The position numbers and the translations under genes were made by a program. A stretch of DNA of 64,000 bases from an uncultured Clostridia bacterium. Lineage in GTDB: Bacteria; Bacillota; Clostridia; Monoglobales; Monoglobaceae. The stretch is taken from positions 62,001 to 126,000 of the forward strand of contig CANQQJ010000002.1 in NCBI GenBank assembly GCA_947625905.1, read 5' to 3'. This document shows, piece after piece, positions 1 through 64,000 of the stretch. The notes under the pieces were generated by a model. The model was not told where the DNA came from. It ran no database searches and saw only the letters and a list, made by a program, of their open reading frames with translations. Position 1 is the stretch's first letter; the number at the start of each line of letters is the position of its first letter.

Positions 1-465
1 CGGTATTATCATAGAGTACATTTTAATGCTCTCGGGCAGCTTTTTGGCGTAAAAGTCCACCATGTCTATATACTCGTCCTGCGCCTGTTTGTCGGCCTTG
101 TATATCTCCATAACGCGATCGTCGGTGACCAGCAGCCGTCCCACGCCGCCCTCGCCGGTGCCCATGTCGGCGTTGCTCTCAACGATCTTGCCGAATGCGT
201 TTATGCCCTTTTTGTTTTTGTAGCCCGACGAGAAATCCGTGAAGGCGCTGCGGTACCCCACGTTGTCGGAAAGGTAGGTCTCAAAGTCGGACGCGAACTT
301 TCCCGAGCTCACGCTCTCAAGGCTCGCCTGCGGAAAATCCGCCAGAGCGCGGTTTTCTTTTTGTGAGGCGGCCTCGTCGCGCGGCAGAATGACCACCGTC
401 ACAAAGCCGGCGATCAGGAAAAGCACAAAAGCTATGACCGTTAAAATTCTTCTCGCAGTTTGCAT
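1..465 (-). CDS. DHHW-type surface polysaccharide O-acetylation protein, C-terminus outside window
   Basis: Reading frame of 155 codons that runs off the left window edge, so only the N-terminal part is seen. It starts at an ATG (465) and opens with MQTARRILTVIAF, a single membrane anchor, followed by an export-type region with the segment ENRALADFP and then FETYLSDNVGYRSAF. This arrangement is typical of DHHW/AlgJ-like proteins, which work with MBOAT acyltransferases to O-acetylate extracellular glycans; the catalytic motif would lie beyond the window, so the assignment rests on the N-terminal pattern and on the MBOAT gene 39 bp upstream in the same direction. It is probably co-transcribed with that gene. 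A DltD- or AlgX-like SGNH protein is the main alternative. Confidence 0.72.
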   Translation of the reverse strand, partial: MQTARRILTVIAFVLFLIAGFVTVVILPRDEAASQKENRALADFPQASLESVSSGKFASDFETYLSDNVGYRSAFTDFSSGYKNKKGINAFGKIVESNADMGTGEGGVGRLLVTDDRVMEIYKADKQAQDEYIDMVDFYAKKLPESIKMYSMIIP

Positions 466-504
466 TTATATTAGTCCTCTCGTAAAAATTCTCAAATTTC
501 GGCA

Positions 505-1899
505 TCAGAACCTGAAATACAGGAACGGGTTGTATGTCTCGCCCACCAGTAGCACAAAGCAGAACGCCAGCAGCGCGAACACCAGGATCGGCGCGACCAA
601 TATGTTTACCGCCTTGAGCTTGTCCGAGAACCATTCGTAAAGCTTTTTGATTATCGGCGTCGAGATAACGGCGCAGGCGATCAGCAGCCACAGGTTGGAC
701 ATGAGCGTCGTGAAGCCGTTGTAGTCGTAGAGCTTTCCGGTGCCGCCGAAGGCGCAAACGAACCAGTCGCGCAGAGAGCCGAAGTCGGTGTAGTAGAACA
801 GCGCCCAGCCCAGCACGAACACGATTATCGTGTAAAGGTGGGCGAAGAACGCAGGCAGCCGCATCAGCTTGCCTTTGAACGCCTTTTTCTCAATGACCAG
901 CAGTATGCCGTAGTAAAGGCCCCACAGCACGAAGTTCCAGCTGGCGCCGTGCCACAGTCCGGTCAGCATCCACACGAACATGATGTTGAATATCTGGTGC
1001 TTTCGATTGCCGCCCAGCGGGATGTATACATAGTCGCGGAAAAACGTGCTCAGCGACATGTGCCAGCGCCGCCAGAAATCGGTGACGTTTTTCGAAATGT
1101 ACGGATAGTTGAAGTTCTCCAGGAAGTTGAACCCGAACATGCGGCCCATGCCGATCGCCATGTCGGAATATCCCGAAAAGTCAAAGTAAATCTGGAAGGT
1201 GTAGGCGATTATGCCGACCCACGCCGAAAGCATCGACGACTCGAGCATGTTCCCGCTCAGCAGCGCCGAGACCACCGCTCCGGTGCCGTTGGCGAGGACC
1301 ACCTTTTTTATCATGCCCTGGGTGAAGCGAAGCACGCCGTACTCAAAGCCCTTGAGCGTGACTTTTCGGTCGTTGATCTGCTTTTCGATGTCGATATAGC
1401 GCACAATGGGGCCCGCCACAAGCTGGGGGAACATCGAGACGTAGCACAAAAAGTTTATCGGATTTCTCTGGACCTTGACCTCGCCTCTGTACATGTCTAT
1501 GCAGTACGACAGAGTCTGGAAGGTGTAGAACGAGATGCCGAGCGGGAGTGAAAAGTTATAAAACGGAATGTTCAGATGAAAGGCGGAGTTCACGCAGTCA
1601 ACTATCCAGCCCGTGTATTTAAACACCGCCAGCTGGCCGAGGTTGATGAACAGCGCCAGGATAAGCGCCAGCCTCGCCTGCCATCTGCCGAAATATTTGT
1701 TTATAACAAGGCCGCAGACATAAGCGACCGCGGCGCTGAGAATAAGCAGAACGACCCAGACGGGCTCGCCCCAGGCGTAAAATATCAGCGACGCGATAAC
1801 CAGTACCACGTTCCTGTAGGTCACGTTTCCGTTCCAAAAATAAAACAGAAGCACGACCGGCAGAAATATGCACATAAACAACAAGCTTGAAAATACCAT
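505..1899 (-). CDS. MBOAT family O-acyltransferase (AlgI/PatA-like)
   Basis: Polytopic membrane protein of 464 residues. I start it at ATG 1899 (MVFSSLLFMCIFLPVV), which has a GGGGAG site just upstream; the longer open frame has no such signal. The family signature GLWHGASWNFVLWG, with the presumed catalytic His at about residue 317, and the upstream DFWRRWHMSLSTFFRDYVY block are those of AlgI-type MBOAT proteins. Such proteins pass acetyl groups across the membrane to a partner that modifies an exported polysaccharide. The partner here is likely the DHHW-type gene immediately downstream. A strong promoter lies at 1987-2015. The glycan being modified cannot be told from the sequence. Confidence 0.93.
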   Translation of the reverse strand: MVFSSLLFMCIFLPVVLLFYFWNGNVTYRNVVLVIASLIFYAWGEPVWVVLLILSAAVAYVCGLVINKYFGRWQARLALILALFINLGQLAVFKYTGWIVDCVNSAFHLNIPFYNFSLPLGISFYTFQTLSYCIDMYRGEVKVQRNPINFLCYVSMFPQLVAGPIVRYIDIEKQINDRKVTLKGFEYGVLRFTQGMIKKVVLANGTGAVVSALLSGNMLESSMLSAWVGIIAYTFQIYFDFSGYSDMAIGMGRMFGFNFLENFNYPYISKNVTDFWRRWHMSLSTFFRDYVYIPLGGNRKHQIFNIMFVWMLTGLWHGASWNFVLWGLYYGILLVIEKKAFKGKLMRLPAFFAHLYTIIVFVLGWALFYYTDFGSLRDWFVCAFGGTGKLYDYNGFTTLMSNLWLLIACAVISTPIIKKLYEWFSDKLKAVNILVAPILVFALLAFCFVLLVGETYNPFLYFRF

Positions 1900-1986
1900 A
1901 TTTTTCTCCCCAATAGCATATAACATATATAAAGTGCGGCGCCGCGCGGCGGTGCGCATAAAAACCCACTTTAAAATATAAAAGAG

Positions 1987-2015
1987 ATTATACCATCTTT
2001 TGCCCTTATTGTCAA
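1987..2015 (-). promoter_or_regulatory. Sigma-70-type promoter of the MBOAT/DHHW operon
   Basis: On the minus strand the sequence shows TTGACA, a 17-base spacer and TATAAT, a perfect match to the vegetative consensus. It lies 88 bases upstream of the MBOAT start codon. This part of the 301-base gap between the MBOAT gene and the first pectate lyase is otherwise A/T-rich. Confidence 0.85.
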
Positions 2016-2065
2016 ATAAAATTATGTTTTTTTGTTTGCGAAAACCGGGAAAAAGCGGGACCATA

Positions 2066-2080
2066 CGCCGAGGCTCGGCG
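2066..2080. promoter_or_regulatory. Short perfect palindrome between two divergent promoters
   Basis: CGCCGAG-G-CTCGGCG is a 7-bp inverted repeat around one base, sitting in A/T-rich DNA between the MBOAT promoter and the pectate lyase promoter. It could be a regulator binding site for either gene. No function can be shown from the sequence alone. Confidence 0.3.
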
Positions 2081-2140
2081 ATTTATTATTGATTTATTGT
2101 CCAATAAAACAGAAATATTGCTCAACATTCCACAATTTAT

Positions 2141-2168
2141 TTGAAGATAGCGAATAATAATATATAAT
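2141..2168 (+). promoter_or_regulatory. Putative promoter of the first pectate lyase gene
   Basis: TTGAAG, 16 bases, TATAAT, followed after about 20 bases by a GAAAGAAGTG ribosome site and the ATG at 2201. Confidence 0.55.
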
Positions 2169-2200
2169 TATTGTATATTTGTTCCGAAAGAAGTGATATT

Positions 2201-5200
2201 ATGAAATTTAAAAGAAAATTAATGAGCGTTTTGCTTTCGGCCGTTATGATCGCGGGAAGCTTTGCTGCGCCCGTTATGCCCGCGGCCGCCGAAGGCTCGT
2301 CGCTGCTGCCGGCGTTCCCGGGAGCCGAGGGCGCGGGAAAATACGCGACCGGCGGCCGAGGCGGCACTGTGCGCCATGTCACAAATCTGAACTCAAGCGG
2401 CGAGGGCTCGTTCCGCGAGGCCGCGAGCCATTCCAACAGTATTATTGTGTTTGACGTGGGCGGAACGATCGATCTGAAAAATAAAGACCTGGTTGTCAGC
2501 GGCAACGTCACCGTAGCCGGACAGACGGCGCCGGGCGGAAAGGGTATCACCGTCAGAAACGGAAAGATCGGCATGGGCGGCGACAATATCATAATAAGAT
2601 TCGTAAGCTCGCGCCCCGGCGAGAAGGGCACCGAGTCCGATTACGACGCGTGGGGCGGCAGCAAGGGCTCCAACTCGATAATTGATCACTGCTCCATAGG
2701 CTTTGCGAACGACGAGCAGTTCGGACTTTATTCGAGCAATATGCACCAGACCGTGCAGTACACCATAATAGGCCCGTCAAACTGCGTTTCGTACCATTCA
2801 AAGGGCGCTCACGGATTCGGAGCCATGTTCGGAAAGGGCCAAAACTCGTGGCACCACAATCTTCTCTGCCACAGTCTGTCCAGAAACTTCCGCGGCAAGG
2901 TCGAAAAGGGCAGCGAGCCGATGGACTTTACCAACAACGTCATATACGACTGGGGCTATCAGACAGCCTACGGGACCTTGGGACACATCAACTATGCCAA
3001 CAACTATTTAAAGGCGGGTCCGTCGACCAAAAAGGGTTACAGGTTCCTCAACAATTCCAGCGGTTCCAGCCGTGAGAATTATCGGTTTTATATAACCGGA
3101 AACACCATGAGGAAAAAGGACGACAGTTATTACAACAAAGACATAGAGAACAACAACCAGTGGCTGGGCGTCGAGGGATTCAACGAGTCGGTGTACCGCG
3201 CAAGCGAGCCGTTTAAGGTCCCCGCGGTAAACGGCGAGGACGCCACCACCTTAAGCGGCATGGACACCGCCGAGGAAGGCTACAAAAAGGTCGTAAGATA
3301 CTCGGGAGCGGGCGTTCATCCCGCGGATAATACGGCAAGCGGCTATAACTACGAAAATGATACCACAAGACCTCTGATAGACGCTCGGGTCCTCTATGAG
3401 ACATACACGGGCACGGGCTCGCTTACCGGCGCCAGAGATTTCAGCACGGTAAAGGACGGTTCGGTAAACAGCGCCATAAAAACATACGGTATACAGCATA
3501 TAAATTATGATGATTATTATCCCGCAAAAAGCACCGAGCAGCCGCCCGCGGATTCGGACAACGACGGCATGCCCGACGAGTGGGAAAACGCCAGAGGTCT
3601 GAACCCTTCAAAGAATGATTCAAAAGACGATTACCTGGGACAGGGCTACACCAATATAGAGTATTATCTCAACGACCTGACAGTCGACGCGTTCCCGCCC
3701 GGGGTCGTTACAGAGTCTGAGCCCGTGGGCAATTACGCGGGCTATGCCGACGCGAGAGCCGACGCCGACGCGATAAAGCTGACCGACGCTCTTGTTGTAA
3801 AGCCCGAGGATCTGCCGCTGCCGACGGTCGGAGCAAAAAAAGGCAGCGTTATCACATGGGCGAGCGCTTCCGACGCGATCGAGATAACCGACAACAAAGT
3901 GACCGCGGTCAACCGTCCCGAGGGCGACAACGAGGCCGTGTCGCTGATGGCGGAGATATTTAACACCGATTACACTATGAAAAAATACTTTACCGTCACG
4001 GTCAAGTCCACCACGACCCGATGGATCGCTTCGGAGAGCGACAGCGGCAAGGGGCCGGGCGACAGCCTGATGGAGGGGCTTTATCCTCTGGAAACAATGA
4101 CCGGCAAAAAAGTCGATTCTTACTCCGTAAACGGGACCGACCTCAGCGGGACCTACGGATATTATATCGCGGGCGGCGCCAACGGAACTTGGGATAAGAC
4201 CGCCGGAACAGCCTCGGGATCGGGATTTAAGTACACTCCGGTCGAGGACGGATATGTGACGATGTATATAAGCTCCCTCGGTACCGCTCCGAGCGACACA
4301 AATCCGAGCGGCTCCGAAAAGCACGCGTATATTGTCGAAGAGGGAGCGAAAACTCAAGAGGACGACTGCCTTGCCGATATTTCGGCCGTCGGCGAAAACG
4401 CGATGCTGACCGCTCCGGTCAAGGCGGGACACACTTATTATCTGTATGTCGCCGGCTCCAAGGGCAGGTATGTCGGAGTGACCTTCGGCAGGACCGGCGC
4501 GGTGAACATGTGGATGGCGAAAACGAGCGCGGCATTGGGCGGCACTCTGATGAAGGGTCTGACCGTCAACGACGACATGACCTACACGGCAAAGAAAAAT
4601 CCTCTGTCGATCGGGGGCGTTGACGGTTTTACCGGATATATCTCAAACCCCGAGCACAATTCAAGTCCGGACGGAAAATCGGGAAGCTCTATGACGTATA
4701 CTCCCGACATGGACGGAATAATCACGGTCTACTATAAAGTGAACAGCGGAAAGACGTTTAAGATAAACGACGAAAACGGAAATACGATAGCGGCGTACAC
4801 AAACGAGCCGCCGATCGAGCCCGGAGAAACGCCGAACCCCAACGCGGATTACCCGAGCGAGTATACCTCGACTTCGGCGGAGCTGCGGGGCGGCGCCACG
4901 TACTATATCTTCACGGCGGGTTCCAAGGGCGAGTATTACGGCGCGGCGTTTGAGCCCGCCGAGATCGGGGAACCGCCCGAGGCGACAGCGTCACCGGCGC
5001 CGTCAAACGCTCCCGCGCCGAGCGGCACGGAGAGTCCGAAACCCACAAACGGACCCGAGTTCAAATTCATCCAGGGCGGCGAGAAGGTCGAAAGCTTTAC
5101 CGACGGCGAGGTAACGTTTGCCGTATCCGGCTTGGATGATCCATGCAGCATAATTATCGCGGGATATGACGAGGACGGCGCGCTGATCGGCGCGAATATC

Positions 5201-5344
5201 GAAGAGTATGATCCGGCATCGGGCGAGGCTTCGGCGGCATTGACGGCCGCGGCCGATACCGCGGAGATCCGCGGATTTATCTGGAGCGGCACCGAGAACA
5301 TTAAGCCGGTGTCGAGCGTTTACAATAAGATAAACAGGAAGTAA
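2201..5344 (+). CDS. Secreted multidomain pectate lyase (PL1-like)
   Basis: 1047-residue exported protein starting at ATG 2201 (MKFKRKLMSVLL). Residues 1-30 form a signal peptide ending near AAAEG. Residues 34-430 are a right-handed beta-helix pectate lyase: LPAFPGAEGAGKYATGGRGG and the N-L-x-S-G-E-G-S-F-R block, then IIDHCSIGFANDEQ (calcium-site aspartates) and SRNFRGK, which carries the two arginines of the family's active-site region. A dockerin/EF-hand-like calcium loop (DSDNDGMPDEWE) follows at about 452, then an atrophied bacterial Ig-like domain (514-602), two related beta-sandwich modules ending in AGSKGxYxG (607-765 and 769-917), a Pro/Ser/Thr linker and a C-terminal module (954-1047) with RGFIWSGTENIKP. 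It should cut polygalacturonate by beta-elimination outside the cell. Confidence 0.92.
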   Translation: MKFKRKLMSVLLSAVMIAGSFAAPVMPAAAEGSSLLPAFPGAEGAGKYATGGRGGTVRHVTNLNSSGEGSFREAASHSNSIIVFDVGGTIDLKNKDLVVSGNVTVAGQTAPGGKGITVRNGKIGMGGDNIIIRFVSSRPGEKGTESDYDAWGGSKGSNSIIDHCSIGFANDEQFGLYSSNMHQTVQYTIIGPSNCVSYHSKGAHGFGAMFGKGQNSWHHNLLCHSLSRNFRGKVEKGSEPMDFTNNVIYDWGYQTAYGTLGHINYANNYLKAGPSTKKGYRFLNNSSGSSRENYRFYITGNTMRKKDDSYYNKDIENNNQWLGVEGFNESVYRASEPFKVPAVNGEDATTLSGMDTAEEGYKKVVRYSGAGVHPADNTASGYNYENDTTRPLIDARVLYETYTGTGSLTGARDFSTVKDGSVNSAIKTYGIQHINYDDYYPAKSTEQPPADSDNDGMPDEWENARGLNPSKNDSKDDYLGQGYTNIEYYLNDLTVDAFPPGVVTESEPVGNYAGYADARADADAIKLTDALVVKPEDLPLPTVGAKKGSVITWASASDAIEITDNKVTAVNRPEGDNEAVSLMAEIFNTDYTMKKYFTVTVKSTTTRWIASESDSGKGPGDSLMEGLYPLETMTGKKVDSYSVNGTDLSGTYGYYIAGGANGTWDKTAGTASGSGFKYTPVEDGYVTMYISSLGTAPSDTNPSGSEKHAYIVEEGAKTQEDDCLADISAVGENAMLTAPVKAGHTYYLYVAGSKGRYVGVTFGRTGAVNMWMAKTSAALGGTLMKGLTVNDDMTYTAKKNPLSIGGVDGFTGYISNPEHNSSPDGKSGSSMTYTPDMDGIITVYYKVNSGKTFKINDENGNTIAAYTNEPPIEPGETPNPNADYPSEYTSTSAELRGGATYYIFTAGSKGEYYGAAFEPAEIGEPPEATASPAPSNAPAPSGTESPKPTNGPEFKFIQGGEKVESFTDGEVTFAVSGLDDPCSIIIAGYDEDGALIGANIEEYDPASGEASAALTAAADTAEIRGFIWSGTENIKPVSSVYNKINRK

Positions 5345-5355
5345 GGAAAACAAAA

Positions 5356-5457
5356 GCGGGCGGATAATATCCGCCCCTACGGGTGTCTATGACGTATCGT
5401 ATCATCGTAACCGCATGAACTTCGCCAAATCCGTAGGGGCGGCAATCTGCCGCCCGC
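5356..5457. repeat. MITE/REP-like element with 25-bp inverted ends
   Basis: Two 25-bp units face each other, one inverted at 5356-5380 and one direct at 5433-5457, separated by 52 bases. Each unit is itself palindromic (GTAGGGGCGG ... CCGCCCGC) and the two match at 20 of 25 positions. A third copy in the orientation of the second unit lies at 51727-51751. It sits between the pectate lyase and the next gene and may also end transcription. Confidence 0.7.
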
Positions 5458-5510
5458 CTCCCCATCCTAAAAGGAATGGGAGGCTATTGATGGAGGTACA
5501 GGAGGTTTTT

Positions 5511-6476
5511 ATGAAGGTTTCAATAATCGGGACGGGGCATATCGCTCATTCGATGGCGAGGGCGGTGAAGCTCACGGAGGACGCGGAGCTTTACGCCGCG
5601 GCGTCAAGGACGATGGAGGCGGCGGAGAAATTCGCGAAAGAATTTGATATTCCCAAGGCCTATGGCAGCTATGACGAGCTGATCGAGGACCCTGAAGTCG
5701 AGCTGGCGTATGTCGCCACGATCCATCCTCTCCACTACGAGCTTTCCAAAAAGCTGCTGGAGCGGGGAAAGAGCGTGCTGTGCGAAAAGCCGATATGCTT
5801 AAACCGCGCACAGGCGGAGGATCTGTTCAAAACCGCGAGAGAGCATAACGCCTTTATATGCGAGGCGGTTTGGACCAGATTTTTCCCGTGGGCACGCGAG
5901 ATAAAAGAGATCATTTCGAGCGGCGTGATAGGAAGCCCCGTGATGCTGCAGTCGAACTTCGGCTCCAAAAAGACGGGTTCTGTTTGGATACACGACCCGA
6001 AGCTCGGCGGAGGCGCGCTGCTTGATCTGGGGATCTACAACGTGACCGCGGCGTCGATGCTGCTGGGCGATGATTTTGAGATCGAGTATAGCGCGGGAGC
6101 TTTGTCCGACGAGGGCGTCGATAACCACAGCTTGACCGTGATCCGGTACAAAAACGGCGTGACGGGCACTTTGATGTGCTGCACCGACATGTGCACGGAT
6201 TCAAAGATCACATTGATGTGCGAAAACGGGATTATCGAGATCGCGGGACCGTCGAACTGGAAAAGCGCCAAGGTATATAACGAGAAAAAAGAGCTCATCC
6301 GCAAGATCGCTCCAAAGTTTGAATCAGGCTATGTATACGAGCTCGAAGCCTGCATTAAGGCAATAAACGACGGAAAGATCGAGTGCGCGGAAATGCCGCA
6401 TAACGAGAGCTTGTTCGTGCTGGGCGTTATGGACGAGATGCGCGTCCGCTGGGGAATGAAGTATCCCGGAGAATAA
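5511..6476 (+). CDS. Gfo/Idh/MocA family NAD(P)-dependent oxidoreductase
   Basis: 321 residues from ATG 5511, placed 5 bases after a perfect AGGAGG; longer in-frame starts fall inside the upstream repeat and are rejected. The N-terminus KVSIIGTGHIAHSMARAV is the Rossmann GxGxxA/G nucleotide site, followed by the family block VLCEKPICLN containing the conserved E-K-P, and the C-terminal half has the usual substrate domain (GGGALLDLGIYNV with the catalytic-region D-x-G). Relatives oxidise or reduce sugars and cyclitols in the cytoplasm. The substrate is unknown; its place behind a pectate lyase gene suggests, but does not prove, a role with pectin-derived sugars. A terminator follows at once. 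Confidence 0.93.
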   Translation: MKVSIIGTGHIAHSMARAVKLTEDAELYAAASRTMEAAEKFAKEFDIPKAYGSYDELIEDPEVELAYVATIHPLHYELSKKLLERGKSVLCEKPICLNRAQAEDLFKTAREHNAFICEAVWTRFFPWAREIKEIISSGVIGSPVMLQSNFGSKKTGSVWIHDPKLGGGALLDLGIYNVTAASMLLGDDFEIEYSAGALSDEGVDNHSLTVIRYKNGVTGTLMCCTDMCTDSKITLMCENGIIEIAGPSNWKSAKVYNEKKELIRKIAPKFESGYVYELEACIKAINDGKIECAEMPHNESLFVLGVMDEMRVRWGMKYPGE

Positions 6477-6487
6477 AAACAATAAAA

Positions 6488-6525
6488 CAAGGCGGATCCA
6501 AAGTGAAGCGATCCGCCTTGTTTTT
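6488..6525. terminator. Bidirectional rho-independent terminator
   Basis: CAAGGCGGATC and its perfect complement GATCCGCCTTG enclose an 11-base loop and are flanked by A-rich and T-rich runs. It ends both the oxidoreductase gene and the convergent gene at 6535-7026. Confidence 0.9.
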
Positions 6526-6534
6526 GTCTGCTTG

Positions 6535-7026
6535 TTATGATCTTGCTATGCCTTCGGGGCCTATGTACCTTGACTTGCCATATCCCAGAATAAGCACGAA
6601 TATGGGCCACAGGAAGAGCATGCCCACGGTGTATCCCGCGCCGTGTCCGTATGACTTCGAGATCTTGTGGTACGAGATTATCGTGAGTACCAGAACGATG
6701 ATCGCGGATACGAGAAGCAGGAGCGTGTAGAGCATAACGTCGGGGAAGTTTTGGTTCAAAGACGTGAACACGCCGTATACAACAGCGACTATCAGCGAGA
6801 TCCAGAACCACGATGTTTTCCATGTCAGCTTATACATGACGTATTGGTTGTATAACGGGATTATGCTCTTCCAGCCGGGCTCGCCCGCCTTGGTGAACAT
6901 TTTCCAGTACGCGATTATTTGGAATATCCACAGAATGACCGCGCACGCGGCTATAAAGCCAAGTACGCTTCCGACAGCTATTCCGCCCAAAGCGTCATTC
7001 GAAATGGGTGCCGTAGCAGAATTCAT
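6535..7026 (-). CDS. DUF5684-type small membrane protein
   Basis: 163 residues from ATG 7026, with AAGGAGG 8 bases upstream. It has an N-terminal membrane segment (GSVLGFIAACAVILW), then the conserved cytoplasmic patch YWKMFTKAGEPGWKSIIP-LYN typical of the DUF5684 family, and three further hydrophobic segments. Proteins of this family are sometimes annotated as signal-peptidase-like, but there is no Ser/Lys catalytic dyad here. Function unknown. It is a single-gene unit with its own promoter. Confidence 0.85.
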   Translation of the reverse strand: MNSATAPISNDALGGIAVGSVLGFIAACAVILWIFQIIAYWKMFTKAGEPGWKSIIPLYNQYVMYKLTWKTSWFWISLIVAVVYGVFTSLNQNFPDVMLYTLLLLVSAIIVLVLTIISYHKISKSYGHGAGYTVGMLFLWPIFVLILGYGKSRYIGPEGIARS

Positions 7027-7075
7027 AGTTTTACCTCCTTAATAAATTTGTTGATTAATATTTGTTTGTGATTTT

Positions 7076-7104
7076 ATTGTATCATATTTTTTATTAAAAA
7101 ACAA
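7076..7104 (-). promoter_or_regulatory. Promoter of the DUF5684 gene
   Basis: Minus strand TTGTTT, 17 bases, TACAAT, 50 bases upstream of the ATG at 7026. Confidence 0.6.
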
Positions 7105-7170
7105 TATCATTTAAGTTAAAATATTGTGCGCTTTGCGGTCCCTCCGCTTGCTTGTTTTGCCGCGAGCGGC

Positions 7171-7200
7171 AAAAAGCCCGCCTTGCGGCGGGCGGGTTTT
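7171..7200 (-). terminator. Terminator of the RpiB-family gene
   Basis: On the minus strand GCCCGCC, a GCAA loop and GGCGGGC are followed by TTTTT, directly after the stop codon of the isomerase gene at 7200. Confidence 0.85.
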
Positions 7201-7838
7201 TAGCTTAAAACGCCTTTCAGGTACTCGGCGATCTCGGGGTCTTTGCAGCTTCCGAAGAACAGCTCCGAGAACTTTTCGCCGCTGATTGTCTTTTTCAAAA
7301 AGTCTTGGTCGATGTTTTTGAGCACGTACATGATGTCGTGATGCGTGATCTTTTTGACCTCGTCCAGTATCTTCTTGTTGGCCTGCTCGGGCACCGCTCT
7401 CTCTTTGGGATAGCCGCCGCCCATCTCGTCGCACAGCAGCTTCTCGAAGGTGTAGTCGAGATTCAGCTCGGCGCCCCAGCCGAAGCCCTGCGCGAACGGC
7501 ATTGCTATGGCGTTGCCGTTGTTCACCTGGCCGAACAGATACGCGTCCAGCGGGCTTGTAACGTGTCCGCAAAGCACACCGGGGAACGAGTTGAGCGCCA
7601 GCATCGCGCCCTCGCCCGTGCCGCAGCCGGTAACCACAAAGTCCGCCGCGCCGGAGTTCAGCAGGATCGCCGCCAGCAGTCCGTTCATAACATACGTGAG
7701 CTGCGCCTCGTCGTCAGCGCTGTACATGCCGTAGTTAACGACTTCGTGCCCCATAGGCTCGGCGACCTTCTTAAGCGACGCATAGATCACGCCGTTCTTT
7801 GCGGCCTGAGAGTTTTCGTTGATCAAAGCTATTTTCAT
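7200..7838 (-). CDS. RpiB/LacA/LacB family sugar-phosphate isomerase
   Basis: 212 residues from ATG 7838 with an AGGAGCG site upstream. The N-terminus MKIALINENSQAAKN and the block DFVVTGCGTGEGAMLALNSFPGVLCGH match RpiB/LacAB isomerases, in which the Cys of the GCGTG stretch takes part in catalysis. It is longer than RpiB itself (about 150 residues), with an extra C-terminal helical part from residue 150 on. Members of this longer group often occur with uronate or pectin catabolism genes, which fits the pectate lyases near by; the exact substrate is unknown. It is transcribed divergently from the GH106-like gene and the two promoters overlap. Confidence 0.85.
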   Translation of the reverse strand: MKIALINENSQAAKNGVIYASLKKVAEPMGHEVVNYGMYSADDEAQLTYVMNGLLAAILLNSGAADFVVTGCGTGEGAMLALNSFPGVLCGHVTSPLDAYLFGQVNNGNAIAMPFAQGFGWGAELNLDYTFEKLLCDEMGGGYPKERAVPEQANKKILDEVKKITHHDIMYVLKNIDQDFLKKTISGEKFSELFFGSCKDPEIAEYLKGVLS

Positions 7839-7874
7839 TTTGATTCGCTCCTTTGTAAAAATTTAAAAAAACTG

Positions 7875-7903
7875 TTTATTTTTTTTCGCACTTATAGTAT
7901 AAT
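7875..7903 (+). promoter_or_regulatory. Possible promoter of the GH106-like gene
   Basis: TTTATT, 17 bases, TATAAT. The -35 is weak. Its -10 overlaps the -10 of the opposite promoter at 7896-7924. Confidence 0.4.
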
Positions 7904-7924
7904 AATAATTGACCGTTTTGTCAA
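7896..7924 (-). promoter_or_regulatory. Promoter of the RpiB-family gene
   Basis: Minus strand TTGACA, 17 bases, TATACT, 58 bases upstream of the isomerase start. Confidence 0.75.
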
Positions 7925-7982
7925 CTTCAAAAATGCAATTACCGGCCGCGCCGCGGACGGTGGTTACTTAAGGAGAAATGCC

Positions 7983-10262
7983 GTGAAAGGATTAAAATTT
8001 TTGCTGTCCTTGATGATCGACAACGTGATCGACATCACCGATAAGGACGATATGAACATCATAAAAAAGAGGCTTGATCAAATCAGGGAGCACGGATTTG
8101 ACGGAGTCGTGCTGACCTTCGGAAGCGTTGATGAGGGCTTTATTTCGGCGCTCGGCGAGCTGATCGCGAGCTGCGCCGAAAAGAAGCTTGAGGTGTGGCT
8201 CGGTCTCGGCGGCGAGCGGCGCGGAGAGAACGCCGCGCCCGCGGCCGGCTCGTGCCGTCTTGCCCTTGGCAACGACGGCGATGTCATTAAGGTCAGGGAC
8301 CAGGGCCGTCCCTCGCCGTTTTACGAGGTGTGCGCCTGCGAGACGATCGGCGGCGTGTACGAGCGCGTGAAGGAGGGGCTCCCCGGCGAGGCCTTTGAAT
8401 ATATAACCGGCTTTGCCGCCGAGTTCCCGGGATTTTCGGACCTGAGCGGCTCGACCGTGCCCTGGTATGACGAGATAGACGAGGAATTCAGAAACGACTA
8501 CGGAATGGAAGTCGAGCCGTTTTTAAATGAGCTGTTTTCCGAGGGCGAGCCGTCGAAATTCAAGGACCGCTATTGGCGCAGGATAACCGCCCGATTCAGG
8601 GACGCCAGCCTGATGCCCGTCGCCCGTTGGTGCTCGTCTCACGGAAAGAAGCTTTTTATGGCCTCCGACACCGCGCTTTCGCCGATCAACATGATAGAGG
8701 AGCGCGGCTCTTATCTGGAGACGGAGGGCTGCGGCGGCGCTTTTATGCCGTCGATAACGGTCAAGACTCCCGACGATGTCAGCGTTTTCGCGGCTTCGGC
8801 GGCGTCGGGTCTGGCGCGGCAGCAGGGGAGCGGCGAGGCGGCCGCCTCGGTGTTCGGCGGCGCAGGCTGGGGCCTCTCTCCCGAAAGTTTTGAGGAATGT
8901 TTGAGAAAACTGATGGAGTGCGGCATTTCAACGTTTGTGATAAACTCGTGTTATCCGCGTCTTAACCGCGCGGCGATAAGCGCCCGCCGCATATCGTTCC
9001 CGGCCCATGTGCCGTGGTCGGCGGCGATACCTGAGATATTCAAAAATTTGAGGCGCCTGGCCGAGATCGAGCAAAAGCGCGCCCACAGGATACTGCTCGT
9101 GTGCCCTACGCGCGCCATACAGCGCTGCTACACGCCGGGCGGCGAGAACGGAGAGGCCCTGCGCCTCAGCGAGGCGGTGACCGGCATAAGCGACCGTCTG
9201 TTTGAGATGAGCAGACGTTTTGACGTGACCGACGAGAATTTGTTCGAGCGCGACGCGGCGTTTGACGGCTCGGGAGTGAGCATGGGAGAAAAGTCCTACG
9301 GGACGCTGCTCGTCACGCCGGGCTGCGCCTTTAACAAAAAGGGCAGGCTCAACGCCGAGAAGGCCAAAGCTGCCGGAACGCGCATACTTCACGATATACC
9401 GAAATCAGACACCGAGATAATCCCGCTTGAGCTTATACGCAGCACGCTTAAGGAAATAGTCCCCGTTGCGGTGAACCAGGACAGATGGACCATAACGCTG
9501 CCCGAGAGCAACGTTCTCCCGCTCGCTCCCGCCGCGGCCGGCGGAGGCAAAGCGGAGTTCGTTTTTACCGCCTCGGACGACTACGCCGAGAAAACCGACC
9601 TGCTCGTGACCGACCCCTGCGGCAGAGTGAGCATAAACGATATACTCGTGAGCCGCGCCGCGGCCGATGAGCGGGGCGCGTACTACGACATAACGAACAA
9701 TATATTGCCCGGCGAAAACAAAATAGTCGTCGATAACTGCGAAAACACTTTCGCGTTCCTTTTGGGCGATTTCAAGGTCATGCCGACGTACGGCTGGCGC
9801 AGCTTTGACTCAAGGCAGGTGCAGACCCGCGACAGCTTTTTCATCCGCCCGTCCGGCATAGAGAGCGAGACCAATCTGGTGCGCTGCGGATATCCCTTCG
9901 CGGATAAGCACGCCTCGGCAAAAAAGATAATATATATAGAAGAAAACATAAACAGACCGATCCTCAAGATCGACAGCGGCGGCTCGTCGCTTATCGCCGT
10001 GTATTTCGACAACGAGTTTTTGGGCTATGTCTACGGCTCCGGAAACACTCTGCCCACCCCGCCGATGGCGGCTGACGAGCGGCATTTGGTGGAGATCAGG
10101 TGCTGTCCGCCCGGGTTTAATCTTTACGGCGACAGAAAATTTATCTTCGGCGACACGGGCCGCGCCGAAAACCCGTCCGTTCCCAATTACCGCGCAGACG
10201 AGAACGTAAAGGCCGCCGTGTGGAAAATTCCGAGAGAGATTGAACTAATACGCGAGTTTTAA
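7983..10262 (+). CDS. GH106-like glycoside hydrolase (putative alpha-L-rhamnosidase), cytoplasmic
   Basis: 759 residues. I start it at GTG 7983, 6 bases after AAGGAGA; the frame stays open much further upstream but that part lies antisense to the isomerase gene. No signal peptide, so it should be cytoplasmic. The N-terminal half looks like a TIM barrel with a PWYDEIDEEFRNDYG stretch, an ETEG segment, and a block resembling GH106-like enzymes (FGGAGWGLSPESFEECLRKLM then HVPWSAAIPEIFKNLRRLAEIE), followed by beta-rich regions with a C-terminal sugar-binding-type fold. Related enzymes release rhamnose, a part of the pectin rhamnogalacturonan backbone. Similarity is recognised by pattern only, so the family call is moderate and the activity is inferred. 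Confidence 0.6.
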   Translation: MKGLKFLLSLMIDNVIDITDKDDMNIIKKRLDQIREHGFDGVVLTFGSVDEGFISALGELIASCAEKKLEVWLGLGGERRGENAAPAAGSCRLALGNDGDVIKVRDQGRPSPFYEVCACETIGGVYERVKEGLPGEAFEYITGFAAEFPGFSDLSGSTVPWYDEIDEEFRNDYGMEVEPFLNELFSEGEPSKFKDRYWRRITARFRDASLMPVARWCSSHGKKLFMASDTALSPINMIEERGSYLETEGCGGAFMPSITVKTPDDVSVFAASAASGLARQQGSGEAAASVFGGAGWGLSPESFEECLRKLMECGISTFVINSCYPRLNRAAISARRISFPAHVPWSAAIPEIFKNLRRLAEIEQKRAHRILLVCPTRAIQRCYTPGGENGEALRLSEAVTGISDRLFEMSRRFDVTDENLFERDAAFDGSGVSMGEKSYGTLLVTPGCAFNKKGRLNAEKAKAAGTRILHDIPKSDTEIIPLELIRSTLKEIVPVAVNQDRWTITLPESNVLPLAPAAAGGGKAEFVFTASDDYAEKTDLLVTDPCGRVSINDILVSRAAADERGAYYDITNNILPGENKIVVDNCENTFAFLLGDFKVMPTYGWRSFDSRQVQTRDSFFIRPSGIESETNLVRCGYPFADKHASAKKIIYIEENINRPILKIDSGGSSLIAVYFDNEFLGYVYGSGNTLPTPPMAADERHLVEIRCCPPGFNLYGDRKFIFGDTGRAENPSVPNYRADENVKAAVWKIPREIELIREF

Positions 10263-10289
10263 CATGCCGTTTTTCGTCAAATTTACATG

Positions 10290-10318
10290 TTTACAAAACG
10301 GCGCTTATGTGTTATATT
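10290..10318 (+). promoter_or_regulatory. Promoter of the AraC-family regulator
   Basis: TTTACA, 17 bases, TATATT, located 28 bases after the stop of the GH106-like gene and 85 bases before the regulator start. Confidence 0.6.
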
Positions 10319-10403
10319 ATTTACACGATAAACATGAATAGCTGTGATTTGTAAAAAATCAAATACATATTATCGAATTTGAGCATATAAGGGCGGCTTT
10401 GGA

Positions 10404-11636
10404 ATGGAACTTAACGAATTTAACAGCATGACGCGTCAAAGCGCGCATATAACAACTCTTGAGCACAGAAACGAGCTGAGCAAAAGAGAAAAATTTATAA
10501 GAAGGCTCCTGCTCGGAAGCAGGGATTTTAACCCCAAGATATCGGCCGAGCTGGGGATCAGACTGCAGTCGCGGTATTTTACCGTGATTCTTGTCAGAAT
10601 AAACCGAGGCGATAATCTGGCGCTGTCCGACATCCCGGACGTTATCTACGCCATACGCAACATAGGCGAAGAGCTTTACGGAGCGTTTTCGGAGTGCTAC
10701 GGAGCGGAGCTTGAGGCAATGACGGTCGGCTTTTTGCTGAACCACGGCGCTGATACTTCGTTTATCCGCGAGCAGTCGCAGGATCTTAAGCGGCACATTA
10801 CGGAGCTTTTCGGGCTCAACACCACGCTGTCGTTCTGCACGTTGGGCGGCTGCGGCCCCGAAGGCTGCTCAAAGCTTTACAAAAACGCCCGCACGGCCAT
10901 GCTCTACAGGCTTTCGTTCAAGCCGTTCTCGATCATAAATTACGACGACACCCTCTCGATGTCCAGGCTCAGCTGCGAGTATCCGTCGCTGCTTGAAAGA
11001 GAGATCTTCGAGTGTGTTCGCTCACGCGACGAGAACGCGCTCAAAAGGGCGATCGGCGCTTTTATCGGGACGATCGACAATATGTCGTACGACACTATCG
11101 TGCTGCACACCGCGCGGCTGCTGCTGGCGGTAGACGGTATGATGGTTTCCGAAAAAGACGACAGCGAGTTTTTTGACGGCAGCATAATAGAGGCGCTCAC
11201 GGCGCTTGAGTCGATCGACGATCTGATCGCCTTTGTCGAAAAGCGCTGCAAAAAGGTCATGAAGATCGTTCAGATGTCAAAATCCGACACAAAAAAGGAT
11301 TTTATCGTGCTGGCCGTTCTCAAATATATAAACGAAAATTATACCGACTCGTCTCTGTCGGTCGAGGTCATCGCGGCAAATGTCAACCGCAGCTCCAATT
11401 ATATCAGAAGCATATTCAAAAAGAGCCAGGGAATATCCATATCGGAATATCTGACGCGAAAGAGGTTCGATCAGGTATGCAAAATGCTGATCGAGACCAA
11501 CCTGACCGCCCGCGATATCGGCAAGGAGGTGGGCCTCAATTCGGGAAGCTATTTCTACACGTCGTTCAAAAAGTACACCGGCCTGACTCCCGACGCCTAT
11601 CGAAAAGCCCACAGAACGCAGAAATTCGAGCTGTAG
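10404..11636 (+). CDS. AraC family transcriptional regulator
   Basis: 410 residues from ATG 10404. The last 100 residues hold the two helix-turn-helix motifs of the AraC family (LSVEVIAANVNRSSNYIRSIFKKSQG and, second, LTARDIGKEVGLNSGSYFYTSFKKYTGLTPDAYRK-type ending, given here in parts). The first 290 residues are of the helical/mixed kind seen in response-regulator-less AraC proteins of Clostridia and show no cupin, so the sensor fold is not recognised. It probably controls carbohydrate genes near by; the GH106-like gene just upstream is a good candidate target. No partner kinase or two-component receiver domain is present. Confidence 0.9.
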   Translation: MELNEFNSMTRQSAHITTLEHRNELSKREKFIRRLLLGSRDFNPKISAELGIRLQSRYFTVILVRINRGDNLALSDIPDVIYAIRNIGEELYGAFSECYGAELEAMTVGFLLNHGADTSFIREQSQDLKRHITELFGLNTTLSFCTLGGCGPEGCSKLYKNARTAMLYRLSFKPFSIINYDDTLSMSRLSCEYPSLLEREIFECVRSRDENALKRAIGAFIGTIDNMSYDTIVLHTARLLLAVDGMMVSEKDDSEFFDGSIIEALTALESIDDLIAFVEKRCKKVMKIVQMSKSDTKKDFIVLAVLKYINENYTDSSLSVEVIAANVNRSSNYIRSIFKKSQGISISEYLTRKRFDQVCKMLIETNLTARDIGKEVGLNSGSYFYTSFKKYTGLTPDAYRKAHRTQKFEL

Positions 11637-11687
11637 GGCGCGTAAGCAAAGTTTTTATAAAAAAATTGCAATATTTGAAAAAAACTC

Positions 11688-11716
11688 TTGCATTTTGTTT
11701 TTGAGTGTGCTATAAT
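11688..11716 (+). promoter_or_regulatory. Promoter of secG
   Basis: TTGCAT, 17 bases, TATAAT; leader of about 70 bases to the ATG at 11787, which follows a perfect AAGGAGG at 11772-11778. Confidence 0.75.
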
Positions 11717-11786
11717 CTAGATTACTGATGTTTAGCAAACACTGTAATATATTACTATACGCGCGGCGTATAAGGAGGAAGTTTAA

Positions 11787-12350
11787 ATGATAACAGCTTT
11801 GGTTATTGTACATGTAATTATCGCCCTGGTGCTCACGGTCATCGTGCTCATGCAGCACGGCAGGCAGCAGGGCTTGTCCGGCGCTATCGCCGGCGGCGCC
11901 GAAACATTTTTCGGCAAGAATAAAGGCAGGACGATCGATGCAATGCTCCGCAAATTCACGGCGGTGTTCGCCATTCTGTTCATCCTGTCGTCCATAGTTT
12001 TGACATACGTTTCGATACGCCAGGCCAATCTTGACGACGCGGCGGCAGAGGAGAGCAACACCGACGCGAGCCAGACAATGAACGTTACGGTTGACGAAAA
12101 CGGAAACTTGGTTGACGAGAGCGGCAACATAGTTATGAGCGCCGAGGATATGGCGGCTCAGCAGGCGGAAGCCGAAACCGAAGACGCGGCGGCCGGAGAA
12201 GCCGAAGGCGCTGCTGATGAGGCGGCGGGCGCTGCTGACGCGGGCGCAGTTGACGAGGCTGCGGGCGCGGTTGACGAAGCTGCGGGCGCGGCGGCCGATC
12301 AGGCAGCAGACGCGGCTCAGCAGGCGGCGGATGCCGGGGCGGCCGAGTAA
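11787..12350 (+). CDS. secG: Preprotein translocase subunit SecG with long acidic Ala-rich tail
   Basis: 187 residues from ATG 11787. Residues 1-80 are a normal SecG: first membrane helix (LVIVHVIIALVLTVIVLMQ), the family loop Q-G-L-S-G-A-I-A-G-G-A-E-T-F-F-G-K, and a second helix (FAILFILSSIVLTYVSIR). SecG is part of the SecYEG channel and promotes protein export. The tail of about 105 residues is unusual: it is rich in Ala, Glu and Asp, has almost no basic residues, and contains short repeats of the type GAVDEAAGA. Typical SecG proteins end near residue 75-80, so the tail roughly doubles the length. It is a single-gene unit with its own promoter and terminator. Confidence 0.93.
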   Translation: MITALVIVHVIIALVLTVIVLMQHGRQQGLSGAIAGGAETFFGKNKGRTIDAMLRKFTAVFAILFILSSIVLTYVSIRQANLDDAAAEESNTDASQTMNVTVDENGNLVDESGNIVMSAEDMAAQQAEAETEDAAAGEAEGAADEAAGAADAGAVDEAAGAVDEAAGAAADQAADAAQQAADAGAAE

Positions 12351-12376
12351 TATCGTATAATAATATTGAACTTAAA

Positions 12377-12403
12377 GGGTAGGCTTTCCGCCTACCCGTT
12401 TTG
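12377..12403 (+). terminator. Terminator after secG
   Basis: GGGTAGGC, a 5-base loop and GCCTACCC, followed by GTTTTGTT. Confidence 0.85.
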
Positions 12404-12440
12404 TTCAAAAACAGAAATTTTTATTTGGGAAGTGATATTC

Positions 12441-13391
12441 ATGAAGGACACAAAGCTTTTTGTGGTTATGCCGTGCTATAACGAGGAGGAAGTGCTGGGC
12501 GAGACGTCGTCGCGCATGAGCGGGCTGTTCGCCAAAATGGAGGGCGAGGGTCTTATTTCTCCCGACAGCAAGATCGTTATGGTGGACGACGGCAGCCGCG
12601 ACAAGACATGGAGCATAATAAGCGGTCTTTGCGACAGCGACAGCGTATTCCGCGGAATAAAGCTGGCCCACAACTCGGGGCATCAGCGCGCTCTGCTGGC
12701 GGGGCTTATGACCGTTAAGGACGAGTGCGACTGCGCGGTTTCGATCGACGCGGACCTGCAGGACGATATAAACGCGATCCCCGAAATGGTGAAAAAGTTC
12801 GACGGCGGCTGCGACGTGGTGTACGGCGTGCGCAGCAAGCGCGAGACCGACACGTTTTTTAAGCGGTTCACCGCCGAGGGCTACTATAAGTTTTTGTCCG
12901 CAATGGACACCGAGGTCGTGTTCAATCATGCCGACTACCGTTTGATGAGCCGAAGGGCGCTGAACGCTCTCGGAGAGTATAAAGAGGCGAATCTCTTCCT
13001 GCGCGGCATCGTGCCTTCCATCGGATTTAAAAGCGACAGCGTTTATTACGAGCGCGCCGAGAGATTCGCGGGCGAGAGCAAATATCCGCTCAAAAAAATG
13101 CTGGCGCTCGCCTTTGACGGAATAACATCGTTCAGCATCAAGCCGATCAGGATCGTCGGCTGGGTCGGACTGCTCGTGTGCGCCGCCGCCATAGTCGCGG
13201 CAATATACACTCTGATCAGCAAATTCTTCGGCGATTCCTCGGGCGGCTGGGCCTCGCTTATGTGCTCTATCTGGTTCCTGGGCGGAGTGCAGCTTGTGTC
13301 GATCGGCGTTATAGGCGAGTATATCGGAAAAACCTACAGAGAGACAAAGGCGCGTCCGAGATTCATTGTTGAGGAATATAAAAAGAAGTAA
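12441..13391 (+). CDS. GtrB/DPM1-type polyprenyl-phosphate glycosyltransferase (GT2)
   Basis: 316 residues from ATG 12441 (MKDTKLFVVMPCYNEEEVL), preceded by GGGAAGTGA. The N-terminal domain is GT2: MVDDGSRDKTW, then the SIDADLQDD motif that binds metal and nucleotide-sugar, then GVRSKRETDTFFKRFTAEGY, typical of the dolichol-phosphate-mannose-synthase group. Two membrane helices near residues 235-300 complete the GtrB/YkoT-type layout. It likely loads a sugar on undecaprenyl phosphate at the inner face of the membrane, for glycosylation of surface polymers. The stretch before the gene holds the secG terminator, so its promoter is not evident. Confidence 0.9.
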   Translation: MKDTKLFVVMPCYNEEEVLGETSSRMSGLFAKMEGEGLISPDSKIVMVDDGSRDKTWSIISGLCDSDSVFRGIKLAHNSGHQRALLAGLMTVKDECDCAVSIDADLQDDINAIPEMVKKFDGGCDVVYGVRSKRETDTFFKRFTAEGYYKFLSAMDTEVVFNHADYRLMSRRALNALGEYKEANLFLRGIVPSIGFKSDSVYYERAERFAGESKYPLKKMLALAFDGITSFSIKPIRIVGWVGLLVCAAAIVAAIYTLISKFFGDSSGGWASLMCSIWFLGGVQLVSIGVIGEYIGKTYRETKARPRFIVEEYKKK

Positions 13392-13448
13392 AATATTTCC
13401 GATATTATGAAATTTCTATTAATTTTTTATTAATAATATGCCTCTTTG

Positions 13449-13477
13449 TTGAGAAAACAAGAAAAATGTGTTATAAT
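13449..13477 (+). promoter_or_regulatory. Promoter of the SLH protein gene
   Basis: TTGAGA, 17 bases, TATAAT; start codon 53 bases downstream. Confidence 0.7.
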
Positions 13478-13529
13478 TATTTCTGTGTTTTACACGGAAA
13501 TTAATCAGTGATTTTAGAGAGGTGTTTTT

Positions 13530-14960
13530 GTGAGAAAGACAATTACCGCGGTTCTGCTGATGATCTGCGTGCTGACGTCAAGTCTCGGCGCCTATGCCTA
13601 CGACCCCAACTGGTGGGCGACCGACACGGTAAAGGGCGCGATGGATTACAGCCTTATCTCCACGGAATACGGCAAAAAGCCTTATACCGACGCCATAAAC
13701 AGGCTTGATTTTATAAACGTGGCTGTCAATATCTACGCCACGATAACGGCGGAGAATGTGTCGTCAAACGCGTATAATCCGTTTATTGATACCGACAACG
13801 CCTTTCCCAATATGGCGTACTACGCGGGCATCATCAGCGGCGACGGCGAGGGCCACTTCTTCCCCGCGAACTTCATAACCCGCGAGGAAATGTGCAAGGT
13901 CATAACGAGCACATTGTCGGCGGCGGGCGTTTTGGGTCCGTATTTCCCGTCAAGCGGTGTGTTTGACGATATTCAGGACGCATGGCAGATCGACACGTGG
14001 GCCAGAGACTATGTGGCGTTCATGCTTGACAACGATCTGATGGCGGGATATGAGGGCTTGTTCAAGCCGCTTGATTATGTTTCCCGCGAGGAGGCGGCGA
14101 TCATAGCTTACCGCTGCTTCATAAAATACGGCAGAGATGTGGACGGACAGATACAGTCGGCCCTCAAAGAGGGAACCGACTCTAACGGCAGACGCATTTA
14201 CACGCTCGAGAAAACCGTAATGCAGAGCAACGGCACGGTGATAGCGCTGCGCAACGCGCCCGACAAGACCCTTGTCACACCCGGCGGAGAGGTCGTTGCC
14301 GGAACAGGCGAGCCCGTGGTCGAGACCGATCCTCTGCCCGCTCCGGACGGAACGGGAGGCTTCGCGGCAAGCGGCACGCCGCTCCAGATACCGGACGCGG
14401 ATGGGCTGTATCAGCTCAAGACGTATTCCGAGACGCTGGCTACCGGCGAGGCGATGGACAAAGAAATGAGAATATTCGGCGACCTGGGTATCAGATACAC
14501 CACCATGGAGGAAGCCGACGCTCATATGACAGAGGTCACGGTGCCCGTATGGGAGCTGCCCGACGGCGCGACCGAGCTGCAGACCGGATGGAGGACATTC
14601 AGGATCAACACGGTATTAAAGGACGACGTGGTTGCGATATTCAACGAGATATACAACTCGCCCACAAAGCCGCCCATCAAGGATGTTGCCGGATACGCGT
14701 GGAGAAGCGCGCTTTCGGGCGGAACATTGCCCGAAAACAACTACGGCACGGTCCTTGACATAAACTACAACGAGAACTACTGCGTCTATAAGAGCGGACA
14801 GCAGATAGGTACATTCTATGACCCCGAAAACTCGATATTCTCGTTCGCTCCCACCGGCGCGGTCGTTCAGACCTTCGCCAAATACGGATGGCTTTGGGGC
14901 GGAAACGCCTGGGTGAGCGGAACTGTCAACTATATGCACTTCACGTATTTGGGCAAATAA
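13530..14960 (+). CDS. S-layer homology (SLH) domain surface protein
   Basis: 476 residues from GTG 13530, which follows GAGAGGTG. Residues 1-24 are a signal peptide (ITAVLLMICVLTSSLGAYA). Three SLH-type repeats follow up to about residue 205: each ends in a helix after a turn such as GEGHFFPANFITREEMCKVI or GLFKPLDYVSREEAAIIAY. SLH domains hold proteins to pyruvylated cell-wall polymer. The remaining 270 residues contain a Pro/Gly-rich linker and an unrecognised C-terminal domain rich in Trp and Tyr (KYGWLWGGNAWVSGTVNYMH near the end). The cargo function of that domain is unknown. Single-gene unit with its own promoter. Confidence 0.87.
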   Translation: MRKTITAVLLMICVLTSSLGAYAYDPNWWATDTVKGAMDYSLISTEYGKKPYTDAINRLDFINVAVNIYATITAENVSSNAYNPFIDTDNAFPNMAYYAGIISGDGEGHFFPANFITREEMCKVITSTLSAAGVLGPYFPSSGVFDDIQDAWQIDTWARDYVAFMLDNDLMAGYEGLFKPLDYVSREEAAIIAYRCFIKYGRDVDGQIQSALKEGTDSNGRRIYTLEKTVMQSNGTVIALRNAPDKTLVTPGGEVVAGTGEPVVETDPLPAPDGTGGFAASGTPLQIPDADGLYQLKTYSETLATGEAMDKEMRIFGDLGIRYTTMEEADAHMTEVTVPVWELPDGATELQTGWRTFRINTVLKDDVVAIFNEIYNSPTKPPIKDVAGYAWRSALSGGTLPENNYGTVLDINYNENYCVYKSGQQIGTFYDPENSIFSFAPTGAVVQTFAKYGWLWGGNAWVSGTVNYMHFTYLGK

Positions 14961-15049
14961 ACCCCGAGGCGGTTTGACGTTCGCGGAGCGGCGCGCCGAC
15001 GCGGTTCTCGTCATTGCGGAATTTTGACAACGTTTTATATCGAATTTGC

Positions 15050-15098
15050 GAGACTGTAATTCAAGGGTTTATTTGCGCTTTGAATTACGGTCTCTTTT
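15050..15098 (+). terminator. Long hairpin with T-tail before the second pectate lyase
   Basis: GAGACTGTAATTCAA and TTGAATTACGGTCTC pair around a 15-base loop and TTTT follows. It is 90 bases after the SLH gene stop, so it could be that gene's terminator. It also ends only 31 bases before the start of the pectate lyase gene, so it may act as a leader attenuator for it. Confidence 0.75.
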
Positions 15099-15128
15099 GC
15101 TTTGGAAATTTTTGCGGGAGGAATAATC

Positions 15129-17693
15129 ATGAAAAAATTTATCGCACTGTTTTTGAGTTTGGCGCTCTGTTTTTCGCCGACGGTTTTCGCGGCGCAGTCC
15201 CCGGCTGACGCGGCGGCGGAAAAGCTTCCCGCCTTCCCGGGAGCCGAGGGCGGAGGAATGTGGACGACCGGCGCCAGAGCCGCGGCCGCTCCCGAGATAT
15301 ATCATGTGAATAATTTGGGAGACAGCGGCAAGGGCACTTTCCGCGACGCGGTCTCGAAAGAGAACAGAATTATAGTGTTCGACAAGGCGGGAAAGATCAA
15401 CCTTAAGTCTTCCGTCAATATCTCAAAAAAGAATCTGACCATACTTGGCCAGACAGCGCCCGGAGACGGGATATGTATCTCGGGCGCTCCGGTCAAGGTC
15501 GGCGCCGACAATATAATCATGCGCTACCTCAGGTTCCGCATGGGCGTCTACAGCGAGGCTGAAAAAAAGTACGACGACGACGCGCTGGGCGGCACAAGCA
15601 GTACCTCGAACCTGATCGTTGACCACTGCAGCATGAGCTGGTCCACCGACGAGTGCTGCTCGTTCTACGCGATAAAGGATTCCACGATCCAGTGGTGCAT
15701 CATGACAGAGCCGCTCAACACATCAATACACGTTGAGGACGGAGTGCTGCAGCAGCACGGATACGGCGGCATCTGGGGCGGTGTCAACGTGTCGTACCAT
15801 CACAATATGGTTTCAAGCGCCAACAGCCGCTTTCCGCGAGTGGGCACAAGCGAGACGGTCAGCTCATACAAGGGCGGCAAGGACACCGCGAGCCTGCTTG
15901 ATATCCGAAACAACGTGTTTTACAACTGGGGCGGAAATAATTCCTACGGCGGTGAAAACGGCGTGCGCGTGAACCTGGTTTCGAACTATTACAAAGAGGG
16001 CCCCGCGAGCAGCAGAATTAATCGATTTTATGAGATGTACGGCGGCAGCAAGGGCGGCAAGTCAAACTGGGGCACCGACATTGCCGTTGACGGAAATTAT
16101 TACGACTCGTCCGTCGGCAGCTCAAAGGCGGCGGAAATAAACGCGGACAATACCAAGGGCGTCGACAATGGCGGCTGCAAGACCTATAATATAGAAAAAT
16201 ACAACGGAGGGATCACGGGAACAAGCACAAACCATACGCAGTATATTTGGGATTTCCCGATAGGCACACATTCGGCCGAGAAGGCCTTTGAGCTTGTGCT
16301 TGAGCACGCGGGCGCGAGCATCAAGCGTGATGCGGTGGACGAGCGCGCGGTGAACGACGCGAGAAACAGGACGGGCGTTATGGGCAGAAACGGAATTATC
16401 GACCTGGCGGATCTGAAGGAAATGCCGGATTTAACATACGACGGCGACGCACCCGCGGACACCGACGGCGACGGAATGGCCGATGAGTACGAACTGGAGC
16501 GCGGACTTGACATAAACAAAAATGACGCGCTTGATAAAACAAGCGAGGGCTACTTCAATATTGAGGCGTACGCAAATTGGCTGGCCGAGGGCAACGAGCT
16601 TGAGCTCCCTCCTCAGCCGACGCCCGATCCCGATCAGCCCACGCCCACACCTTCACCCACGCCCGCTCCCACGCCGATCCCGAGACATAATATAACGGTG
16701 GACGAGAACATGAAAAACGGCACGATCGAGATAAACGGCGTTTCAAACAGGACCGTCACATGGGACACCGCGGACCACGAGAGCGAGATAGGCGGCCAAA
16801 AGACGTATAACCTGAACGGCGTCGAGGGCAGCGACGGCACGCTGACCGTATACGACGAGGCGACGACCGTTGAGGAGTACGACGGCGTGAAGGTGGCGAG
16901 AGCCGACGGCGGCTCAAACGCGGACACCGGGGGCAAGCCGTTCACGGACGGCGAGGAGCCGAGCGGCTCGGTGTTTATGGCGAGCCCCGCGGTCGACGGG
17001 ACCATGAAAATGGATGTGTTTGTCTACGGCGGCAGCAGCGCCAAAACGGTGCATATTTATGACAATTCGGCCAACAAGGACCTGTACACAAAGGGGATCG
17101 CCCAAAGGGGCGTGTATTCCTTTGAGTTCGAGTGCAAAGCGGGGAATAAATATTACGCTTGGATAGACGGCTCAAAGCTGGGGCTAAAGAGCGTGACCGT
17201 GACGGGCGGCAGCGGCGCGTCCGCCAAGGTCGGCGAGACCGTGAGCGTCACGACCGTTCCCGCCGTCGGCTTTAAGGCCCATGGTATCTACACGAGACCC
17301 GAGACAGAAACGCATATGCTCGCCGAAAACAGCTTTTCGTTCATAATGCCCGACAGCGACGTGGCAGTGGGCGCTGATTTTAAGGACAGTTCCCTGCCGC
17401 TGCCCACGCCCGACCCGATTGAAACGCCGAAGCCCGAGCATCTCTATGAGATCAACGGTTACAGTTTCGATGGCGGCGGAAATATCAATATTGACCTGAA
17501 ATATAACGGAGGCGGAGCGGACAAAGCCAAGCTGATCATAGCGAACTATTCCGAAAGCGGGATCATGACGGAGGCGGCGGTGTTTGACATAACGGGCGCG
17601 GACCTATCCGCGGTCGATTATAAAAAGCCCGAAAGCGGAGATATAAGGATATTCATTTGGGAGCCGGACACCATGGAGCCGTTAGCAACGTAG
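15129..17693 (+). CDS. Secreted multidomain pectate lyase (PL1-like)
   Basis: 854 residues from ATG 15129 (MKKFIALFLSLALCF) behind GGGAGGA. Signal peptide to about residue 22. Residues 31-437 are the lyase: LPAFPGAEGGGMWTTGARA, then NLIVDHCSMSWSTDECCSFY with the calcium-binding aspartates and SANSRFPRVGTSE with the catalytic-region arginines. A DTDGDGMADEYE calcium loop (444-455), a Pro/Thr linker (493-518), a beta-sandwich module ending in WIDGSKLG (521-690), a short InlB-repeat-like domain (700-752), and a C-terminal module (771-854) with IRIFIWEPDTMEPL follow. It cleaves homogalacturonan outside the cell. Its layout parallels the lyase at 2201-5344, yet the two differ enough in sequence not to be a recent duplication. 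No anchor of a known kind is seen. Confidence 0.93.
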   Translation: MKKFIALFLSLALCFSPTVFAAQSPADAAAEKLPAFPGAEGGGMWTTGARAAAAPEIYHVNNLGDSGKGTFRDAVSKENRIIVFDKAGKINLKSSVNISKKNLTILGQTAPGDGICISGAPVKVGADNIIMRYLRFRMGVYSEAEKKYDDDALGGTSSTSNLIVDHCSMSWSTDECCSFYAIKDSTIQWCIMTEPLNTSIHVEDGVLQQHGYGGIWGGVNVSYHHNMVSSANSRFPRVGTSETVSSYKGGKDTASLLDIRNNVFYNWGGNNSYGGENGVRVNLVSNYYKEGPASSRINRFYEMYGGSKGGKSNWGTDIAVDGNYYDSSVGSSKAAEINADNTKGVDNGGCKTYNIEKYNGGITGTSTNHTQYIWDFPIGTHSAEKAFELVLEHAGASIKRDAVDERAVNDARNRTGVMGRNGIIDLADLKEMPDLTYDGDAPADTDGDGMADEYELERGLDINKNDALDKTSEGYFNIEAYANWLAEGNELELPPQPTPDPDQPTPTPSPTPAPTPIPRHNITVDENMKNGTIEINGVSNRTVTWDTADHESEIGGQKTYNLNGVEGSDGTLTVYDEATTVEEYDGVKVARADGGSNADTGGKPFTDGEEPSGSVFMASPAVDGTMKMDVFVYGGSSAKTVHIYDNSANKDLYTKGIAQRGVYSFEFECKAGNKYYAWIDGSKLGLKSVTVTGGSGASAKVGETVSVTTVPAVGFKAHGIYTRPETETHMLAENSFSFIMPDSDVAVGADFKDSSLPLPTPDPIETPKPEHLYEINGYSFDGGGNINIDLKYNGGGADKAKLIIANYSESGIMTEAAVFDITGADLSAVDYKKPESGDIRIFIWEPDTMEPLAT

Positions 17694-17763
17694 GGACCGG
17701 GGAATAGGAACTAGGGACTGGGACTCCTCTTCATATAATGAAGGGGAGCATATTTTTTGTTAC

Positions 17764-17789
17764 AAAATCCCCAAATTTTTGGGGATTTT
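17764..17789 (+). terminator. Probable terminator after the second pectate lyase
   Basis: AAAATCCCCAA and TTGGGGATTTT form an 11-bp stem with a tiny loop; the T run is inside the stem. It is preceded at 17694-17725 by a decayed repeat of TAGGGACYG-like units. Confidence 0.55.
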
Positions 17790-17802
17790 ACTATGTTAAA
17801 CG

Positions 17803-17831
17803 TTGACTTTTGACAAATTTTGTGTTAGAAT
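17803..17831 (+). promoter_or_regulatory. Promoter of the OPT transporter operon
   Basis: TTGACT, 17 bases, TAGAAT, followed by a ribosome site AAAGGAGA and the GTG start at 17879. Confidence 0.65.
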
Positions 17832-17878
17832 ATAAAAGACAATTGTATACTTTATTAATAAGAAAGGAGAAATTAAAA

Positions 17879-19759
17879 GTGGAGGACAAAAAATCAACAT
17901 TCAAACCCTATATTCCCGCCGATAAAATCGTGCCGGAATTTACGGTCACATCAATTGTGCTGGGCATTATCCTCGCGGTAGTGTTCGGCGCGGCTAACGC
18001 TTACCTCGGCCTTCGCGTGGGCATGACGGTTTCGGCATCGATCCCCGCGGCGGTTATCTCGATGGGCATTATCAGACTTATTCTCAGAAAGAACTCTATT
18101 CTTGAGAACAACATGGTCCAGACCATCGGTTCCGCCGGTGAATCGCTGGCGGCGGGCGCGATATTTACTCTGCCCGCTCTGTTCATGTGGGCCGCGGAGG
18201 ACAGCTCGGTGGCAACGCCCTCGTTCCTGATGATCACGTTCATCGCGATCTGCGGCGGCGTTCTGGGAGTTCTGTTCATGATCCCCCTGCGCACCGCGCT
18301 GATCGTTGAGGAGCACGGAGTTCTGCCCTTCCCCGAGGGCACGGCTTGTTCCGAGGTTCTGCTCGCCGGCGAGGAAGGCGGCGACAAATCCAAGCTGGTA
18401 TTCTCGGGTCTGGGAATCGCGGCGGTTTACAAATTCATCGCCGACGGTCTCTGCCTGTTCCCCAGCGAGGTGGATTGGTCGATCAAGGCGTATCCCGGTT
18501 CGGGCATAGGAATGGACGTTCTGCCCGCTCTGGTCGGCGTCGGCTACATATGCGGAGCGAGAGTTTCGTCATACATGCTCGGCGGCGCCGTTTTGGGCTG
18601 GTTCGTTATCATGCCGATGCTGGTGCTCGTGGGAGGCGACGCGGTCATGTATCCCGCCGAGGCTCCGTTCAACCAGCTTGACACCTGGGACCTGTGGGGC
18701 AGCTTTGTGCGGTACATAGGCGCAGGAGCCGTGGCCGCCGGAGGCATACTGAGCCTCATCAAGTCGCTGCCTCTGATAGTTTCGACGTTTGCAAAGGCGA
18801 TGAAGGGCTTCGGCCACAGCGGCGGCGTGTCGCGTACCGAACGCACCATATCTCTGCCCGTAGCTATGATAGGCGCTCTTGTTATCGCGATCCTGCTCTG
18901 GCTCATCCCGAGCGTTCCGATCAGTCTGCTGGCAGCCGTTATAGTCGTTGTGTTCGGCTTCTTCTTTGCCACCGTTTCGTCAAGAATGGTAGGTCTGGTA
19001 GGCTCGTCCAACAACCCCGTTTCGGGTATGGCGATCGCCACGCTGCTGATCTCAACGGTGCTGCTTAAAGCCACGGGCAACACGGGCATTGGCGGCATGA
19101 CTACAGCGATCTGCATAGGAACCGTTATCTGTATCGTCGCGGCTATGGCGGGCGACACGTCTCAGGACCTCAAGACCGGTTACATAGTCGGCGCGACTCC
19201 GTTCTATCAGCAGATAGGCGAGCTCATCGGCGCCGTTGCGGCGGGTCTTGCCATCGCGGGCGTTCTGTATCTGCTCAACGCGGCGTGGAGTTACGGCTCG
19301 GCTCAGATCCCCGCGCCTCAGGCGACTCTGATGAAGATGGTAGTTGAGGGCGTTATGGGCGGCAATCTGCCCTGGGGCCTGGTATTCACGGGCGTGTTTA
19401 TCGCTATCGCCGTTGAGATCGTGGGTATCCCCGTTCTTCCGTTCGCGATCGGACTCTATCTGCCGATACATCTGTCCACGCCTATTATGGTTGGAGGTCT
19501 TATCCGTCTCTGGGCAGAAAAGCGCAAGTGCAAGAGCGAGGAGCGCCGCAATGAGATCATCAACGACGGCGTTCTGTTCTCGTCCGGTATGATCGCCGGC
19601 GAGGGCCTTGTGGGAATACTGCTCGCGGTATTCGCGGTCGTAGGTCTTGACCTCGACATGGGCGGTATCCTCGGCAACTGGGGAGGCCTCGCGTTCTTTA
19701 TCGTGCTCTGCGCGATCATGATAAAGTTCATGTTCGGATTTAAGAAAAAAGCTAAATAA
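17879..19759 (+). CDS. OPT family oligopeptide transporter
   Basis: 626 residues. GTG 17879 is chosen because AAAGGAGA lies 8 bases before it; the upstream open frame covers the promoter. It is a polytopic membrane protein with some 14-16 hydrophobic segments. Family marks include YLGLRVGMTVSASIPAAV near the N-terminus, GSAGESLAAGAIFTLPAL, LPFPEGTACSEVLLAGEEGG and SSNNPVSGMAIATLL, all typical of bacterial OPT proteins. The family carries oligopeptides or metal chelates into the cell by proton symport. It heads an operon with a PqqD-like protein, a small membrane protein and the dipeptidase PepD, which suggests peptide uptake followed by hydrolysis. Confidence 0.95.
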   Translation: MEDKKSTFKPYIPADKIVPEFTVTSIVLGIILAVVFGAANAYLGLRVGMTVSASIPAAVISMGIIRLILRKNSILENNMVQTIGSAGESLAAGAIFTLPALFMWAAEDSSVATPSFLMITFIAICGGVLGVLFMIPLRTALIVEEHGVLPFPEGTACSEVLLAGEEGGDKSKLVFSGLGIAAVYKFIADGLCLFPSEVDWSIKAYPGSGIGMDVLPALVGVGYICGARVSSYMLGGAVLGWFVIMPMLVLVGGDAVMYPAEAPFNQLDTWDLWGSFVRYIGAGAVAAGGILSLIKSLPLIVSTFAKAMKGFGHSGGVSRTERTISLPVAMIGALVIAILLWLIPSVPISLLAAVIVVVFGFFFATVSSRMVGLVGSSNNPVSGMAIATLLISTVLLKATGNTGIGGMTTAICIGTVICIVAAMAGDTSQDLKTGYIVGATPFYQQIGELIGAVAAGLAIAGVLYLLNAAWSYGSAQIPAPQATLMKMVVEGVMGGNLPWGLVFTGVFIAIAVEIVGIPVLPFAIGLYLPIHLSTPIMVGGLIRLWAEKRKCKSEERRNEIINDGVLFSSGMIAGEGLVGILLAVFAVVGLDLDMGGILGNWGGLAFFIVLCAIMIKFMFGFKKKAK

Positions 19760-19761
19760 TT

Positions 19762-20136
19762 ATGGCAAAAAAGAAAAAGGTATCAGCTAATTATTTTGAC
19801 AGTGTGCCGGTCCGCAGCGCGGACCGGCCCTGGCGCGTGAAGGACGACGGCCTGGTCGAGGTGGATATGGAAAACAAGGGCTTTTATCACAGCATAGCCC
19901 AAAAGTTTTTCAAAAAGCCCAGGATCAGCCACATCGCGCTCGATAAGCACGGCAGCGCCGTTTGGAAAAACATCGACGGCGCAAATACCGTTATGGACAT
20001 AATACGCGTTATGGAGGGCGAGTTCCCGAGCGAGAAGGACCGTATGCTCGATCGGGTAGTGACGTATCTCGCGACCCTTCAGACAAACGGTTTTATAACT
20101 ATGCGCGGCGCCAAAAAGAAAGGGAAAAAATCATGA
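19762..20136 (+). CDS. PqqD-like protein
   Basis: 124 residues, starting 2 bases after the transporter stop. The segment VKDDGLVEVDMENKGFYHSI and, later, HIALDKHGSAVWKNIDGANT match the winged-helix PqqD family (DkhGsavW-x-x-iDG is the core signature). PqqD proteins bind precursor peptides for modifying enzymes. Here no radical-SAM enzyme or precursor gene is in the operon, so a peptide-binding role linked to the transporter is more likely, but this is inference. Both ends are very basic (KKKKK-type). Confidence 0.88.
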   Translation: MAKKKKVSANYFDSVPVRSADRPWRVKDDGLVEVDMENKGFYHSIAQKFFKKPRISHIALDKHGSAVWKNIDGANTVMDIIRVMEGEFPSEKDRMLDRVVTYLATLQTNGFITMRGAKKKGKKS

Positions 20137-20486
20137 GGTTTTTGATCGCGGGATTCGGAATTTTGTTGTTCGCGGCGGCCACGGCTATACTCGTGGTATG
20201 GGGCATGCGCAAATCGTATTTTCAGCGCGAGAACCTTTCGAGAATGTTGTTTTCCAAAGCCGCCGACAAGGTTATGCGGTACCTTAAAAACCACGACACT
20301 ATCTCCGCGTCTCAGATGCGGAAGGTGGTCGACGGCACCGAGGTATCGGAGGCGTTCAGCCGAAACCGCGCGGTCGTTCAAGGCGACAAGGAATTCACGG
20401 CGCGGCTGATCGAATTGATGCAAAACGACGGCATGATCGAGCCTACAGAGCCCGGAAAGTCCGTCTACCGCAAAAAACAAAAATAA
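20133..20486 (+). CDS. Small membrane-anchored protein with winged-helix-like domain
   Basis: 117 residues; its ATG overlaps the stop of the PqqD-like gene by 4 bases (ATGA), a sign of translational coupling. One membrane helix at residues 3-25 (LIAGFGILLFAAATAILVVWG) is followed by a cytoplasmic basic/helical domain. Its pattern (KVMRYLKNHDTISASQMRKVV then RLIELMQNDGMIEP) resembles a winged helix, where a repeated helix and a wing end in a basic tail KKQK. I do not recognise a family. By position it serves the same peptide transport operon. Confidence 0.7.
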   Translation: MRFLIAGFGILLFAAATAILVVWGMRKSYFQRENLSRMLFSKAADKVMRYLKNHDTISASQMRKVVDGTEVSEAFSRNRAVVQGDKEFTARLIELMQNDGMIEPTEPGKSVYRKKQK

Positions 20487-20502
20487 ATAAGAGGTGAATA
20501 AA

Positions 20503-21951
20503 ATGCCGGTATTATCGGGAATCGAGCCGACAAAAGTGTTTAAGTATTTCGAGGATATCTGCGCTATTCCCCACGGCTCGGGAAACACGAAGCAAATCAG
20601 CGACTACTGCGCGGGTTTTGCAAAGGAGCGCGGCCTCAAATACATTCAGGACGCCACAAACAATGTTGTGATCTTCAAAGACGGCACCGAGGGATATGAG
20701 AGCTCGGCGCCTGTTATGATACAGGGACACCTTGACATGGTGTGCGAAAAAGAGGCGGACTGTGATATAGATTTCGAAAAAGACGGCCTGCGGCTGAAGC
20801 TTGAAGGCGGAGTTATCTCGGCAGAGGGAACCACTTTGGGCGGCGACGACGGAATAGCCGTGGCGTTCGCACTGGCTATATTGGATTCGAGCGACATTCC
20901 GCACCCTCCGCTTGAGGTCGTGCTCACGGTCGACGAGGAGACAGGAATGTTCGGCGCGGCCGATCTCGACTGCTCGCCCCTTAAATCGCGTATCATGCTC
21001 AATCTGGATTCCGAGGATGAGGGCGTTCTGCTGGTGAGCTGCGCGGGCGGAGTCAGCGCGGATTGCAGGCTGCCGATCGAGAGGACGGACGCAAGCGGCG
21101 TTGAGGCGGCGCTTAAGATAGACGGCCTCACGGGCGGTCATTCGGGCGTTGAGATAAACAAGGAGCGCGCCAATGCCAACCGGCTTATGGGCAGGACCCT
21201 TAACGAGCTTTGCGGCGTTTTGGAATACGACGTGATATCGGTGGACGGCGGCCTTAAAGACAACGCCATACCGAGAGCGGCCGAGGCAAAGCTGATCGTG
21301 GGCGCCGACGGCGTTTCCGAGCTGAAGGCCTTTGCCGAGAAATGGGATAAGATTTTTAAGAGCGAGTATCGTCTGTCCGACCCCGAGCTTTCGTTTACCG
21401 TCGAGATCGGCGGCGAGGGCTCGCACAAGGCGCTCAGCAAGGATTCCAAAAATAGGCTGATCGCCGCGCTGGTCAATATGCCGGGCGGTATTCAGCGCAT
21501 GAGCCTCGACATTCCGGGTCTGGTGCAGACCTCGCTCAATATGGGCGTGCTTGAGACGGCCAAAGACGAGGCGGTAATGCGCTTCGCGGTCCGCAGCAGT
21601 CTGGGCAGCGAGAAAGAAGAACTGGTCGGACGCCTCAAGAACCTGACCGCTCTGTTGGGCGGCACGGTCGAGCTTGTAGGCGACTATCCCGCCTGGGAAT
21701 ACAAGCAGGATTCAAAGCTGCGCGTTTTGATGGTCGATATATTTAAAGAGCAGTACGGCAGAGAGCCGAAGGTCGAGGCGCTCCACGCGGGCGTTGAGTG
21801 CGGCCTGTTTGCGGGAAAGCTGCCGGGTCTGGACTGCGTTTCGATGGGACCCGACATGAAGGATATCCACACTCCCAACGAGAGAATGGACGTCGACTCG
21901 GTGCAGAGAACGTGGAAATACGTGCTTGAGATATTAAAGCGTCTTAAATAA
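20503..21951 (+). CDS. pepD: Aminoacyl-histidine dipeptidase PepD (M20 family)
   Basis: 482 residues from ATG 20503, 7 bases after GAGGTG; a GTG three codons earlier is less well placed. It has the zinc-site motifs of M20 dipeptidases: GHLDMVCEK (His at about 76), TLGGDDGIAVA (Asp at 115), DEETGMFGA (catalytic Glu and zinc Glu near 145), LNLDSEDEG and HAGVECGLF near the C-terminus, plus GPDMKDIHTPNER. Length is typical of PepD. It releases N-terminal residues from dipeptides, including His- and Cys-Gly type, in the cytoplasm. As the last gene of the OPT operon it would split imported peptides. A strong terminator follows. Confidence 0.95.
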   Translation: MPVLSGIEPTKVFKYFEDICAIPHGSGNTKQISDYCAGFAKERGLKYIQDATNNVVIFKDGTEGYESSAPVMIQGHLDMVCEKEADCDIDFEKDGLRLKLEGGVISAEGTTLGGDDGIAVAFALAILDSSDIPHPPLEVVLTVDEETGMFGAADLDCSPLKSRIMLNLDSEDEGVLLVSCAGGVSADCRLPIERTDASGVEAALKIDGLTGGHSGVEINKERANANRLMGRTLNELCGVLEYDVISVDGGLKDNAIPRAAEAKLIVGADGVSELKAFAEKWDKIFKSEYRLSDPELSFTVEIGGEGSHKALSKDSKNRLIAALVNMPGGIQRMSLDIPGLVQTSLNMGVLETAKDEAVMRFAVRSSLGSEKEELVGRLKNLTALLGGTVELVGDYPAWEYKQDSKLRVLMVDIFKEQYGREPKVEALHAGVECGLFAGKLPGLDCVSMGPDMKDIHTPNERMDVDSVQRTWKYVLEILKRLK

Positions 21952-21960
21952 AAATCATAT

Positions 21961-21996
21961 AAAAACGGCTGAGCGGATAAAAGCTCAGCCGTTTTT
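21961..21996. terminator. Bidirectional terminator
   Basis: AAAAACGGCTGAGC and GCTCAGCCGTTTTT form a perfect 14-bp stem with an 8-base loop between convergent genes. Confidence 0.92.
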
Positions 21997-22011
21997 ATAT
22001 TTTATAGAGGG

Positions 22012-23961
22012 TTAGTATATGTTTATTTGTTTGGTCTGCTCGTTCCAGTCTACGGTCATTCCCATGTTTTCCGAGATGAACCGCACCGGTATCAGCGTGC
22101 TGTCGCTCACCAGCTCGGGCGCTGCGAGCATTTCGACCGCCTGTCCGTTTACAGTTGCCGTGGTCGAGCCGATCGTCATGGTGATGGTCGTGCCGTCCTT
22201 TTCGGCGGCTGCGGTTTGGGCCGCATCGTCCCAGGTGACGTTGGCGCCCAGCGCCTCAAGTATGGCGCGGAAGCCGACCAGAGTGGTGTCGTTCCTCGTC
22301 ACCGGAGCCACGGGAAAGTTCACGCGGGCGCCGTTTACGAAAACGGTTATCTCTTGATTTTGTCCGCGCCTCATTCCGCCTCTGCCGCCGAACATTCCGA
22401 AGGCGGCTGTTCCGACTTGGTTCACTCCGTTTTGCGCGGTGAAGGTCTCGGTCTGCTCACCGCCTGCGTACACCGCGTATTCGGTGCCCGCCTTGAGCTT
22501 GTCGGATGAGTAGGCGATTGCCTGATACGCCTTTGAGGGCGCGTATTTCATAATCTCATTGCCCGAGGCCGTCTCGCGGATCGAGATCTCGGTGCCCGCC
22601 GGTTGGGAAGCGCTGAGATTTATCGCGGCGTAGGGTTGGTTTTCGCAGGTCGACGGGTTCTGGTTCATGCCCGCCGCCGACGCGCCAATGACCGTGCCGC
22701 CGTTTACGGCGAAGGTACCCTCGGAGTCGAGCGCGCCGTTGCCCGCGTTTGTGGGGCCGTCAACGGTTATCTCGCCGCCGTTTATCGTCAGGTTCCCGTT
22801 GGAGTCGATGCCGTCTCCGCCCGCGTTCACGTATATTTTTCCGCCGTTTATCGTGATGGCGTGAGCCGCCGCGGTCTCCTCGTCGATCATGCCGAAGCCT
22901 CCGCCGCCTCCGCGCATGCCGCCGTGCCGCTGCCCGGGCTCAAAGCTCGGCATTGCGCCGTCCGTGCTTGGCGGCTGCCGGTCGTCGAATTGCGGCTGCT
23001 GTCCGCCTTGCATCTGAGGGGGCTGTTGTCCGTCAAACTGCGGCTGTCCGCCTTGCACCTGAGGGGGCTGCTGACCGTCAAATTGCGGCTGCTGTCCGTC
23101 AAACTGCTGACGCTGACCGCCCGCGTTCGGGTCAAAGCTGCCCTGCGGCATCATATCGGGGCGCGCGCCGAACTGTCCGCCGTTTGCCGCGTCGGTTGTG
23201 CTTTCGTTTCCGGTGTTTATTCCGTCGTCGGCCGCGGTGACGCTAATGTCGCCGCCGTTTATCGTCAGAGTGCCTTTGCTCTCCATGCCCTCGCTCTGCG
23301 CCGAGGCGAGGTCCAGCGTTCCGCCGTCAACGACCAGTTCCGCGCCCGCCTTCATCGGCTTGCCCGTCTCGGCTTTCGCGGTTATATTGCCGCCCGATAC
23401 CCAAAGCTTGTCGTTGGCTTTTATGCCGTGCTCATAGGACGTGATGTTTATATTGCCGTTTTCGATAACCACATCGTCGTCGCCCGCTATGCCGTGCTTA
23501 AAGTTTCCTGTTATTGTGAGGGTCCCGTCTCCCTTGATCTCCAGATCGTCGTTTGAAAACAGGGTTCCGTCGGCGTTCTCGTCCGAATATGTCTTGCCGT
23601 CGATCAAATAGTTCTCGGTGCCCTCGGTTATGGTGATCAGCGCTTTTTCGGCGTTGTCAAAATATATCGCGGGTCCGTCGCTGTTGGTGATCGATGCGCC
23701 GGATAGGCGCAGCTTCACTTTTTCCTCGGAGTTTACGTATATCATGCCGCCGCTCAGGGTGCCGCTAACCTCAAAGTCTCCGCCTTGGGTGATGAAGATA
23801 TCGCCGTCCTTCACGCTCGCGCCCGTACCGCTTACGGTCATTTTGTCAAGGTCTATTTTTCCGGTGTTGCTTTTCCAGGCCTCGTCGGCATTCGCGGCGC
23901 TGCACGCGCTGCAGCCGATGCTCATAATTGCGCAAAGCAATAAAGAAATTATTTTTTTCAT
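22012..23961 (-). CDS. Cthe_2159-like carbohydrate-binding lipoprotein with copper-amine-oxidase-type tail
   Basis: 649 residues from ATG 23961 with AGGAGCAT upstream. Lipoprotein signal MKKIISLLLCAIMSIGC, so it is tethered to the membrane. The body is a beta-helix repeat region (NGGDISVTAADDGINT, NGGKIYVNAGGDGIDSNGNL and similar), the pattern of the Cthe_2159 family (DUF4353). The founding member binds cellulose and polygalacturonate. Between the repeats lies a low-complexity Gln/Pro/Gly stretch with units such as QFDGQQPPQ. The last 105 residues are a copper amine oxidase N-terminal-like domain (LVGFRAILEALGANVTWDD, LIPVRFISENMGMTVDWNE). Downstream end of a three-gene unit with DUF4956 and VTC-domain genes. 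Confidence 0.87.
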   Translation of the reverse strand: MKKIISLLLCAIMSIGCSACSAANADEAWKSNTGKIDLDKMTVSGTGASVKDGDIFITQGGDFEVSGTLSGGMIYVNSEEKVKLRLSGASITNSDGPAIYFDNAEKALITITEGTENYLIDGKTYSDENADGTLFSNDDLEIKGDGTLTITGNFKHGIAGDDDVVIENGNINITSYEHGIKANDKLWVSGGNITAKAETGKPMKAGAELVVDGGTLDLASAQSEGMESKGTLTINGGDISVTAADDGINTGNESTTDAANGGQFGARPDMMPQGSFDPNAGGQRQQFDGQQPQFDGQQPPQVQGGQPQFDGQQPPQMQGGQQPQFDDRQPPSTDGAMPSFEPGQRHGGMRGGGGGFGMIDEETAAAHAITINGGKIYVNAGGDGIDSNGNLTINGGEITVDGPTNAGNGALDSEGTFAVNGGTVIGASAAGMNQNPSTCENQPYAAINLSASQPAGTEISIRETASGNEIMKYAPSKAYQAIAYSSDKLKAGTEYAVYAGGEQTETFTAQNGVNQVGTAAFGMFGGRGGMRRGQNQEITVFVNGARVNFPVAPVTRNDTTLVGFRAILEALGANVTWDDAAQTAAAEKDGTTITMTIGSTTATVNGQAVEMLAAPELVSDSTLIPVRFISENMGMTVDWNEQTKQINIY

Positions 23962-23985
23962 AAAAATGCTCCTTTTTAAATCAAA

Positions 23986-24675
23986 TCAGTATTGCTGGGG
24001 GCTTGCCGCCGACGATAATATTATGCTCAGATTTCCGTTGCGGCAGCGCAGCTCGTCCAAAAATTCCCGCTCGTCTTGACCGCTGTCCATTGTCACGGTG
24101 TAGCACAGCTCGAACAGCGAGCCCAGGTCGGTGGTGTGGATCTTGTCGAGGGTATAGTTTTTGGTGTGCTTTTCGAGTATTTCGTCAAAGGCGCGCTCAT
24201 AGTTGAGGTCCTCGGGGATCGTGATCTTGAGGTGCTTGCGCACGGTCTTTTTCTCAAACAGTCCCCATTTTTCCGAGGCGATGATAACCAGAGACAGAAC
24301 AATGACGAAAATCGCGCCGTAGGCGTAAAGCCCCACGCCGCACGCCAGTCCCGCGGCAATGTCGAAAAATATGAACCCGATGTCCTTGGGGTCGCCGGGC
24401 GCGCTTCTGAACCTGATTATCGACAAAGTTCCGGCTAAGCTGAACGCGCGGGCTATGTTGCTGCCGATAAACAGAATGATCACCGAAAGGATAACGGGCA
24501 GCATCAGCAGCGTTATCGCAAGGCTGCGCTGGTAGTAATCGTCGTGCTGTGTCTTGTAGTAGGTGAACGCGATGACCGCGCCGAAGGCGACGGCTACCGT
24601 CATTGTGATAATTGCCGACGTTACCGACAAGTTATCCGAAACGTTCGCGAGTATGTTGTTGAAAATATTGTCCAT
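23986..24675 (-). CDS. DUF4956 membrane protein
   Basis: 229 residues from ATG 24675 preceded by AGAGGAA. Four or five hydrophobic segments occupy the N-terminal 150 residues, followed by a soluble C-terminal domain of about 75 residues (TIPEDLNYERAFDEI-type alpha/beta, ferredoxin-like or ACT-like). The block LAGTLSIIRFRSAPGDPKDI is the family signature. DUF4956 proteins nearly always occur next to VTC polyphosphate-polymerase-domain genes, as here. They may form a membrane partner of that enzyme, but this is inference. It lies 24 bases before the Cthe_2159-like gene, in the same operon. Confidence 0.9.
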   Translation of the reverse strand: MDNIFNNILANVSDNLSVTSAIITMTVAVAFGAVIAFTYYKTQHDDYYQRSLAITLLMLPVILSVIILFIGSNIARAFSLAGTLSIIRFRSAPGDPKDIGFIFFDIAAGLACGVGLYAYGAIFVIVLSLVIIASEKWGLFEKKTVRKHLKITIPEDLNYERAFDEILEKHTKNYTLDKIHTTDLGSLFELCYTVTMDSGQDEREFLDELRCRNGNLSIILSSAASPQQY

Positions 24676-24703
24676 TTAAAAATTCCTCTCTGTTATGTTA
24701 TAG

Positions 24704-25444
24704 TTAAAGCATCGCGGCCGACGCGCGCTTAGCGCGTTTTTTGAGCATGTTTTTGAACTCGGTGCCGTATTTTGAGAACTTGACGCGCTTGATGTCAAAC
24801 TCGGTCAGCATGTGGGTGAGCCACAGCGGTTTAGCCCTCGCCGTTTTTATCTCCATAAGGTACATATCGTCATCAAGCAGCTTTTTGCCGTAGTCCCCGT
24901 CCTCAAGGTGCACGTCGTGCCGCCTTGAGCGGATGTTTTTGTCAAACGATATGCGCAAGTCGGGATTGTCTTTCTCAAAATACGCAATGCGGTCGTAGGC
25001 CAGATACACCTTCGGCTCCAGGTCGTACACGTGCAAAAAGTAGTTTATCTCGTCCATGACCTGCTTGTTCATGTATTCGCGCGCCTCGGGCTCCTCTCCG
25101 GTCTTCACAAAGTCATACGCCTCGTCAAGCTCGATCATGGTGCGCCGCTTGTTCACAAGGCCTTTGTATTTCTTTTTGATCTCCAGAAATACTTTTGAGG
25201 TCATTCCGGGCACGCCGTAGGAGCGCAGCCGCAGCTTTTCTTTGTAGACGGGGCTTTCGAGGGAGTGGCGTATCAGATAATCGTCGCCCGTGTCGTAGTA
25301 TATATTTGCGATGGTGTACGGCTTGTGTCCCTCGTTGTAGGCGTCAAGCTCCATGTGGCTCTCGATTATCGGGATGACCTTATCGTAGGTCTGCTCGTCG
25401 AGCAGATATTTGTGTTCGTATCGGTTGAAAATTTCTATTGCCAT
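24704..25444 (-). CDS. VTC-domain (polyphosphate polymerase-type) protein
   Basis: 246 residues from ATG 25444, 9 bases after AAGGAGGA. It is a VTC tunnel domain: RYEHKYLLDEQTYDKVIP, IANIYYDTGDD, KLRLRSYG (basic residues that hold phosphate), FLEIKKKYKGLVNKRR, and a late Y-L-M-E-I-K motif. In yeast VTC4 this domain makes polyphosphate from ATP; bacterial copies are less studied and some may use other substrates. The last dozen residues are basic (FKNMLKKRAKRASAA). It starts the operon with DUF4956 and the Cthe_2159-like lipoprotein. A structured leader lies just upstream. Confidence 0.9.
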   Translation of the reverse strand: MAIEIFNRYEHKYLLDEQTYDKVIPIIESHMELDAYNEGHKPYTIANIYYDTGDDYLIRHSLESPVYKEKLRLRSYGVPGMTSKVFLEIKKKYKGLVNKRRTMIELDEAYDFVKTGEEPEAREYMNKQVMDEINYFLHVYDLEPKVYLAYDRIAYFEKDNPDLRISFDKNIRSRRHDVHLEDGDYGKKLLDDDMYLMEIKTARAKPLWLTHMLTEFDIKRVKFSKYGTEFKNMLKKRAKRASAAML

Positions 25445-25465
25445 GTTTTTGTCCTCCTTGGTAAC

Positions 25466-25509
25466 CGCTGAATAAATACCGCCTTGCGGCTTGGCATATT
25501 TAATCAGCG
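25466..25509 (-). promoter_or_regulatory. Leader hairpin before the VTC-domain gene
   Basis: CGCTGATTAAATA and TATTTATTCAGCG pair almost perfectly around an inner GC hairpin (CCGCAAGG). It ends 7 bases before the ribosome site of the gene at 25444. No T-tail is present, so this is likely a 5' UTR structure rather than a terminator. Confidence 0.5.
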
Positions 25510-25599
25510 CTTACTTGATGTTACCATTCTAAACGGGTTTCCTTAAAAAAACATTAAAAATTTGAGAGAAATTTTAATGTTTACAATTAGTTAATATTT

Positions 25600-25628
25600 T
25601 TGACAGGGGGAATGTTTTATGGTATTAT
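25600..25628 (+). promoter_or_regulatory. Promoter of the YigZ gene
   Basis: TTGACA, 17 bases, TATTAT (a TATAAT is offset by 3 bases); ATG follows AAAGGAG at 25650. Confidence 0.75.
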
Positions 25629-25649
25629 AATATAAAAGGAGAAATAATT

Positions 25650-26279
25650 ATGAAGGAATCATACAGGACTATCGCGAGGGAGGCTCGGGCGGAGTTTGTC
25701 GAGAAGCGCTCGCGGTTCATAGCGACCGCGAGGCCCGTTTCGTCCGAGGCCGAAGCGACGGCTCTGATAGAGGAGCTGCGCAAAAAATACTGGGACGCGA
25801 CCCACAATGTCTATGCCTATATAATAGAAAACAACAATATCATGCGCTACAGCGACGACGGAGAGCCTTCGGGGACCGCCGGAATGCCCGTTTTGGATAT
25901 CCTCAAAAAAGAGGGGCTCACCAACCTGGCCGTGGTCGTAACCCGATACTTCGGCGGCATACTGCTGGGAACGGGCGGACTGGTCCACGCGTACTCAAAG
26001 AGCGCCAAGCTGGGCGTTGAGGCGGCGGAGCCGATCACGATGGCGCTGTGCCGCGAGACCCGTATGCGCTGCGGATACACCATGCTTGGCAAGGTGCAGA
26101 GCGAGCTCAAAGCCCGCGGCCTGGTCTGCGGCGAGCCGATCTACACCGACTCGGTGGAGATCCCGGTGCATATTCCGATATCCGAATTCGAAAAAGTCAA
26201 GGCGGATTTTGTCGATCTGACAAACGCCGGGGTGAGCTTTATTGACGGAAATTCAACATTTATGAGAATCGGCGGCTAA
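25650..26279 (+). CDS. yigZ: YigZ/IMPACT family protein
   Basis: 209 residues from ATG 25650 behind AAAGGAGA. It has the IMPACT domain marks KRSRFIATARPVSSEAEA, then W-D-A-T-H-N-V-Y-A-Y, the family signature RYSDDGEPSGTAGMPVLDIL, and VVVTRYFGGILLGTGGLVHAYS. A C-terminal EF-G-like ferredoxin fold follows. The family is common in bacteria and its role, perhaps regulating translation or proteolysis, is unproven. Single gene with promoter and terminator. It stands between the polyphosphate-type operon and gyrA. Confidence 0.96.
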   Translation: MKESYRTIAREARAEFVEKRSRFIATARPVSSEAEATALIEELRKKYWDATHNVYAYIIENNNIMRYSDDGEPSGTAGMPVLDILKKEGLTNLAVVVTRYFGGILLGTGGLVHAYSKSAKLGVEAAEPITMALCRETRMRCGYTMLGKVQSELKARGLVCGEPIYTDSVEIPVHIPISEFEKVKADFVDLTNAGVSFIDGNSTFMRIGG

Positions 26280-26299
26280 TATATACGATATTTAAAAAA

Positions 26300-26325
26300 C
26301 GCCGCATGATTTGCGGTGTTTTTTT
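26300..26325 (+). terminator. Terminator after yigZ
   Basis: CGCCGCA, a 5-base loop and TGCGGTG, followed by seven Ts. Confidence 0.87.
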
Positions 26326-26425
26326 GATCATCAAATAAATTCGGATAATTTTTTTGCTTTTTAAAAGGGTTTTTGAAATTTTTGCCTAATATATTAACGA
26401 ACGGATAAATCCGCTTTTTGATTTA

Positions 26426-26445
26426 AGAGCCGATTTTTCGGCTCT
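26426..26445 (+). promoter_or_regulatory. Hairpin in the gyrA leader
   Basis: AGAGCCGA, TTTT, TCGGCTCT: an 8-bp perfect stem 30 bases before the gyrA start. No T-tail, so a 5' UTR structure is likely. I found no convincing promoter hexamers in the gap from the yigZ terminator. Confidence 0.4.
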
Positions 26446-26474
26446 GAGACATATAGACAGGAGAGATAATTTTT

Positions 26475-28970
<2,496 letters not shown>

Positions 28971-28982
28971 AAGGGGAAGCTT

Positions 28983-29669
28983 ATGAAAAAGGAATTAGTA
29001 TTTAAATTCGCGGCCGTCTTGACGGCGCTGATGCTCAGCTGCTCGGCGCTGAGCGGCTGCGGCAAGGACAAGGGAACCGCACCGTCCGAGACCTCTGATG
29101 AGGGAGACACCACGGTATCAAAATTCGATGCCGACGAAAAAGACAAAAATCGCGAGACCGCGGCGCCCAAAACGTCGGCCGCCACACCCGCGAAGGCGGG
29201 AGGCGCCGCGAGCGGTTCGGTCAGAGGAAACGCGGGCGGCTCGGGCACAAACGCCTCGTCCGCCGAGGCTGTGAGCCGATCGGCGCTCAGCGACGCGCGC
29301 TCGTTTTTCGAGGCGGGTATGTATGACGATGCGGAGGAGATGCTCGGTTCGGTCAATCCCGACTATCTGACCGACGAGGAGCTTGACACGTATTATCTCA
29401 TTTCCGACAGTCTGAGCAACAGAGCGGGAGCGCAAAACGACGCGCCAAAGGAGTTTACCGCCGAGGAAGCGATAAGAGCTGCCGAGCAGAGATACGGCGT
29501 GAGCATTGACGGAGACCCGTCGGGACTGACGCCGCAGACCGACTCAAGCGGCAGACAGTATTACGCCATGCAGGTGGCGATACAGAGCGAGAACCGCAGA
29601 GTCACGATACATGTCTACAGCGACGGAGTGATAGATGAAATATCCGAGGAGCCTTTGGCTTACGGATAA
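28983..29669 (+). CDS. Predicted lipoprotein of unknown function
   Basis: 228 residues from ATG 28983, 12 bases after the gyrA stop. The N-terminus is a lipoprotein signal (VLTALMLSCSALSGC). Residues 30-95 are low-complexity Gly/Ser/Ala/Thr with charged residues. The middle (ALSDARSFFEAGMYDDAEEML) looks like one TPR-type helical hairpin. The C-terminal part (FTAEEAIRAAEQRYGVSIDG then RQYYAMQVAIQSENRRVTIHVYSDG) has the shape of a small alpha/beta domain of the PepSY kind. I do not recognise the family. Membrane-tethered surface protein; followed by a strong terminator shared with the glycogen operon. Confidence 0.72.
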   Translation: MKKELVFKFAAVLTALMLSCSALSGCGKDKGTAPSETSDEGDTTVSKFDADEKDKNRETAAPKTSAATPAKAGGAASGSVRGNAGGSGTNASSAEAVSRSALSDARSFFEAGMYDDAEEMLGSVNPDYLTDEELDTYYLISDSLSNRAGAQNDAPKEFTAEEAIRAAEQRYGVSIDGDPSGLTPQTDSSGRQYYAMQVAIQSENRRVTIHVYSDGVIDEISEEPLAYG

Positions 29670-29681
29670 GCCGATAAAAAA

Positions 29682-29717
29682 CCCCGAACCGACAAAATCG
29701 GTTCGGGGGATTTTTTT
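29682..29717. terminator. Bidirectional terminator
   Basis: CCCCGAACCGA and TCGGTTCGGGG form an 11-bp stem with T-runs on the right and A-runs on the left. It ends both the lipoprotein gene and glgA. Confidence 0.92.
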
Positions 29718-29721
29718 GAGT

Positions 29722-31155
29722 TTAGTCGAGAAGCTGATCGTACATATCCTGATACTTCTTAGCGGATTCCTTCCATGAGAAGTCCTGCTTCATCGCGTTC
29801 TTGACCAGCTTGTTCCACACGTCTTTTTTGCTGAAAATTTCTATGGCATAGCGGATCGTGTGCATCATGTCGTGAGCGGTGTAGGGATAGAAGCTGAATC
29901 CGTTGCCCTCGCCGGTGTACTCGTTATAGGGCTGTATCGAGTCTTTGAGGCCGCCCGTTTCGCGCACGATCGGGATAGTGCCGTACGCCAGAGAGATCAT
30001 CTGGCTCAGGCCGCAGGGCTCAAACATGGACGGCATCAGGAACAGGTCGCAGGCCGCGTATACCTTGTGCGCCAGCTCGTTGCTGAACATGATGTTCGCC
30101 GACATTTTCCGGGAATTGCACCAGGCGTTGTGGCGGAACAAGTTCTCGTATTTCGCTTCGCCGGTGCCCACAACTACCAGCTGGATGTCCATATTCATCA
30201 GCTCGCCCATGGCCTCGGATATGATATCGAATCCCTTCTGGTCGACCAGGCGCGAGATTATGCCTATCATGACCTTCTCGCCGTCAACGGTGAGACCCAG
30301 CTGCTCCTGCAGCTTCATTTTGTTCTCTTTCTTGCGCTTGAGCACCGAGCGCACGTCGAAGTTCTCAAAGATCATCGGGTCGGTCTTGGGATTGTATACC
30401 TCGTAGTCTATGCCGTTTAATATGCCGAACAGCGAGCCGCTGCGGGCCGACAGCAGACCGTCGAGCTTTTCGCCGCCCGTGGGGGTCTGGATCTCGTACG
30501 CGTATGTGGGGCTGACCGTAGTCACATAGTCGGAATACACAATGCCGCCCTTGAGCAGGTTGGCGCAGCCGTGGAACTCCAGCTTGTCGGAGGTGAAGAA
30601 ATCCCTGCCGAGCGAGAAGAAGTCGGCCACTATGTCGATCGAATAGATTCCCTGATATCTGAGATTGTGGATAGTGAACACGGTTTTTATTCCCGAGTAG
30701 AACTCATCGCGCACATAGTATGCGTTGAGCAGCACGGGCACCATGCCTGTCTGCCAGTCGTGGCAGTGTATAACGTCCGGCTTCCACTCAAGGTGCTTTA
30801 AGATCTCAAGCGCCGCCTTGTCAAAGAACGCGAAGCGCTCCAGATCGTTCCACTTATAGAGATAGGGGTCGCCGAAATAATACTCGTTGTCGATAAAATA
30901 ATATGTCACGCCTTCCTTTTTAAGCTCGAACACGCCGCAGTATTTGCGTCTCCAGCCCAGAGGGATGTAGATGAAGAACTTGAACTCCATCTGCTCTAAG
31001 TACTCCTGGGGGATGCAGCCGTATTTCGGAAGAGCCACTCTTACATCGTCGCCCAGCGCCGCGAGAGCTGTGGGAAGCGAGCCCACAACATCGCCGAGAC
31101 CGCCTGTTTTGGCGAACGGCGCGACCTCGGATGACGCCATAAAAATCTTACTCAT
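29722..31155 (-). CDS. glgA: Glycogen synthase (ADP-glucose)
   Basis: 477 residues from ATG 31155. GT5 family: the start SKIFMASSEVAPFAKTGGLGDVVGSL contains the KTGGL ADP-glucose-binding motif, and the C-terminal GT-B domain has MPSMFEPCGLSQMISLAYGT with the catalytic-site Glu and the later RETGGLKDSI block. It extends alpha-1,4-glucan chains from ADP-glucose made by GlgC. Last gene of glgB-glgC-glgD-glgA. Length is normal for the family. Confidence 0.97.
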   Translation of the reverse strand: MSKIFMASSEVAPFAKTGGLGDVVGSLPTALAALGDDVRVALPKYGCIPQEYLEQMEFKFFIYIPLGWRRKYCGVFELKKEGVTYYFIDNEYYFGDPYLYKWNDLERFAFFDKAALEILKHLEWKPDVIHCHDWQTGMVPVLLNAYYVRDEFYSGIKTVFTIHNLRYQGIYSIDIVADFFSLGRDFFTSDKLEFHGCANLLKGGIVYSDYVTTVSPTYAYEIQTPTGGEKLDGLLSARSGSLFGILNGIDYEVYNPKTDPMIFENFDVRSVLKRKKENKMKLQEQLGLTVDGEKVMIGIISRLVDQKGFDIISEAMGELMNMDIQLVVVGTGEAKYENLFRHNAWCNSRKMSANIMFSNELAHKVYAACDLFLMPSMFEPCGLSQMISLAYGTIPIVRETGGLKDSIQPYNEYTGEGNGFSFYPYTAHDMMHTIRYAIEIFSKKDVWNKLVKNAMKQDFSWKESAKKYQDMYDQLLD

Positions 31156-31195
31156 ATATTACACATCCTTTCATGTGTTGTTGTTCTGGATTTGC

Positions 31196-31221
31196 GCCGC
31201 GCGGCGTTTTTGCCGCGCGGC
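31196..31221 (-). promoter_or_regulatory. GC-rich hairpin between glgD and glgA
   Basis: GCCGCGCGGC, six bases, GCCGCGCGGC: a 10-bp stem in the 93-base gap. It lacks a long T-tail on the minus strand. It may act as an mRNA processing or partial termination signal that tunes glgA. Confidence 0.45.
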
Positions 31222-31248
31222 TCCGAAATTCATAGTTGATCCGCGGGA

Positions 31249-32385
31249 TTAAACGACGATCTCTTTGCCGATAACCAGCGGATAGGTGTCCTGACCGACA
31301 AGCTTCTTGCCGCTGCGCAGGATAACGCCCTTATCGAAAATAACGTTTTCAACCAGGCAGTTTTCCATTACCTCGGCGTCCTGCATGATTATCGAGTTCT
31401 CGATAACCGCGCCCTTGCCGACATGAACGCCGCGGAACAGCACGCTGTTCCTTACCGTGCCCTCGATCTTGCAGCCGTCGGCGATAAAGGAATTCTCGAC
31501 CTCGGCGGTCTTTGCATACTTTGTGGGAACGGAGTCCTTGATCTTTGTGAAGATAGGATTGTCGACCGAGAGGCCGAACAGCTCGTCTCTGACCTCTTTG
31601 TTCAGCATGTCGATATTAACCTTGTAGAACGACTGGATGCTGTCTATCTTCTTGCGGTAGCCGTTAAACTCATAGGCGCAGACCTTGACCTGATCGTTGA
31701 GCACCGCGGGCAGCAGAATGTCCTTGGAGATCTGGTGCTTGCCGTGGGTCGAAGCGTATTCAACAAGCTCCATAAGCGACTCGCGGCGGGTGATGAACAT
31801 GTGCATATAAGACAGATCCGTCACCTGGTGTCCGGGGTATACGTGCATGTCCGTAACATTGTCACTTTCGTCAACGTTGAGCAGGATGTGCTTTCTCGCC
31901 TCTTTGGGGGTCAGGTTCTTTACCTTTGTGCATACAAGCGTAAAGTCCGCCTCGTTTTCAAGATGCGACTCAAGGACCTTGTCAAAGTCTATATTGCAGA
32001 TCGTGTTGCAGTCCGTAACCAGCACATATTCCTGCTGGCTCTTGTCCAGGAACGACGAGATGCCGGCAAGGCGCTCAATGCCGCCGACAGCCTCAACATC
32101 CGACTCGCCGGTGTCCTTGGGCGGCAGTATGTAAAGGCCGTCGTCCTTTCTGTCCATATCCCAATCCTTGCCGGTCCCCAGATGATCCATAAGCGACTGG
32201 TAGTTGACCGGAGTGGTTATTCCGACTTTAAGAATACCGGAGTTAACCATGTTGGACAGCATAAAATCTATAATTCTGTATCTTCCGCCAACGGGGACAG
32301 CGGCAAGGGAGCGCAGACTGGTGAGCTCGCCCATGCTCGCCTCCGGGTTCTCGGAAAATATTACGCCAAGCATATCATTCTTCAT
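31249..32385 (-). CDS. glgD: Glucose-1-phosphate adenylyltransferase subunit GlgD
   Basis: 378 residues from ATG 32385. It shares the ADP-glucose pyrophosphorylase fold (LTSLRSLAAVPVGGRYRIID) but lacks features needed for activity: the glycine-rich N-terminal loop GGQGSRLG of GlgC is missing and the sugar-site is replaced (LVTDCNTICNIDFDKV). Such non-catalytic GlgD subunits form heteromers with GlgC and raise its activity in Clostridia and bacilli. The C-terminal part is a left-handed beta-helix. Operon gene between glgC and glgA. Confidence 0.95.
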   Translation of the reverse strand: MKNDMLGVIFSENPEASMGELTSLRSLAAVPVGGRYRIIDFMLSNMVNSGILKVGITTPVNYQSLMDHLGTGKDWDMDRKDDGLYILPPKDTGESDVEAVGGIERLAGISSFLDKSQQEYVLVTDCNTICNIDFDKVLESHLENEADFTLVCTKVKNLTPKEARKHILLNVDESDNVTDMHVYPGHQVTDLSYMHMFITRRESLMELVEYASTHGKHQISKDILLPAVLNDQVKVCAYEFNGYRKKIDSIQSFYKVNIDMLNKEVRDELFGLSVDNPIFTKIKDSVPTKYAKTAEVENSFIADGCKIEGTVRNSVLFRGVHVGKGAVIENSIIMQDAEVMENCLVENVIFDKGVILRSGKKLVGQDTYPLVIGKEIVV

Positions 32386-32432
32386 TTATATCACCTCAAA
32401 TTATATTCTTTTTTAAAATTTGTCAGCTGTTT

Positions 32433-33653
32433 TCAGCATATGTCGTCGGTTACCATCGAAAGAACCGCGACTTTCTTTTCATTTCCGATCTTTATTCCCG
32501 GACCTATAAGTGTGATGTCAGCGCTGCATATCTTTGTGTTGTTGTAATCGCTGTTGGCGTCGTCCGCCGTGCTTCCGATCTCGGCTCCGTCGCCTATGAC
32601 CGCGTCCGAGCCGATGATCGCCTTGTTGACCGAAGCGCCGCTGTTTACCACGGCCCCGGGCAGCACGATCGAATCTTTAACGGTGGCGCCTTCGCAGATC
32701 GTTACTCCCTCAAACAATATGGAGTGTTCCACTCGGCCGTAGATCTCGCAGCCCTCAGTGGTGTAGCTGTTCTTCAGCGAGCCGGTGGCTCCCACGTACT
32801 GGGGCGGCTTTATCGGGTTCCTGCTGAATATCTTCCAGGTGTCGTCGTCAAGGTCGCAGCCCGGCTTGTCGTCCAGCAGCTCCATGTTGGCTTCCCAAAG
32901 GCTCTGGATCGTTCCGACGTCTTTCCAATAACCGTCGAATCTGTGGGCCATCAGCTTGAGACCGTCGCCCAGCATTGCCGGTATGATATTCTTTCCGAAG
33001 TCGTTCTCGGACTCGGGATCGGCCTCGTCGGCCATCAGGTATTTCTTGAGCACATCCCACGAGAAGCAGTAAACGCCCATCGACGCCAGATTGCTCTTGG
33101 GGTTCTCGGGCTTTTCCTCAAACTCCACGATCTGCATATTCTCGTCGGTGTTCATGATTCCGAATCTGGGAGCCTCGTCCCAGGGAACCTCGATAACCGC
33201 GATGGTGGCGTCGGCATTCGCCTTTTTGTGAGCCGTCAGCATCTTGTTGTAATCCATCTTGTAGATGTGGTCGCCCGAGAGGATAACCACATACTTTGGA
33301 TTAAACTGCTCCATGAATCCGATGTTCTGATAGATCGCGTTTGCCGTGCCCTTGTACCACTCGCCTTTTTCTGCCGAGGTGTAGGGCGGGAGCACGAACA
33401 CGCCGCCGTTGGTCCTGTCAAGGTCCCAAGGCTGTCCGTTCGCGATATAGGTGTTAAGCTCCAGGGGCTGATACTGTGTCAGAACACCGACAGTATCAAT
33501 TCCCGAGTGAGCGCAGTTGCTCAGCGGGAAGTCAATAATTCTGTACTTTCCGCCGAAGGGCACCGCGGGCTTTGCCACGTTCTGTGTAAGTATTCCCAGG
33601 CGGCTGCCCTGGCCGCCGGCGAGAATCATAGCAACACATTCTTTTGACCTCAT
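32433..33653 (-). CDS. glgC: Glucose-1-phosphate adenylyltransferase, catalytic subunit GlgC
   Basis: 406 residues from ATG 33653 preceded by AGGAGGAGAT-like bases. It has the [34 protein letters not shown] block (in parts), [11 protein letters not shown] with the catalytic Asp, the [11 protein letters not shown] stretch and a left-handed beta-helix C-terminus. It makes ADP-glucose from ATP and glucose-1-phosphate, the committed step of glycogen synthesis. Together with GlgD it would form the regulated heteromer. Confidence 0.97.
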
Positions 33654-33715
33654 TTTATCTCCTCCTGTTTCGCAATTCCATCTATATATGAAGTAAATCG
33701 CTTTAAAATTAATAA

Positions 33716-35728
33716 TTATTTTTCAGATTTGGTTTTTGCCGCGGGCTTTTTGCCCACAACGTTGTCCGTCTTTTTCTTGCGGCGGACGGGCGCGCTGCGT
33801 TTTAAATACAGAGCCGTGAGCGGCGGAAGCTCCACGTCGATCGAGTAGTCATAATCGCCGCAGGGGATCTTTTTGGCGCGGTAGGACTTCTTCTTTCCGC
33901 TGCCGTCGCCGCCGAATTTCTCGTCGTTTGAGTTTAATACCACGGTGTAGGTGCCGCTTGTCGGAACGCCGACCGTGTAGATCTTGTGAGCCACCGGCGT
34001 AAAGTTCAGCACCACCGCGATTGCGTCCTTCTCGTCCTTTGAGAATCTCATGTAGGACAAAACGCTGTTGGCGCTGTCTTGAGCGTTGAGCCACTTAAAG
34101 CCCTTCCAGTCGCCCGATTCCCTCTCGATCTCATAGAAGGCGGGGTGCTCCTTATAGAAGTGTCCCAGCGCCGCGGAGTAATCCCACATCTTTCTGTGGG
34201 TCTCGTATTCCTCAAGGTTCCAGTCAAGCTGCTCGGCGAAGCGCCACTCGACGAACTGGCCGAACTCGCCGCCCATGAACAGCAGCTTTTTGCCCGGATG
34301 GGAATACATAAAGGCGAACAGCAGCCGAAGCTCCGCGAACTTTTCCTCATAGGTGCCCCACATCTTGTCGATCAGGCTGCGCTTTCCGTGGACCACCTCG
34401 TCGTGCGACAGCGCGAGGATATAGTTCTCGGCAAAGGCGTACATCATCGGGAATGTCAGCTTGTTGTGGTTGCCGGGCCTGAAATACGGGTCGCACTGCA
34501 TGTAATCCAGCACGTCGTGCATCCAGCCCATGTTCCACTTGAAGTTAAAGCCCAGACCCCCCTCGTGAGCGGGCGCGGTAACGCCGCCCCAGGCGGTGGA
34601 TTCCTCGGCGATCATCATAACGTTGGGCAGCCGTTCGAACACCGCCATGTTGAGCTTCTGCAAAAACTCGATGGCCTCAAGGTTCTCCTTGCCGCCGTAC
34701 TTGTTGGGCAGCCACTCGCCGTCGTTGCGGTTGTAGTCAAGATAGAGCATGCTCGATACTGCGTCTACTCTCAGGCCGTCAAAGTGATATTCGGTCAGCC
34801 AGAACAGCGCGTTTGAGATCAGGAACGACCAGATCTCGGTCTTTGTCCAGTCAAACACCAGCGTTCCCCATTCCTTGTGCTCGCCCCGTCTGCTGTCGGG
34901 ATGCTCGAACAGGCAGTCGCCGTCAAACTTCGCCAGAGCGTAGTCGTCTCTGGGGAAGTGGGCGGGTACCCAGTCCATGATAACGCCTATGCCGTTTTGG
35001 TGGCACTGATCTATAAAGTACCTGAGGTCCTCGGGCCTGCCGAAGCGGCTGTTGGCGCTGTAGTAGCCCGTTACCTGATATCCCCACGAGCCGTCAAACG
35101 GGAACTCGGTCAGAGGCATGACCTCGATGTGGGTGTATCCCATTTTTTTGATATACGGGATCAGCTCGTCCGCCATCTCCCTGTATGAGAGAAAAGTCCC
35201 GTCGTCGTGGGTCTTCCATGACGCGAAGTGCATCTCGTAGATGTTTATCGGCGCGTCGTAGGGCGGGGTCTTGGCGCGTCTGTCGAGCCATTCGGCGTCC
35301 TGCCAGTCATACTCAATATCCGTCGTGATCGAGGCGTTCGCGGGACGAACCTCGCTGTAGAAAGCGAAGGGATCGGCCTTCAAGATTATGTCGCCTCTGA
35401 AGGTCTCAATGCTGTATTTGTAGCACTGCCCGGGCTCTATGCCCTCCAGAAACACCTCCCAGATGCCGAAGTTCATATGCTTGTACATTCTGCCTTTGTT
35501 GCGGTCCCAGCCGTTGCCGTCGCAAACGACCGAAACGCTCTTGGCGTGGGGAGCCCACACGGCGAACAGATAGCCGTCTTTGCCGTCAAACGACTTTCCC
35601 CGATGAGCGCCAAGCATGCGGTACGACTCGTAATTCACTCCCTGATTGAACAGGTACATGGGCGCGTCGTCTATATATGTGCCGGCGTCTCTGCTTTTTC
35701 CGTTTTTGTAAATATCAATAATATCCAT
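33716..35728 (-). CDS. glgB: 1,4-alpha-glucan branching enzyme
   Basis: 670 residues from ATG 35728, with a GGGAGA site; the open frame extends upstream by 30 codons without a signal. N-terminal CBM48-type domain, then a GH13 barrel: [32 protein letters not shown] (nucleophile Asp near 322), [11 protein letters not shown] (acid Glu near 375) and [15 protein letters not shown]-terminal beta domain, then a basic tail KKKKT/KSEK of about 30 residues. The enzyme makes alpha-1,6 branches in glycogen. First gene of the operon, with the promoter at 35846-35874. Confidence 0.97.
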
Positions 35729-35845
35729 ATCCTGTCTCCCTTGTCTTTTTTGTAAATCGGTTTTGGCTTTAAAAATAATTTTGGCGACAATATAAAATAT
35801 TTCATCGCCCGAGTTCATATTTTATTATATAAATTAACCAATTCC

Positions 35846-35874
35846 ATTTTATCATAGTTGGATTTTTTTGTCTA
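35846..35874 (-). promoter_or_regulatory. Promoter of the glycogen operon
   Basis: Minus strand TAGACA, 17 bases, TAAAAT; about 118 bases of A/T-rich leader to the glgB start. Confidence 0.6.
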
Positions 35875-35925
35875 TTTTAATTGCAAAGAAAATTGCACAA
35901 AATATACTTTTGGTTTTTGTGGGTA

Positions 35926-36858
35926 TTAACAAGATATGATTCTGTTTTTAAGTTCCCCAATAGTTCCGTGTTCTATTCGGGTAAGAATATGCCTGCGGCG
36001 CTTGAGATCATATGCCATAAGATTTGGTCTGTCGGCGGTTATGCGCAGTTCCGCGTCTTTTGACGTCAGGGAGTTTTTATGAAATCTGTAAAGATAAAGC
36101 GGCTCTTTGAAATCCGTGTGCATTATGTAAAAAATTTCATTCATGCGCATCCAGTAGTCATAATCCTCGATGCCGAATCTCATCTCGTCGTAGCCGCCTA
36201 TGAACCTCGCCGCCTTCGCGCGGTACAAAAACGCCGCCCCTACGGTGTTGTTGGGAACGTCGTTGAGCTCGTCCGTGCGGCTCGGCAATATAACGTTTCC
36301 GCTCATGGGCGGAAACTCGTACCAGCCGTGGCCGCGGCGGATATTTCCGCTCTCGCCGATTATTCTCATGTTGGCGTAGACCATGGCGGCGCCGGGATTT
36401 TTATTAAGCTCCGACACCATGACCTCAAGGCAGTTCGGCAGCATGATATTATCGTGGCTTATCCATGTAAAAAACTCGCCGCTTGCCGCCTCGAATCCCG
36501 TGTTTAGAGCGGCGGGCAGCTTTTTGTTGCGCTTTAAGTCGATATATTTTATGTTTCGGTGTTTTTCGGAAAACTCAAGGGCGATCCTTCCGCTCTCGTC
36601 GGTCGAGCCGTCGTTTATGATCAGCAGCTCGAATTTCTCGTAGGTCTGGGAAAGAACGGAGCAGACGGCCTCGCGCAGATACTCCGCGCCGTTGAACACG
36701 GGCAGCACGACCGAGACCAGTCCGGGCTCTCCGATGTTCTTGAGCTTCGGCAGAACGTCGCCGTAAATTTCGCGGAACTTCTTTTTATATTGCCCGAAAT
36801 TATTGTCGTTATCCGTTTTTTTGTTTTTCAAGGCACTGAGCCAGCTTGACAAAACCAT
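35926..36858 (-). CDS. Glycosyltransferase family 2
   Basis: 310 residues. ATG 36858 (MVLSSWLSALKNKK) is chosen because AAGGA and GAAAGAG precede it; an upstream start at 36921 would overlap the preceding gene by 113 bases rather than 50. It has the GT-A fold marks VSVVLPVFNGAEYLREAVCS-type start (given in part), LLIINDGSTDESG, FTWISHDN (the metal-binding region) and GIEDYDYWMRM near the end. It probably adds a sugar to a surface polysaccharide in the cytoplasm. It is the last of three genes with a second GT2 and a Wzt-like ATPase. Confidence 0.9.
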   Translation of the reverse strand: MVLSSWLSALKNKKTDNDNNFGQYKKKFREIYGDVLPKLKNIGEPGLVSVVLPVFNGAEYLREAVCSVLSQTYEKFELLIINDGSTDESGRIALEFSEKHRNIKYIDLKRNKKLPAALNTGFEAASGEFFTWISHDNIMLPNCLEVMVSELNKNPGAAMVYANMRIIGESGNIRRGHGWYEFPPMSGNVILPSRTDELNDVPNNTVGAAFLYRAKAARFIGGYDEMRFGIEDYDYWMRMNEIFYIMHTDFKEPLYLYRFHKNSLTSKDAELRITADRPNLMAYDLKRRRHILTRIEHGTIGELKNRIISC

Positions 36859-37855
36859 CTCTTTCACATTCCTTGTAAAAAATTTCCAATTCGTCCGCGC
36901 CTTTGCGATCAAGGCGCGCAAGCTCTTTTTCGGCTATTTTTATCCGCTCGCGGGCGTAGGGCAGGTCCCATGCCGAGCGGCTCAGCCCGTCTTGATAAAG
37001 TCTCGCGGTCGTCATTATGCCCGCCTCTGTGGTGCGGCGGATATGCTCGCGGGTAAAGCGGCTCCCGTCCACGTCGTGGATCACCGAGCAGCGGGGCTCG
37101 AGGCCGATCCTATAGCCCATGTTCTGCGCCTTAAAGCACAGCGCGGTCTCCTCGCCTCCGGCGTAATCGTTTCCCACGCGGCCGTAGCGCTCGTCAAAGC
37201 CGCCCGCCCTTTTAAGAAAATCGCGGCGCACCGAAAAGTTCGCCCCGAACGGGAACTCGTACTGGAACCTGGCCTCGCGGTATTTGCCGCCGGGGATGTC
37301 AAACTCGCTCCACAGCGCCTCGTGCCCGCTCAGAACAATATCGGGCAGGGGCCGCCGCAGCAGCACCCGTCCGCCGATTATCGCCGCGTCCTTGTGCGCC
37401 GAAAACGCGGCGCGGACGTTTTCCAAAAGGTTCGGCGCGGCTATTGCGTCGTCGTCTATGTAGGTCAAAAACGCGCCCTTCGCCGCCGCTCCCGCGTTTC
37501 GCGCGCGGCTCAGCCCCGTCTCGGGCACGCTGATTATTTTTGCGCCGCCGAGCTTTTTTAGCGTTTCGCTTTTGAGCTCTCCGCCGCTGCACACGACCGT
37601 TATATCATACTCGTTCCGAGGCAGCGTCTGGTTCTCAAGGGAGCGCACGGCGTTTATCAGCTTATCGCTTTTGCCCAGAGTGCACACTATCGCGGAGATC
37701 GACCGATCGGGCGCGTCCGACGCTTCGGCCTTCGGCTCCGCGCCGCTTTTCGGCTTGGGCTTCAGGGCTTTAAGCTCGCATACGGCGCGGCGGACGGCTA
37801 TGTCGGCTCCGCCTCCGCCAAGGGCGCCCGCTATTCCGTTTTTAATTTGAAACAA
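36809..37855 (-). CDS. Glycosyltransferase family 2
   Basis: 348 residues from ATG 37855. An N-terminal 50-residue extension rich in Lys/Ala/Pro is followed by the GT2 core: SISAIVCTLGKSDKLINAV, TGLSRARNAGAAAKG, the catalytic-metal motif FLTYIDDDAIA, and GGFDERYGRVGNDYAGGEET, then a helical C-terminus. It overlaps the next gene by 50 bases, which suggests coupled translation. Role: presumably transfer of a sugar to a cell-surface glycan. Donor and acceptor are unknown. Confidence 0.9.
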   Translation of the reverse strand: MFQIKNGIAGALGGGGADIAVRRAVCELKALKPKPKSGAEPKAEASDAPDRSISAIVCTLGKSDKLINAVRSLENQTLPRNEYDITVVCSGGELKSETLKKLGGAKIISVPETGLSRARNAGAAAKGAFLTYIDDDAIAAPNLLENVRAAFSAHKDAAIIGGRVLLRRPLPDIVLSGHEALWSEFDIPGGKYREARFQYEFPFGANFSVRRDFLKRAGGFDERYGRVGNDYAGGEETALCFKAQNMGYRIGLEPRCSVIHDVDGSRFTREHIRRTTEAGIMTTARLYQDGLSRSAWDLPYARERIKIAEKELARLDRKGADELEIFYKECERDGFVKLAQCLEKQKNG

Positions 37856-37867
37856 ACGATCACCGCC

Positions 37868-39037
37868 TTAATTTATTGTTATATCGGCCGGCAGGTTCAC
37901 CAGCCCGAATATCTCGGCTCCGATCGGCGCTGTCGAGCTGAACTCCGCCGCGCTCTCGATATACTCGTAGTAGGATATCGGGCTTGTGCCGCGGTCCTCA
38001 AAGCCGACGGCTATCGCGTACCTGCCCGGAGCGAGCCTGTTTTCAAACCCGAATGTGACGATGTTTTCGCCGCGCTTCAGCTGCTTTTCGGTGCGGAAAA
38101 CGCACAGGTCGAGGCCGTACGCGTCTTTTATCGAAACGGCTATGCCCGCGCTGCTTAGGTCGGCGTTTTCGGGGGTTTTGACGGAAACAGCTATTTCGCA
38201 GCGCCCGCCGATCTCGGCTGCCGAGTCCGCTTTGACATCGGTGATCGAGCCCGGCGCGGAGCCGTATCGGCCGCCGATTCGCGGCTCGCGCGTGTCGGCG
38301 CTCTTGCTCGGACGGACGCAGAATTCCATGTATTCCGAGGTGACCCGCGCCACATCTCCGTCGCCGCGGATCATGCCGCGGTCGAGCCATACCGCGCGGG
38401 TGCAGAAGCGGCGCGCCGCGTCGGGGTCGTGGGTCACAAAAACTATGGTCTTGCCCCGCTCTTTGAGGCTTTCGAATTTTCGGAAGCATTTGGCGCGGAA
38501 GCGTATGTCGCCCACGCCCAGCGCCTCGTCTGCCAGTACTATGTCGGAATCCTGCCACAGCATCACCGAAAAGCCCAGACGCATCAGCATTCCCGATGAG
38601 TAGGTCTTTATCGGCATATTTTGAAATTCTTCGGGGATCTCCGCGAATTCCATGATCTTAGGCGCGGCGCGCTTTATCGCGCTTTTTTCAAAGCCGCTTA
38701 AGGCGCCGCTTAAATATATGTTTTTCATGCCCGAATACTCGGGGTTGAACCCGATCCCCGGCTCCAGCATGGCGGACACTGTCCCGCTTATTTTGACCGT
38801 GCCCGAGTCGGCCACCGAAATCCCCGCCAAAATCCGCAGCAGCGTGGATTTTCCCGAGCCGTTCCGCCCGATTATGCCGACGCACTCTCCGCGCTTTGCC
38901 GAAAATGTGATATTGCTCAGCGCGCAAAAGCGGTCGGCCGATCTTTCGGGGCCGAAAACCGCCGCGCCCAGCTTTTTTATCGGGTTTTGGGATCTTGTGT
39001 AAAACTTGTTCACGCTGCTTAATTCAATGATATTCAT
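37868..39037 (-). CDS. Wzt-like polysaccharide ABC transporter ATP-binding protein
   Basis: 389 residues from ATG 39037, behind GGAGAG; the open frame extends further without signal. Residues 1-220 are an ABC ATPase: GIIGRNGSGKSTLLRILAG (Walker A), TYSSGMLMRLGFSVML (signature), DIVLADEALGVGD (Walker B) and VTHDPDAARRF (H-loop). Residues 250-389 form a Wzt-type C-terminal beta-sandwich (EIGGRCEIAVSVKTPENADL) that in relatives reads the terminal modification of O-antigen or teichoic-acid-like polymers. The usual membrane partner (Wzm/TagG) is absent from the neighbourhood. Confidence 0.9.
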   Translation of the reverse strand: MNIIELSSVNKFYTRSQNPIKKLGAAVFGPERSADRFCALSNITFSAKRGECVGIIGRNGSGKSTLLRILAGISVADSGTVKISGTVSAMLEPGIGFNPEYSGMKNIYLSGALSGFEKSAIKRAAPKIMEFAEIPEEFQNMPIKTYSSGMLMRLGFSVMLWQDSDIVLADEALGVGDIRFRAKCFRKFESLKERGKTIVFVTHDPDAARRFCTRAVWLDRGMIRGDGDVARVTSEYMEFCVRPSKSADTREPRIGGRYGSAPGSITDVKADSAAEIGGRCEIAVSVKTPENADLSSAGIAVSIKDAYGLDLCVFRTEKQLKRGENIVTFGFENRLAPGRYAIAVGFEDRGTSPISYYEYIESAAEFSSTAPIGAEIFGLVNLPADITIN

Positions 39038-39074
39038 GGCGCTCTCCAAAAATGTCGGGTTTATCTTTTTGTTT

Positions 39075-39103
39075 ATTATACTACATAAAAAACCGCGCCG
39101 CAA
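39075..39103 (-). promoter_or_regulatory. Promoter of the ABC ATPase/GT2 operon
   Basis: Minus strand TTGCGG, 17 bases, TATAAT, 38 bases upstream of the ATPase start. Confidence 0.6.
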
Positions 39104-39139
39104 TCCTTAATTTTCTGTTCACATTTTTTTTAAAAACTG

Positions 39140-39168
39140 TTGACAAATGTCTTAAAATGTGCTATTAT
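39140..39168 (+). promoter_or_regulatory. Promoter of tRNA-Thr
   Basis: TTGACA, 17 bases, TATTAT, 35 bases before the tRNA. Confidence 0.8.
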
Positions 39169-39203
39169 AGCTAAAGTTCCGCTTGTCCCAAGCGCGAGAA
39201 ATC

Positions 39204-39279
39204 GCTGGTGTAGCTCAATTGGTAGAGCAGCTGATTTGTAATCAGCAGGTCGCGGGTTCGAGTCCCATCACCAGCTCCA
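39204..39279 (+). tRNA. tRNA-Thr (anticodon TGT)
   Basis: 76 bases including encoded CCA. Acceptor GCTGGTG pairs with CACCAGC, D-arm AGCTC...GAGC, anticodon stem GCTGA/TCAGC with loop TTTGTAA, T-loop TTCGAGT. The T-stem has one C-A mismatch. Confidence 0.97.
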
Positions 39280-39300
39280 AGAGCCTCGGCTCCGATTAAT

Positions 39301-39328
39301 CACTACCTTTTCATGGGTAGTGGTTTTT
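39301..39328 (+). terminator. Terminator after tRNA-Thr
   Basis: CACTACC, seven bases, GGGTAGTG, then TTTTTT; also lies at the 3' end of the convergent transglutaminase gene. Confidence 0.88.
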
Positions 39329-39337
39329 TGTTTTTGT

Positions 39338-41605
39338 TCAAAAAATATTTTTTATTGTAAAAATAATTCTTTTGTATATCGGCATTTTTTTGCGTATTAT
39401 AGCGGCCGCGCTGCGGCACGTTTTTTCGGCGAAGCCGCTGTCGTCACCGTTCGGCGGGTTTTTCCCGTACGCCGCCGTCATGACCGTGCCGACCGCGCGG
39501 CGCAGCGCCGACGGGTCGGCCTCGGGCAGAGCGGCTGTGAGCTTTTCGCAAAAGTCGGGCTCGGTCCCGTCGTATCCCCGCATGATGCCCGCGGCGCCCA
39601 GAGCGTCGATAAGGCGCGCGAATTCGCCGCGGCAGCCCGCGCGCTTTAAGCGGCGTTTTTTTCTCAGCGCGAGAAATATTGCCGCCGCAAGCAGCGCCGA
39701 CGGAAGTATTATTTTCACCGCGGTCCTTATCGGCTTTTCCATGCGCTCGAACATCGCGTAGTCCGCGGTCCGGTCTTCGGGTTCCGCCGCCTCGCCGCTT
39801 TCGGCGGTCTCTTGTATGTCGGGTTCGTCCTCGCCGCGGTTTTTGGGTATCAGGTTGATATTCAGGCCCGTGCCGCCGCTTTCCTCGATTTTTTCGGGTT
39901 CCGAGTAGCCGGGGTAAATTTCTGCCGCGGTCCCTCCGCCCGCTTGCGGCGTCATATCGACCGGCGTCCAGCCGTAATTCCGCAGGAATATTTCCACCCA
40001 CGCGTGGGCGTTTTTGTCTTTCAGCGCGGCGTTGTATGTGCCGTATTTCTGACGCTCAAAATCCGCGGGCTCGATCATATATCCGGTCACGTACCGCGCC
40101 GGAACGCCCAGCATGCGGTACATAAGGGCCGCCGCGGAGGCGTAATGCACGCAGTAGCCCCGCCCGCGGTCAAACAAAAATTCCTCGACCGGGTCGCCGC
40201 CGGGCGTTGACCAGCCGGGCGTTTGGGTGTATTCGGTCCGCTCGTTCAGCGTGCTTTTAATAAAGTCGGTGATCTCGGCGAGGCTTTCAAAATCCTTGTC
40301 CGCGCACAGCGCGTGTAGCCGCGGCAGACGGTTTTCGGGCACGCGTGTGTATACGTCCTTGGCTTCGGCCGAGTATGCCGCCTGAAGATTCAGGCATTGG
40401 TCGCGCTTGCGCTCATACATACGGGGCACGTTGTTCCAGTCGATGCGCATGTCGTCTTTTTCGTAGTATTGAAAGCGGTAGCCGCCGTACACGTATATGG
40501 TATCGACTCTGCTGTAGTAGGGCACATAGTAGTTCTTGCCCTCGCTGCTGACATAGCGCACCGACATGGATGCGGGATAAGGGATAGTGTCGTCCAGAGT
40601 GTTGAGGTTCATGGTGAAATACAGAGACGAGTAGGTGTTGGTTATGCCCAAAACGCCCCAGCTGTTTTGATATTTGTTTTGTATGTCGTTTAATATCGAG
40701 GTGTCGTCGGCCGCCTCCCATTCGCCCTTGTTATATTCTCCGCCCACAAAGCCCTTGAGGTATATCGGCTCCTTCGGATAGCGGGTCACCTGCACGATCA
40801 GCTGCTCCCTGTCGGTCAGGTAGTTGTTGAAGCGGCTGACCTTTCCGCCCTGGACCGGATCGGTGCTGCGGCCCGTTTTTTCGGCGATAAATCTGAAAAT
40901 TCTGCCCTCTGCCGCGTTGGTCAGCCCGCTCAGCCTGTCCGCGCACGGATAAACGAACGCGGATGAGACCGCGATAAGAGCAGCGAGGACCGCGCAGCAC
41001 AGCGCCGCGGCTTTTGCGCGTCCGCCGCCGTTTGCGCTCAGAGCGCGCGACCCGACGGCCGAAACCGCTATGAGCAGCAGGGCGGGCATGCTTTTTTCGG
41101 CGCCCAGCAGTGGAGCGGCGATCGTGAGCAGCGCCGCCGCGAGCGGAAAACTGCCGCCGACGGCGGACTCAAGAGGCGGCAGCGCGGCCGCGATAAGAGG
41201 CAGCGCCGCCAGAACAAGCAGCGTCACCGACGGGGGTTCCGCCGCGGGCGCGCCCGTCAGAGCGCCGCTCAGATAGTCAAGCTGCGCCGAGAGGAGCTCG
41301 CGGCCGAAGACCGCGGTGAGCAGCACGAGAGCCGCGGCGCAGGCGGATACGATATAAAAATATTTTCGATCGCGGTAAAACAGAAAAGCGAACGCCGCGC
41401 ACCAGACCGCGGCTGCGGCGAAAGCCGGAGCTTTTTCGAAATACACTCCGGGCAGAGAGCCGAAATACAGAAGCAGACCGAAAATCCCGCACAGCAAAAT
41501 AAGGGACGCGAACAGCGGGTGTTGATCCCGCGTGTTCTGTTCCGAGCGGCGGGGTATTATTTTTTCGGCCTTTTTCTTATGTTTTCTGTTTTTTATAAAT
41601 ATCAC
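39338..41605 (-). CDS. Transglutaminase-like membrane protein (TgpA/DUF3488 type)
   Basis: About 755 residues. The start is uncertain: GTG 41605 sits between the upstream stop (41619) and the first basic stretch, while a TTG at 41650 would overlap the DUF58 gene; neither has a clear ribosome site. Six to seven N-terminal membrane segments are followed by an extracellular transglutaminase core with the Cys-His-Asp triad: GRGYCVHYASAAALMYRMLGVPARYVTGY (given as motif, in parts), NAHAWVEIFLRNYGWTPVDMTP. One late membrane helix and a cytoplasmic domain follow. Such genes stand with MoxR and DUF58 genes; the role may be peptide or glycan crosslinking or proteolysis at the surface. A terminator follows. 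Confidence 0.88.
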   Translation of the reverse strand: MIFIKNRKHKKKAEKIIPRRSEQNTRDQHPLFASLILLCGIFGLLLYFGSLPGVYFEKAPAFAAAAVWCAAFAFLFYRDRKYFYIVSACAAALVLLTAVFGRELLSAQLDYLSGALTGAPAAEPPSVTLLVLAALPLIAAALPPLESAVGGSFPLAAALLTIAAPLLGAEKSMPALLLIAVSAVGSRALSANGGGRAKAAALCCAVLAALIAVSSAFVYPCADRLSGLTNAAEGRIFRFIAEKTGRSTDPVQGGKVSRFNNYLTDREQLIVQVTRYPKEPIYLKGFVGGEYNKGEWEAADDTSILNDIQNKYQNSWGVLGITNTYSSLYFTMNLNTLDDTIPYPASMSVRYVSSEGKNYYVPYYSRVDTIYVYGGYRFQYYEKDDMRIDWNNVPRMYERKRDQCLNLQAAYSAEAKDVYTRVPENRLPRLHALCADKDFESLAEITDFIKSTLNERTEYTQTPGWSTPGGDPVEEFLFDRGRGYCVHYASAAALMYRMLGVPARYVTGYMIEPADFERQKYGTYNAALKDKNAHAWVEIFLRNYGWTPVDMTPQAGGGTAAEIYPGYSEPEKIEESGGTGLNINLIPKNRGEDEPDIQETAESGEAAEPEDRTADYAMFERMEKPIRTAVKIILPSALLAAAIFLALRKKRRLKRAGCRGEFARLIDALGAAGIMRGYDGTEPDFCEKLTAALPEADPSALRRAVGTVMTAAYGKNPPNGDDSGFAEKTCRSAAAIIRKKMPIYKRIIFTIKNIF

Positions 41606-41618
41606 TTCCGGTCGGAGC

Positions 41619-42653
41619 TTAAATTTCCAAAACGCCGCTCTCGGCGTCAAAGTCGTCCGAGGTGAATTTTTTTATGGTTTTTCCGTCTCGGCTCAGGCGG
41701 CAGTCGAGCCCGAGCGAAACGCCGCCGCTCGGCACTTCGGCCGCGCCGAGGGATTTGGGGTCGGTTTGGTAAAGCTCAAGCAGCGCGCCGCGGATATCCT
41801 CGCCGTTTCGCGCGGTGATGAGGCGGTTTTCGCCGCTTTTGTAAAATATGCGGACAGCCGCGGCGTTTTTTAAAAGCCCCGCCGCCAGCGCCGACAAAAC
41901 TTCGTAGAAAAGGCTTGCGCTCCGCGGCTCCGCCGCGTCCGCGCCGCTCATGTCGAGGTACAGCTCGGCGATGATATCCGCTTGCTTTTCGAGCTCCTTG
42001 ACCCAGAGCTCGCCCGTTTTGGCGCTTCTGTTCCGATGTATCAGCCGCGCCGAGTCGCCGTGCTCGTATTCTCGGATATCTTTTATCTCGGTGTCGGTGC
42101 CGCCGCCGAGTCCCGTCCGCTCGGCGAAACCGCTCATGCCGTGCGAGGGCGAAAGGCTTACGTCAAGCTCGCGCTCTTTGGGATACACGGCCGCGCGGCA
42201 GACCGCGCCGCATTTTTTGGGGGCGGCGAAAATATTCAGCCAATCGCAGACCCGAAATTTTTCGATTTTAAGCTCGATAAGCCCGCAGCAGGGCGCCTTG
42301 ATCTCGATCTCTTTTGTTTGCTCCGAGTTCGCGTCCGCGCCGATTTGAAGCTTTATTTTATCGGGTTTTGAGTTAGGGTACGCCGCGGAGATGTCGGCGC
42401 GGCATCGTGTGACCGGGAGCCTTCCGCCGTTTTCGCAAATGACGGAAACTGCAGCCTCGCCTCCCGTCTCGGCCGAATATTCGGAGCGCGCGAATCTAAC
42501 TTCGGTCTTTTTTGCGAGAGCCCGCGACAGTATGAACATCGTCGGAAGCAGCAGGGCCGCGGCCGCGGCGAAAACGAGCAGCGGAGTAAAGCGGTACGCG
42601 CCGCCGAGATAAAAGGCCGCGGCGGCAAATATGAGCAGCAATATCTTTTTCAT
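41619..42653 (-). CDS. DUF58 domain protein
   Basis: 344 residues from ATG 42653, which directly follows the stop of the MoxR gene (42654). Two N-terminal membrane helices (LLLIFAAAAFYLGGAYRF and LLVFAAAAALLLPTMFIL) precede a beta region and the DUF58 von-Willebrand-like core with DIREYEHGDSARLIHRNRS and KTGELWVKELEKQ. DUF58 proteins work with MoxR ATPases in building cell-envelope complexes; the exact job is unknown. Confidence 0.93.
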   Translation of the reverse strand: MKKILLLIFAAAAFYLGGAYRFTPLLVFAAAAALLLPTMFILSRALAKKTEVRFARSEYSAETGGEAAVSVICENGGRLPVTRCRADISAAYPNSKPDKIKLQIGADANSEQTKEIEIKAPCCGLIELKIEKFRVCDWLNIFAAPKKCGAVCRAAVYPKERELDVSLSPSHGMSGFAERTGLGGGTDTEIKDIREYEHGDSARLIHRNRSAKTGELWVKELEKQADIIAELYLDMSGADAAEPRSASLFYEVLSALAAGLLKNAAAVRIFYKSGENRLITARNGEDIRGALLELYQTDPKSLGAAEVPSGGVSLGLDCRLSRDGKTIKKFTSDDFDAESGVLEI

Positions 42654-43607
42654 CTATACGCGCGCTCCCATCGGCGGCTTTTTGACCGACGCGGCGATCT
42701 CGCCGATCACCTTGTCCTTTTCGGCGCCGCTCGCCGCCGAGCTTAAGCGTATCCTGTGGCGGACCACATAAGGGAACTGCGCGAGCGCGTCGGCGGGCGT
42801 CACGAAATCGCGCCCGTCGAGCCATGCCGCCGCCCGCGACATTTTCACAAGCGCGAGGGTCGCTCTGGGGCCCGCTCCATGCTTTATCGCGCAGCTGTCC
42901 CGCGTGGCCGTCACCAGGTTAAGGATATATTCATACATTTTATCGCCGATATAGATTTTCCGCACCTCTTTTTGGATAGCCAGCAGCTCATCGCGGCCGA
43001 GTATCGGGCTCAGGCTTTTGAGCTTTTCGGCGCTGCCGTCCTCCATCGCCATTTTGAGCTCGCTCTCATAGTCGGGATATCCGATCGTCATCGAGACCAT
43101 AAAGCGGTCGATCTGCGAGTCGGGGAGATATTGGGTTCCCGCGCTGCCGAAGGGGTTTTGGGTCGCGATAACCAGAAACGGCTCGGGCACGTCGCGGGTC
43201 ACGCCCTCGGCGGTCACGCGCCGCTCCTCCATGACCTCCAGCAGCGCCGACTGGGTCTTGGGCGAGGTGCGGTTGATCTCGTCGGCAAGCAGCAGGTTGC
43301 AGAACACGCTGCCGGGCCGATAGACAAAGTTTCGGTCCTTTGGGTTAAACACCGAGAAGCCGGTCAGGTCGGACGGCATAACGTCGGGCGTGAACTGCAC
43401 CCGTCGGCACTCAAGGCCGAGGGCTTTTGAAAACGCGACAGCCAGCGTGGTCTTTCCGACTCCGGGAATGTCCTCCAGCATTATGTGGCCGTCCGCCAGA
43501 AACGCCAGCAGGATCTCTCGGGTCTTGTCCTTTTTGCCGATTATTATTTTATCCACCGCGTCAAGCGCCGCGAGGCAGCCGTTTTTTAACTCTTTTAGTT
43601 CGCTCAA
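42654..43607 (-). CDS. MoxR family AAA+ ATPase, TTG start
   Basis: 317 residues. I choose TTG 43607 because a perfect GGAGGT lies 6 bases upstream; the ATG at 43634 has no ribosome site. Walker A EDIPGVGKTTLAVAF, Walker B LLADEINRTSPKTQSALLE, the MoxR motif EERRVTAEGVTR and VIATQNPFGSAGTQYLPDSQ are all present. MoxR ATPases remodel partner proteins such as VWA/DUF58 proteins. First gene of the operon with DUF58 and transglutaminase genes, driven from the promoter at 43642-43670. Confidence 0.94.
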   Translation of the reverse strand: MSELKELKNGCLAALDAVDKIIIGKKDKTREILLAFLADGHIMLEDIPGVGKTTLAVAFSKALGLECRRVQFTPDVMPSDLTGFSVFNPKDRNFVYRPGSVFCNLLLADEINRTSPKTQSALLEVMEERRVTAEGVTRDVPEPFLVIATQNPFGSAGTQYLPDSQIDRFMVSMTIGYPDYESELKMAMEDGSAEKLKSLSPILGRDELLAIQKEVRKIYIGDKMYEYILNLVTATRDSCAIKHGAGPRATLALVKMSRAAAWLDGRDFVTPADALAQFPYVVRHRIRLSSAASGAEKDKVIGEIAASVKKPPMGARV

Positions 43608-43641
43608 GGCAATACCTCCAATATGTTCGTTCATTAAATCT

Positions 43642-43670
43642 ATTATATAATACCGAGATGTTTCAATCAA
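43642..43670 (-). promoter_or_regulatory. Promoter of the MoxR operon
   Basis: Minus strand TTGATT, 17 bases, TATAAT, 35 bases before the TTG start. Confidence 0.7.
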
Positions 43671-43786
43671 GCCGTATTTGTAAATAATTTGATAATTTTA
43701 TCTTATACCAAAATGTTTCCTGCGCTCGGGCGATGGGTCTCGGTCAGTGCCAAGTTTGCAAAAATTATTAAAAATAAGACGTTATG

Positions 43787-43824
43787 AAACACGGCTCTCC
43801 CCAAAACGGGGAGAGCCGTGTTTT
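43787..43824. terminator. Strong terminator of the giant surface protein gene
   Basis: A 16-bp stem (AAACACGGCTCTCCCC against GGGGAGAGCCGTGTTT) with a 5-base loop, 21 bases after the stop codon at 43845. Confidence 0.9.
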
Positions 43825-43844
43825 GCGCATTTTTGCCGTTTGTT

Positions 43845-46800
43845 TTAAAATACCGTAACGGGGTCGGCGAGGGGCTTCATGGTGTCGGCGCCGTCCCAGA
43901 TCATCAATTTGACGCTTTCGATCTCGGCGTTTTGCGGCACGCTTATCTCTTTGATGATCGCATCGTCTCCGTTTGCAAGATCCGCGCCGGTTATATCCGA
44001 GGCGACAAGCGCGCCTTCCGCGTCGTAGAACGCCAGGATGAACGCCGCGTTCATTTCCGAGCCGTCCGTCGGCACGTCATACACATCCTCTATGAAGATG
44101 TACGCGGTTATGTCTCCGCTTATCGCGCCCGGGTCGTGCAGCACGTTTTGCTCAGAGTCGGTCAGCAGCACGTCGGCGATCACTTTTGTGTCGGCCGAGC
44201 TCAGATCTATATATCCGTCCCATACCGTGATGTCCGCGCTGTCGCAGCTCTTTGTCTTTATTGCCGCGTCGCTTACGGTTATTCCGTATTCGCCTTTCGG
44301 CGCCGTCTCTTTCGCTCTGAGGCTGATTTGACACAGTTCGTCGCTCATAATATTTCCGCCGGAATATCTTACCGTTATCTTGCCGTCTGACGCCGAAACA
44401 GAAACAGACGAAGCCGCGGCGCCTTTGGGCGGAGTTACCGACTCGTATTCAAACGCGCCGCTGTCATAGTCAACCGTCATGCGGTAATCCGTTATCGTGT
44501 TCTCGCCGTACGCGTATATCGGCAGATCAACTGTGCCGCCGGCTCTGCTCGTTGCGTATCCCGGATACAGAAGCACTCTGTCGGGCGGCATTGCGGGCGA
44601 CAGCGTCGGAGCGGGAGCCGCGTTTTTGACCGTGTAGGCCGCCTCGAGCACTTCGCTGTTCGCCCAGCCTTTCTTTACGGCGATCGCCCTTATCGTCATT
44701 TCTCCGCTTATAATTATTCCGCCGCTGTATTTTTTGTAGTTATCGCTTGTCAGCGTGCCGTCGGTCGAGTAGTATATCTCGGCGCCCGACGTTGAGGTCT
44801 TGAGGGTCAAAAGCGTTCCCGCCTCGACTTCTCCGGGACTGACGTTTGTCTCGATAGTTTCGACTTCGGCCACCGTAACTCCCTCGGAGCTTACCTCACT
44901 GTCAATCATGCCCTGCTTTATCGCTATCGCTTTGATCTGCGCCGAGCTCGTCAGTTTTATCGGCTCTCTGTAGCGCTCAGAGGACGCCGACGGTTCGGCT
45001 CCGTCCGTGGTGTAATATATTTCGGCGCCGCTGTCGGCGCAGGTGATGTACACCGTTTTGCCTCCGTAGTATGACGCGGCCTGTATCAGCGGTTTCTCCA
45101 CCGTTCCCGCGGGAGCTTCGGGCTCTTTCACGGTCACGATAAACTGCGCGGTCTGTCCGTTATACGAAACGGTTATGGTCTGCTCGCCTCCGCTGTTTAT
45201 GTCATAGCCGTATACGTCATAGTCCGTCACGGGCTCGCTTGTGTAGTTGTTGTATTTCGCCGCGATCTCCATGCCGCTTGTGTCAAGGCTCTCGCCCATG
45301 TAGTACAGCGTTTTGTCGGGCGGCGTTGTTATCTCTATTCCGATAAGCGACTTCGCGATCACGTTTATATTGAACTCGGCCTTAAATTCTCCCTGCGTGA
45401 CTTCTATGGTCTGTTCGCCGAGCCTTGAGGCGTCGTAGCCGGATACTTGGTAGTCGTTCGTCTCCGCAGCCGTTCCGTCGGGGTACACGTTCTCGACCGC
45501 AAGTCCCGATATGTCAAGAGGCATTCCCTCGACAATGTCGGTTTTTGTCGGCGGCGTCTTTATCCGTATTCCCGAGGCGGTCAGTGCCGGTATCGTCTGT
45601 ATCACCGTTCCGTATTCCGAAACGTATTCCAAAGAACCCTCGCTGCTGTAGGTCGGTTCCGCGCGGTTTTCCACGCTCCACACGCTCGCGTCCGAAAGGT
45701 TCGGTATCTCGCGCGCGTCGGTCATGTCGCCGCCTATGCAGTATCTTTCGGCCGAGCCGCCCTCTGTCATGGTCGGTTCGTTTGTTATGCTCCACTCGCC
45801 GAAGCTGTGGCTTACCGTGAAGTCGTCATACGCGGTGTCCTCGGAGTAGTTCAAGGTCGCGGCGAATACCGCCTTTACCGTATATTCGCCTGCCGTGTCC
45901 GGCTTGTACGGAACGTATGTCGAATCGTCGGCGTCCTTTGCCTTGTACGAATATGTCACGTTATCGGTTCCGTTTGTGTCGGAGACCGCTATCGGCTCCG
46001 CCGCGGCCGCTCCGCCGCACAGATAGTCGGGCATTGTCACGCTCGTCTCTCCGCTCGCGGGAACTATGTGCGCCGCTGCCGCGAGGGGCGCGTTCTCTTT
46101 GGCCGTTTCTGCCGTGTAATATCCCGCGTCGGCGCCGCCTATCGTGATCTCCGAGAGGTTGACCGAGCTGTAATCTCCGGTCTCGGCCGAGGCGAAAGCG
46201 CCCTTGGCCGTCATCGTCACATCGTCGCCGCCAGTGTTGCTCGGGGTGAGCATCACGTTTGTGTCCGGTGTTCCGTCGAATACCTTGCTTGCCGCGAATG
46301 TCGCGTAATCAAGCGGCTTTTGGGTCATTGTGACCGTCACGGTGTTGCTGCCGCTTCCGGCTAAGTTTATGCTTCCTCCGTAGCTTGCGGTTATTTGGTT
46401 TTCTCCTATCTTGAGCCTCTTGTCGGCTTTTGTCTCAAATATCGCGTATCCGTTGTCCTTGAGGCCGTTTGCGTACTTAACGTCGGCCGTGCCCAGCAGA
46501 GTGTTTCCGACGTAGAAGTCGATTTTATCCTGTTCCGCGGCAAGGCTCACTCCCGAGCTCGCTCTTGAAACTTGAGCCGCGAGATAGAGCGTGCCGCCGT
46601 ATACGGCGGTTTTTGCCGCTCCCGCCGTCACGCTTGAAGCGCGCGGCGCTATCGTGATCCTCACGTTCAGCGTCACGGCCTGCGTTCCGTAATCCTCAAC
46701 GCTCATAAGAGAGAAGTTCGGCGTCTTTTCGACCGCGTTTATCGTCAGCGCGTAGTTTCCGTTGGCCGTGTCCGCGGGCACGATGAGCATATCTCCTTCG

Positions 46801-49800
46801 ATCTCGGCGCCCATGCTGTTGTCGCTCGATATCGTGTATATGAACTTATTCTTCGCGCTGTTTCCGTTTTTATATGACATGTGCTTTGACAGGTCCTCGG
46901 TTATTCCGTCGCCGTACACTGCGTTTAAGGTTATTTCCTTGGCTTCGCCGCCGTAGGGAGCGCGGCCGACCGCGTACACCGTCAAGTCATCCGTTATCGG
47001 CGTGCTCGCCGTGAATTTATATTGATCGCTGTTTATCGCCCACATATTGAAGATATATCCGTCGTTTGTCGGAGCGGCCGGAGGCGTTACGGTCCTGCCG
47101 TAGTTCACATATTTTACGGCGTATTCTTTGTTATTATCGGCCACGAATGTCACTTTCAGGACCTTTTTGGTGATCATGTCCGACAAGATCGGGTGATCGT
47201 CCTCGCCTATGGTCTGGCCCCATATCGGAGCCGCGGCTCCGTTTTGGAGCATATGCGCCACCGCGCCGGTCTTGAGCTCGTCGGCGGTTTTCGCTTCGGG
47301 CGTTCCCATGCCTCCGAAGCCGACGCCGCGCGGCGCCGAGCCCTCGAGATAGAAGCAGTTGATTATCCTGCTGTCTTCGGTTCCGCTGCCGCCTGCCACG
47401 GCGCCCAAGCCGCTCATATCATTTGCGCTCACGCCGCCCATATTCAGGCAGCTCTTTATTACCGATGAGGCGAGCGTGTCCAGATTGGTTTCAAACGATC
47501 CGACTATACCGCCGGTCTTGATGCCTGTGCCGCCCGAGACGGTGCAGTAGTTCAGGCAGTTTTCGACGGTTCCGCCCTCCAGAGAGGCGACGATTCCGCC
47601 GGTGGCGGAGCTGCCGCTGACTGAGCCCGAGACGGCCAGGTCTTTGACCATTCCGCCTTGAACGTCTCCGAACAGACCCGTATACTCGCCGCCGCTTGCG
47701 TAAAGTCCGCTTATCGTGTGTCCGCCGCCGTCAAATATGCCTCTGAACGAGTGGCTTCTGTCGTTTCCGATAGGCGTCCACGCCTGCTTGCCCTCGCCGT
47801 ATTTTTCCGACAGGTCTATATCGTTTGTAAGTGTGAAATACGCGCCTCTGCCGCCGCCCTCGTTCACGTAATCCCTTACAGATTCAAGGGTCTCAAGGTC
47901 GGGTATATCAAACGGAACTTCGGGTGTTCCCTCGCCGCTCAGCGCGGTTTCGGGATTGTTGATAAGCGTCGGCCTTCCGAGTATGTGATTGGTTTTCCAC
48001 GGGCCGCCGATCTTATTTGCCAGGGTGCTCGCGAAATCGTCCGCGCTCGCCGGGGATATAAGGATCTGAGTTATGATCGGGCTGCCGCTGCCTTTGTTGT
48101 TGGCGGAGCTGCCCTCGAGATAATACAGATCCGAGTACGACGCCGCCTCCAGTCCGTACGAACTGCAGCGTATCAATCCGATAGTCGCGCCGAACATATT
48201 GCCCGAGGCGCTGACATTGCCGTAGTTATACGCGTGGCTGATGTTCGCGGTCTTTTTTATGGTGGGGGATACCGACGAATTATCGTCCCTCAGTTCGCCG
48301 ATAATTCCGCCGACATAATTCGAGCCGCCCACGTTTCCGGCGTTATACAAATTGTTGGTCCGTCCCGTGGCAAGTCCGATAACGCCGCCGACGTCTTTGA
48401 GGCCCATGACTGCGCCGGTGTTATAAGACTCCGATACAACGTTCTCAAACAATCCCATGTATTTGTGATAGCCCGTAATTCCGCCCGTATAATCGTTTCC
48501 GTTTATATTGCCGCTGTTTGAGCATAACGATATGAGCGTCGCCGAGTTGCAGCCGGTGATGCCGCCCACATAGGTGTCGCCGCTTATATCGCCGCTGTTG
48601 CGGCAGCCGGTCACGGATAGCGTGGCCTCATCCTGCGTGATTCCCGCGATGCCGCCCGTGTAATTCTTGCCTATAACGTCGTTGTTGTTGGTGCAGTTCT
48701 CTATTGTCGACAGATAGTTTTTCAAGGTGCCCGCGATGCCGCCGGTGTTGTCGCCCTTGGCCGAGCTTATCGTGCCTCCGCCCGCGGTGTAGCAGTTTGA
48801 TATATGTACTTCCCTCCTTATGCTGAGCGGTCTGTCGGCCGCGTTTCCGACGATACCGCCGACGTTCGCGTCGCCGCTGACATTCACGCCTGTGGATAAA
48901 TAGCTGTTGGATATCGTTCCGCCCATGCTCAGTCCCGCAATGCCGCCGACGTTGGTGCCGCCGCTCACGTCTGCCGAAACGCCGCAGTTCGCTATCGCGG
49001 AGATTTCAGAGTCGCCGATAATGCCGCCGACATAGGTCACGCCGCTTACCGGCACGGAAACCTCGCAGTTTGTTACAGCCGCGTCTGTTGTGCCCGCGAT
49101 GCCGCCTACATGGTCGCCGCTCACCGTGATGCCGTCCTTAGAGAAAACGCTGCAGCCCGACAGCGGCTTGCTGCCGTATTTTCCGACGATACCGCCGACA
49201 TATGATCCGGCCGCGGTGATGTTCACGCCGCTGCGGCAGTCGGTTATCGAGCCCAGACATTCGCCCGCGATGCCGCCAATATAATCGCCGCGGCAGTTTA
49301 TCGAACCTGTGAGCGTCAGATTTTTGACCGCTCCGCTCTCGCCTATATGGCTGAACAGACCCTTGTAAGGATCGGTCGTTACTTGGTCGTTTATATAAAA
49401 TCCGCTTATCGTGTGTCCGTTGCCGTCGAGGGTGCCGTCAAACGCGGTGCTTATGGGAATCCAAGACAGCTTTCCCTCGCCGTATGTTGATGACAGGTCT
49501 ATATCGGCGGTTATCTTAAAGTGCTCGCCCATGCCTCCGCCGATTTCCTCTATATGCTTGCGGAAACGCTCAAACAACGCGGCGCTGCTGATGATATACG
49601 GATCATCCTCGGTGCCTGCTCCCAGGAACATGGACTCGGTATTTTCGCGCAGCTGGGGTCTGCCCAAGGCTGAGTCGGACCACACGCTGCTGTTTAGAGC
49701 GTCCGCCAGATTTTTGAAATCATCTTTTTTAAGCGACTGTATGCCGCTTTCATCGCCCTGTATAACGCCGTGGCCGGGTATTCTGTAGTGGGTCGAGTCC

Positions 49801-51659
49801 TCCAGCCAATAGCAGTTGTTTATCACAGCCGAGGCGGCTCTGATATAGGCGATGCGGCCGAAGTAGATGCCCGTGCCTATGACTGTGTTGTAGAAGTACG
49901 AATCCGACAGCTCGGAGCCGCTCTCCATTTCGCCGACCAAGCCGCCCGAGCCGTTGACCATTTGAGGCTTGCCGACGCTGTAGCAGTTCGTTATAACGCC
50001 GCCGCTTTTGAGAATGCCCGCGATGCCTCCGCTTTCGCGGGAGGAATCGCTCGAAAAGAACACGTTGGTATAGCAGTTTGTTATCTTTCCCGAGCACTTC
50101 GCCGCTATTCCGCCGTTGATCGTTCCGTTGCACCAAGTGGTTCCGTTTACGCTCAGGCCTTCTATCACGGTGTTGCTGCCGACGGTTCCGAACAGGCCCT
50201 GGTCGGAGGTGCTTGATTTGTAAATATTGCTGATCGTGTATCCGTTGCCGTCGAAATGTCCGTTATACGGAGTATTATCCGAGCCTATGGGAGTCCATAA
50301 AACCTCCTTCGGAGAGCTGCTGTTTCCGTCGTACACCCTTTCGCCGCACAGCAGCGATATATCTATATTTGCGTCAAGACGCGCGTATGTGCCGGAGCAA
50401 TCGTTGCCGCTGTTGACATAGTCGCGAAAGGCCGCGAGGGAGCGCGCGTTTTTGATAATATACGGGTCGTCCTCTGTTCCGCTGCCGTAAAACGTTTCCG
50501 GATTGTTTACAAGCAGCGGCGTATCGAGGAGCGGGCTCTTGCCCCACTCGGAATTAACGTTGTTTTGGTTCAGCGCATTCAATGTTTCCGGCTTCAGGAA
50601 GTCCGCGAGCTGCAGCGGTGTGGCAAATGGGTCACGCGGCCGTTTGTCGAGATAGAAACAGTTGATTACCGTTTCCTTGCTTATGTTGGGGCCGTTGGCA
50701 ACGTTTTTGCTTTCGCCGTATCCGACTAAGTAGTCCTGTAGCACAATAGTGCCGGTATTATAACAGGTTTCAACTCTGCTGTTCTCGTCGAAGTATGATG
50801 TTATTCCGGCGGGTTGGCCGTCGTCCGGACGGCAGGATCCGGCAACACTTCCGGTATTGTAACAGTTTTTTATTATTCCGTTATACTTATACCCCGCAAT
50901 TCCCGCTATCTTGTGGAAGTAACCCCTGACAATCATCATATATCCGCTTCTGACCATGGCGGTATTGTAGCAATTCAATATATTTCCGCCATTGCTTTGT
51001 CCTGCGATACCGCCAAAATAGCCATCAGAAGAGTCATTGTTACCGTCGACAGTGCCGAAATTGGCGCAGTTGATTATGTCCGATGTGCTATAGCCGGTAA
51101 TTCCGCCCACATATCCGCCGGGACGCTTAGAGAGGTAAGCAGTGTAGCTGTAAAGAGAGCAATAGTTTGTACAGTTTTCAATCGTTCCGTAGCTCGATCC
51201 CGCTATACCGCCGATATATTTATCCGCCTGGATATATCCTCTTACGGTCAGGTTTTTGACCGAGCCGCCCTCGCCGATACATCCGAACAATCCCTTGTCG
51301 TTCGCCGCTTTTTGCGATATGTATATTCCGAGCACGCCGTGTCCCGCGCCGTCGAAATGACCCTTAAAGGGTAGGTCGGGACTGCCGATAGGTGTATGCT
51401 GATTTTTGTCGCTGCCTTCAAGATCGACGGAGTTCGTCATCTTGAAATACATGTTTTCGCAGGTGTTGCCGCTGTTAACATAGTCGCGGAACACGATAAA
51501 CTCATCCCTGTTTGAGATGATATACGGGCTCACCTGCGTGCCCTCGCCCGAAAGTCCGGGTCCCTCCGCCGAAACGCTCAAAGTGAACCCCGGCATAAGC
51601 GACACCGTCATAGCGACCGCGAGTAAAATCCCGATCGCCTTTCTTAAACTTTTTTTCAT
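43845..51659 (-). CDS. Giant secreted multidomain surface protein (GLUG repeats, Ig-like, cohesin-like)
   Basis: 2604 residues from ATG 51659, 6 bases after AAAGGAGG. Signal peptide to about residue 32. Four large modules start near residues 37, 390, 678 and 1241; each opens with a GxGTExxPYII-type strand and a TPIG...F-x-G-x-x-D-G-x-G-H-x-I motif, then runs of GLUG-type repeats (GGIAG, NCYNTG). Then a Listeria-Bacteroides-type repeat (about 1496), a YDG/MBG-type domain (about 1783), two Big_3 Ig-like domains (about 2033 and 2106), two chitobiase-like C-terminal domains (EIYYTTDGAEP near 2200, EIYYSTDGT near 2280), a cohesin-like sandwich (2356-2483) and a C-terminal module with LMIWDGADTMKPL. 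No SLH or LPXTG anchor. Likely a very large adhesin. Confidence 0.9.
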   Translation of the reverse strand: MKKSLRKAIGILLAVAMTVSLMPGFTLSVSAEGPGLSGEGTQVSPYIISNRDEFIVFRDYVNSGNTCENMYFKMTNSVDLEGSDKNQHTPIGSPDLPFKGHFDGAGHGVLGIYISQKAANDKGLFGCIGEGGSVKNLTVRGYIQADKYIGGIAGSSYGTIENCTNYCSLYSYTAYLSKRPGGYVGGITGYSTSDIINCANFGTVDGNNDSSDGYFGGIAGQSNGGNILNCYNTAMVRSGYMMIVRGYFHKIAGIAGYKYNGIIKNCYNTGSVAGSCRPDDGQPAGITSYFDENSRVETCYNTGTIVLQDYLVGYGESKNVANGPNISKETVINCFYLDKRPRDPFATPLQLADFLKPETLNALNQNNVNSEWGKSPLLDTPLLVNNPETFYGSGTEDDPYIIKNARSLAAFRDYVNSGNDCSGTYARLDANIDISLLCGERVYDGNSSSPKEVLWTPIGSDNTPYNGHFDGNGYTISNIYKSSTSDQGLFGTVGSNTVIEGLSVNGTTWCNGTINGGIAAKCSGKITNCYTNVFFSSDSSRESGGIAGILKSGGVITNCYSVGKPQMVNGSGGLVGEMESGSELSDSYFYNTVIGTGIYFGRIAYIRAASAVINNCYWLEDSTHYRIPGHGVIQGDESGIQSLKKDDFKNLADALNSSVWSDSALGRPQLRENTESMFLGAGTEDDPYIISSAALFERFRKHIEEIGGGMGEHFKITADIDLSSTYGEGKLSWIPISTAFDGTLDGNGHTISGFYINDQVTTDPYKGLFSHIGESGAVKNLTLTGSINCRGDYIGGIAGECLGSITDCRSGVNITAAGSYVGGIVGKYGSKPLSGCSVFSKDGITVSGDHVGGIAGTTDAAVTNCEVSVPVSGVTYVGGIIGDSEISAIANCGVSADVSGGTNVGGIAGLSMGGTISNSYLSTGVNVSGDANVGGIVGNAADRPLSIRREVHISNCYTAGGGTISSAKGDNTGGIAGTLKNYLSTIENCTNNNDVIGKNYTGGIAGITQDEATLSVTGCRNSGDISGDTYVGGITGCNSATLISLCSNSGNINGNDYTGGITGYHKYMGLFENVVSESYNTGAVMGLKDVGGVIGLATGRTNNLYNAGNVGGSNYVGGIIGELRDDNSSVSPTIKKTANISHAYNYGNVSASGNMFGATIGLIRCSSYGLEAASYSDLYYLEGSSANNKGSGSPIITQILISPASADDFASTLANKIGGPWKTNHILGRPTLINNPETALSGEGTPEVPFDIPDLETLESVRDYVNEGGGRGAYFTLTNDIDLSEKYGEGKQAWTPIGNDRSHSFRGIFDGGGHTISGLYASGGEYTGLFGDVQGGMVKDLAVSGSVSGSSATGGIVASLEGGTVENCLNYCTVSGGTGIKTGGIVGSFETNLDTLASSVIKSCLNMGGVSANDMSGLGAVAGGSGTEDSRIINCFYLEGSAPRGVGFGGMGTPEAKTADELKTGAVAHMLQNGAAAPIWGQTIGEDDHPILSDMITKKVLKVTFVADNNKEYAVKYVNYGRTVTPPAAPTNDGYIFNMWAINSDQYKFTASTPITDDLTVYAVGRAPYGGEAKEITLNAVYGDGITEDLSKHMSYKNGNSAKNKFIYTISSDNSMGAEIEGDMLIVPADTANGNYALTINAVEKTPNFSLMSVEDYGTQAVTLNVRITIAPRASSVTAGAAKTAVYGGTLYLAAQVSRASSGVSLAAEQDKIDFYVGNTLLGTADVKYANGLKDNGYAIFETKADKRLKIGENQITASYGGSINLAGSGSNTVTVTMTQKPLDYATFAASKVFDGTPDTNVMLTPSNTGGDDVTMTAKGAFASAETGDYSSVNLSEITIGGADAGYYTAETAKENAPLAAAAHIVPASGETSVTMPDYLCGGAAAAEPIAVSDTNGTDNVTYSYKAKDADDSTYVPYKPDTAGEYTVKAVFAATLNYSEDTAYDDFTVSHSFGEWSITNEPTMTEGGSAERYCIGGDMTDAREIPNLSDASVWSVENRAEPTYSSEGSLEYVSEYGTVIQTIPALTASGIRIKTPPTKTDIVEGMPLDISGLAVENVYPDGTAAETNDYQVSGYDASRLGEQTIEVTQGEFKAEFNINVIAKSLIGIEITTPPDKTLYYMGESLDTSGMEIAAKYNNYTSEPVTDYDVYGYDINSGGEQTITVSYNGQTAQFIVTVKEPEAPAGTVEKPLIQAASYYGGKTVYITCADSGAEIYYTTDGAEPSASSERYREPIKLTSSAQIKAIAIKQGMIDSEVSSEGVTVAEVETIETNVSPGEVEAGTLLTLKTSTSGAEIYYSTDGTLTSDNYKKYSGGIIISGEMTIRAIAVKKGWANSEVLEAAYTVKNAAPAPTLSPAMPPDRVLLYPGYATSRAGGTVDLPIYAYGENTITDYRMTVDYDSGAFEYESVTPPKGAAASSVSVSASDGKITVRYSGGNIMSDELCQISLRAKETAPKGEYGITVSDAAIKTKSCDSADITVWDGYIDLSSADTKVIADVLLTDSEQNVLHDPGAISGDITAYIFIEDVYDVPTDGSEMNAAFILAFYDAEGALVASDITGADLANGDDAIIKEISVPQNAEIESVKLMIWDGADTMKPLADPVTVF

Positions 51660-51726
51660 ATTAAAAACCTCCTTTATATAGGGTTTATTATTTTCGATTT
51701 TTTGCCTCTTTGCCTCGCAAATCCCC

Positions 51727-51751
51727 GTAGTGGCGGATATCATCCGCCCGC
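51727..51751 (+). repeat. Third copy of the GTAGxGGCGG palindromic unit
   Basis: 25 bp, differing at 2 positions from the inverted complement of the unit at 5356-5380. A second GC hairpin (GCCTCGCCCC-TTGGGGCGAGC region, 51754-51773) follows, as in REP doublets. Confidence 0.7.
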
Positions 51752-51850
51752 CTGCCTCGCCCCTTGGGGCGAGCCTGACATCCGCCTTCCGTCGGGGTAC
51801 AAATATCCATATTCTAATCATACATAAAAAATAATATTTTTTAACACTTA

Positions 51851-51881
51851 TGACACGAAACGCGCGTTTTTTGACACGAAA
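51851..51881. promoter_or_regulatory. Direct repeat TGACACGAAA with 21-bp period
   Basis: Two exact 10-bp copies at 51851-51860 and 51872-51881, exactly two helical turns apart, upstream of the giant gene. Likely a binding site for a regulator dimer. Confidence 0.45.
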
Positions 51882-52010
51882 AGTCGGTATGTTGTTTTGG
51901 GCAAGTTGCACAAAATTGTAAATAGCGCGCGAGCATACGCGAGTATTTCAAAGAAAACGGCCGAAAACGAGAGCTTATAATTATCTAAATTAATTTTTTG
52001 AAAAAAGTGC

Positions 52011-52039
52011 TTGACAAAGTATCAAACCCGTATTATAAT
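52011..52039 (+). promoter_or_regulatory. Consensus promoter of rplM-rpsI
   Basis: TTGACA, 17 bases, TATAAT: perfect consensus, as expected for a ribosomal protein operon. Confidence 0.95.
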
Positions 52040-52044
52040 AGCAA

Positions 52045-52066
52045 GGTACGTTTTGAGAAAGACGCC
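52045..52066 (+). promoter_or_regulatory. Candidate L13-type leader hairpin
   Basis: Within the 78-base rplM leader, CGTTTT-GAGA-AAGACG forms a 6-bp stem (one G-U pair) closed by a GNRA tetraloop, extended by GG/CC across a 2-base bulge (TA). Firmicutes are known to have an autoregulatory L13 leader; I cannot confirm that this is it. Confidence 0.4.
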
Positions 52067-52117
52067 AAAATTTTGTAAGATAATTAACTATTATATATTT
52101 AGGAGGAATTCATTACT

Positions 52118-52552
52118 ATGTCAACATTCATGGCAAAGGCCGATGAAATCGAGAAGAAATGGTACGTTATCAACGCTGCCGGCAAGCCTCTCGGAAGAGT
52201 AGCGGCGCAGGCTGCCACGATCCTCAGAGGCAAGCACCGTCCCGAGTATACCCCGGGCGTTGACTGCGGCGAATACGTTATCATAATCAACGCCAAGGAC
52301 GCTGTCCTCACGGGCAACAAGCTCCAGCAGAAGAAGTGGTACAGACACACGGGCTATATCGGCCACTTAAAAGAGGTGTCCTACAAGGAACTGATGGAAA
52401 AGAGACCCGAGAAGGCTATGGAACTCGCCGTGTCGGGCATGATCCCGCACAACACTCTGGGCCGCAAGGCGCTTAAAAAGCTGAGAATTTACGCAGGCGA
52501 CAGCCACGAGCACGCCGCTCAGACTCCGGTCGAGTGGACGCGCGAGTTTTAA
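52118..52552 (+). CDS. rplM: Large ribosomal subunit protein L13
   Basis: 144 residues from ATG 52118 behind AGGAGGA. KKWYVINAAGKPLGRVAAQAA, then GDYVIIINA-type and the late MIPHNTLGRKALKKLRIYAG block are typical L13. It binds 23S rRNA early in 50S assembly. Operon with rpsI, 20 bases downstream, the usual order in bacteria. Confidence 0.99.
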   Translation: MSTFMAKADEIEKKWYVINAAGKPLGRVAAQAATILRGKHRPEYTPGVDCGEYVIIINAKDAVLTGNKLQQKKWYRHTGYIGHLKEVSYKELMEKRPEKAMELAVSGMIPHNTLGRKALKKLRIYAGDSHEHAAQTPVEWTREF

Positions 52553-52572
52553 GAAAGGGGACTTAGATAATT

Positions 52573-52968
52573 ATGGCAGATTCAGTACAGTATTACGGAA
52601 CAGGCAGAAGAAAGAGTTCTGTTGCCAGGGTTAGACTGGTGCCCGGCACAGGCAAGATAACTATAAACAAGAGAGATATCGACGACTATTTCGGTCTTGA
52701 GACCCTCAAGGTAGTTGTTCGCCAGCCTCTGGACGCCACCAAGACGCTCGGCAAGTTCGACGTTCTGGTAAACGTTAGCGGCGGCGGCTTCACGGGCCAG
52801 GCCGGAGCTATCCGCCACGGCATTTCAAGAGCGCTGCTCGAAGTCGACGAGGAGTTCAGACCCGTCCTCAAGGCGGCCGGATACCTCACCCGCGACCCGA
52901 GAATGAAGGAAAGAAAGAAGTACGGACTCAAAGCAGCCCGCCGCGCTCCCCAGTTCTCAAAGAGATAA
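52573..52968 (+). CDS. rpsI: Small ribosomal subunit protein S9
   Basis: 131 residues from ATG 52573. [19 protein letters not shown] start, [20 protein letters not shown] and the C-terminal [17 protein letters not shown] are typical of S9, whose tail reaches the P-site tRNA. Terminator follows. Confidence 0.99.
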
Positions 52969-52987
52969 GAATTGTGCAGAATACTCA

Positions 52988-53021
52988 AAACCCCGAGGCC
53001 TCGCGGTCTTCGGGGTTTTTT
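52988..53021 (+). terminator. Terminator after rpsI
   Basis: CCCCGAGGCC pairs with GGTCTTCGGGG with one internal mismatch, followed by six Ts. Confidence 0.88.
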
Positions 53022-53034
53022 GCAAATCTTTCCG

Positions 53035-53883
53035 CTAAATATTATTGCGGAAGCTCGCGCGGTATTGATTTGGAGAAAGTCCGATCATCCGCTTAAAATA
53101 CGTCGAAAAATGAGAGCTGCTGTTGAAGCCGCACCGTTCCGATATTTCCGTAAGCGGCAGGTCCGTGCCGAGCAGCAGCTTTTTCGCTTCATTCAGTCTT
53201 CGCGTCAGAATATATTGGTGGATGCTTTGCCCGGTGTGCCGCAAAAACAGACGGTTCAGGTGATACTCGTGGTAACCGACCATTTTGGCAAGCTGTTCGT
53301 TTTTAATGTCCTGTTTAAAATTTGTGTTGATATAATTAATGATGCTCGACACCGCGCTTATCGAGTTATCCGTTGGCAATGTCCGGCCGCGGACGATGTC
53401 GATGAGAATACCCTTCAAAATGCCTCCGGCTTTTTCCCGAAAATATAATTTTTTCAGTTTAAATTCCGTAACGATGTCATTTATCGCGTCCGAATAATTT
53501 TTCCCGTTTTTTATATAAATGTGTGAATTTATAAAATCGCAATCGCGCACCTTTTCGTTTTCGCGCTTTAAATCAATAGTTGCTTTTTCAACGGGCACGG
53601 GAGGCATCGCGTCGGTCAGATTCGCGTTTTTCTGGGTCAAATCAAAGTTAAACACGATCAGAGCGAGCCCTTCTTCCGATACAATGTCGTATACGCTGTT
53701 TTCGCGGCAGAAAAGCAAGGCTCCTTCGGTCAGTATGTGCCTTCGGTCCTCTATAAAAATTTCGCCTCTGCCCGAGAGTATGTAAAAAAGGCGGCAGTCT
53801 TTAACAAATACGCTTCGTTTTGCGGAGCGGTAATCAATTTGTTCCGCAAAGCGTATGCAGGGATTGATCTCGCTTAAAGTCAT
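53035..53883 (-). CDS. AraC family transcriptional regulator with cupin-type sensor
   Basis: 282 residues from ATG 53883. The N-terminal half has a cupin-like pattern (DCRLFYILSGRGEIFIEDRRH, then LTEGALLFCRENSVYDI), typical of ligand-binding AraC sensors. The C-terminal third has two helix-turn-helix motifs (QLAKMVGYHEYHLNRLF and LPLTEISERCGFNSSSHFSTYFKRMIGLSPNQYR in parts). It is divergent from the U32/QueG-like operon with a 112-base gap that has an inverted repeat, so it very likely controls that operon. The ligand is unknown. Confidence 0.93.
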   Translation of the reverse strand: MTLSEINPCIRFAEQIDYRSAKRSVFVKDCRLFYILSGRGEIFIEDRRHILTEGALLFCRENSVYDIVSEEGLALIVFNFDLTQKNANLTDAMPPVPVEKATIDLKRENEKVRDCDFINSHIYIKNGKNYSDAINDIVTEFKLKKLYFREKAGGILKGILIDIVRGRTLPTDNSISAVSSIINYINTNFKQDIKNEQLAKMVGYHEYHLNRLFLRHTGQSIHQYILTRRLNEAKKLLLGTDLPLTEISERCGFNSSSHFSTYFKRMIGLSPNQYRASFRNNI

Positions 53884-53945
53884 TTTGATTTTCTCCGATC
53901 ATATGTTTGTTTTATTAAAAAAGTTGTTGGTTTTATGTATTCATC

Positions 53946-53965
53946 TTAACAGAAAACCGTGTTAA
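53946..53965. promoter_or_regulatory. Inverted repeat in the regulator/operon gap
   Basis: TTAACA, 8 bases, TGTTAA. Symmetric operator-like site between the AraC gene and the operon it probably regulates. A possible -10 (TAAAAT) overlaps the right arm. Confidence 0.45.
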
Positions 53966-53995
53966 AATCAAGATATATTTTTTGAGGTGATCGCG

Positions 53996-54943
53996 ATGAA
54001 ATTTATGGTCGGGCTTTCTCAGAGAGATTTCGGCTTTACCGACTGCATTATAGAGAACAAGGCGCATATAGACGAGGTATATTTTTCGTGGGGAGGGATC
54101 CCGAACGGAAGAAGCGCGCAGACGGAAGCGGAGGCGTACACGCCGTGGGAGCTTTGGGACATGCAAAGAGCCGCTCTCAAACGGCTTTCCGAACACGGCA
54201 TATCGCTGAACCTGCTTTTTAACGCCAACTGCTACGGCAGGGACAGTCAATCGAGGGCGTTTTTTAACAAGATCGGAGAAGCGGTCGACTACATCACGCA
54301 GAACTACGGCCTGCGCTCGGTGACCACGACTTCACCGCTGATCGCGAAATTCGTCAAAAACAATTTTAAAGAGACAGAGGTGCGGGCTTCGGTCAATATG
54401 GAGATCGGGACCGCGCAGGGTATGGAATATCTTGCGGAGTATTTCGACAGCTATTATATTAAACGCGAGCTGAACCGGAATTTTGAAGCGATCAAGGATT
54501 TGCGCGATTGGGCGGATGGGAACGGAAAAAAGCTGTATATGCTGGCAAACAGCGGGTGTTTGAACTACTGCTCGGCGCACAATTTTCACGACAATCTTGT
54601 ATCGCACGAGAGCGAGATCGCGCAGATGGATAACGCCTATGAATTTCGCGGAATTTGCCGCGAGTATCTGGCGGACGCGCGGCATTATGCGGCGCTGATC
54701 GAAAACACCAACTTCGTCCGTCCCGAGGATATTTATAAATATGAGGCGTATTTTGACGCGGTGAAGCTGGCGACCAGGGTCCACAAAAATCCGGAAATGG
54801 TGCTGAAAAGTTATATTAACGCAAGGTACAGCGGTGATATACTCGGGCTGCTGGAACCGGCACACAGCATTTATCCGTATGTGATCGAAAACGGCGACCC
54901 GCTTCGGCTGGTAAAAATAGATACAAATATTTTGGGAGGGTGA
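53996..54943 (+). CDS. Peptidase U32-like protein
   Basis: 315 residues from ATG 53996, 5 bases after GAGGTGA. It looks like a TIM-barrel U32-family protein: KFMVGLSQRDFGFTDC start, HIDEVYFSWGG and SVTTTSPLIAKFVKNNF, and a late KLYMLANSGCLNYCSAHNF. Cysteines at 17, 79, 188, 192 and 221 are spaced so that an iron-sulfur site of the UbiU/UbiV/TrhP kind is possible; U32 proteins often carry one. Not all usual U32 motifs are seen. It is the first gene of the operon with three QueG-like genes (gap to the next 3 bases), so it probably acts in the same pathway. Substrate unknown. Confidence 0.75.
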   Translation: MKFMVGLSQRDFGFTDCIIENKAHIDEVYFSWGGIPNGRSAQTEAEAYTPWELWDMQRAALKRLSEHGISLNLLFNANCYGRDSQSRAFFNKIGEAVDYITQNYGLRSVTTTSPLIAKFVKNNFKETEVRASVNMEIGTAQGMEYLAEYFDSYYIKRELNRNFEAIKDLRDWADGNGKKLYMLANSGCLNYCSAHNFHDNLVSHESEIAQMDNAYEFRGICREYLADARHYAALIENTNFVRPEDIYKYEAYFDAVKLATRVHKNPEMVLKSYINARYSGDILGLLEPAHSIYPYVIENGDPLRLVKIDTNILGG

Positions 54944-54946
54944 AAA

Positions 54947-56026
54947 ATGCTGACAAGCAAAATGATCAAAGAAGCGGCGCTTGCCGCGGGAGCGGACGCC
55001 TGCGGCATAGGGCCTATGTCCCGGTTTGACGGCGCTCCGGATGAGATGAATCCGCAGTTTTTGTTTCCGGAAGCGAAGAGCGTTATCGGCTTCGTGTTCC
55101 GTATCCCGCGCGGAGTGCAGAGAGGGATCGAAGAGGGAACGCAGTTTTATCAGTATCCGTCTATGGCGTACGGCGGCATCAATGAAATTTTTGCGCCCGC
55201 GGTTTTGTATCAGGTGGGAAAAGTGATAGAGGACGAAGGGTACGAGGCGTTTGTTTACCGCAATACCGGCGCGCGCGGCGTTGTGTCGGATATGGACGGC
55301 AGCCCCGGCAACACTCTTTCGCCGGAGGAGCAGATAGAGATCAACGAAAACGCCAAGACGTCCACCGCGCATCATCGAAGCGTGCAGTTTACCCGCCCCG
55401 CGCGGGAAGGGAGCGTGGCGCCCGATCTGCAGTTTCAGTTCAGACTTGCCGCGGTCGCCTGCGGGCTTGGCGAGATCGGCTGGAGCAAAATGCTGCTTAC
55501 GCCGGAATTCGGGCCGCTGCAAAGGGTGGCGTTTCTCTTTACGGACGCCGAGCTCGAATATGACGAGATGTATAGCGGCAAGCCGCTGTGCCGCCGCTGC
55601 GGAGCCTGCGTGAGAGAGTGTCCCGGCGGATGTATCCCCGCGATCAATTCGGGCAAGACGGTGCGCGTGGATCTGGACGGAAAGATATGCGAGTGGGGCG
55701 ATATAGACATGTGGCGGTGTTACGCTTTCTATACCCATGCGGGCAGATATTATAATCCGTTCGTCCCCAAGGAGGTCTGGGATAAAAACGAGGGCGGCGC
55801 CCTTGATTTGATGGAGGGCGTTACCGACATTGCGAACGAGCAGGAGATCATGAAGGTGTATACCGCCCTGCAAAAATATTTCCCCAGCTGGGTGGGCTAT
55901 AATATGGCAAAGTGCGGCGGCTGCATACGCGCTTGCGTTTCGATGCTTGAGAAAAAGGGCGGCTGTATGGAAGGCAGATTTAGGGAGCCGCTTCGCACCA
56001 AAAAAGCGTGGAAACTGGACAGATAG
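54947..56026 (+). CDS. QueG/reductive-dehalogenase-like iron-sulfur protein (paralogue 1)
   Basis: 359 residues from ATG 54947, after GGGAGGG. The N-terminal domain (MIKEAALAAGADACGIG, then SVIGFVFRIPRGVQRGIEEG) resembles the cobalamin-binding part of epoxyqueuosine reductase and reductive dehalogenases. C-terminally it has two cluster motifs: CRRCGACVRECPGG (C215, C218, C221, C225) and CGGCIRAC (C323, C326, C330), with a conserved WRC (C258) likely as the missing ligand, i.e. two [4Fe-4S] clusters. The QueG tRNA-binding C-terminal domain is absent. It has an extra 30-residue insertion near 115-145 compared with its two neighbours. Reaction unknown; a reductase is inferred. Confidence 0.82.
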   Translation: MLTSKMIKEAALAAGADACGIGPMSRFDGAPDEMNPQFLFPEAKSVIGFVFRIPRGVQRGIEEGTQFYQYPSMAYGGINEIFAPAVLYQVGKVIEDEGYEAFVYRNTGARGVVSDMDGSPGNTLSPEEQIEINENAKTSTAHHRSVQFTRPAREGSVAPDLQFQFRLAAVACGLGEIGWSKMLLTPEFGPLQRVAFLFTDAELEYDEMYSGKPLCRRCGACVRECPGGCIPAINSGKTVRVDLDGKICEWGDIDMWRCYAFYTHAGRYYNPFVPKEVWDKNEGGALDLMEGVTDIANEQEIMKVYTALQKYFPSWVGYNMAKCGGCIRACVSMLEKKGGCMEGRFREPLRTKKAWKLDR

Positions 56027-56073
56027 CGGAGAAAAGCCGAAAAAGCGGATGATTTGAGAGAAAGGGTGACAGG

Positions 56074-56964
56074 ATGCTTACCGCTGAAATGATAAAACAA
56101 AAAGCGAGGGAATTGGGCGCGACGGTTTGCGGGATAGGAAAAGTGTATGACGAACCCGACCCGCAGCGTGACCCCCGAATGATCTTGCCGCACGCAAGAT
56201 GTATCATAGGCTTCGGATTTGCCGTGCCGAAGGGGTTATATAAGGCAATGGAACGAGGAAAGCAGTTTTATACCTATACGACGATAGGAGTAAAGTATGC
56301 CGATGAGGAGATGGCGGAAATATTTTTGCTCAAGATCGGCGGAATGATCGAGGACGAGGGTTATGATGCCTGTCTGCAAAAGGCAATTCCGAATTTGAGG
56401 GTAAAGGGCGACAAAACCACCAATCCGGAGGTCGTGGACACGTATGAATTGATCTCGGACCCTGTGGAGGAGGGAAAGCCCGCCCCCGATGTCATCATTG
56501 ACTTCGGCAGGGCAGCAAAGGCCTGCGGACTCGGCGAGACGGGTCTGAACGGAAAGATCATAAACAGGAAATACGGGCCGTTCATGCGGTACTGCTTTAT
56601 TATCACCGACGCGCCTTTGGACTGCGATGAGGAGTTGAAAGAACGTATTTGCGACAAATGCGGCGAATGTATCAAAGCTTGCCCCGGCAGCGCTGTCAGC
56701 GAGATGGGGCTCGATACTTGGCAATGCAGCGTCTACTACAAGGGCGCGCATAAGTCAAATCCGTTTATGACAGAGGATTTTCTGAAAGGAGATCCCGAAA
56801 GAGAAAAGATATTAAACGGCGATAAGCGTTTTGACGCGAAATCGGCAAGAGAGATCTACGGCGAGATGAACTTTCTGCCAAACACACAATGGGGCTATTC
56901 ACCCTGCCTGTGCGGGAGAAAGTGCGATATTGCCTGTTACAGACACATAGTGGGGGAATTGTAA
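56074..56964 (+). CDS. QueG/reductive-dehalogenase-like iron-sulfur protein (paralogue 2)
   Basis: 296 residues from ATG 56074, 47 bases after its neighbour. The same layout: MIKQKARELGATVCGIG, ARCIIGFGFAVPKGLYKAME, the shared ACGLGETGLNGKIINRKYG block (in part), CDKCGECIKACPGS (C193, C196, C199, C203), a W-Q-C (C218) and CLCGRKCDIAC (C280, C284, C288). It is shorter than paralogue 1 and lacks any C-terminal tail. Close to paralogue 3, with which it shares NPEVVDTYE/NPEVAYDA-like positions, so the three look like an old tandem duplication rather than a recent one. Confidence 0.82.
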   Translation: MLTAEMIKQKARELGATVCGIGKVYDEPDPQRDPRMILPHARCIIGFGFAVPKGLYKAMERGKQFYTYTTIGVKYADEEMAEIFLLKIGGMIEDEGYDACLQKAIPNLRVKGDKTTNPEVVDTYELISDPVEEGKPAPDVIIDFGRAAKACGLGETGLNGKIINRKYGPFMRYCFIITDAPLDCDEELKERICDKCGECIKACPGSAVSEMGLDTWQCSVYYKGAHKSNPFMTEDFLKGDPEREKILNGDKRFDAKSAREIYGEMNFLPNTQWGYSPCLCGRKCDIACYRHIVGEL

Positions 56965-56965
56965 A

Positions 56966-57901
56966 ATGAAAAACAAGATCACGGAGCTCGCAAAGCAAAA
57001 CGGCGCGGATGTTATCGGATTTGCGCCCGCCGAGCGATTCGAAAAAGACTCTCCGATATTTCAAATTATGCCGGAAACCAAAACCGTGATAGGGTTGGGC
57101 TTTCGTATTCTGCGCGGAATTTACCGCGGGATCGAGGAGGGCAGCACCTATTATCAGTATACCACTATGGCGGTTGAAAACATGGAGGAAACAGTCATGC
57201 CGATGGCGCAGCTGAAAATCGCGATGATGCTGGAGGAGGCCGGATATATCGCGCTTCCGCAGCGCCGTCACCAGCAGATCATGGCGGAGGAGGACAGCAC
57301 CAATCCGGAGGTGGCATACGACGCGATACGCAGAGGCAGAACGGCGGAAACGCAGATCGATTTTTTGGATACCGCGGTAAAGTGCGGGCTTGGGGAAAAA
57401 GGGTTCCACGGGGCGCTTTTGAATGAGGATCACGGCCCGTTTATCCGGTACTGCTTCGTTTTGACGGACGCAGAATTTGAAGCGACGGAGGAATACGCGC
57501 CTCACATCTGTGACGGCTGCGGAGCGTGCAGGGCGGCCTGTCCCGGCAAAGCGATCGACGCGGACGGAAACATCGACCCGTGGCAGTGCGCTGTATATTA
57601 TAACGGCGCCAACGGAACCAAAAATCCGTTTATGCCGCCGGATGCGTTTGCGGATCTTGATAATCGGCTTGAGATTATCGCGGGAGAAGCGAAGGTCACT
57701 CCCGAAACGGCAAAAAAGATTTTGGATAATATTTATTTCTATCCGCCGGCGCAGCACGCCTACCAATGCTCCATATGCGGCAGGGCGTGCGATACGGCAT
57801 GTTACGCCCATCTGGAGGAAAAAGGCGTATTGAAAAAGAAGTATAAAACGCCTTTCCGCAAGCGGGAGGATTGGAAATTCAGCCTGAATGATTTTAAATA
57901 A
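56966..57901 (+). CDS. QueG/reductive-dehalogenase-like iron-sulfur protein (paralogue 3)
   Basis: 311 residues from ATG 56966, one base after the stop of paralogue 2, so translation is likely coupled. Motifs as in its neighbours: TVIGLGFRILRGIYRGIEEG, CGLGEKGFHGALLNEDHGPF, CDGCGACRAACPGK (C182, C185, C188, C192), WQC (C208) and CSICGRACDTAC (C268, C271, C275, C279). Ends the operon; a terminator follows 20 bases later. All three likely need iron-sulfur clusters and perhaps a corrinoid; reductase role is inferred. Confidence 0.82.
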   Translation: MKNKITELAKQNGADVIGFAPAERFEKDSPIFQIMPETKTVIGLGFRILRGIYRGIEEGSTYYQYTTMAVENMEETVMPMAQLKIAMMLEEAGYIALPQRRHQQIMAEEDSTNPEVAYDAIRRGRTAETQIDFLDTAVKCGLGEKGFHGALLNEDHGPFIRYCFVLTDAEFEATEEYAPHICDGCGACRAACPGKAIDADGNIDPWQCAVYYNGANGTKNPFMPPDAFADLDNRLEIIAGEAKVTPETAKKILDNIYFYPPAQHAYQCSICGRACDTACYAHLEEKGVLKKKYKTPFRKREDWKFSLNDFK

Positions 57902-57920
57902 GTTTTATGAATGAACGCCA

Positions 57921-57953
57921 AAACCCCGAAGCCGCAAGGCTTTCGGGGTTTTT
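57921..57953 (+). terminator. Terminator of the QueG-like operon
   Basis: AACCCCGAAGCC pairs with GGCTTTCGGGGTT; TTTTT follows. Confidence 0.9.
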
Positions 57954-58082
57954 GTATATGTTATTTTATCTGTGCGGGCTTACGGATTTTTACAGCTTTT
58001 AACTCAAAATAAATAACTTTATAGGGTTAAATTGATACATTTTAACGCAACATATACAGAGAAATAAAATTGACTTTTTGAA

Positions 58083-58108
58083 AGTTTTTTCTCATTTGAG
58101 AAAAAACT
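58083..58108. promoter_or_regulatory. Perfect 12-bp inverted repeat touching a promoter
   Basis: AGTTTTTTCTCA, TT, TGAGAAAAAACT. It ends two bases before the -35 of the next gene, so it may be its operator. No G+C-rich stem, so termination is less likely. Confidence 0.5.
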
Positions 58109-58109
58109 A

Positions 58110-58138
58110 TTGACAAATTCAATTTTTTGTGTTAATGT
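58110..58138 (+). promoter_or_regulatory. Promoter of the DUF4143 ATPase gene
   Basis: TTGACA, 17 bases, TAATGT; the start codon is 30 bases downstream. Confidence 0.7.
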
Positions 58139-58167
58139 AGAAAAAAGATGCGTGAGGGGGTGTGAAA

Positions 58168-59367
58168 ATGATCCCGCGAATAGAATATTTAGATAATTTA
58201 ACGGCGCTGAAAGATAAACGGGTCATCAAGGTTATTACGGGCGTCAGAAGATGCGGCAAATCTACCTTGTTTGAGTTGTATATTGACCGATTAAGGCAGA
58301 CGGGCGTGGAGGATAATCAAATTATATCGGTCAACCTTGAAGAACTTGAAAATGCCGAGCTGCTTAATTATAAAGCGTTATATCGCTATATTTCCGCAAA
58401 GCTGGTTCCCGATAAAATGAATTACATTTTTATTGACGAAGTTCAAAAATGCAGAGAATTTGAAAAAGCGGTCGACAGTCTTTTTGTGAAGAAGAACTGC
58501 GACGTCTATATTACGGGTTCAAACGCTTATTTGCTGTCGGGAGAGCTGGCGACATTGCTTTCCGGAAGATACATTCAAATCGATATGCTGCCGTTTTCTT
58601 TTAAGGAATACTTTGAGGCGGTAAAAGAAAGCGGCAAAAGCAAAAGAGAGATCTTTGACAGATATTTAAGATACGGATCGTTCCCCTATGTCGCCTATCT
58701 GGATAATAACGAAAAGATCATAGATCAGTATATTGAAGGTATTTACAGCACCATTCTTTTAAAAGATGTTGCCGCAAGGGAAAAAATAAATGATGTATCC
58801 GTACTCGAAAATATATTAAAAACCGTTGCGTCAAGTATAGGAAGCCCCATATCAACAAAGAAGATAAGCGACACGCTGATATCAAGCGGCAGAAAAATCT
58901 CGACTAATACGGTTGAAACATATTTAAGAGCGTTGACGGACAGCTATATTCTTTACAACGCGGCAAGATACGATATAAAGGGCAGACAATTTCTAAAGAC
59001 TCTCGGTAAATATTATTTTGTGGACACCGGGATAAGAAATCATATCGTGAGCCAATCGGCAAGGGATTTGGGGCACCTTCTTGAAAACGTGGTTTATCTT
59101 GAGCTTTTAAGAAGGAAAAACAGGGTTAATATCGGTAAGTTAGCGGAAAAAGAAGTGGACTTTGTCGCGACCGATATGAACGAGGCGGAATATTATCAGG
59201 TTTCCGCGAGCGTGCTTGACGAAAAGACCTTAGAGCGGGAACTGGCGCCGTTGCAAGAAATAAAGGATAACTATCCCAAAACACTATTAACTCTTGATGA
59301 TATAGGCAGCGGGGTAAATTACGAGGGTATAAAACAGATAAATTTAATTGACTGGCTGCTTGAATAA
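58168..59367 (+). CDS. AAA-type ATPase with DUF4143 domain
   Basis: 399 residues. ATG 58168 is chosen; it lies 7 bases after GAGGGGG, whereas the GTG at 58162 is too close. The N-terminal ATPase has VITGVRRCGKSTLFE (Walker A), YIFIDEVQKCREFEK (Walker B) and VYITGSNAYLLSGELATLLSGRY-type sensor region (in parts). The C-terminal DUF4143 domain carries VEYHQVSA-like and HLLENVVYLELLRR, then KEVDFVATD. Relatives are solitary genes of unknown role, often in variable chromosome regions. It is visibly more A/T-rich than its neighbours, which fits gain by transfer. A terminator follows at 59431-59460. Confidence 0.92.
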   Translation: MIPRIEYLDNLTALKDKRVIKVITGVRRCGKSTLFELYIDRLRQTGVEDNQIISVNLEELENAELLNYKALYRYISAKLVPDKMNYIFIDEVQKCREFEKAVDSLFVKKNCDVYITGSNAYLLSGELATLLSGRYIQIDMLPFSFKEYFEAVKESGKSKREIFDRYLRYGSFPYVAYLDNNEKIIDQYIEGIYSTILLKDVAAREKINDVSVLENILKTVASSIGSPISTKKISDTLISSGRKISTNTVETYLRALTDSYILYNAARYDIKGRQFLKTLGKYYFVDTGIRNHIVSQSARDLGHLLENVVYLELLRRKNRVNIGKLAEKEVDFVATDMNEAEYYQVSASVLDEKTLERELAPLQEIKDNYPKTLLTLDDIGSGVNYEGIKQINLIDWLLE

Positions 59368-59430
59368 TTTTTAGGAAGTATACGGATATATGATGATATT
59401 ATTGCCATAAGATAAAAATTGCAAATCAAG

Positions 59431-59460
59431 GCGCTTCCGTTTTTCGGGGGCGTCTTTTTC
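59431..59460 (+). terminator. Terminator after the DUF4143 ATPase
   Basis: GCGCTTCCG and CGGGGGCGT pair (three G-U pairs) around five Ts; CTTTTTC follows. Confidence 0.7.
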
Positions 59461-59481
59461 TGCGGAGGTGGAGATCTTAGG

Positions 59482-59510
59482 TTGACGGGGATCTGTTTGT
59501 GTGGTACAAT
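59482..59510 (+). promoter_or_regulatory. Promoter of azlCD
   Basis: TTGACG, 17 bases, TACAAT; 51 bases before the azlC start, which has GGGGAG upstream. Confidence 0.7.
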
Positions 59511-59561
59511 GTTTTTTGCTTAAAATCGGCAACTTGGTTTTGTGTATAAAGGGGAGTTATT

Positions 59562-60293
59562 ATGAAACGACACATTTATTTCGCGGCGGGCGTCGGAGCG
59601 GGGATACCTATTTTCCTCGGCTATCTCGCGGTATCGTTCACGTTCGGGATCATGGCGAAAAACTGCGGGCTGTCGGTTTTCCAGGCGGTTGTGCTTTCCG
59701 CCTCGAATCTGACCAGCGCGGGGCAGTTTTCGGGCCTCACGCTTATAACCGCCGGCGTGCCGCTCGCGGAGATGGCGGCCACGCAGTTTGTGATTAATTT
59801 GAGATATTGCCTGATGTCCTGCTCGCTGTCGCAGAAAATAGATGAAAAAACGCCGTTTTTCCACAGGTTTTTTATGGCTTACGGCGTGACGGACGAGATA
59901 TTCGGCGTTTCGGTCAGCCGTGAGGGACGGCTCAGCCCGTTTTATTTTTACGGGCTGGTCGCGATCTCTGCGCTCGGCTGGGTCGGAGGCACCTTTTTGG
60001 GCGTGGTGTCGGGCGGATTGCTGCCCGCGCGGATCGTCAGCGCGCTGAGCATCGCTCTTTACGGGATGTTTATCGCGATCATCATCCCGCCCGCCCGCGA
60101 CAGCAAGGTCGTGGCCGGGATAGTCGTGATCTCGATGCTGCTGAGCCTGCTGTTCGCCGCGGCTCCGCTGCTTAAAGAGATATCGTCGGGATTTCGTATA
60201 ATTATTTTGACAGTCGTTATTTCGGGCGCCGCCGCGTTTTTCTTTCCGATCGCGGACGACGAAAGCGGCGGACAACAGGGGGAGTTATCATGA
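59562..60293 (+). CDS. azlC: AzlC family branched-chain amino acid exporter, large subunit
   Basis: 243 residues from ATG 59562. It has eight or so membrane helices and the family segments VSFTFGIMAKNCGLSVFQAVVLSASNLTSAGQFSGL (given in parts) and TQFVINLRYCLMS. With the AzlD subunit it forms an exporter of branched-chain amino acids. Its stop overlaps the azlD start by 4 bases. Expression is probably set by amino acid levels; no regulator gene is next to it. Confidence 0.95.
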   Translation: MKRHIYFAAGVGAGIPIFLGYLAVSFTFGIMAKNCGLSVFQAVVLSASNLTSAGQFSGLTLITAGVPLAEMAATQFVINLRYCLMSCSLSQKIDEKTPFFHRFFMAYGVTDEIFGVSVSREGRLSPFYFYGLVAISALGWVGGTFLGVVSGGLLPARIVSALSIALYGMFIAIIIPPARDSKVVAGIVVISMLLSLLFAAAPLLKEISSGFRIIILTVVISGAAAFFFPIADDESGGQQGELS

Positions 60294-60601
60294 AGCCGAG
60301 CGTTTACACATACATCGCGGTGATGGCGGCCGTCACTTATCTGATACGTCTTTTGCCGCTGACGCTTATCCGCAGAGAAATAAAGAATAAATTTATCCGC
60401 TCGTTTTTATATTACGTGCCGTTTGTGACGCTGTCGGTCATGGTGTTTCCCGCGATCCTGAGCGCCGCGTCAAGCAAATGCGCCTCGGCGGCAGGATTCG
60501 CGGCGGCGCTTATTTTGGCGTACTGCCGAAAGAGCCTTATAACCGTGGCGCTGTGCGCAAGCGCGGTGGTGTTCCTGATCGAGCTTCTGCCGGTGGCATG
60601 A
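60290..60601 (+). CDS. azlD: AzlD family branched-chain amino acid exporter, small subunit
   Basis: 103 residues, ATGA overlap with azlC. Three to four membrane helices, including the start YIAVMAAVTYLIRLLPLTLI (R-L-L-P-L is the family mark) and VPFVTLSVMVFPAILS. Partner of AzlC. Normal length. Confidence 0.92.
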   Translation: MKPSVYTYIAVMAAVTYLIRLLPLTLIRREIKNKFIRSFLYYVPFVTLSVMVFPAILSAASSKCASAAGFAAALILAYCRKSLITVALCASAVVFLIELLPVA

Positions 60602-60633
60602 TATAAAAATCGCGAAAAATTGTAAAATTTTTG

Positions 60634-60662
60634 TTGAATTTTATTTTGAAACAGTATATAAT
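60634..60662 (+). promoter_or_regulatory. Promoter of the PurF-like gene
   Basis: TTGAAT, 17 bases, TATAAT. The 73-base leader shows no purine riboswitch pattern that I can recognise. Confidence 0.75.
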
Positions 60663-60735
60663 TAAATCAGCAAAAAAATCAATTCGGCCTATACAGTCGG
60701 CGGATTATGAAATTACGGCATGAAAGGAGTTTGCT

Positions 60736-62142
60736 ATGGGAGGAATATTCGGTGTAACTTCAAAAAAAGACTGTGTGCTTGATTTGTTTTTCGGGATCGA
60801 TTATCATTCACATCTGGGCACAAAGAGAGGCGGAATGGTTGTGCACGGCGACAAGGGCTTTGACCGCGCCATTCACAACATCGAAAACTCGCCGTTCAGA
60901 ACGAAATTTGAGAGCGACGTTGAAAAGATGAAGGGTACGTCCGGCATAGGCTGCATTTCGGACAACGAACCGCAGCCGCTTATCGTGCGCTCGCATCTGG
61001 GCAGCTTCGCGATAACCACGGTCGGCAGGATAAACAATATGGACGAGCTTGTGGAAAAGGCGTACAAAAAAGGCGTGACGCACTTTCTTGAGATGAGCGG
61101 CGGCAGCGTCAACCAGACCGAGCTTGTGGCGGCGATCGTCAATCAGGCCGACAGCATAGTTGACGGAATAAAGCTGGCGCAGAAGCTCATCGACGGCTCG
61201 ATGTCTATGCTTATTCTCACGGCCGACGGCATCTACGCCGCCCGCGACAGACTGGGCAGAACGCCGATAGTTATCGGCAAAAAGGAAGGCGCGATGTGCG
61301 CCTCGTTCGAGAGCTTCGCCTATCTGAATCTGGGATATAACACATATAAGGAGCTTGGGCCCGGCGAGATCATGTTCGTGACGCCCGAGAGCGCCGAGAC
61401 GGTGGCGCCTCCGGGGGATGAGATGAAGATCTGCTCGTTCCTCTGGGTCTACTACGGTTATCCGCCTTCGACATACGAGGGCGTCAACGTTGAGCGGATG
61501 CGCTACAACTGCGGCCACAAGCTGGCGGAGCGCGACAATGTGAAGCCCGATATGGTGGCGGGTGTTCCCGACTCGGGCACGGCGCACGCCATAGGCTACG
61601 CCAACAAGTCCGGCATACCGTTTTCGCGGCCGTTTATCAAATACACCCCCACCTGGCCGCGCTCGTTTATGCCGCCCAATCAGGCGCAGCGCGACGTGAT
61701 AGCCAAGATGAAGCTGATACCGGTCAAGGAGCTGATACACGACAAGAGCCTGCTTTTGATCGACGACTCGATCGTTCGCGGAACGCAGCTTCGGGAGACC
61801 ACGGAGTTTTTGTACAACAGCGGCGCGACCGAGGTGCATATCAGGCCCGCCTGCCCGCCGATCATGTTCGGCTGCAAATATTTGAATTTCTCACGCTCAA
61901 AGTCGGAGCTCGATCTTATCGCGCGCCGCACAATAAGAAAGCGCGAGGGCGATAATGTGCCCGACGAGGTTCTTGCGGATTACGCGGACCCCGAAAGCCG
62001 GAACTATAAGGAAATGGTCGACGAGATGTGCAAGGAGCAGAATTTCACGTCGCTGATGTACAACAGGCTTGACGACATGATAGACGCGATCGGCCTGCCC
62101 GAGTGCAGGCTCTGCACATATTGCTGGAATGGAAAAGAGTAA
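60736..62142 (+). CDS. PurF-like amidophosphoribosyltransferase homologue lacking the N-terminal nucleophile
   Basis: 468 residues from ATG 60736, after AAAGGAG. The N-terminus reads MGGIFGVTSK, where true PurF reads MCGIFG: the catalytic Cys of the glutaminase domain is Gly. No other start could give a Cys at position 2. The rest is PurF-like: HSHLGTKRGGM, GVPDSGTAHAIGYANKSG, the PRPP loop LLLIDDSIVRGTQ (about 338-350), and Cys of a possible [4Fe-4S] site (CPPIMFGC and CRLCTYCW near the C-terminus). It stands alone, not in a pur cluster. It may make phosphoribosylamine from free ammonia or have another job. Confidence 0.9.
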   Translation: MGGIFGVTSKKDCVLDLFFGIDYHSHLGTKRGGMVVHGDKGFDRAIHNIENSPFRTKFESDVEKMKGTSGIGCISDNEPQPLIVRSHLGSFAITTVGRINNMDELVEKAYKKGVTHFLEMSGGSVNQTELVAAIVNQADSIVDGIKLAQKLIDGSMSMLILTADGIYAARDRLGRTPIVIGKKEGAMCASFESFAYLNLGYNTYKELGPGEIMFVTPESAETVAPPGDEMKICSFLWVYYGYPPSTYEGVNVERMRYNCGHKLAERDNVKPDMVAGVPDSGTAHAIGYANKSGIPFSRPFIKYTPTWPRSFMPPNQAQRDVIAKMKLIPVKELIHDKSLLLIDDSIVRGTQLRETTEFLYNSGATEVHIRPACPPIMFGCKYLNFSRSKSELDLIARRTIRKREGDNVPDEVLADYADPESRNYKEMVDEMCKEQNFTSLMYNRLDDMIDAIGLPECRLCTYCWNGKE

Positions 62143-62154
62143 TATATTAAAAAA

Positions 62155-62177
62155 CAGGGCGGCATTTTGCCGTCCTG
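62155..62177 (+). terminator. Terminator after the PurF-like gene
   Basis: CAGGGCGGCA, TTT, TGCCGTCCTG, then CTTGTT. The T-tail is short; it ends 7 bases before the next ribosome site. Confidence 0.7.
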
Positions 62178-62199
62178 CTTGTTAAGGAGGCGGACGATC

Positions 62200-64000
62200 A
62201 TGCGGAATATTTCAAGGCGATACGGAATTTTCAGAGCCGCGCTGTGCGTTTTTCTTGCGTTGGCAATGCTTCTGCCCGCCGCAAACGTTCGAGCCGAGGG
62301 AGCAAGCGTCACATGGAGCGCGGATATACTGCCCGAGGGTCCGCTTGAGGTCTCGATAAGCGGAGCGGAGGACGGCTGCACGGCGTTCCTTGCGGTTTAT
62401 GACGGAGACAGCGTCGAATCGATCGAAAGCGCCGCCGTATCGGGCGGCGCCGCGTCGCTCAGCGCCGACGTCAGCTCGTTTGCCGACAGAGCAAAGGTTT
62501 ACATATCCGAACAAAGCGAGCTGCCGCTCGAAAACGAGGCGATCGCCGAGTTGACCGCGGGCGCGGTTTACCGCGGCTTCGGCGGAAGGTACCAGCATAT
62601 TTTTGTCGGCGGGCATAAGATAAGAGAAGAAAAGCTTGGCGATGACGAGGGCTTGATCGTGGTCGACGATTCGGAGCGGGACGACATGAGCGACATGTTC
62701 CTTCCAAGAGACATGGGCGACGGCAGTTATGCCTTTGAGCCGCGAAGCTCCAACCAATCCTATATGAAGGAAGAGATGGTCGAGGTATACGATCCGGACT
62801 ACGATACGTGGGAATGGGAGAAAAAGACAGTCGAGGCATGGCGCGGCTTCACCCGCAGGATCGCGGCAGCCGAAGAGGGAGTCGAGCTTCCTTCCACGCT
62901 CTATAAATTTGACAACATTGATATGAGTGCCGACAAGACTTTTGACGGCATGAATGACGACACCCAGCACTGGTTCCGCGAAAAAAGCGAGAACTACACG
63001 CCGCAAAAGCCGTCGTATTATCTGAGAAGTTATTTGAACGGGCTTTATATGGGCCTGTCAGAGGACGGCAGGGTGATAGCAGTCGATGAGGCGGACAGAG
63101 CAGAGGTCACATTTGAGGCGCTGAACGACGAGAGCCCGCTTTATAAGCTTTCGAAAACCGAGGCCTACGCGCTTCTCACCGACGCGCAGCGCGAGCGCAT
63201 CGAAAAGGTTTACGAGTCGGTGGCGGGTGACGCCTTTGAGCGCAACGGCACAGCGGTGGCGGAAAACACGTCGCCGAGAGGGCGCCTTGATAATATTTAC
63301 AAAAATAACAAAAACCCGACCGAGGAACAGGTTAGACAGGCTCTGGCAAACTATACCTCTATGTCGCAGGGATACGTTGTTGACCATCCCACTTCAAACT
63401 ATGAAGTCAGTTGGGACCTGCCCGGGACCCAAGGCGTCACCGTGCAGCGGAGCGAACGCTCGGGAACATACGGTTATCCGAACTGGTACAACTTCACAAG
63501 GACGAGCAAAACATTTAAGATATACGATCTCAATATATACGGCGCGGACGGCGGATTTCAGCAGAATATAGAGATGTGGGTGCAGCAGGGCGGTTCGGGA
63601 AAAACATGCGGCGCCAACGCCGACGCCTTCGAGCAGATAGTGACAAAAATACCGCTCGTTTACCGCAAGGATATCACGACCATAATGATTGAGGAAGAAA
63701 GCGATAACTCATACTACAGCGCGGGCCCGCATCTGTATATACGGCTTAGCCATCCAAACGGAGCGGGATCGATCCTGAATTATATGATTCACGAGATGGG
63801 CCACAGCCTGGATGCGCGCAGAGGCGGAGGCAGCCGCAACTGGTCCGCGACCGCCGGATATTGGGATGCTGCGCGGCACGCCGATATGTTTGCGATATCA
63901 AAATACGGCGCGTCGGAAAGCGTCGTTTATAACTCGGAGGATTTCGCCGAGTTCTGCCGATACTACTTCACGTGCTGCGGAAATGCCGATCGGCAGCGGG
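62200..64000 (+). CDS. Secreted zinc metallopeptidase-like protein, C-terminus outside window
   Basis: Open frame of 600 codons to the window edge, from ATG 62200 with a perfect AAGGAGG 9 bases upstream. Signal peptide RAALCVFLALAMLLPAANVRA. The first 100 residues are a beta-rich domain; after that long charged regions follow with no family that I recognise. Near residue 531 lies MIHEMGHSLD, an H-E-x-x-H zinc motif, and about 50 residues on NSEDFAEFCRYYF, whose E could be the third ligand, as in gluzincins such as lethal-factor-like peptidases. A short motif cannot fix the family. It seems to act outside the cell. Divergence from known families makes this a good target. Confidence 0.75.
   Translation, partial: MRNISRRYGIFRAALCVFLALAMLLPAANVRAEGASVTWSADILPEGPLEVSISGAEDGCTAFLAVYDGDSVESIESAAVSGGAASLSADVSSFADRAKVYISEQSELPLENEAIAELTAGAVYRGFGGRYQHIFVGGHKIREEKLGDDEGLIVVDDSERDDMSDMFLPRDMGDGSYAFEPRSSNQSYMKEEMVEVYDPDYDTWEWEKKTVEAWRGFTRRIAAAEEGVELPSTLYKFDNIDMSADKTFDGMNDDTQHWFREKSENYTPQKPSYYLRSYLNGLYMGLSEDGRVIAVDEADRAEVTFEALNDESPLYKLSKTEAYALLTDAQRERIEKVYESVAGDAFERNGTAVAENTSPRGRLDNIYKNNKNPTEEQVRQALANYTSMSQGYVVDHPTSNYEVSWDLPGTQGVTVQRSERSGTYGYPNWYNFTRTSKTFKIYDLNIYGADGGFQQNIEMWVQQGGSGKTCGANADAFEQIVTKIPLVYRKDITTIMIEEESDNSYYSAGPHLYIRLSHPNGAGSILNYMIHEMGHSLDARRGGGSRNWSATAGYWDAARHADMFAISKYGASESVVYNSEDFAEFCRYYFTCCGNADRQR

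Follow-up and report, generated by a model that had tools for sequence, protein, structure and literature searches.

An AraC-linked operon encoding a U32-fold protein and three class III cobalamin-type reductase-like proteins in gut bacteria

Background

Two functions have been established for the reductase fold that combines cobalamin with two clusters, namely dehalogenation and epoxyqueuosine reduction (PMC4646009). The Z-score published for the comparison of PceA, a reductive dehalogenase (RdhA), with the epoxyqueuosine reductase QueG is 15.5 (PMC4646009). The U32 oxidases (UbiU/UbiV, TrhP, and RlhA) share the U32 TIM-barrel fold and four conserved cysteines, usually spaced CX6CX15CX3C. In the literature on QueG/U32 and QueG-like proteins, no description was found of the gene set considered here, which consists of a U32-type gene followed by three QueG-like genes (A, B, and C). 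It lies in a stretch of 64,000 nucleotides that was analyzed as a whole (the window).

Results

Layout of the locus

The original prediction of five genes, with a divergent AraC regulator facing U32-A-B-C, describes a real layout, and the coordinates of the genes were recovered in the window (Table 1). The operon genes are also as tightly spaced as predicted, with gaps of 3 (U32/A), 47 (A/B), and 1 (B/C) bases. For the U32 gene, the ATG at 53996, which is preceded by GAGGTGATCGCG, is a likelier start than that at 53987. The five genes are flanked by ribosomal protein genes (L13/S9 type by eye) on one side and by an ATPase gene on the other. Upstream of the ribosomal genes, on the minus strand (43845-51911), is encoded a repetitive protein of 2688 aa, apparently a secreted surface protein. 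Cobalamin riboswitches are present in the genome; the only Rfam element in the window is a tRNA, and no cobalamin riboswitch was found at the operon.

Table 1. Coordinates of the operon, its regulator, and associated elements in the window
Feature	Coordinates	Strand	Evidence
AraC-family regulator, N-terminal cupin-type (AraC_binding) domain	53035..53883	-	HTH_18 E 6.7e-28; AraC_binding 1e-4 (weak)
Tandem direct-repeat operator, TGTTTGTTTTAT / TGTTGGTTTTAT	53904..53936	.	Start-to-start distance 21 bp; repeat scoring across loci
Likely -10 element TAAAAT, U32-A-B-C promoter	53963..53968	+	By sequence; downstream of direct repeat
U32-fold protein, invariant C82, C191, C195, C224	53987..54943	+	Model pLDDT 90.9; 5D88 Z 19.7; Cys 43/43
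A: predicted class III cobalamin-type reductase, partner type of the U32 protein	54947..56026	+	Model, pN/pS, tree
B: paralogue that has lost the Arg-rich loop RxxRGxxRGxEEG and the C-terminal tail; 8 of 8 Cys kept	56074..56964	+	B clade 99/99
C: paralogue with all 8 Cys; Arg-rich loop intact	56966..57901	+	C clade 100/99
Terminator-like hairpin and T run, 3' of C	57923..57955	+	By sequence

Fold and cysteines of A, B, and C

All of the motifs that A, B, and C had been predicted to share (CxxCxxCxxxCP, W(R/Q)C, and a C-terminal Cys motif) are present. The ligand-type cysteines are 215/218/221/225/258/323/326/330 in A, 193/196/199/203/218/280/284/288 in B, and 182/185/188/192/208/271/275/279 in C, and each of these eight positions is conserved in no fewer than 49 of the roughly 51 orthologues of the protein concerned. 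All three proteins give weak matches to Fer4 models.

The predicted structure of A (mean pLDDT 82, weak around residues 111-150) was compared with the PDB. All 46 matches with E < 1e-3 are RdhA or QueG, followed by the B12 chaperones CblC/CblD; the Z-scores are 15-16 against all QueG/RdhA entries and 8.6 against MMACHC. For PceA the VIA Z-score is 16.2, and for QueG it is 15.7, the latter alignment covering QueG residues 1-247 of 370. Considering the published PceA-QueG value, A is therefore about equally far from PceA and QueG as these two are from each other. As modelled, A has the corrinoid-domain and 2x[4Fe-4S] ferredoxin fold of class III cobalamin enzymes, and by their homology to A, B and C are predicted to share this fold. 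The earlier view of the three as diverged paralogues with a corrinoid-reductase-like N-terminus is supported. The Arg-rich loop, kept in A and C and lost in B, precedes the helix that carries the catalytic Tyr in QueG/RdhA and, by analogy, may face the substrate. The position of this Tyr in A, B, and C is unsure because of uncertain alignment.

Relation to QueG and RdhA

A tree was calculated from 56 proteins, comprising 22 A/B/C rows, 18 relatives, and sampled QueG and RDH-type proteins. Each of A, B, and C forms a clade of its own, and together with the 18 relatives they fall on one side of a branch (support 97/98) that separates them from the sampled QueG/RDH-type proteins; long branches were flagged and the deep branching order is unsure. 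The bit scores of A, B, and C against TIGR00276 (QueG) are 26-45, compared with a cut-off of 200, and those against TIGR02486 (RdhA) are 27-43 (E 4e-10 for A), compared with a curated cut-off of 160.35.

With QueG, the three proteins share the corrinoid and ferredoxin regions of the fold and the eight Fe-S cysteines. They differ in lacking the C-terminal helical repeat domain, in their own tree branch, and in their operon with AraC and U32. The missing tRNA-binding part had been predicted, and A indeed aligns to the first 247 residues of QueG and has only a short tail after the second Fe-S motif. Near the D-Y-H site, which is DYH in all eight QueG proteins compared, A, B, and C have QYP, TYT, and QYT, respectively. 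PF08331 (QueG_DUF1730) had no match anywhere in the genome, in which QueH was found and QueG is absent. With QueH present and the QueG motifs absent, a queuosine role for A, B, and C was rejected, in keeping with the original prediction that they are not epoxyqueuosine reductases.

With RdhA (PceA and NpRdhA), they share the fold, the two Fe-S cluster motifs, and the GLGEIG...LLTPEFGP region, but they are shorter, score below the family cut-off, and have another active-site loop and a carbohydrate setting. Taken together, A, B, C, and their relatives are not QueG and not demonstrably RdhA; they form, within the class III cobalamin fold, an AraC-linked branch of their own that is tied to a divergent U32 protein.

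The U32-fold protein and its pairing with A

The model of the U32-like protein has one outstanding match, the U32 protein 5D88 (Foldseek E 4.7e-13, Z 19.7), the next row having a Z-score of 13.3. No Pfam match was found at E 1 (PF01136 included), nor any NCBIfam match, and the hhalign alignments to canonical U32 proteins from related genomes were not meaningful (Prob 9%). The U32 call in the original prediction therefore holds at the level of fold, and not in sequence profiles. The protein does have a cysteine set of its own, as had been claimed, and probably carries its own [4Fe-4S] cluster. Like the U32 oxidases it has four conserved cysteines, but their spacing, C-x108-C-x3-C-x28-C, is unlike the usual one.

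A further difference from these oxidases is the association with a corrinoid-type reductase gene. When the U32 protein alone was used as the query against 291 genomes, all 22 strong matches (above 320 bits) had a QueG-like gene on the same strand nearby, mostly within a few bases, compared with none of three weak matches (near 100 bits). In six loci, U32 occurs with one A-like gene and without B and C. The pairing and these shorter loci together indicate that U32 and an A-type protein form the conserved core. In two loci found through C (L132 and L133), U32 is on the strand opposite to A-B-C and adjoins the regulator. Distant U32-fold relatives (46-115 bits; L140-L147) occur in apparent peptide-synthetase and other biosynthetic clusters (by eye), and those in L140-L142 have no QueG-like partner.

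Conservation and distribution

A scan of species genomes with B as the query gave 51 species loci. Among these independent loci, most of those on sufficiently long contigs have the U32, A, B, and C orthologues in the same order; all four are full length and on one strand in 40 of the 51, and a divergent AraC orthologue is present in most. The ordered recurrence of the four genes across independent species loci is more than chance. The set is thus conserved, with U32, QueG-like genes, and AraC recurring as neighbors in related genomes. Within the genus of the window itself, C is found in 1 of 12 genomes, that of the window. All 26 loci with a ruminant gut site in the title come from cecum, colon, or rectum, the remaining loci having rumen or unspecified titles; the source project took 148 stomach, 111 small-intestine, and 111 large-intestine samples, these being numbers of samples and not of MAGs per region (PMC8199421).

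The pN value is lowest for A (0.078, with pS 0.77), followed by B (0.153), C (0.176), and U32 (0.284), while pS is 0.77-0.83 (saturated) for all four genes. At equal, saturated pS, A is therefore the most constrained of the four proteins, with purifying selection at its strongest. As for the 83-95% identity of A, recent horizontal spread was rejected as its source, since pS is about 0.8 in all four genes, and sequence searches for plasmid or phage carriage of A gave no match.

In 17 of the 51 loci, A and B are separated by a small cupin gene; one locus has this gene downstream of C, and one two-gene pair has it as a neighbor. In one locus (L077:7875-9713), B and C are fused in a single reading frame (612 aa) with about 35 residues of B absent, which suggests either that B and C contact each other or an assembly or deletion artefact.

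Regulatory region

The divergent AraC regulator with a cupin sensor, as originally described, is borne out by the HTH_18 match and a weak AraC_binding match. AraC genes are likewise divergent to the U32-less relatives (7 of 7 scanned), so the AraC neighbor is a trait of the wider branch. Of the operator claimed earlier, an imperfect inverted repeat does exist (53934-53951/53960-53977, 78% complementary), but the element conserved across species is a tandem direct repeat instead. This repeat, TGTTTGTTTT at 53904 and 53925, spaced by two helical turns, is common to the regulator/U32 intergenic regions and lies just upstream of the -10 element; a -10-like element follows it in many other loci too. 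A spacing of 21 bp is the best in 31 of the 53 sequences scored, and the repeat match is perfect (18/18) in eight of the 53, compared with a shuffled mean of about 12. A genome-wide search for a regulon with this operator gave five matches, versus four in the reversed control.

Genomic setting

No sugar gene lies beside the operon in the window. Elsewhere, the neighbors include GH43, GH116, GH106-like, and hairpin glycosidase-like proteins (and GH3 by eye), GDSL and beta-lactamase-like esterases, Gfo/Idh oxidoreductases, aldose epimerase, tagaturonate reductase with altronate/galactarate dehydratase, and sugar-binding proteins (by eye). DUF5696, with a GH101-like signal, is joined to or beside the operon in 14 loci; no literature on this domain was found. 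Beside the two-gene U32/A-like form are found GH10, GH28, GH2, and a BD-FAE-like esterase, and one such locus reads DUF4432-Q-U32-amidohydrolase-isomerase-FGGY kinase-SIS, where Q is the QueG-like gene and the isomerase is arabinose-isomerase-like. These neighbors are mostly carbohydrate genes and, as raw counts without a matched background of other operons, point to carbohydrates, and not to the aromatics or organohalides originally suggested. Gut Clostridia are generally rich in carbohydrate genes. Since the GH families differ from locus to locus, no single substrate is singled out.

A radical SAM/SPASM gene adjoins the operon in three loci (L035:3868-4851, L080:9827-10819, and L134:6890-7882), the L134 copy scoring 250 bits against a tungsten-oxidoreductase maturase model (cut-off 380). 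In two others (L031:448-4517 and L046:464-4530), a glycyl radical enzyme, its activase, and a Gfo/Idh gene adjoin the regulator. Tandem pairs of QueG-like genes (about 375 and 290 aa) without U32 occur in L125, L126, L127, L129, and L130, the divergent AraC gene being confirmed in all of these except L127. One genome (G062) has 19 QueG-like matches in separate loci (L115-L123 among them). One of these is an A-like gene close to a lactonase gene, and another encodes an 852-aa protein whose C-terminal half is QueG-like.

Discussion

The best explanation, to which we assign a probability of roughly 0.4, is that the operon encodes an inducible corrinoid/Fe-S reductase and a U32 protein whose joint target is a C-O bond in a sugar or sugar acid of plant origin. 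The cofactors, electron flow, substrate, reaction, and division of labor that we infer for U32-A-B-C are as follows. The AraC protein would sense a sugar-like ligand and activate U32-A-B-C from the direct repeat beside the -10 element. A, and probably C too, would carry a corrinoid in base-off form together with two [4Fe-4S] clusters, like QueG/RdhA, judging from fold and cysteines, and the bound corrinoid would give Co(I) chemistry. The U32 protein, as the regular partner of A, would act on the same substrate, and the target would be a C-O bond, whether O-methyl, hydroxyl, or epoxide-like, in a sugar or sugar acid that the breakdown of plant cell wall sets free. B, without the Arg-rich loop, would more likely serve as a subunit for electron transfer or structure than act as a third reductase in its own right, and the whole redox system would be cytoplasmic and inducible. 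Of the inducible multi-step reduction of a plant molecule proposed earlier, the inducible type of layout stands, with AraC facing the operon. Three successive reductions are not what the gene content naturally suggests, because A and U32 are the core and U32 occurs with one QueG-like gene without B and C.

A sharper form of this explanation is the O-demethylation of methylated plant sugars, such as the 4-O-methylglucuronate of xylan or the O-methyl sugars of pectin, in which either Co(I) would take the methyl group or the U32 protein would hydroxylate it without oxygen while A handles electrons. U32 oxidases do hydroxylate without O2 (PMC11574389). In one operon, a U32/Q pair accompanies an AraA-like isomerase and an FGGY kinase, where a pre-catabolic processing step would sit, a xylanase (GH10) and a pectinase (GH28) are beside other U32/A-like pairs, and the Arg-rich loop could hold a uronate. 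However, no methyltransferase or folate gene was recognized among the annotated subset of neighbors, and there is no direct link to any methylated sugar; this form is rather doubtful. The literature on methyl sugars gave no lead. The first proposal, that phenolics or other small molecules released from plant material by esterases are handled reductively, draws on the GDSL, serine, and BD-FAE-like esterases near some loci and on the herbivore large intestine as the source, but appears unlikely, as no aromatic-degradation gene was recognized in the same annotated subset and the genes for sugar isomerase, kinase, and uronate enzymes accompany the loci more closely.

For A, B, and C as reductive dehalogenases speak PceA as the closest fold and the TIGR02486 E-value of A; on comparison of the sequences this is nevertheless very improbable, with all scores far under the cut-off, a position outside the RdhA branch, the sugar setting, and no RdhB-like partner adjoining the operon in the window. 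Epoxyqueuosine reduction or another RNA-modifying role could be argued from the QueG fold, from a genome without QueG, and from the RNA hydroxylases within the U32 family (PMC11574389). Against it are the presence of QueH, the absence of DYH and the tRNA domain, and the patchy, AraC-linked operon, and we consider it highly unlikely.

Conclusion

Returning to the preferred reading of C-O bond chemistry on plant sugars, we tentatively suggest, at the more speculative end, that A and its relatives are a third, AraC-linked class III cobalamin branch, two-component with a dedicated U32 iron-sulfur protein, by which C-O bonds of plant cell-wall sugars would be cleaved anaerobically, through O-demethylation or dehydroxylation, in the large intestine of herbivores. 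If true, this would be a third kind of chemistry for the cobalamin and two-cluster reductase fold, and it would tie together two poorly understood redox families, the class III cobalamin type and U32. U32-A-B-C would offer a compact and testable group of genes for a so far unexplained step in fiber breakdown by uncultured gut bacteria, and in the gut bacteria of herbivores it probably contributes to the processing of plant cell-wall sugars.
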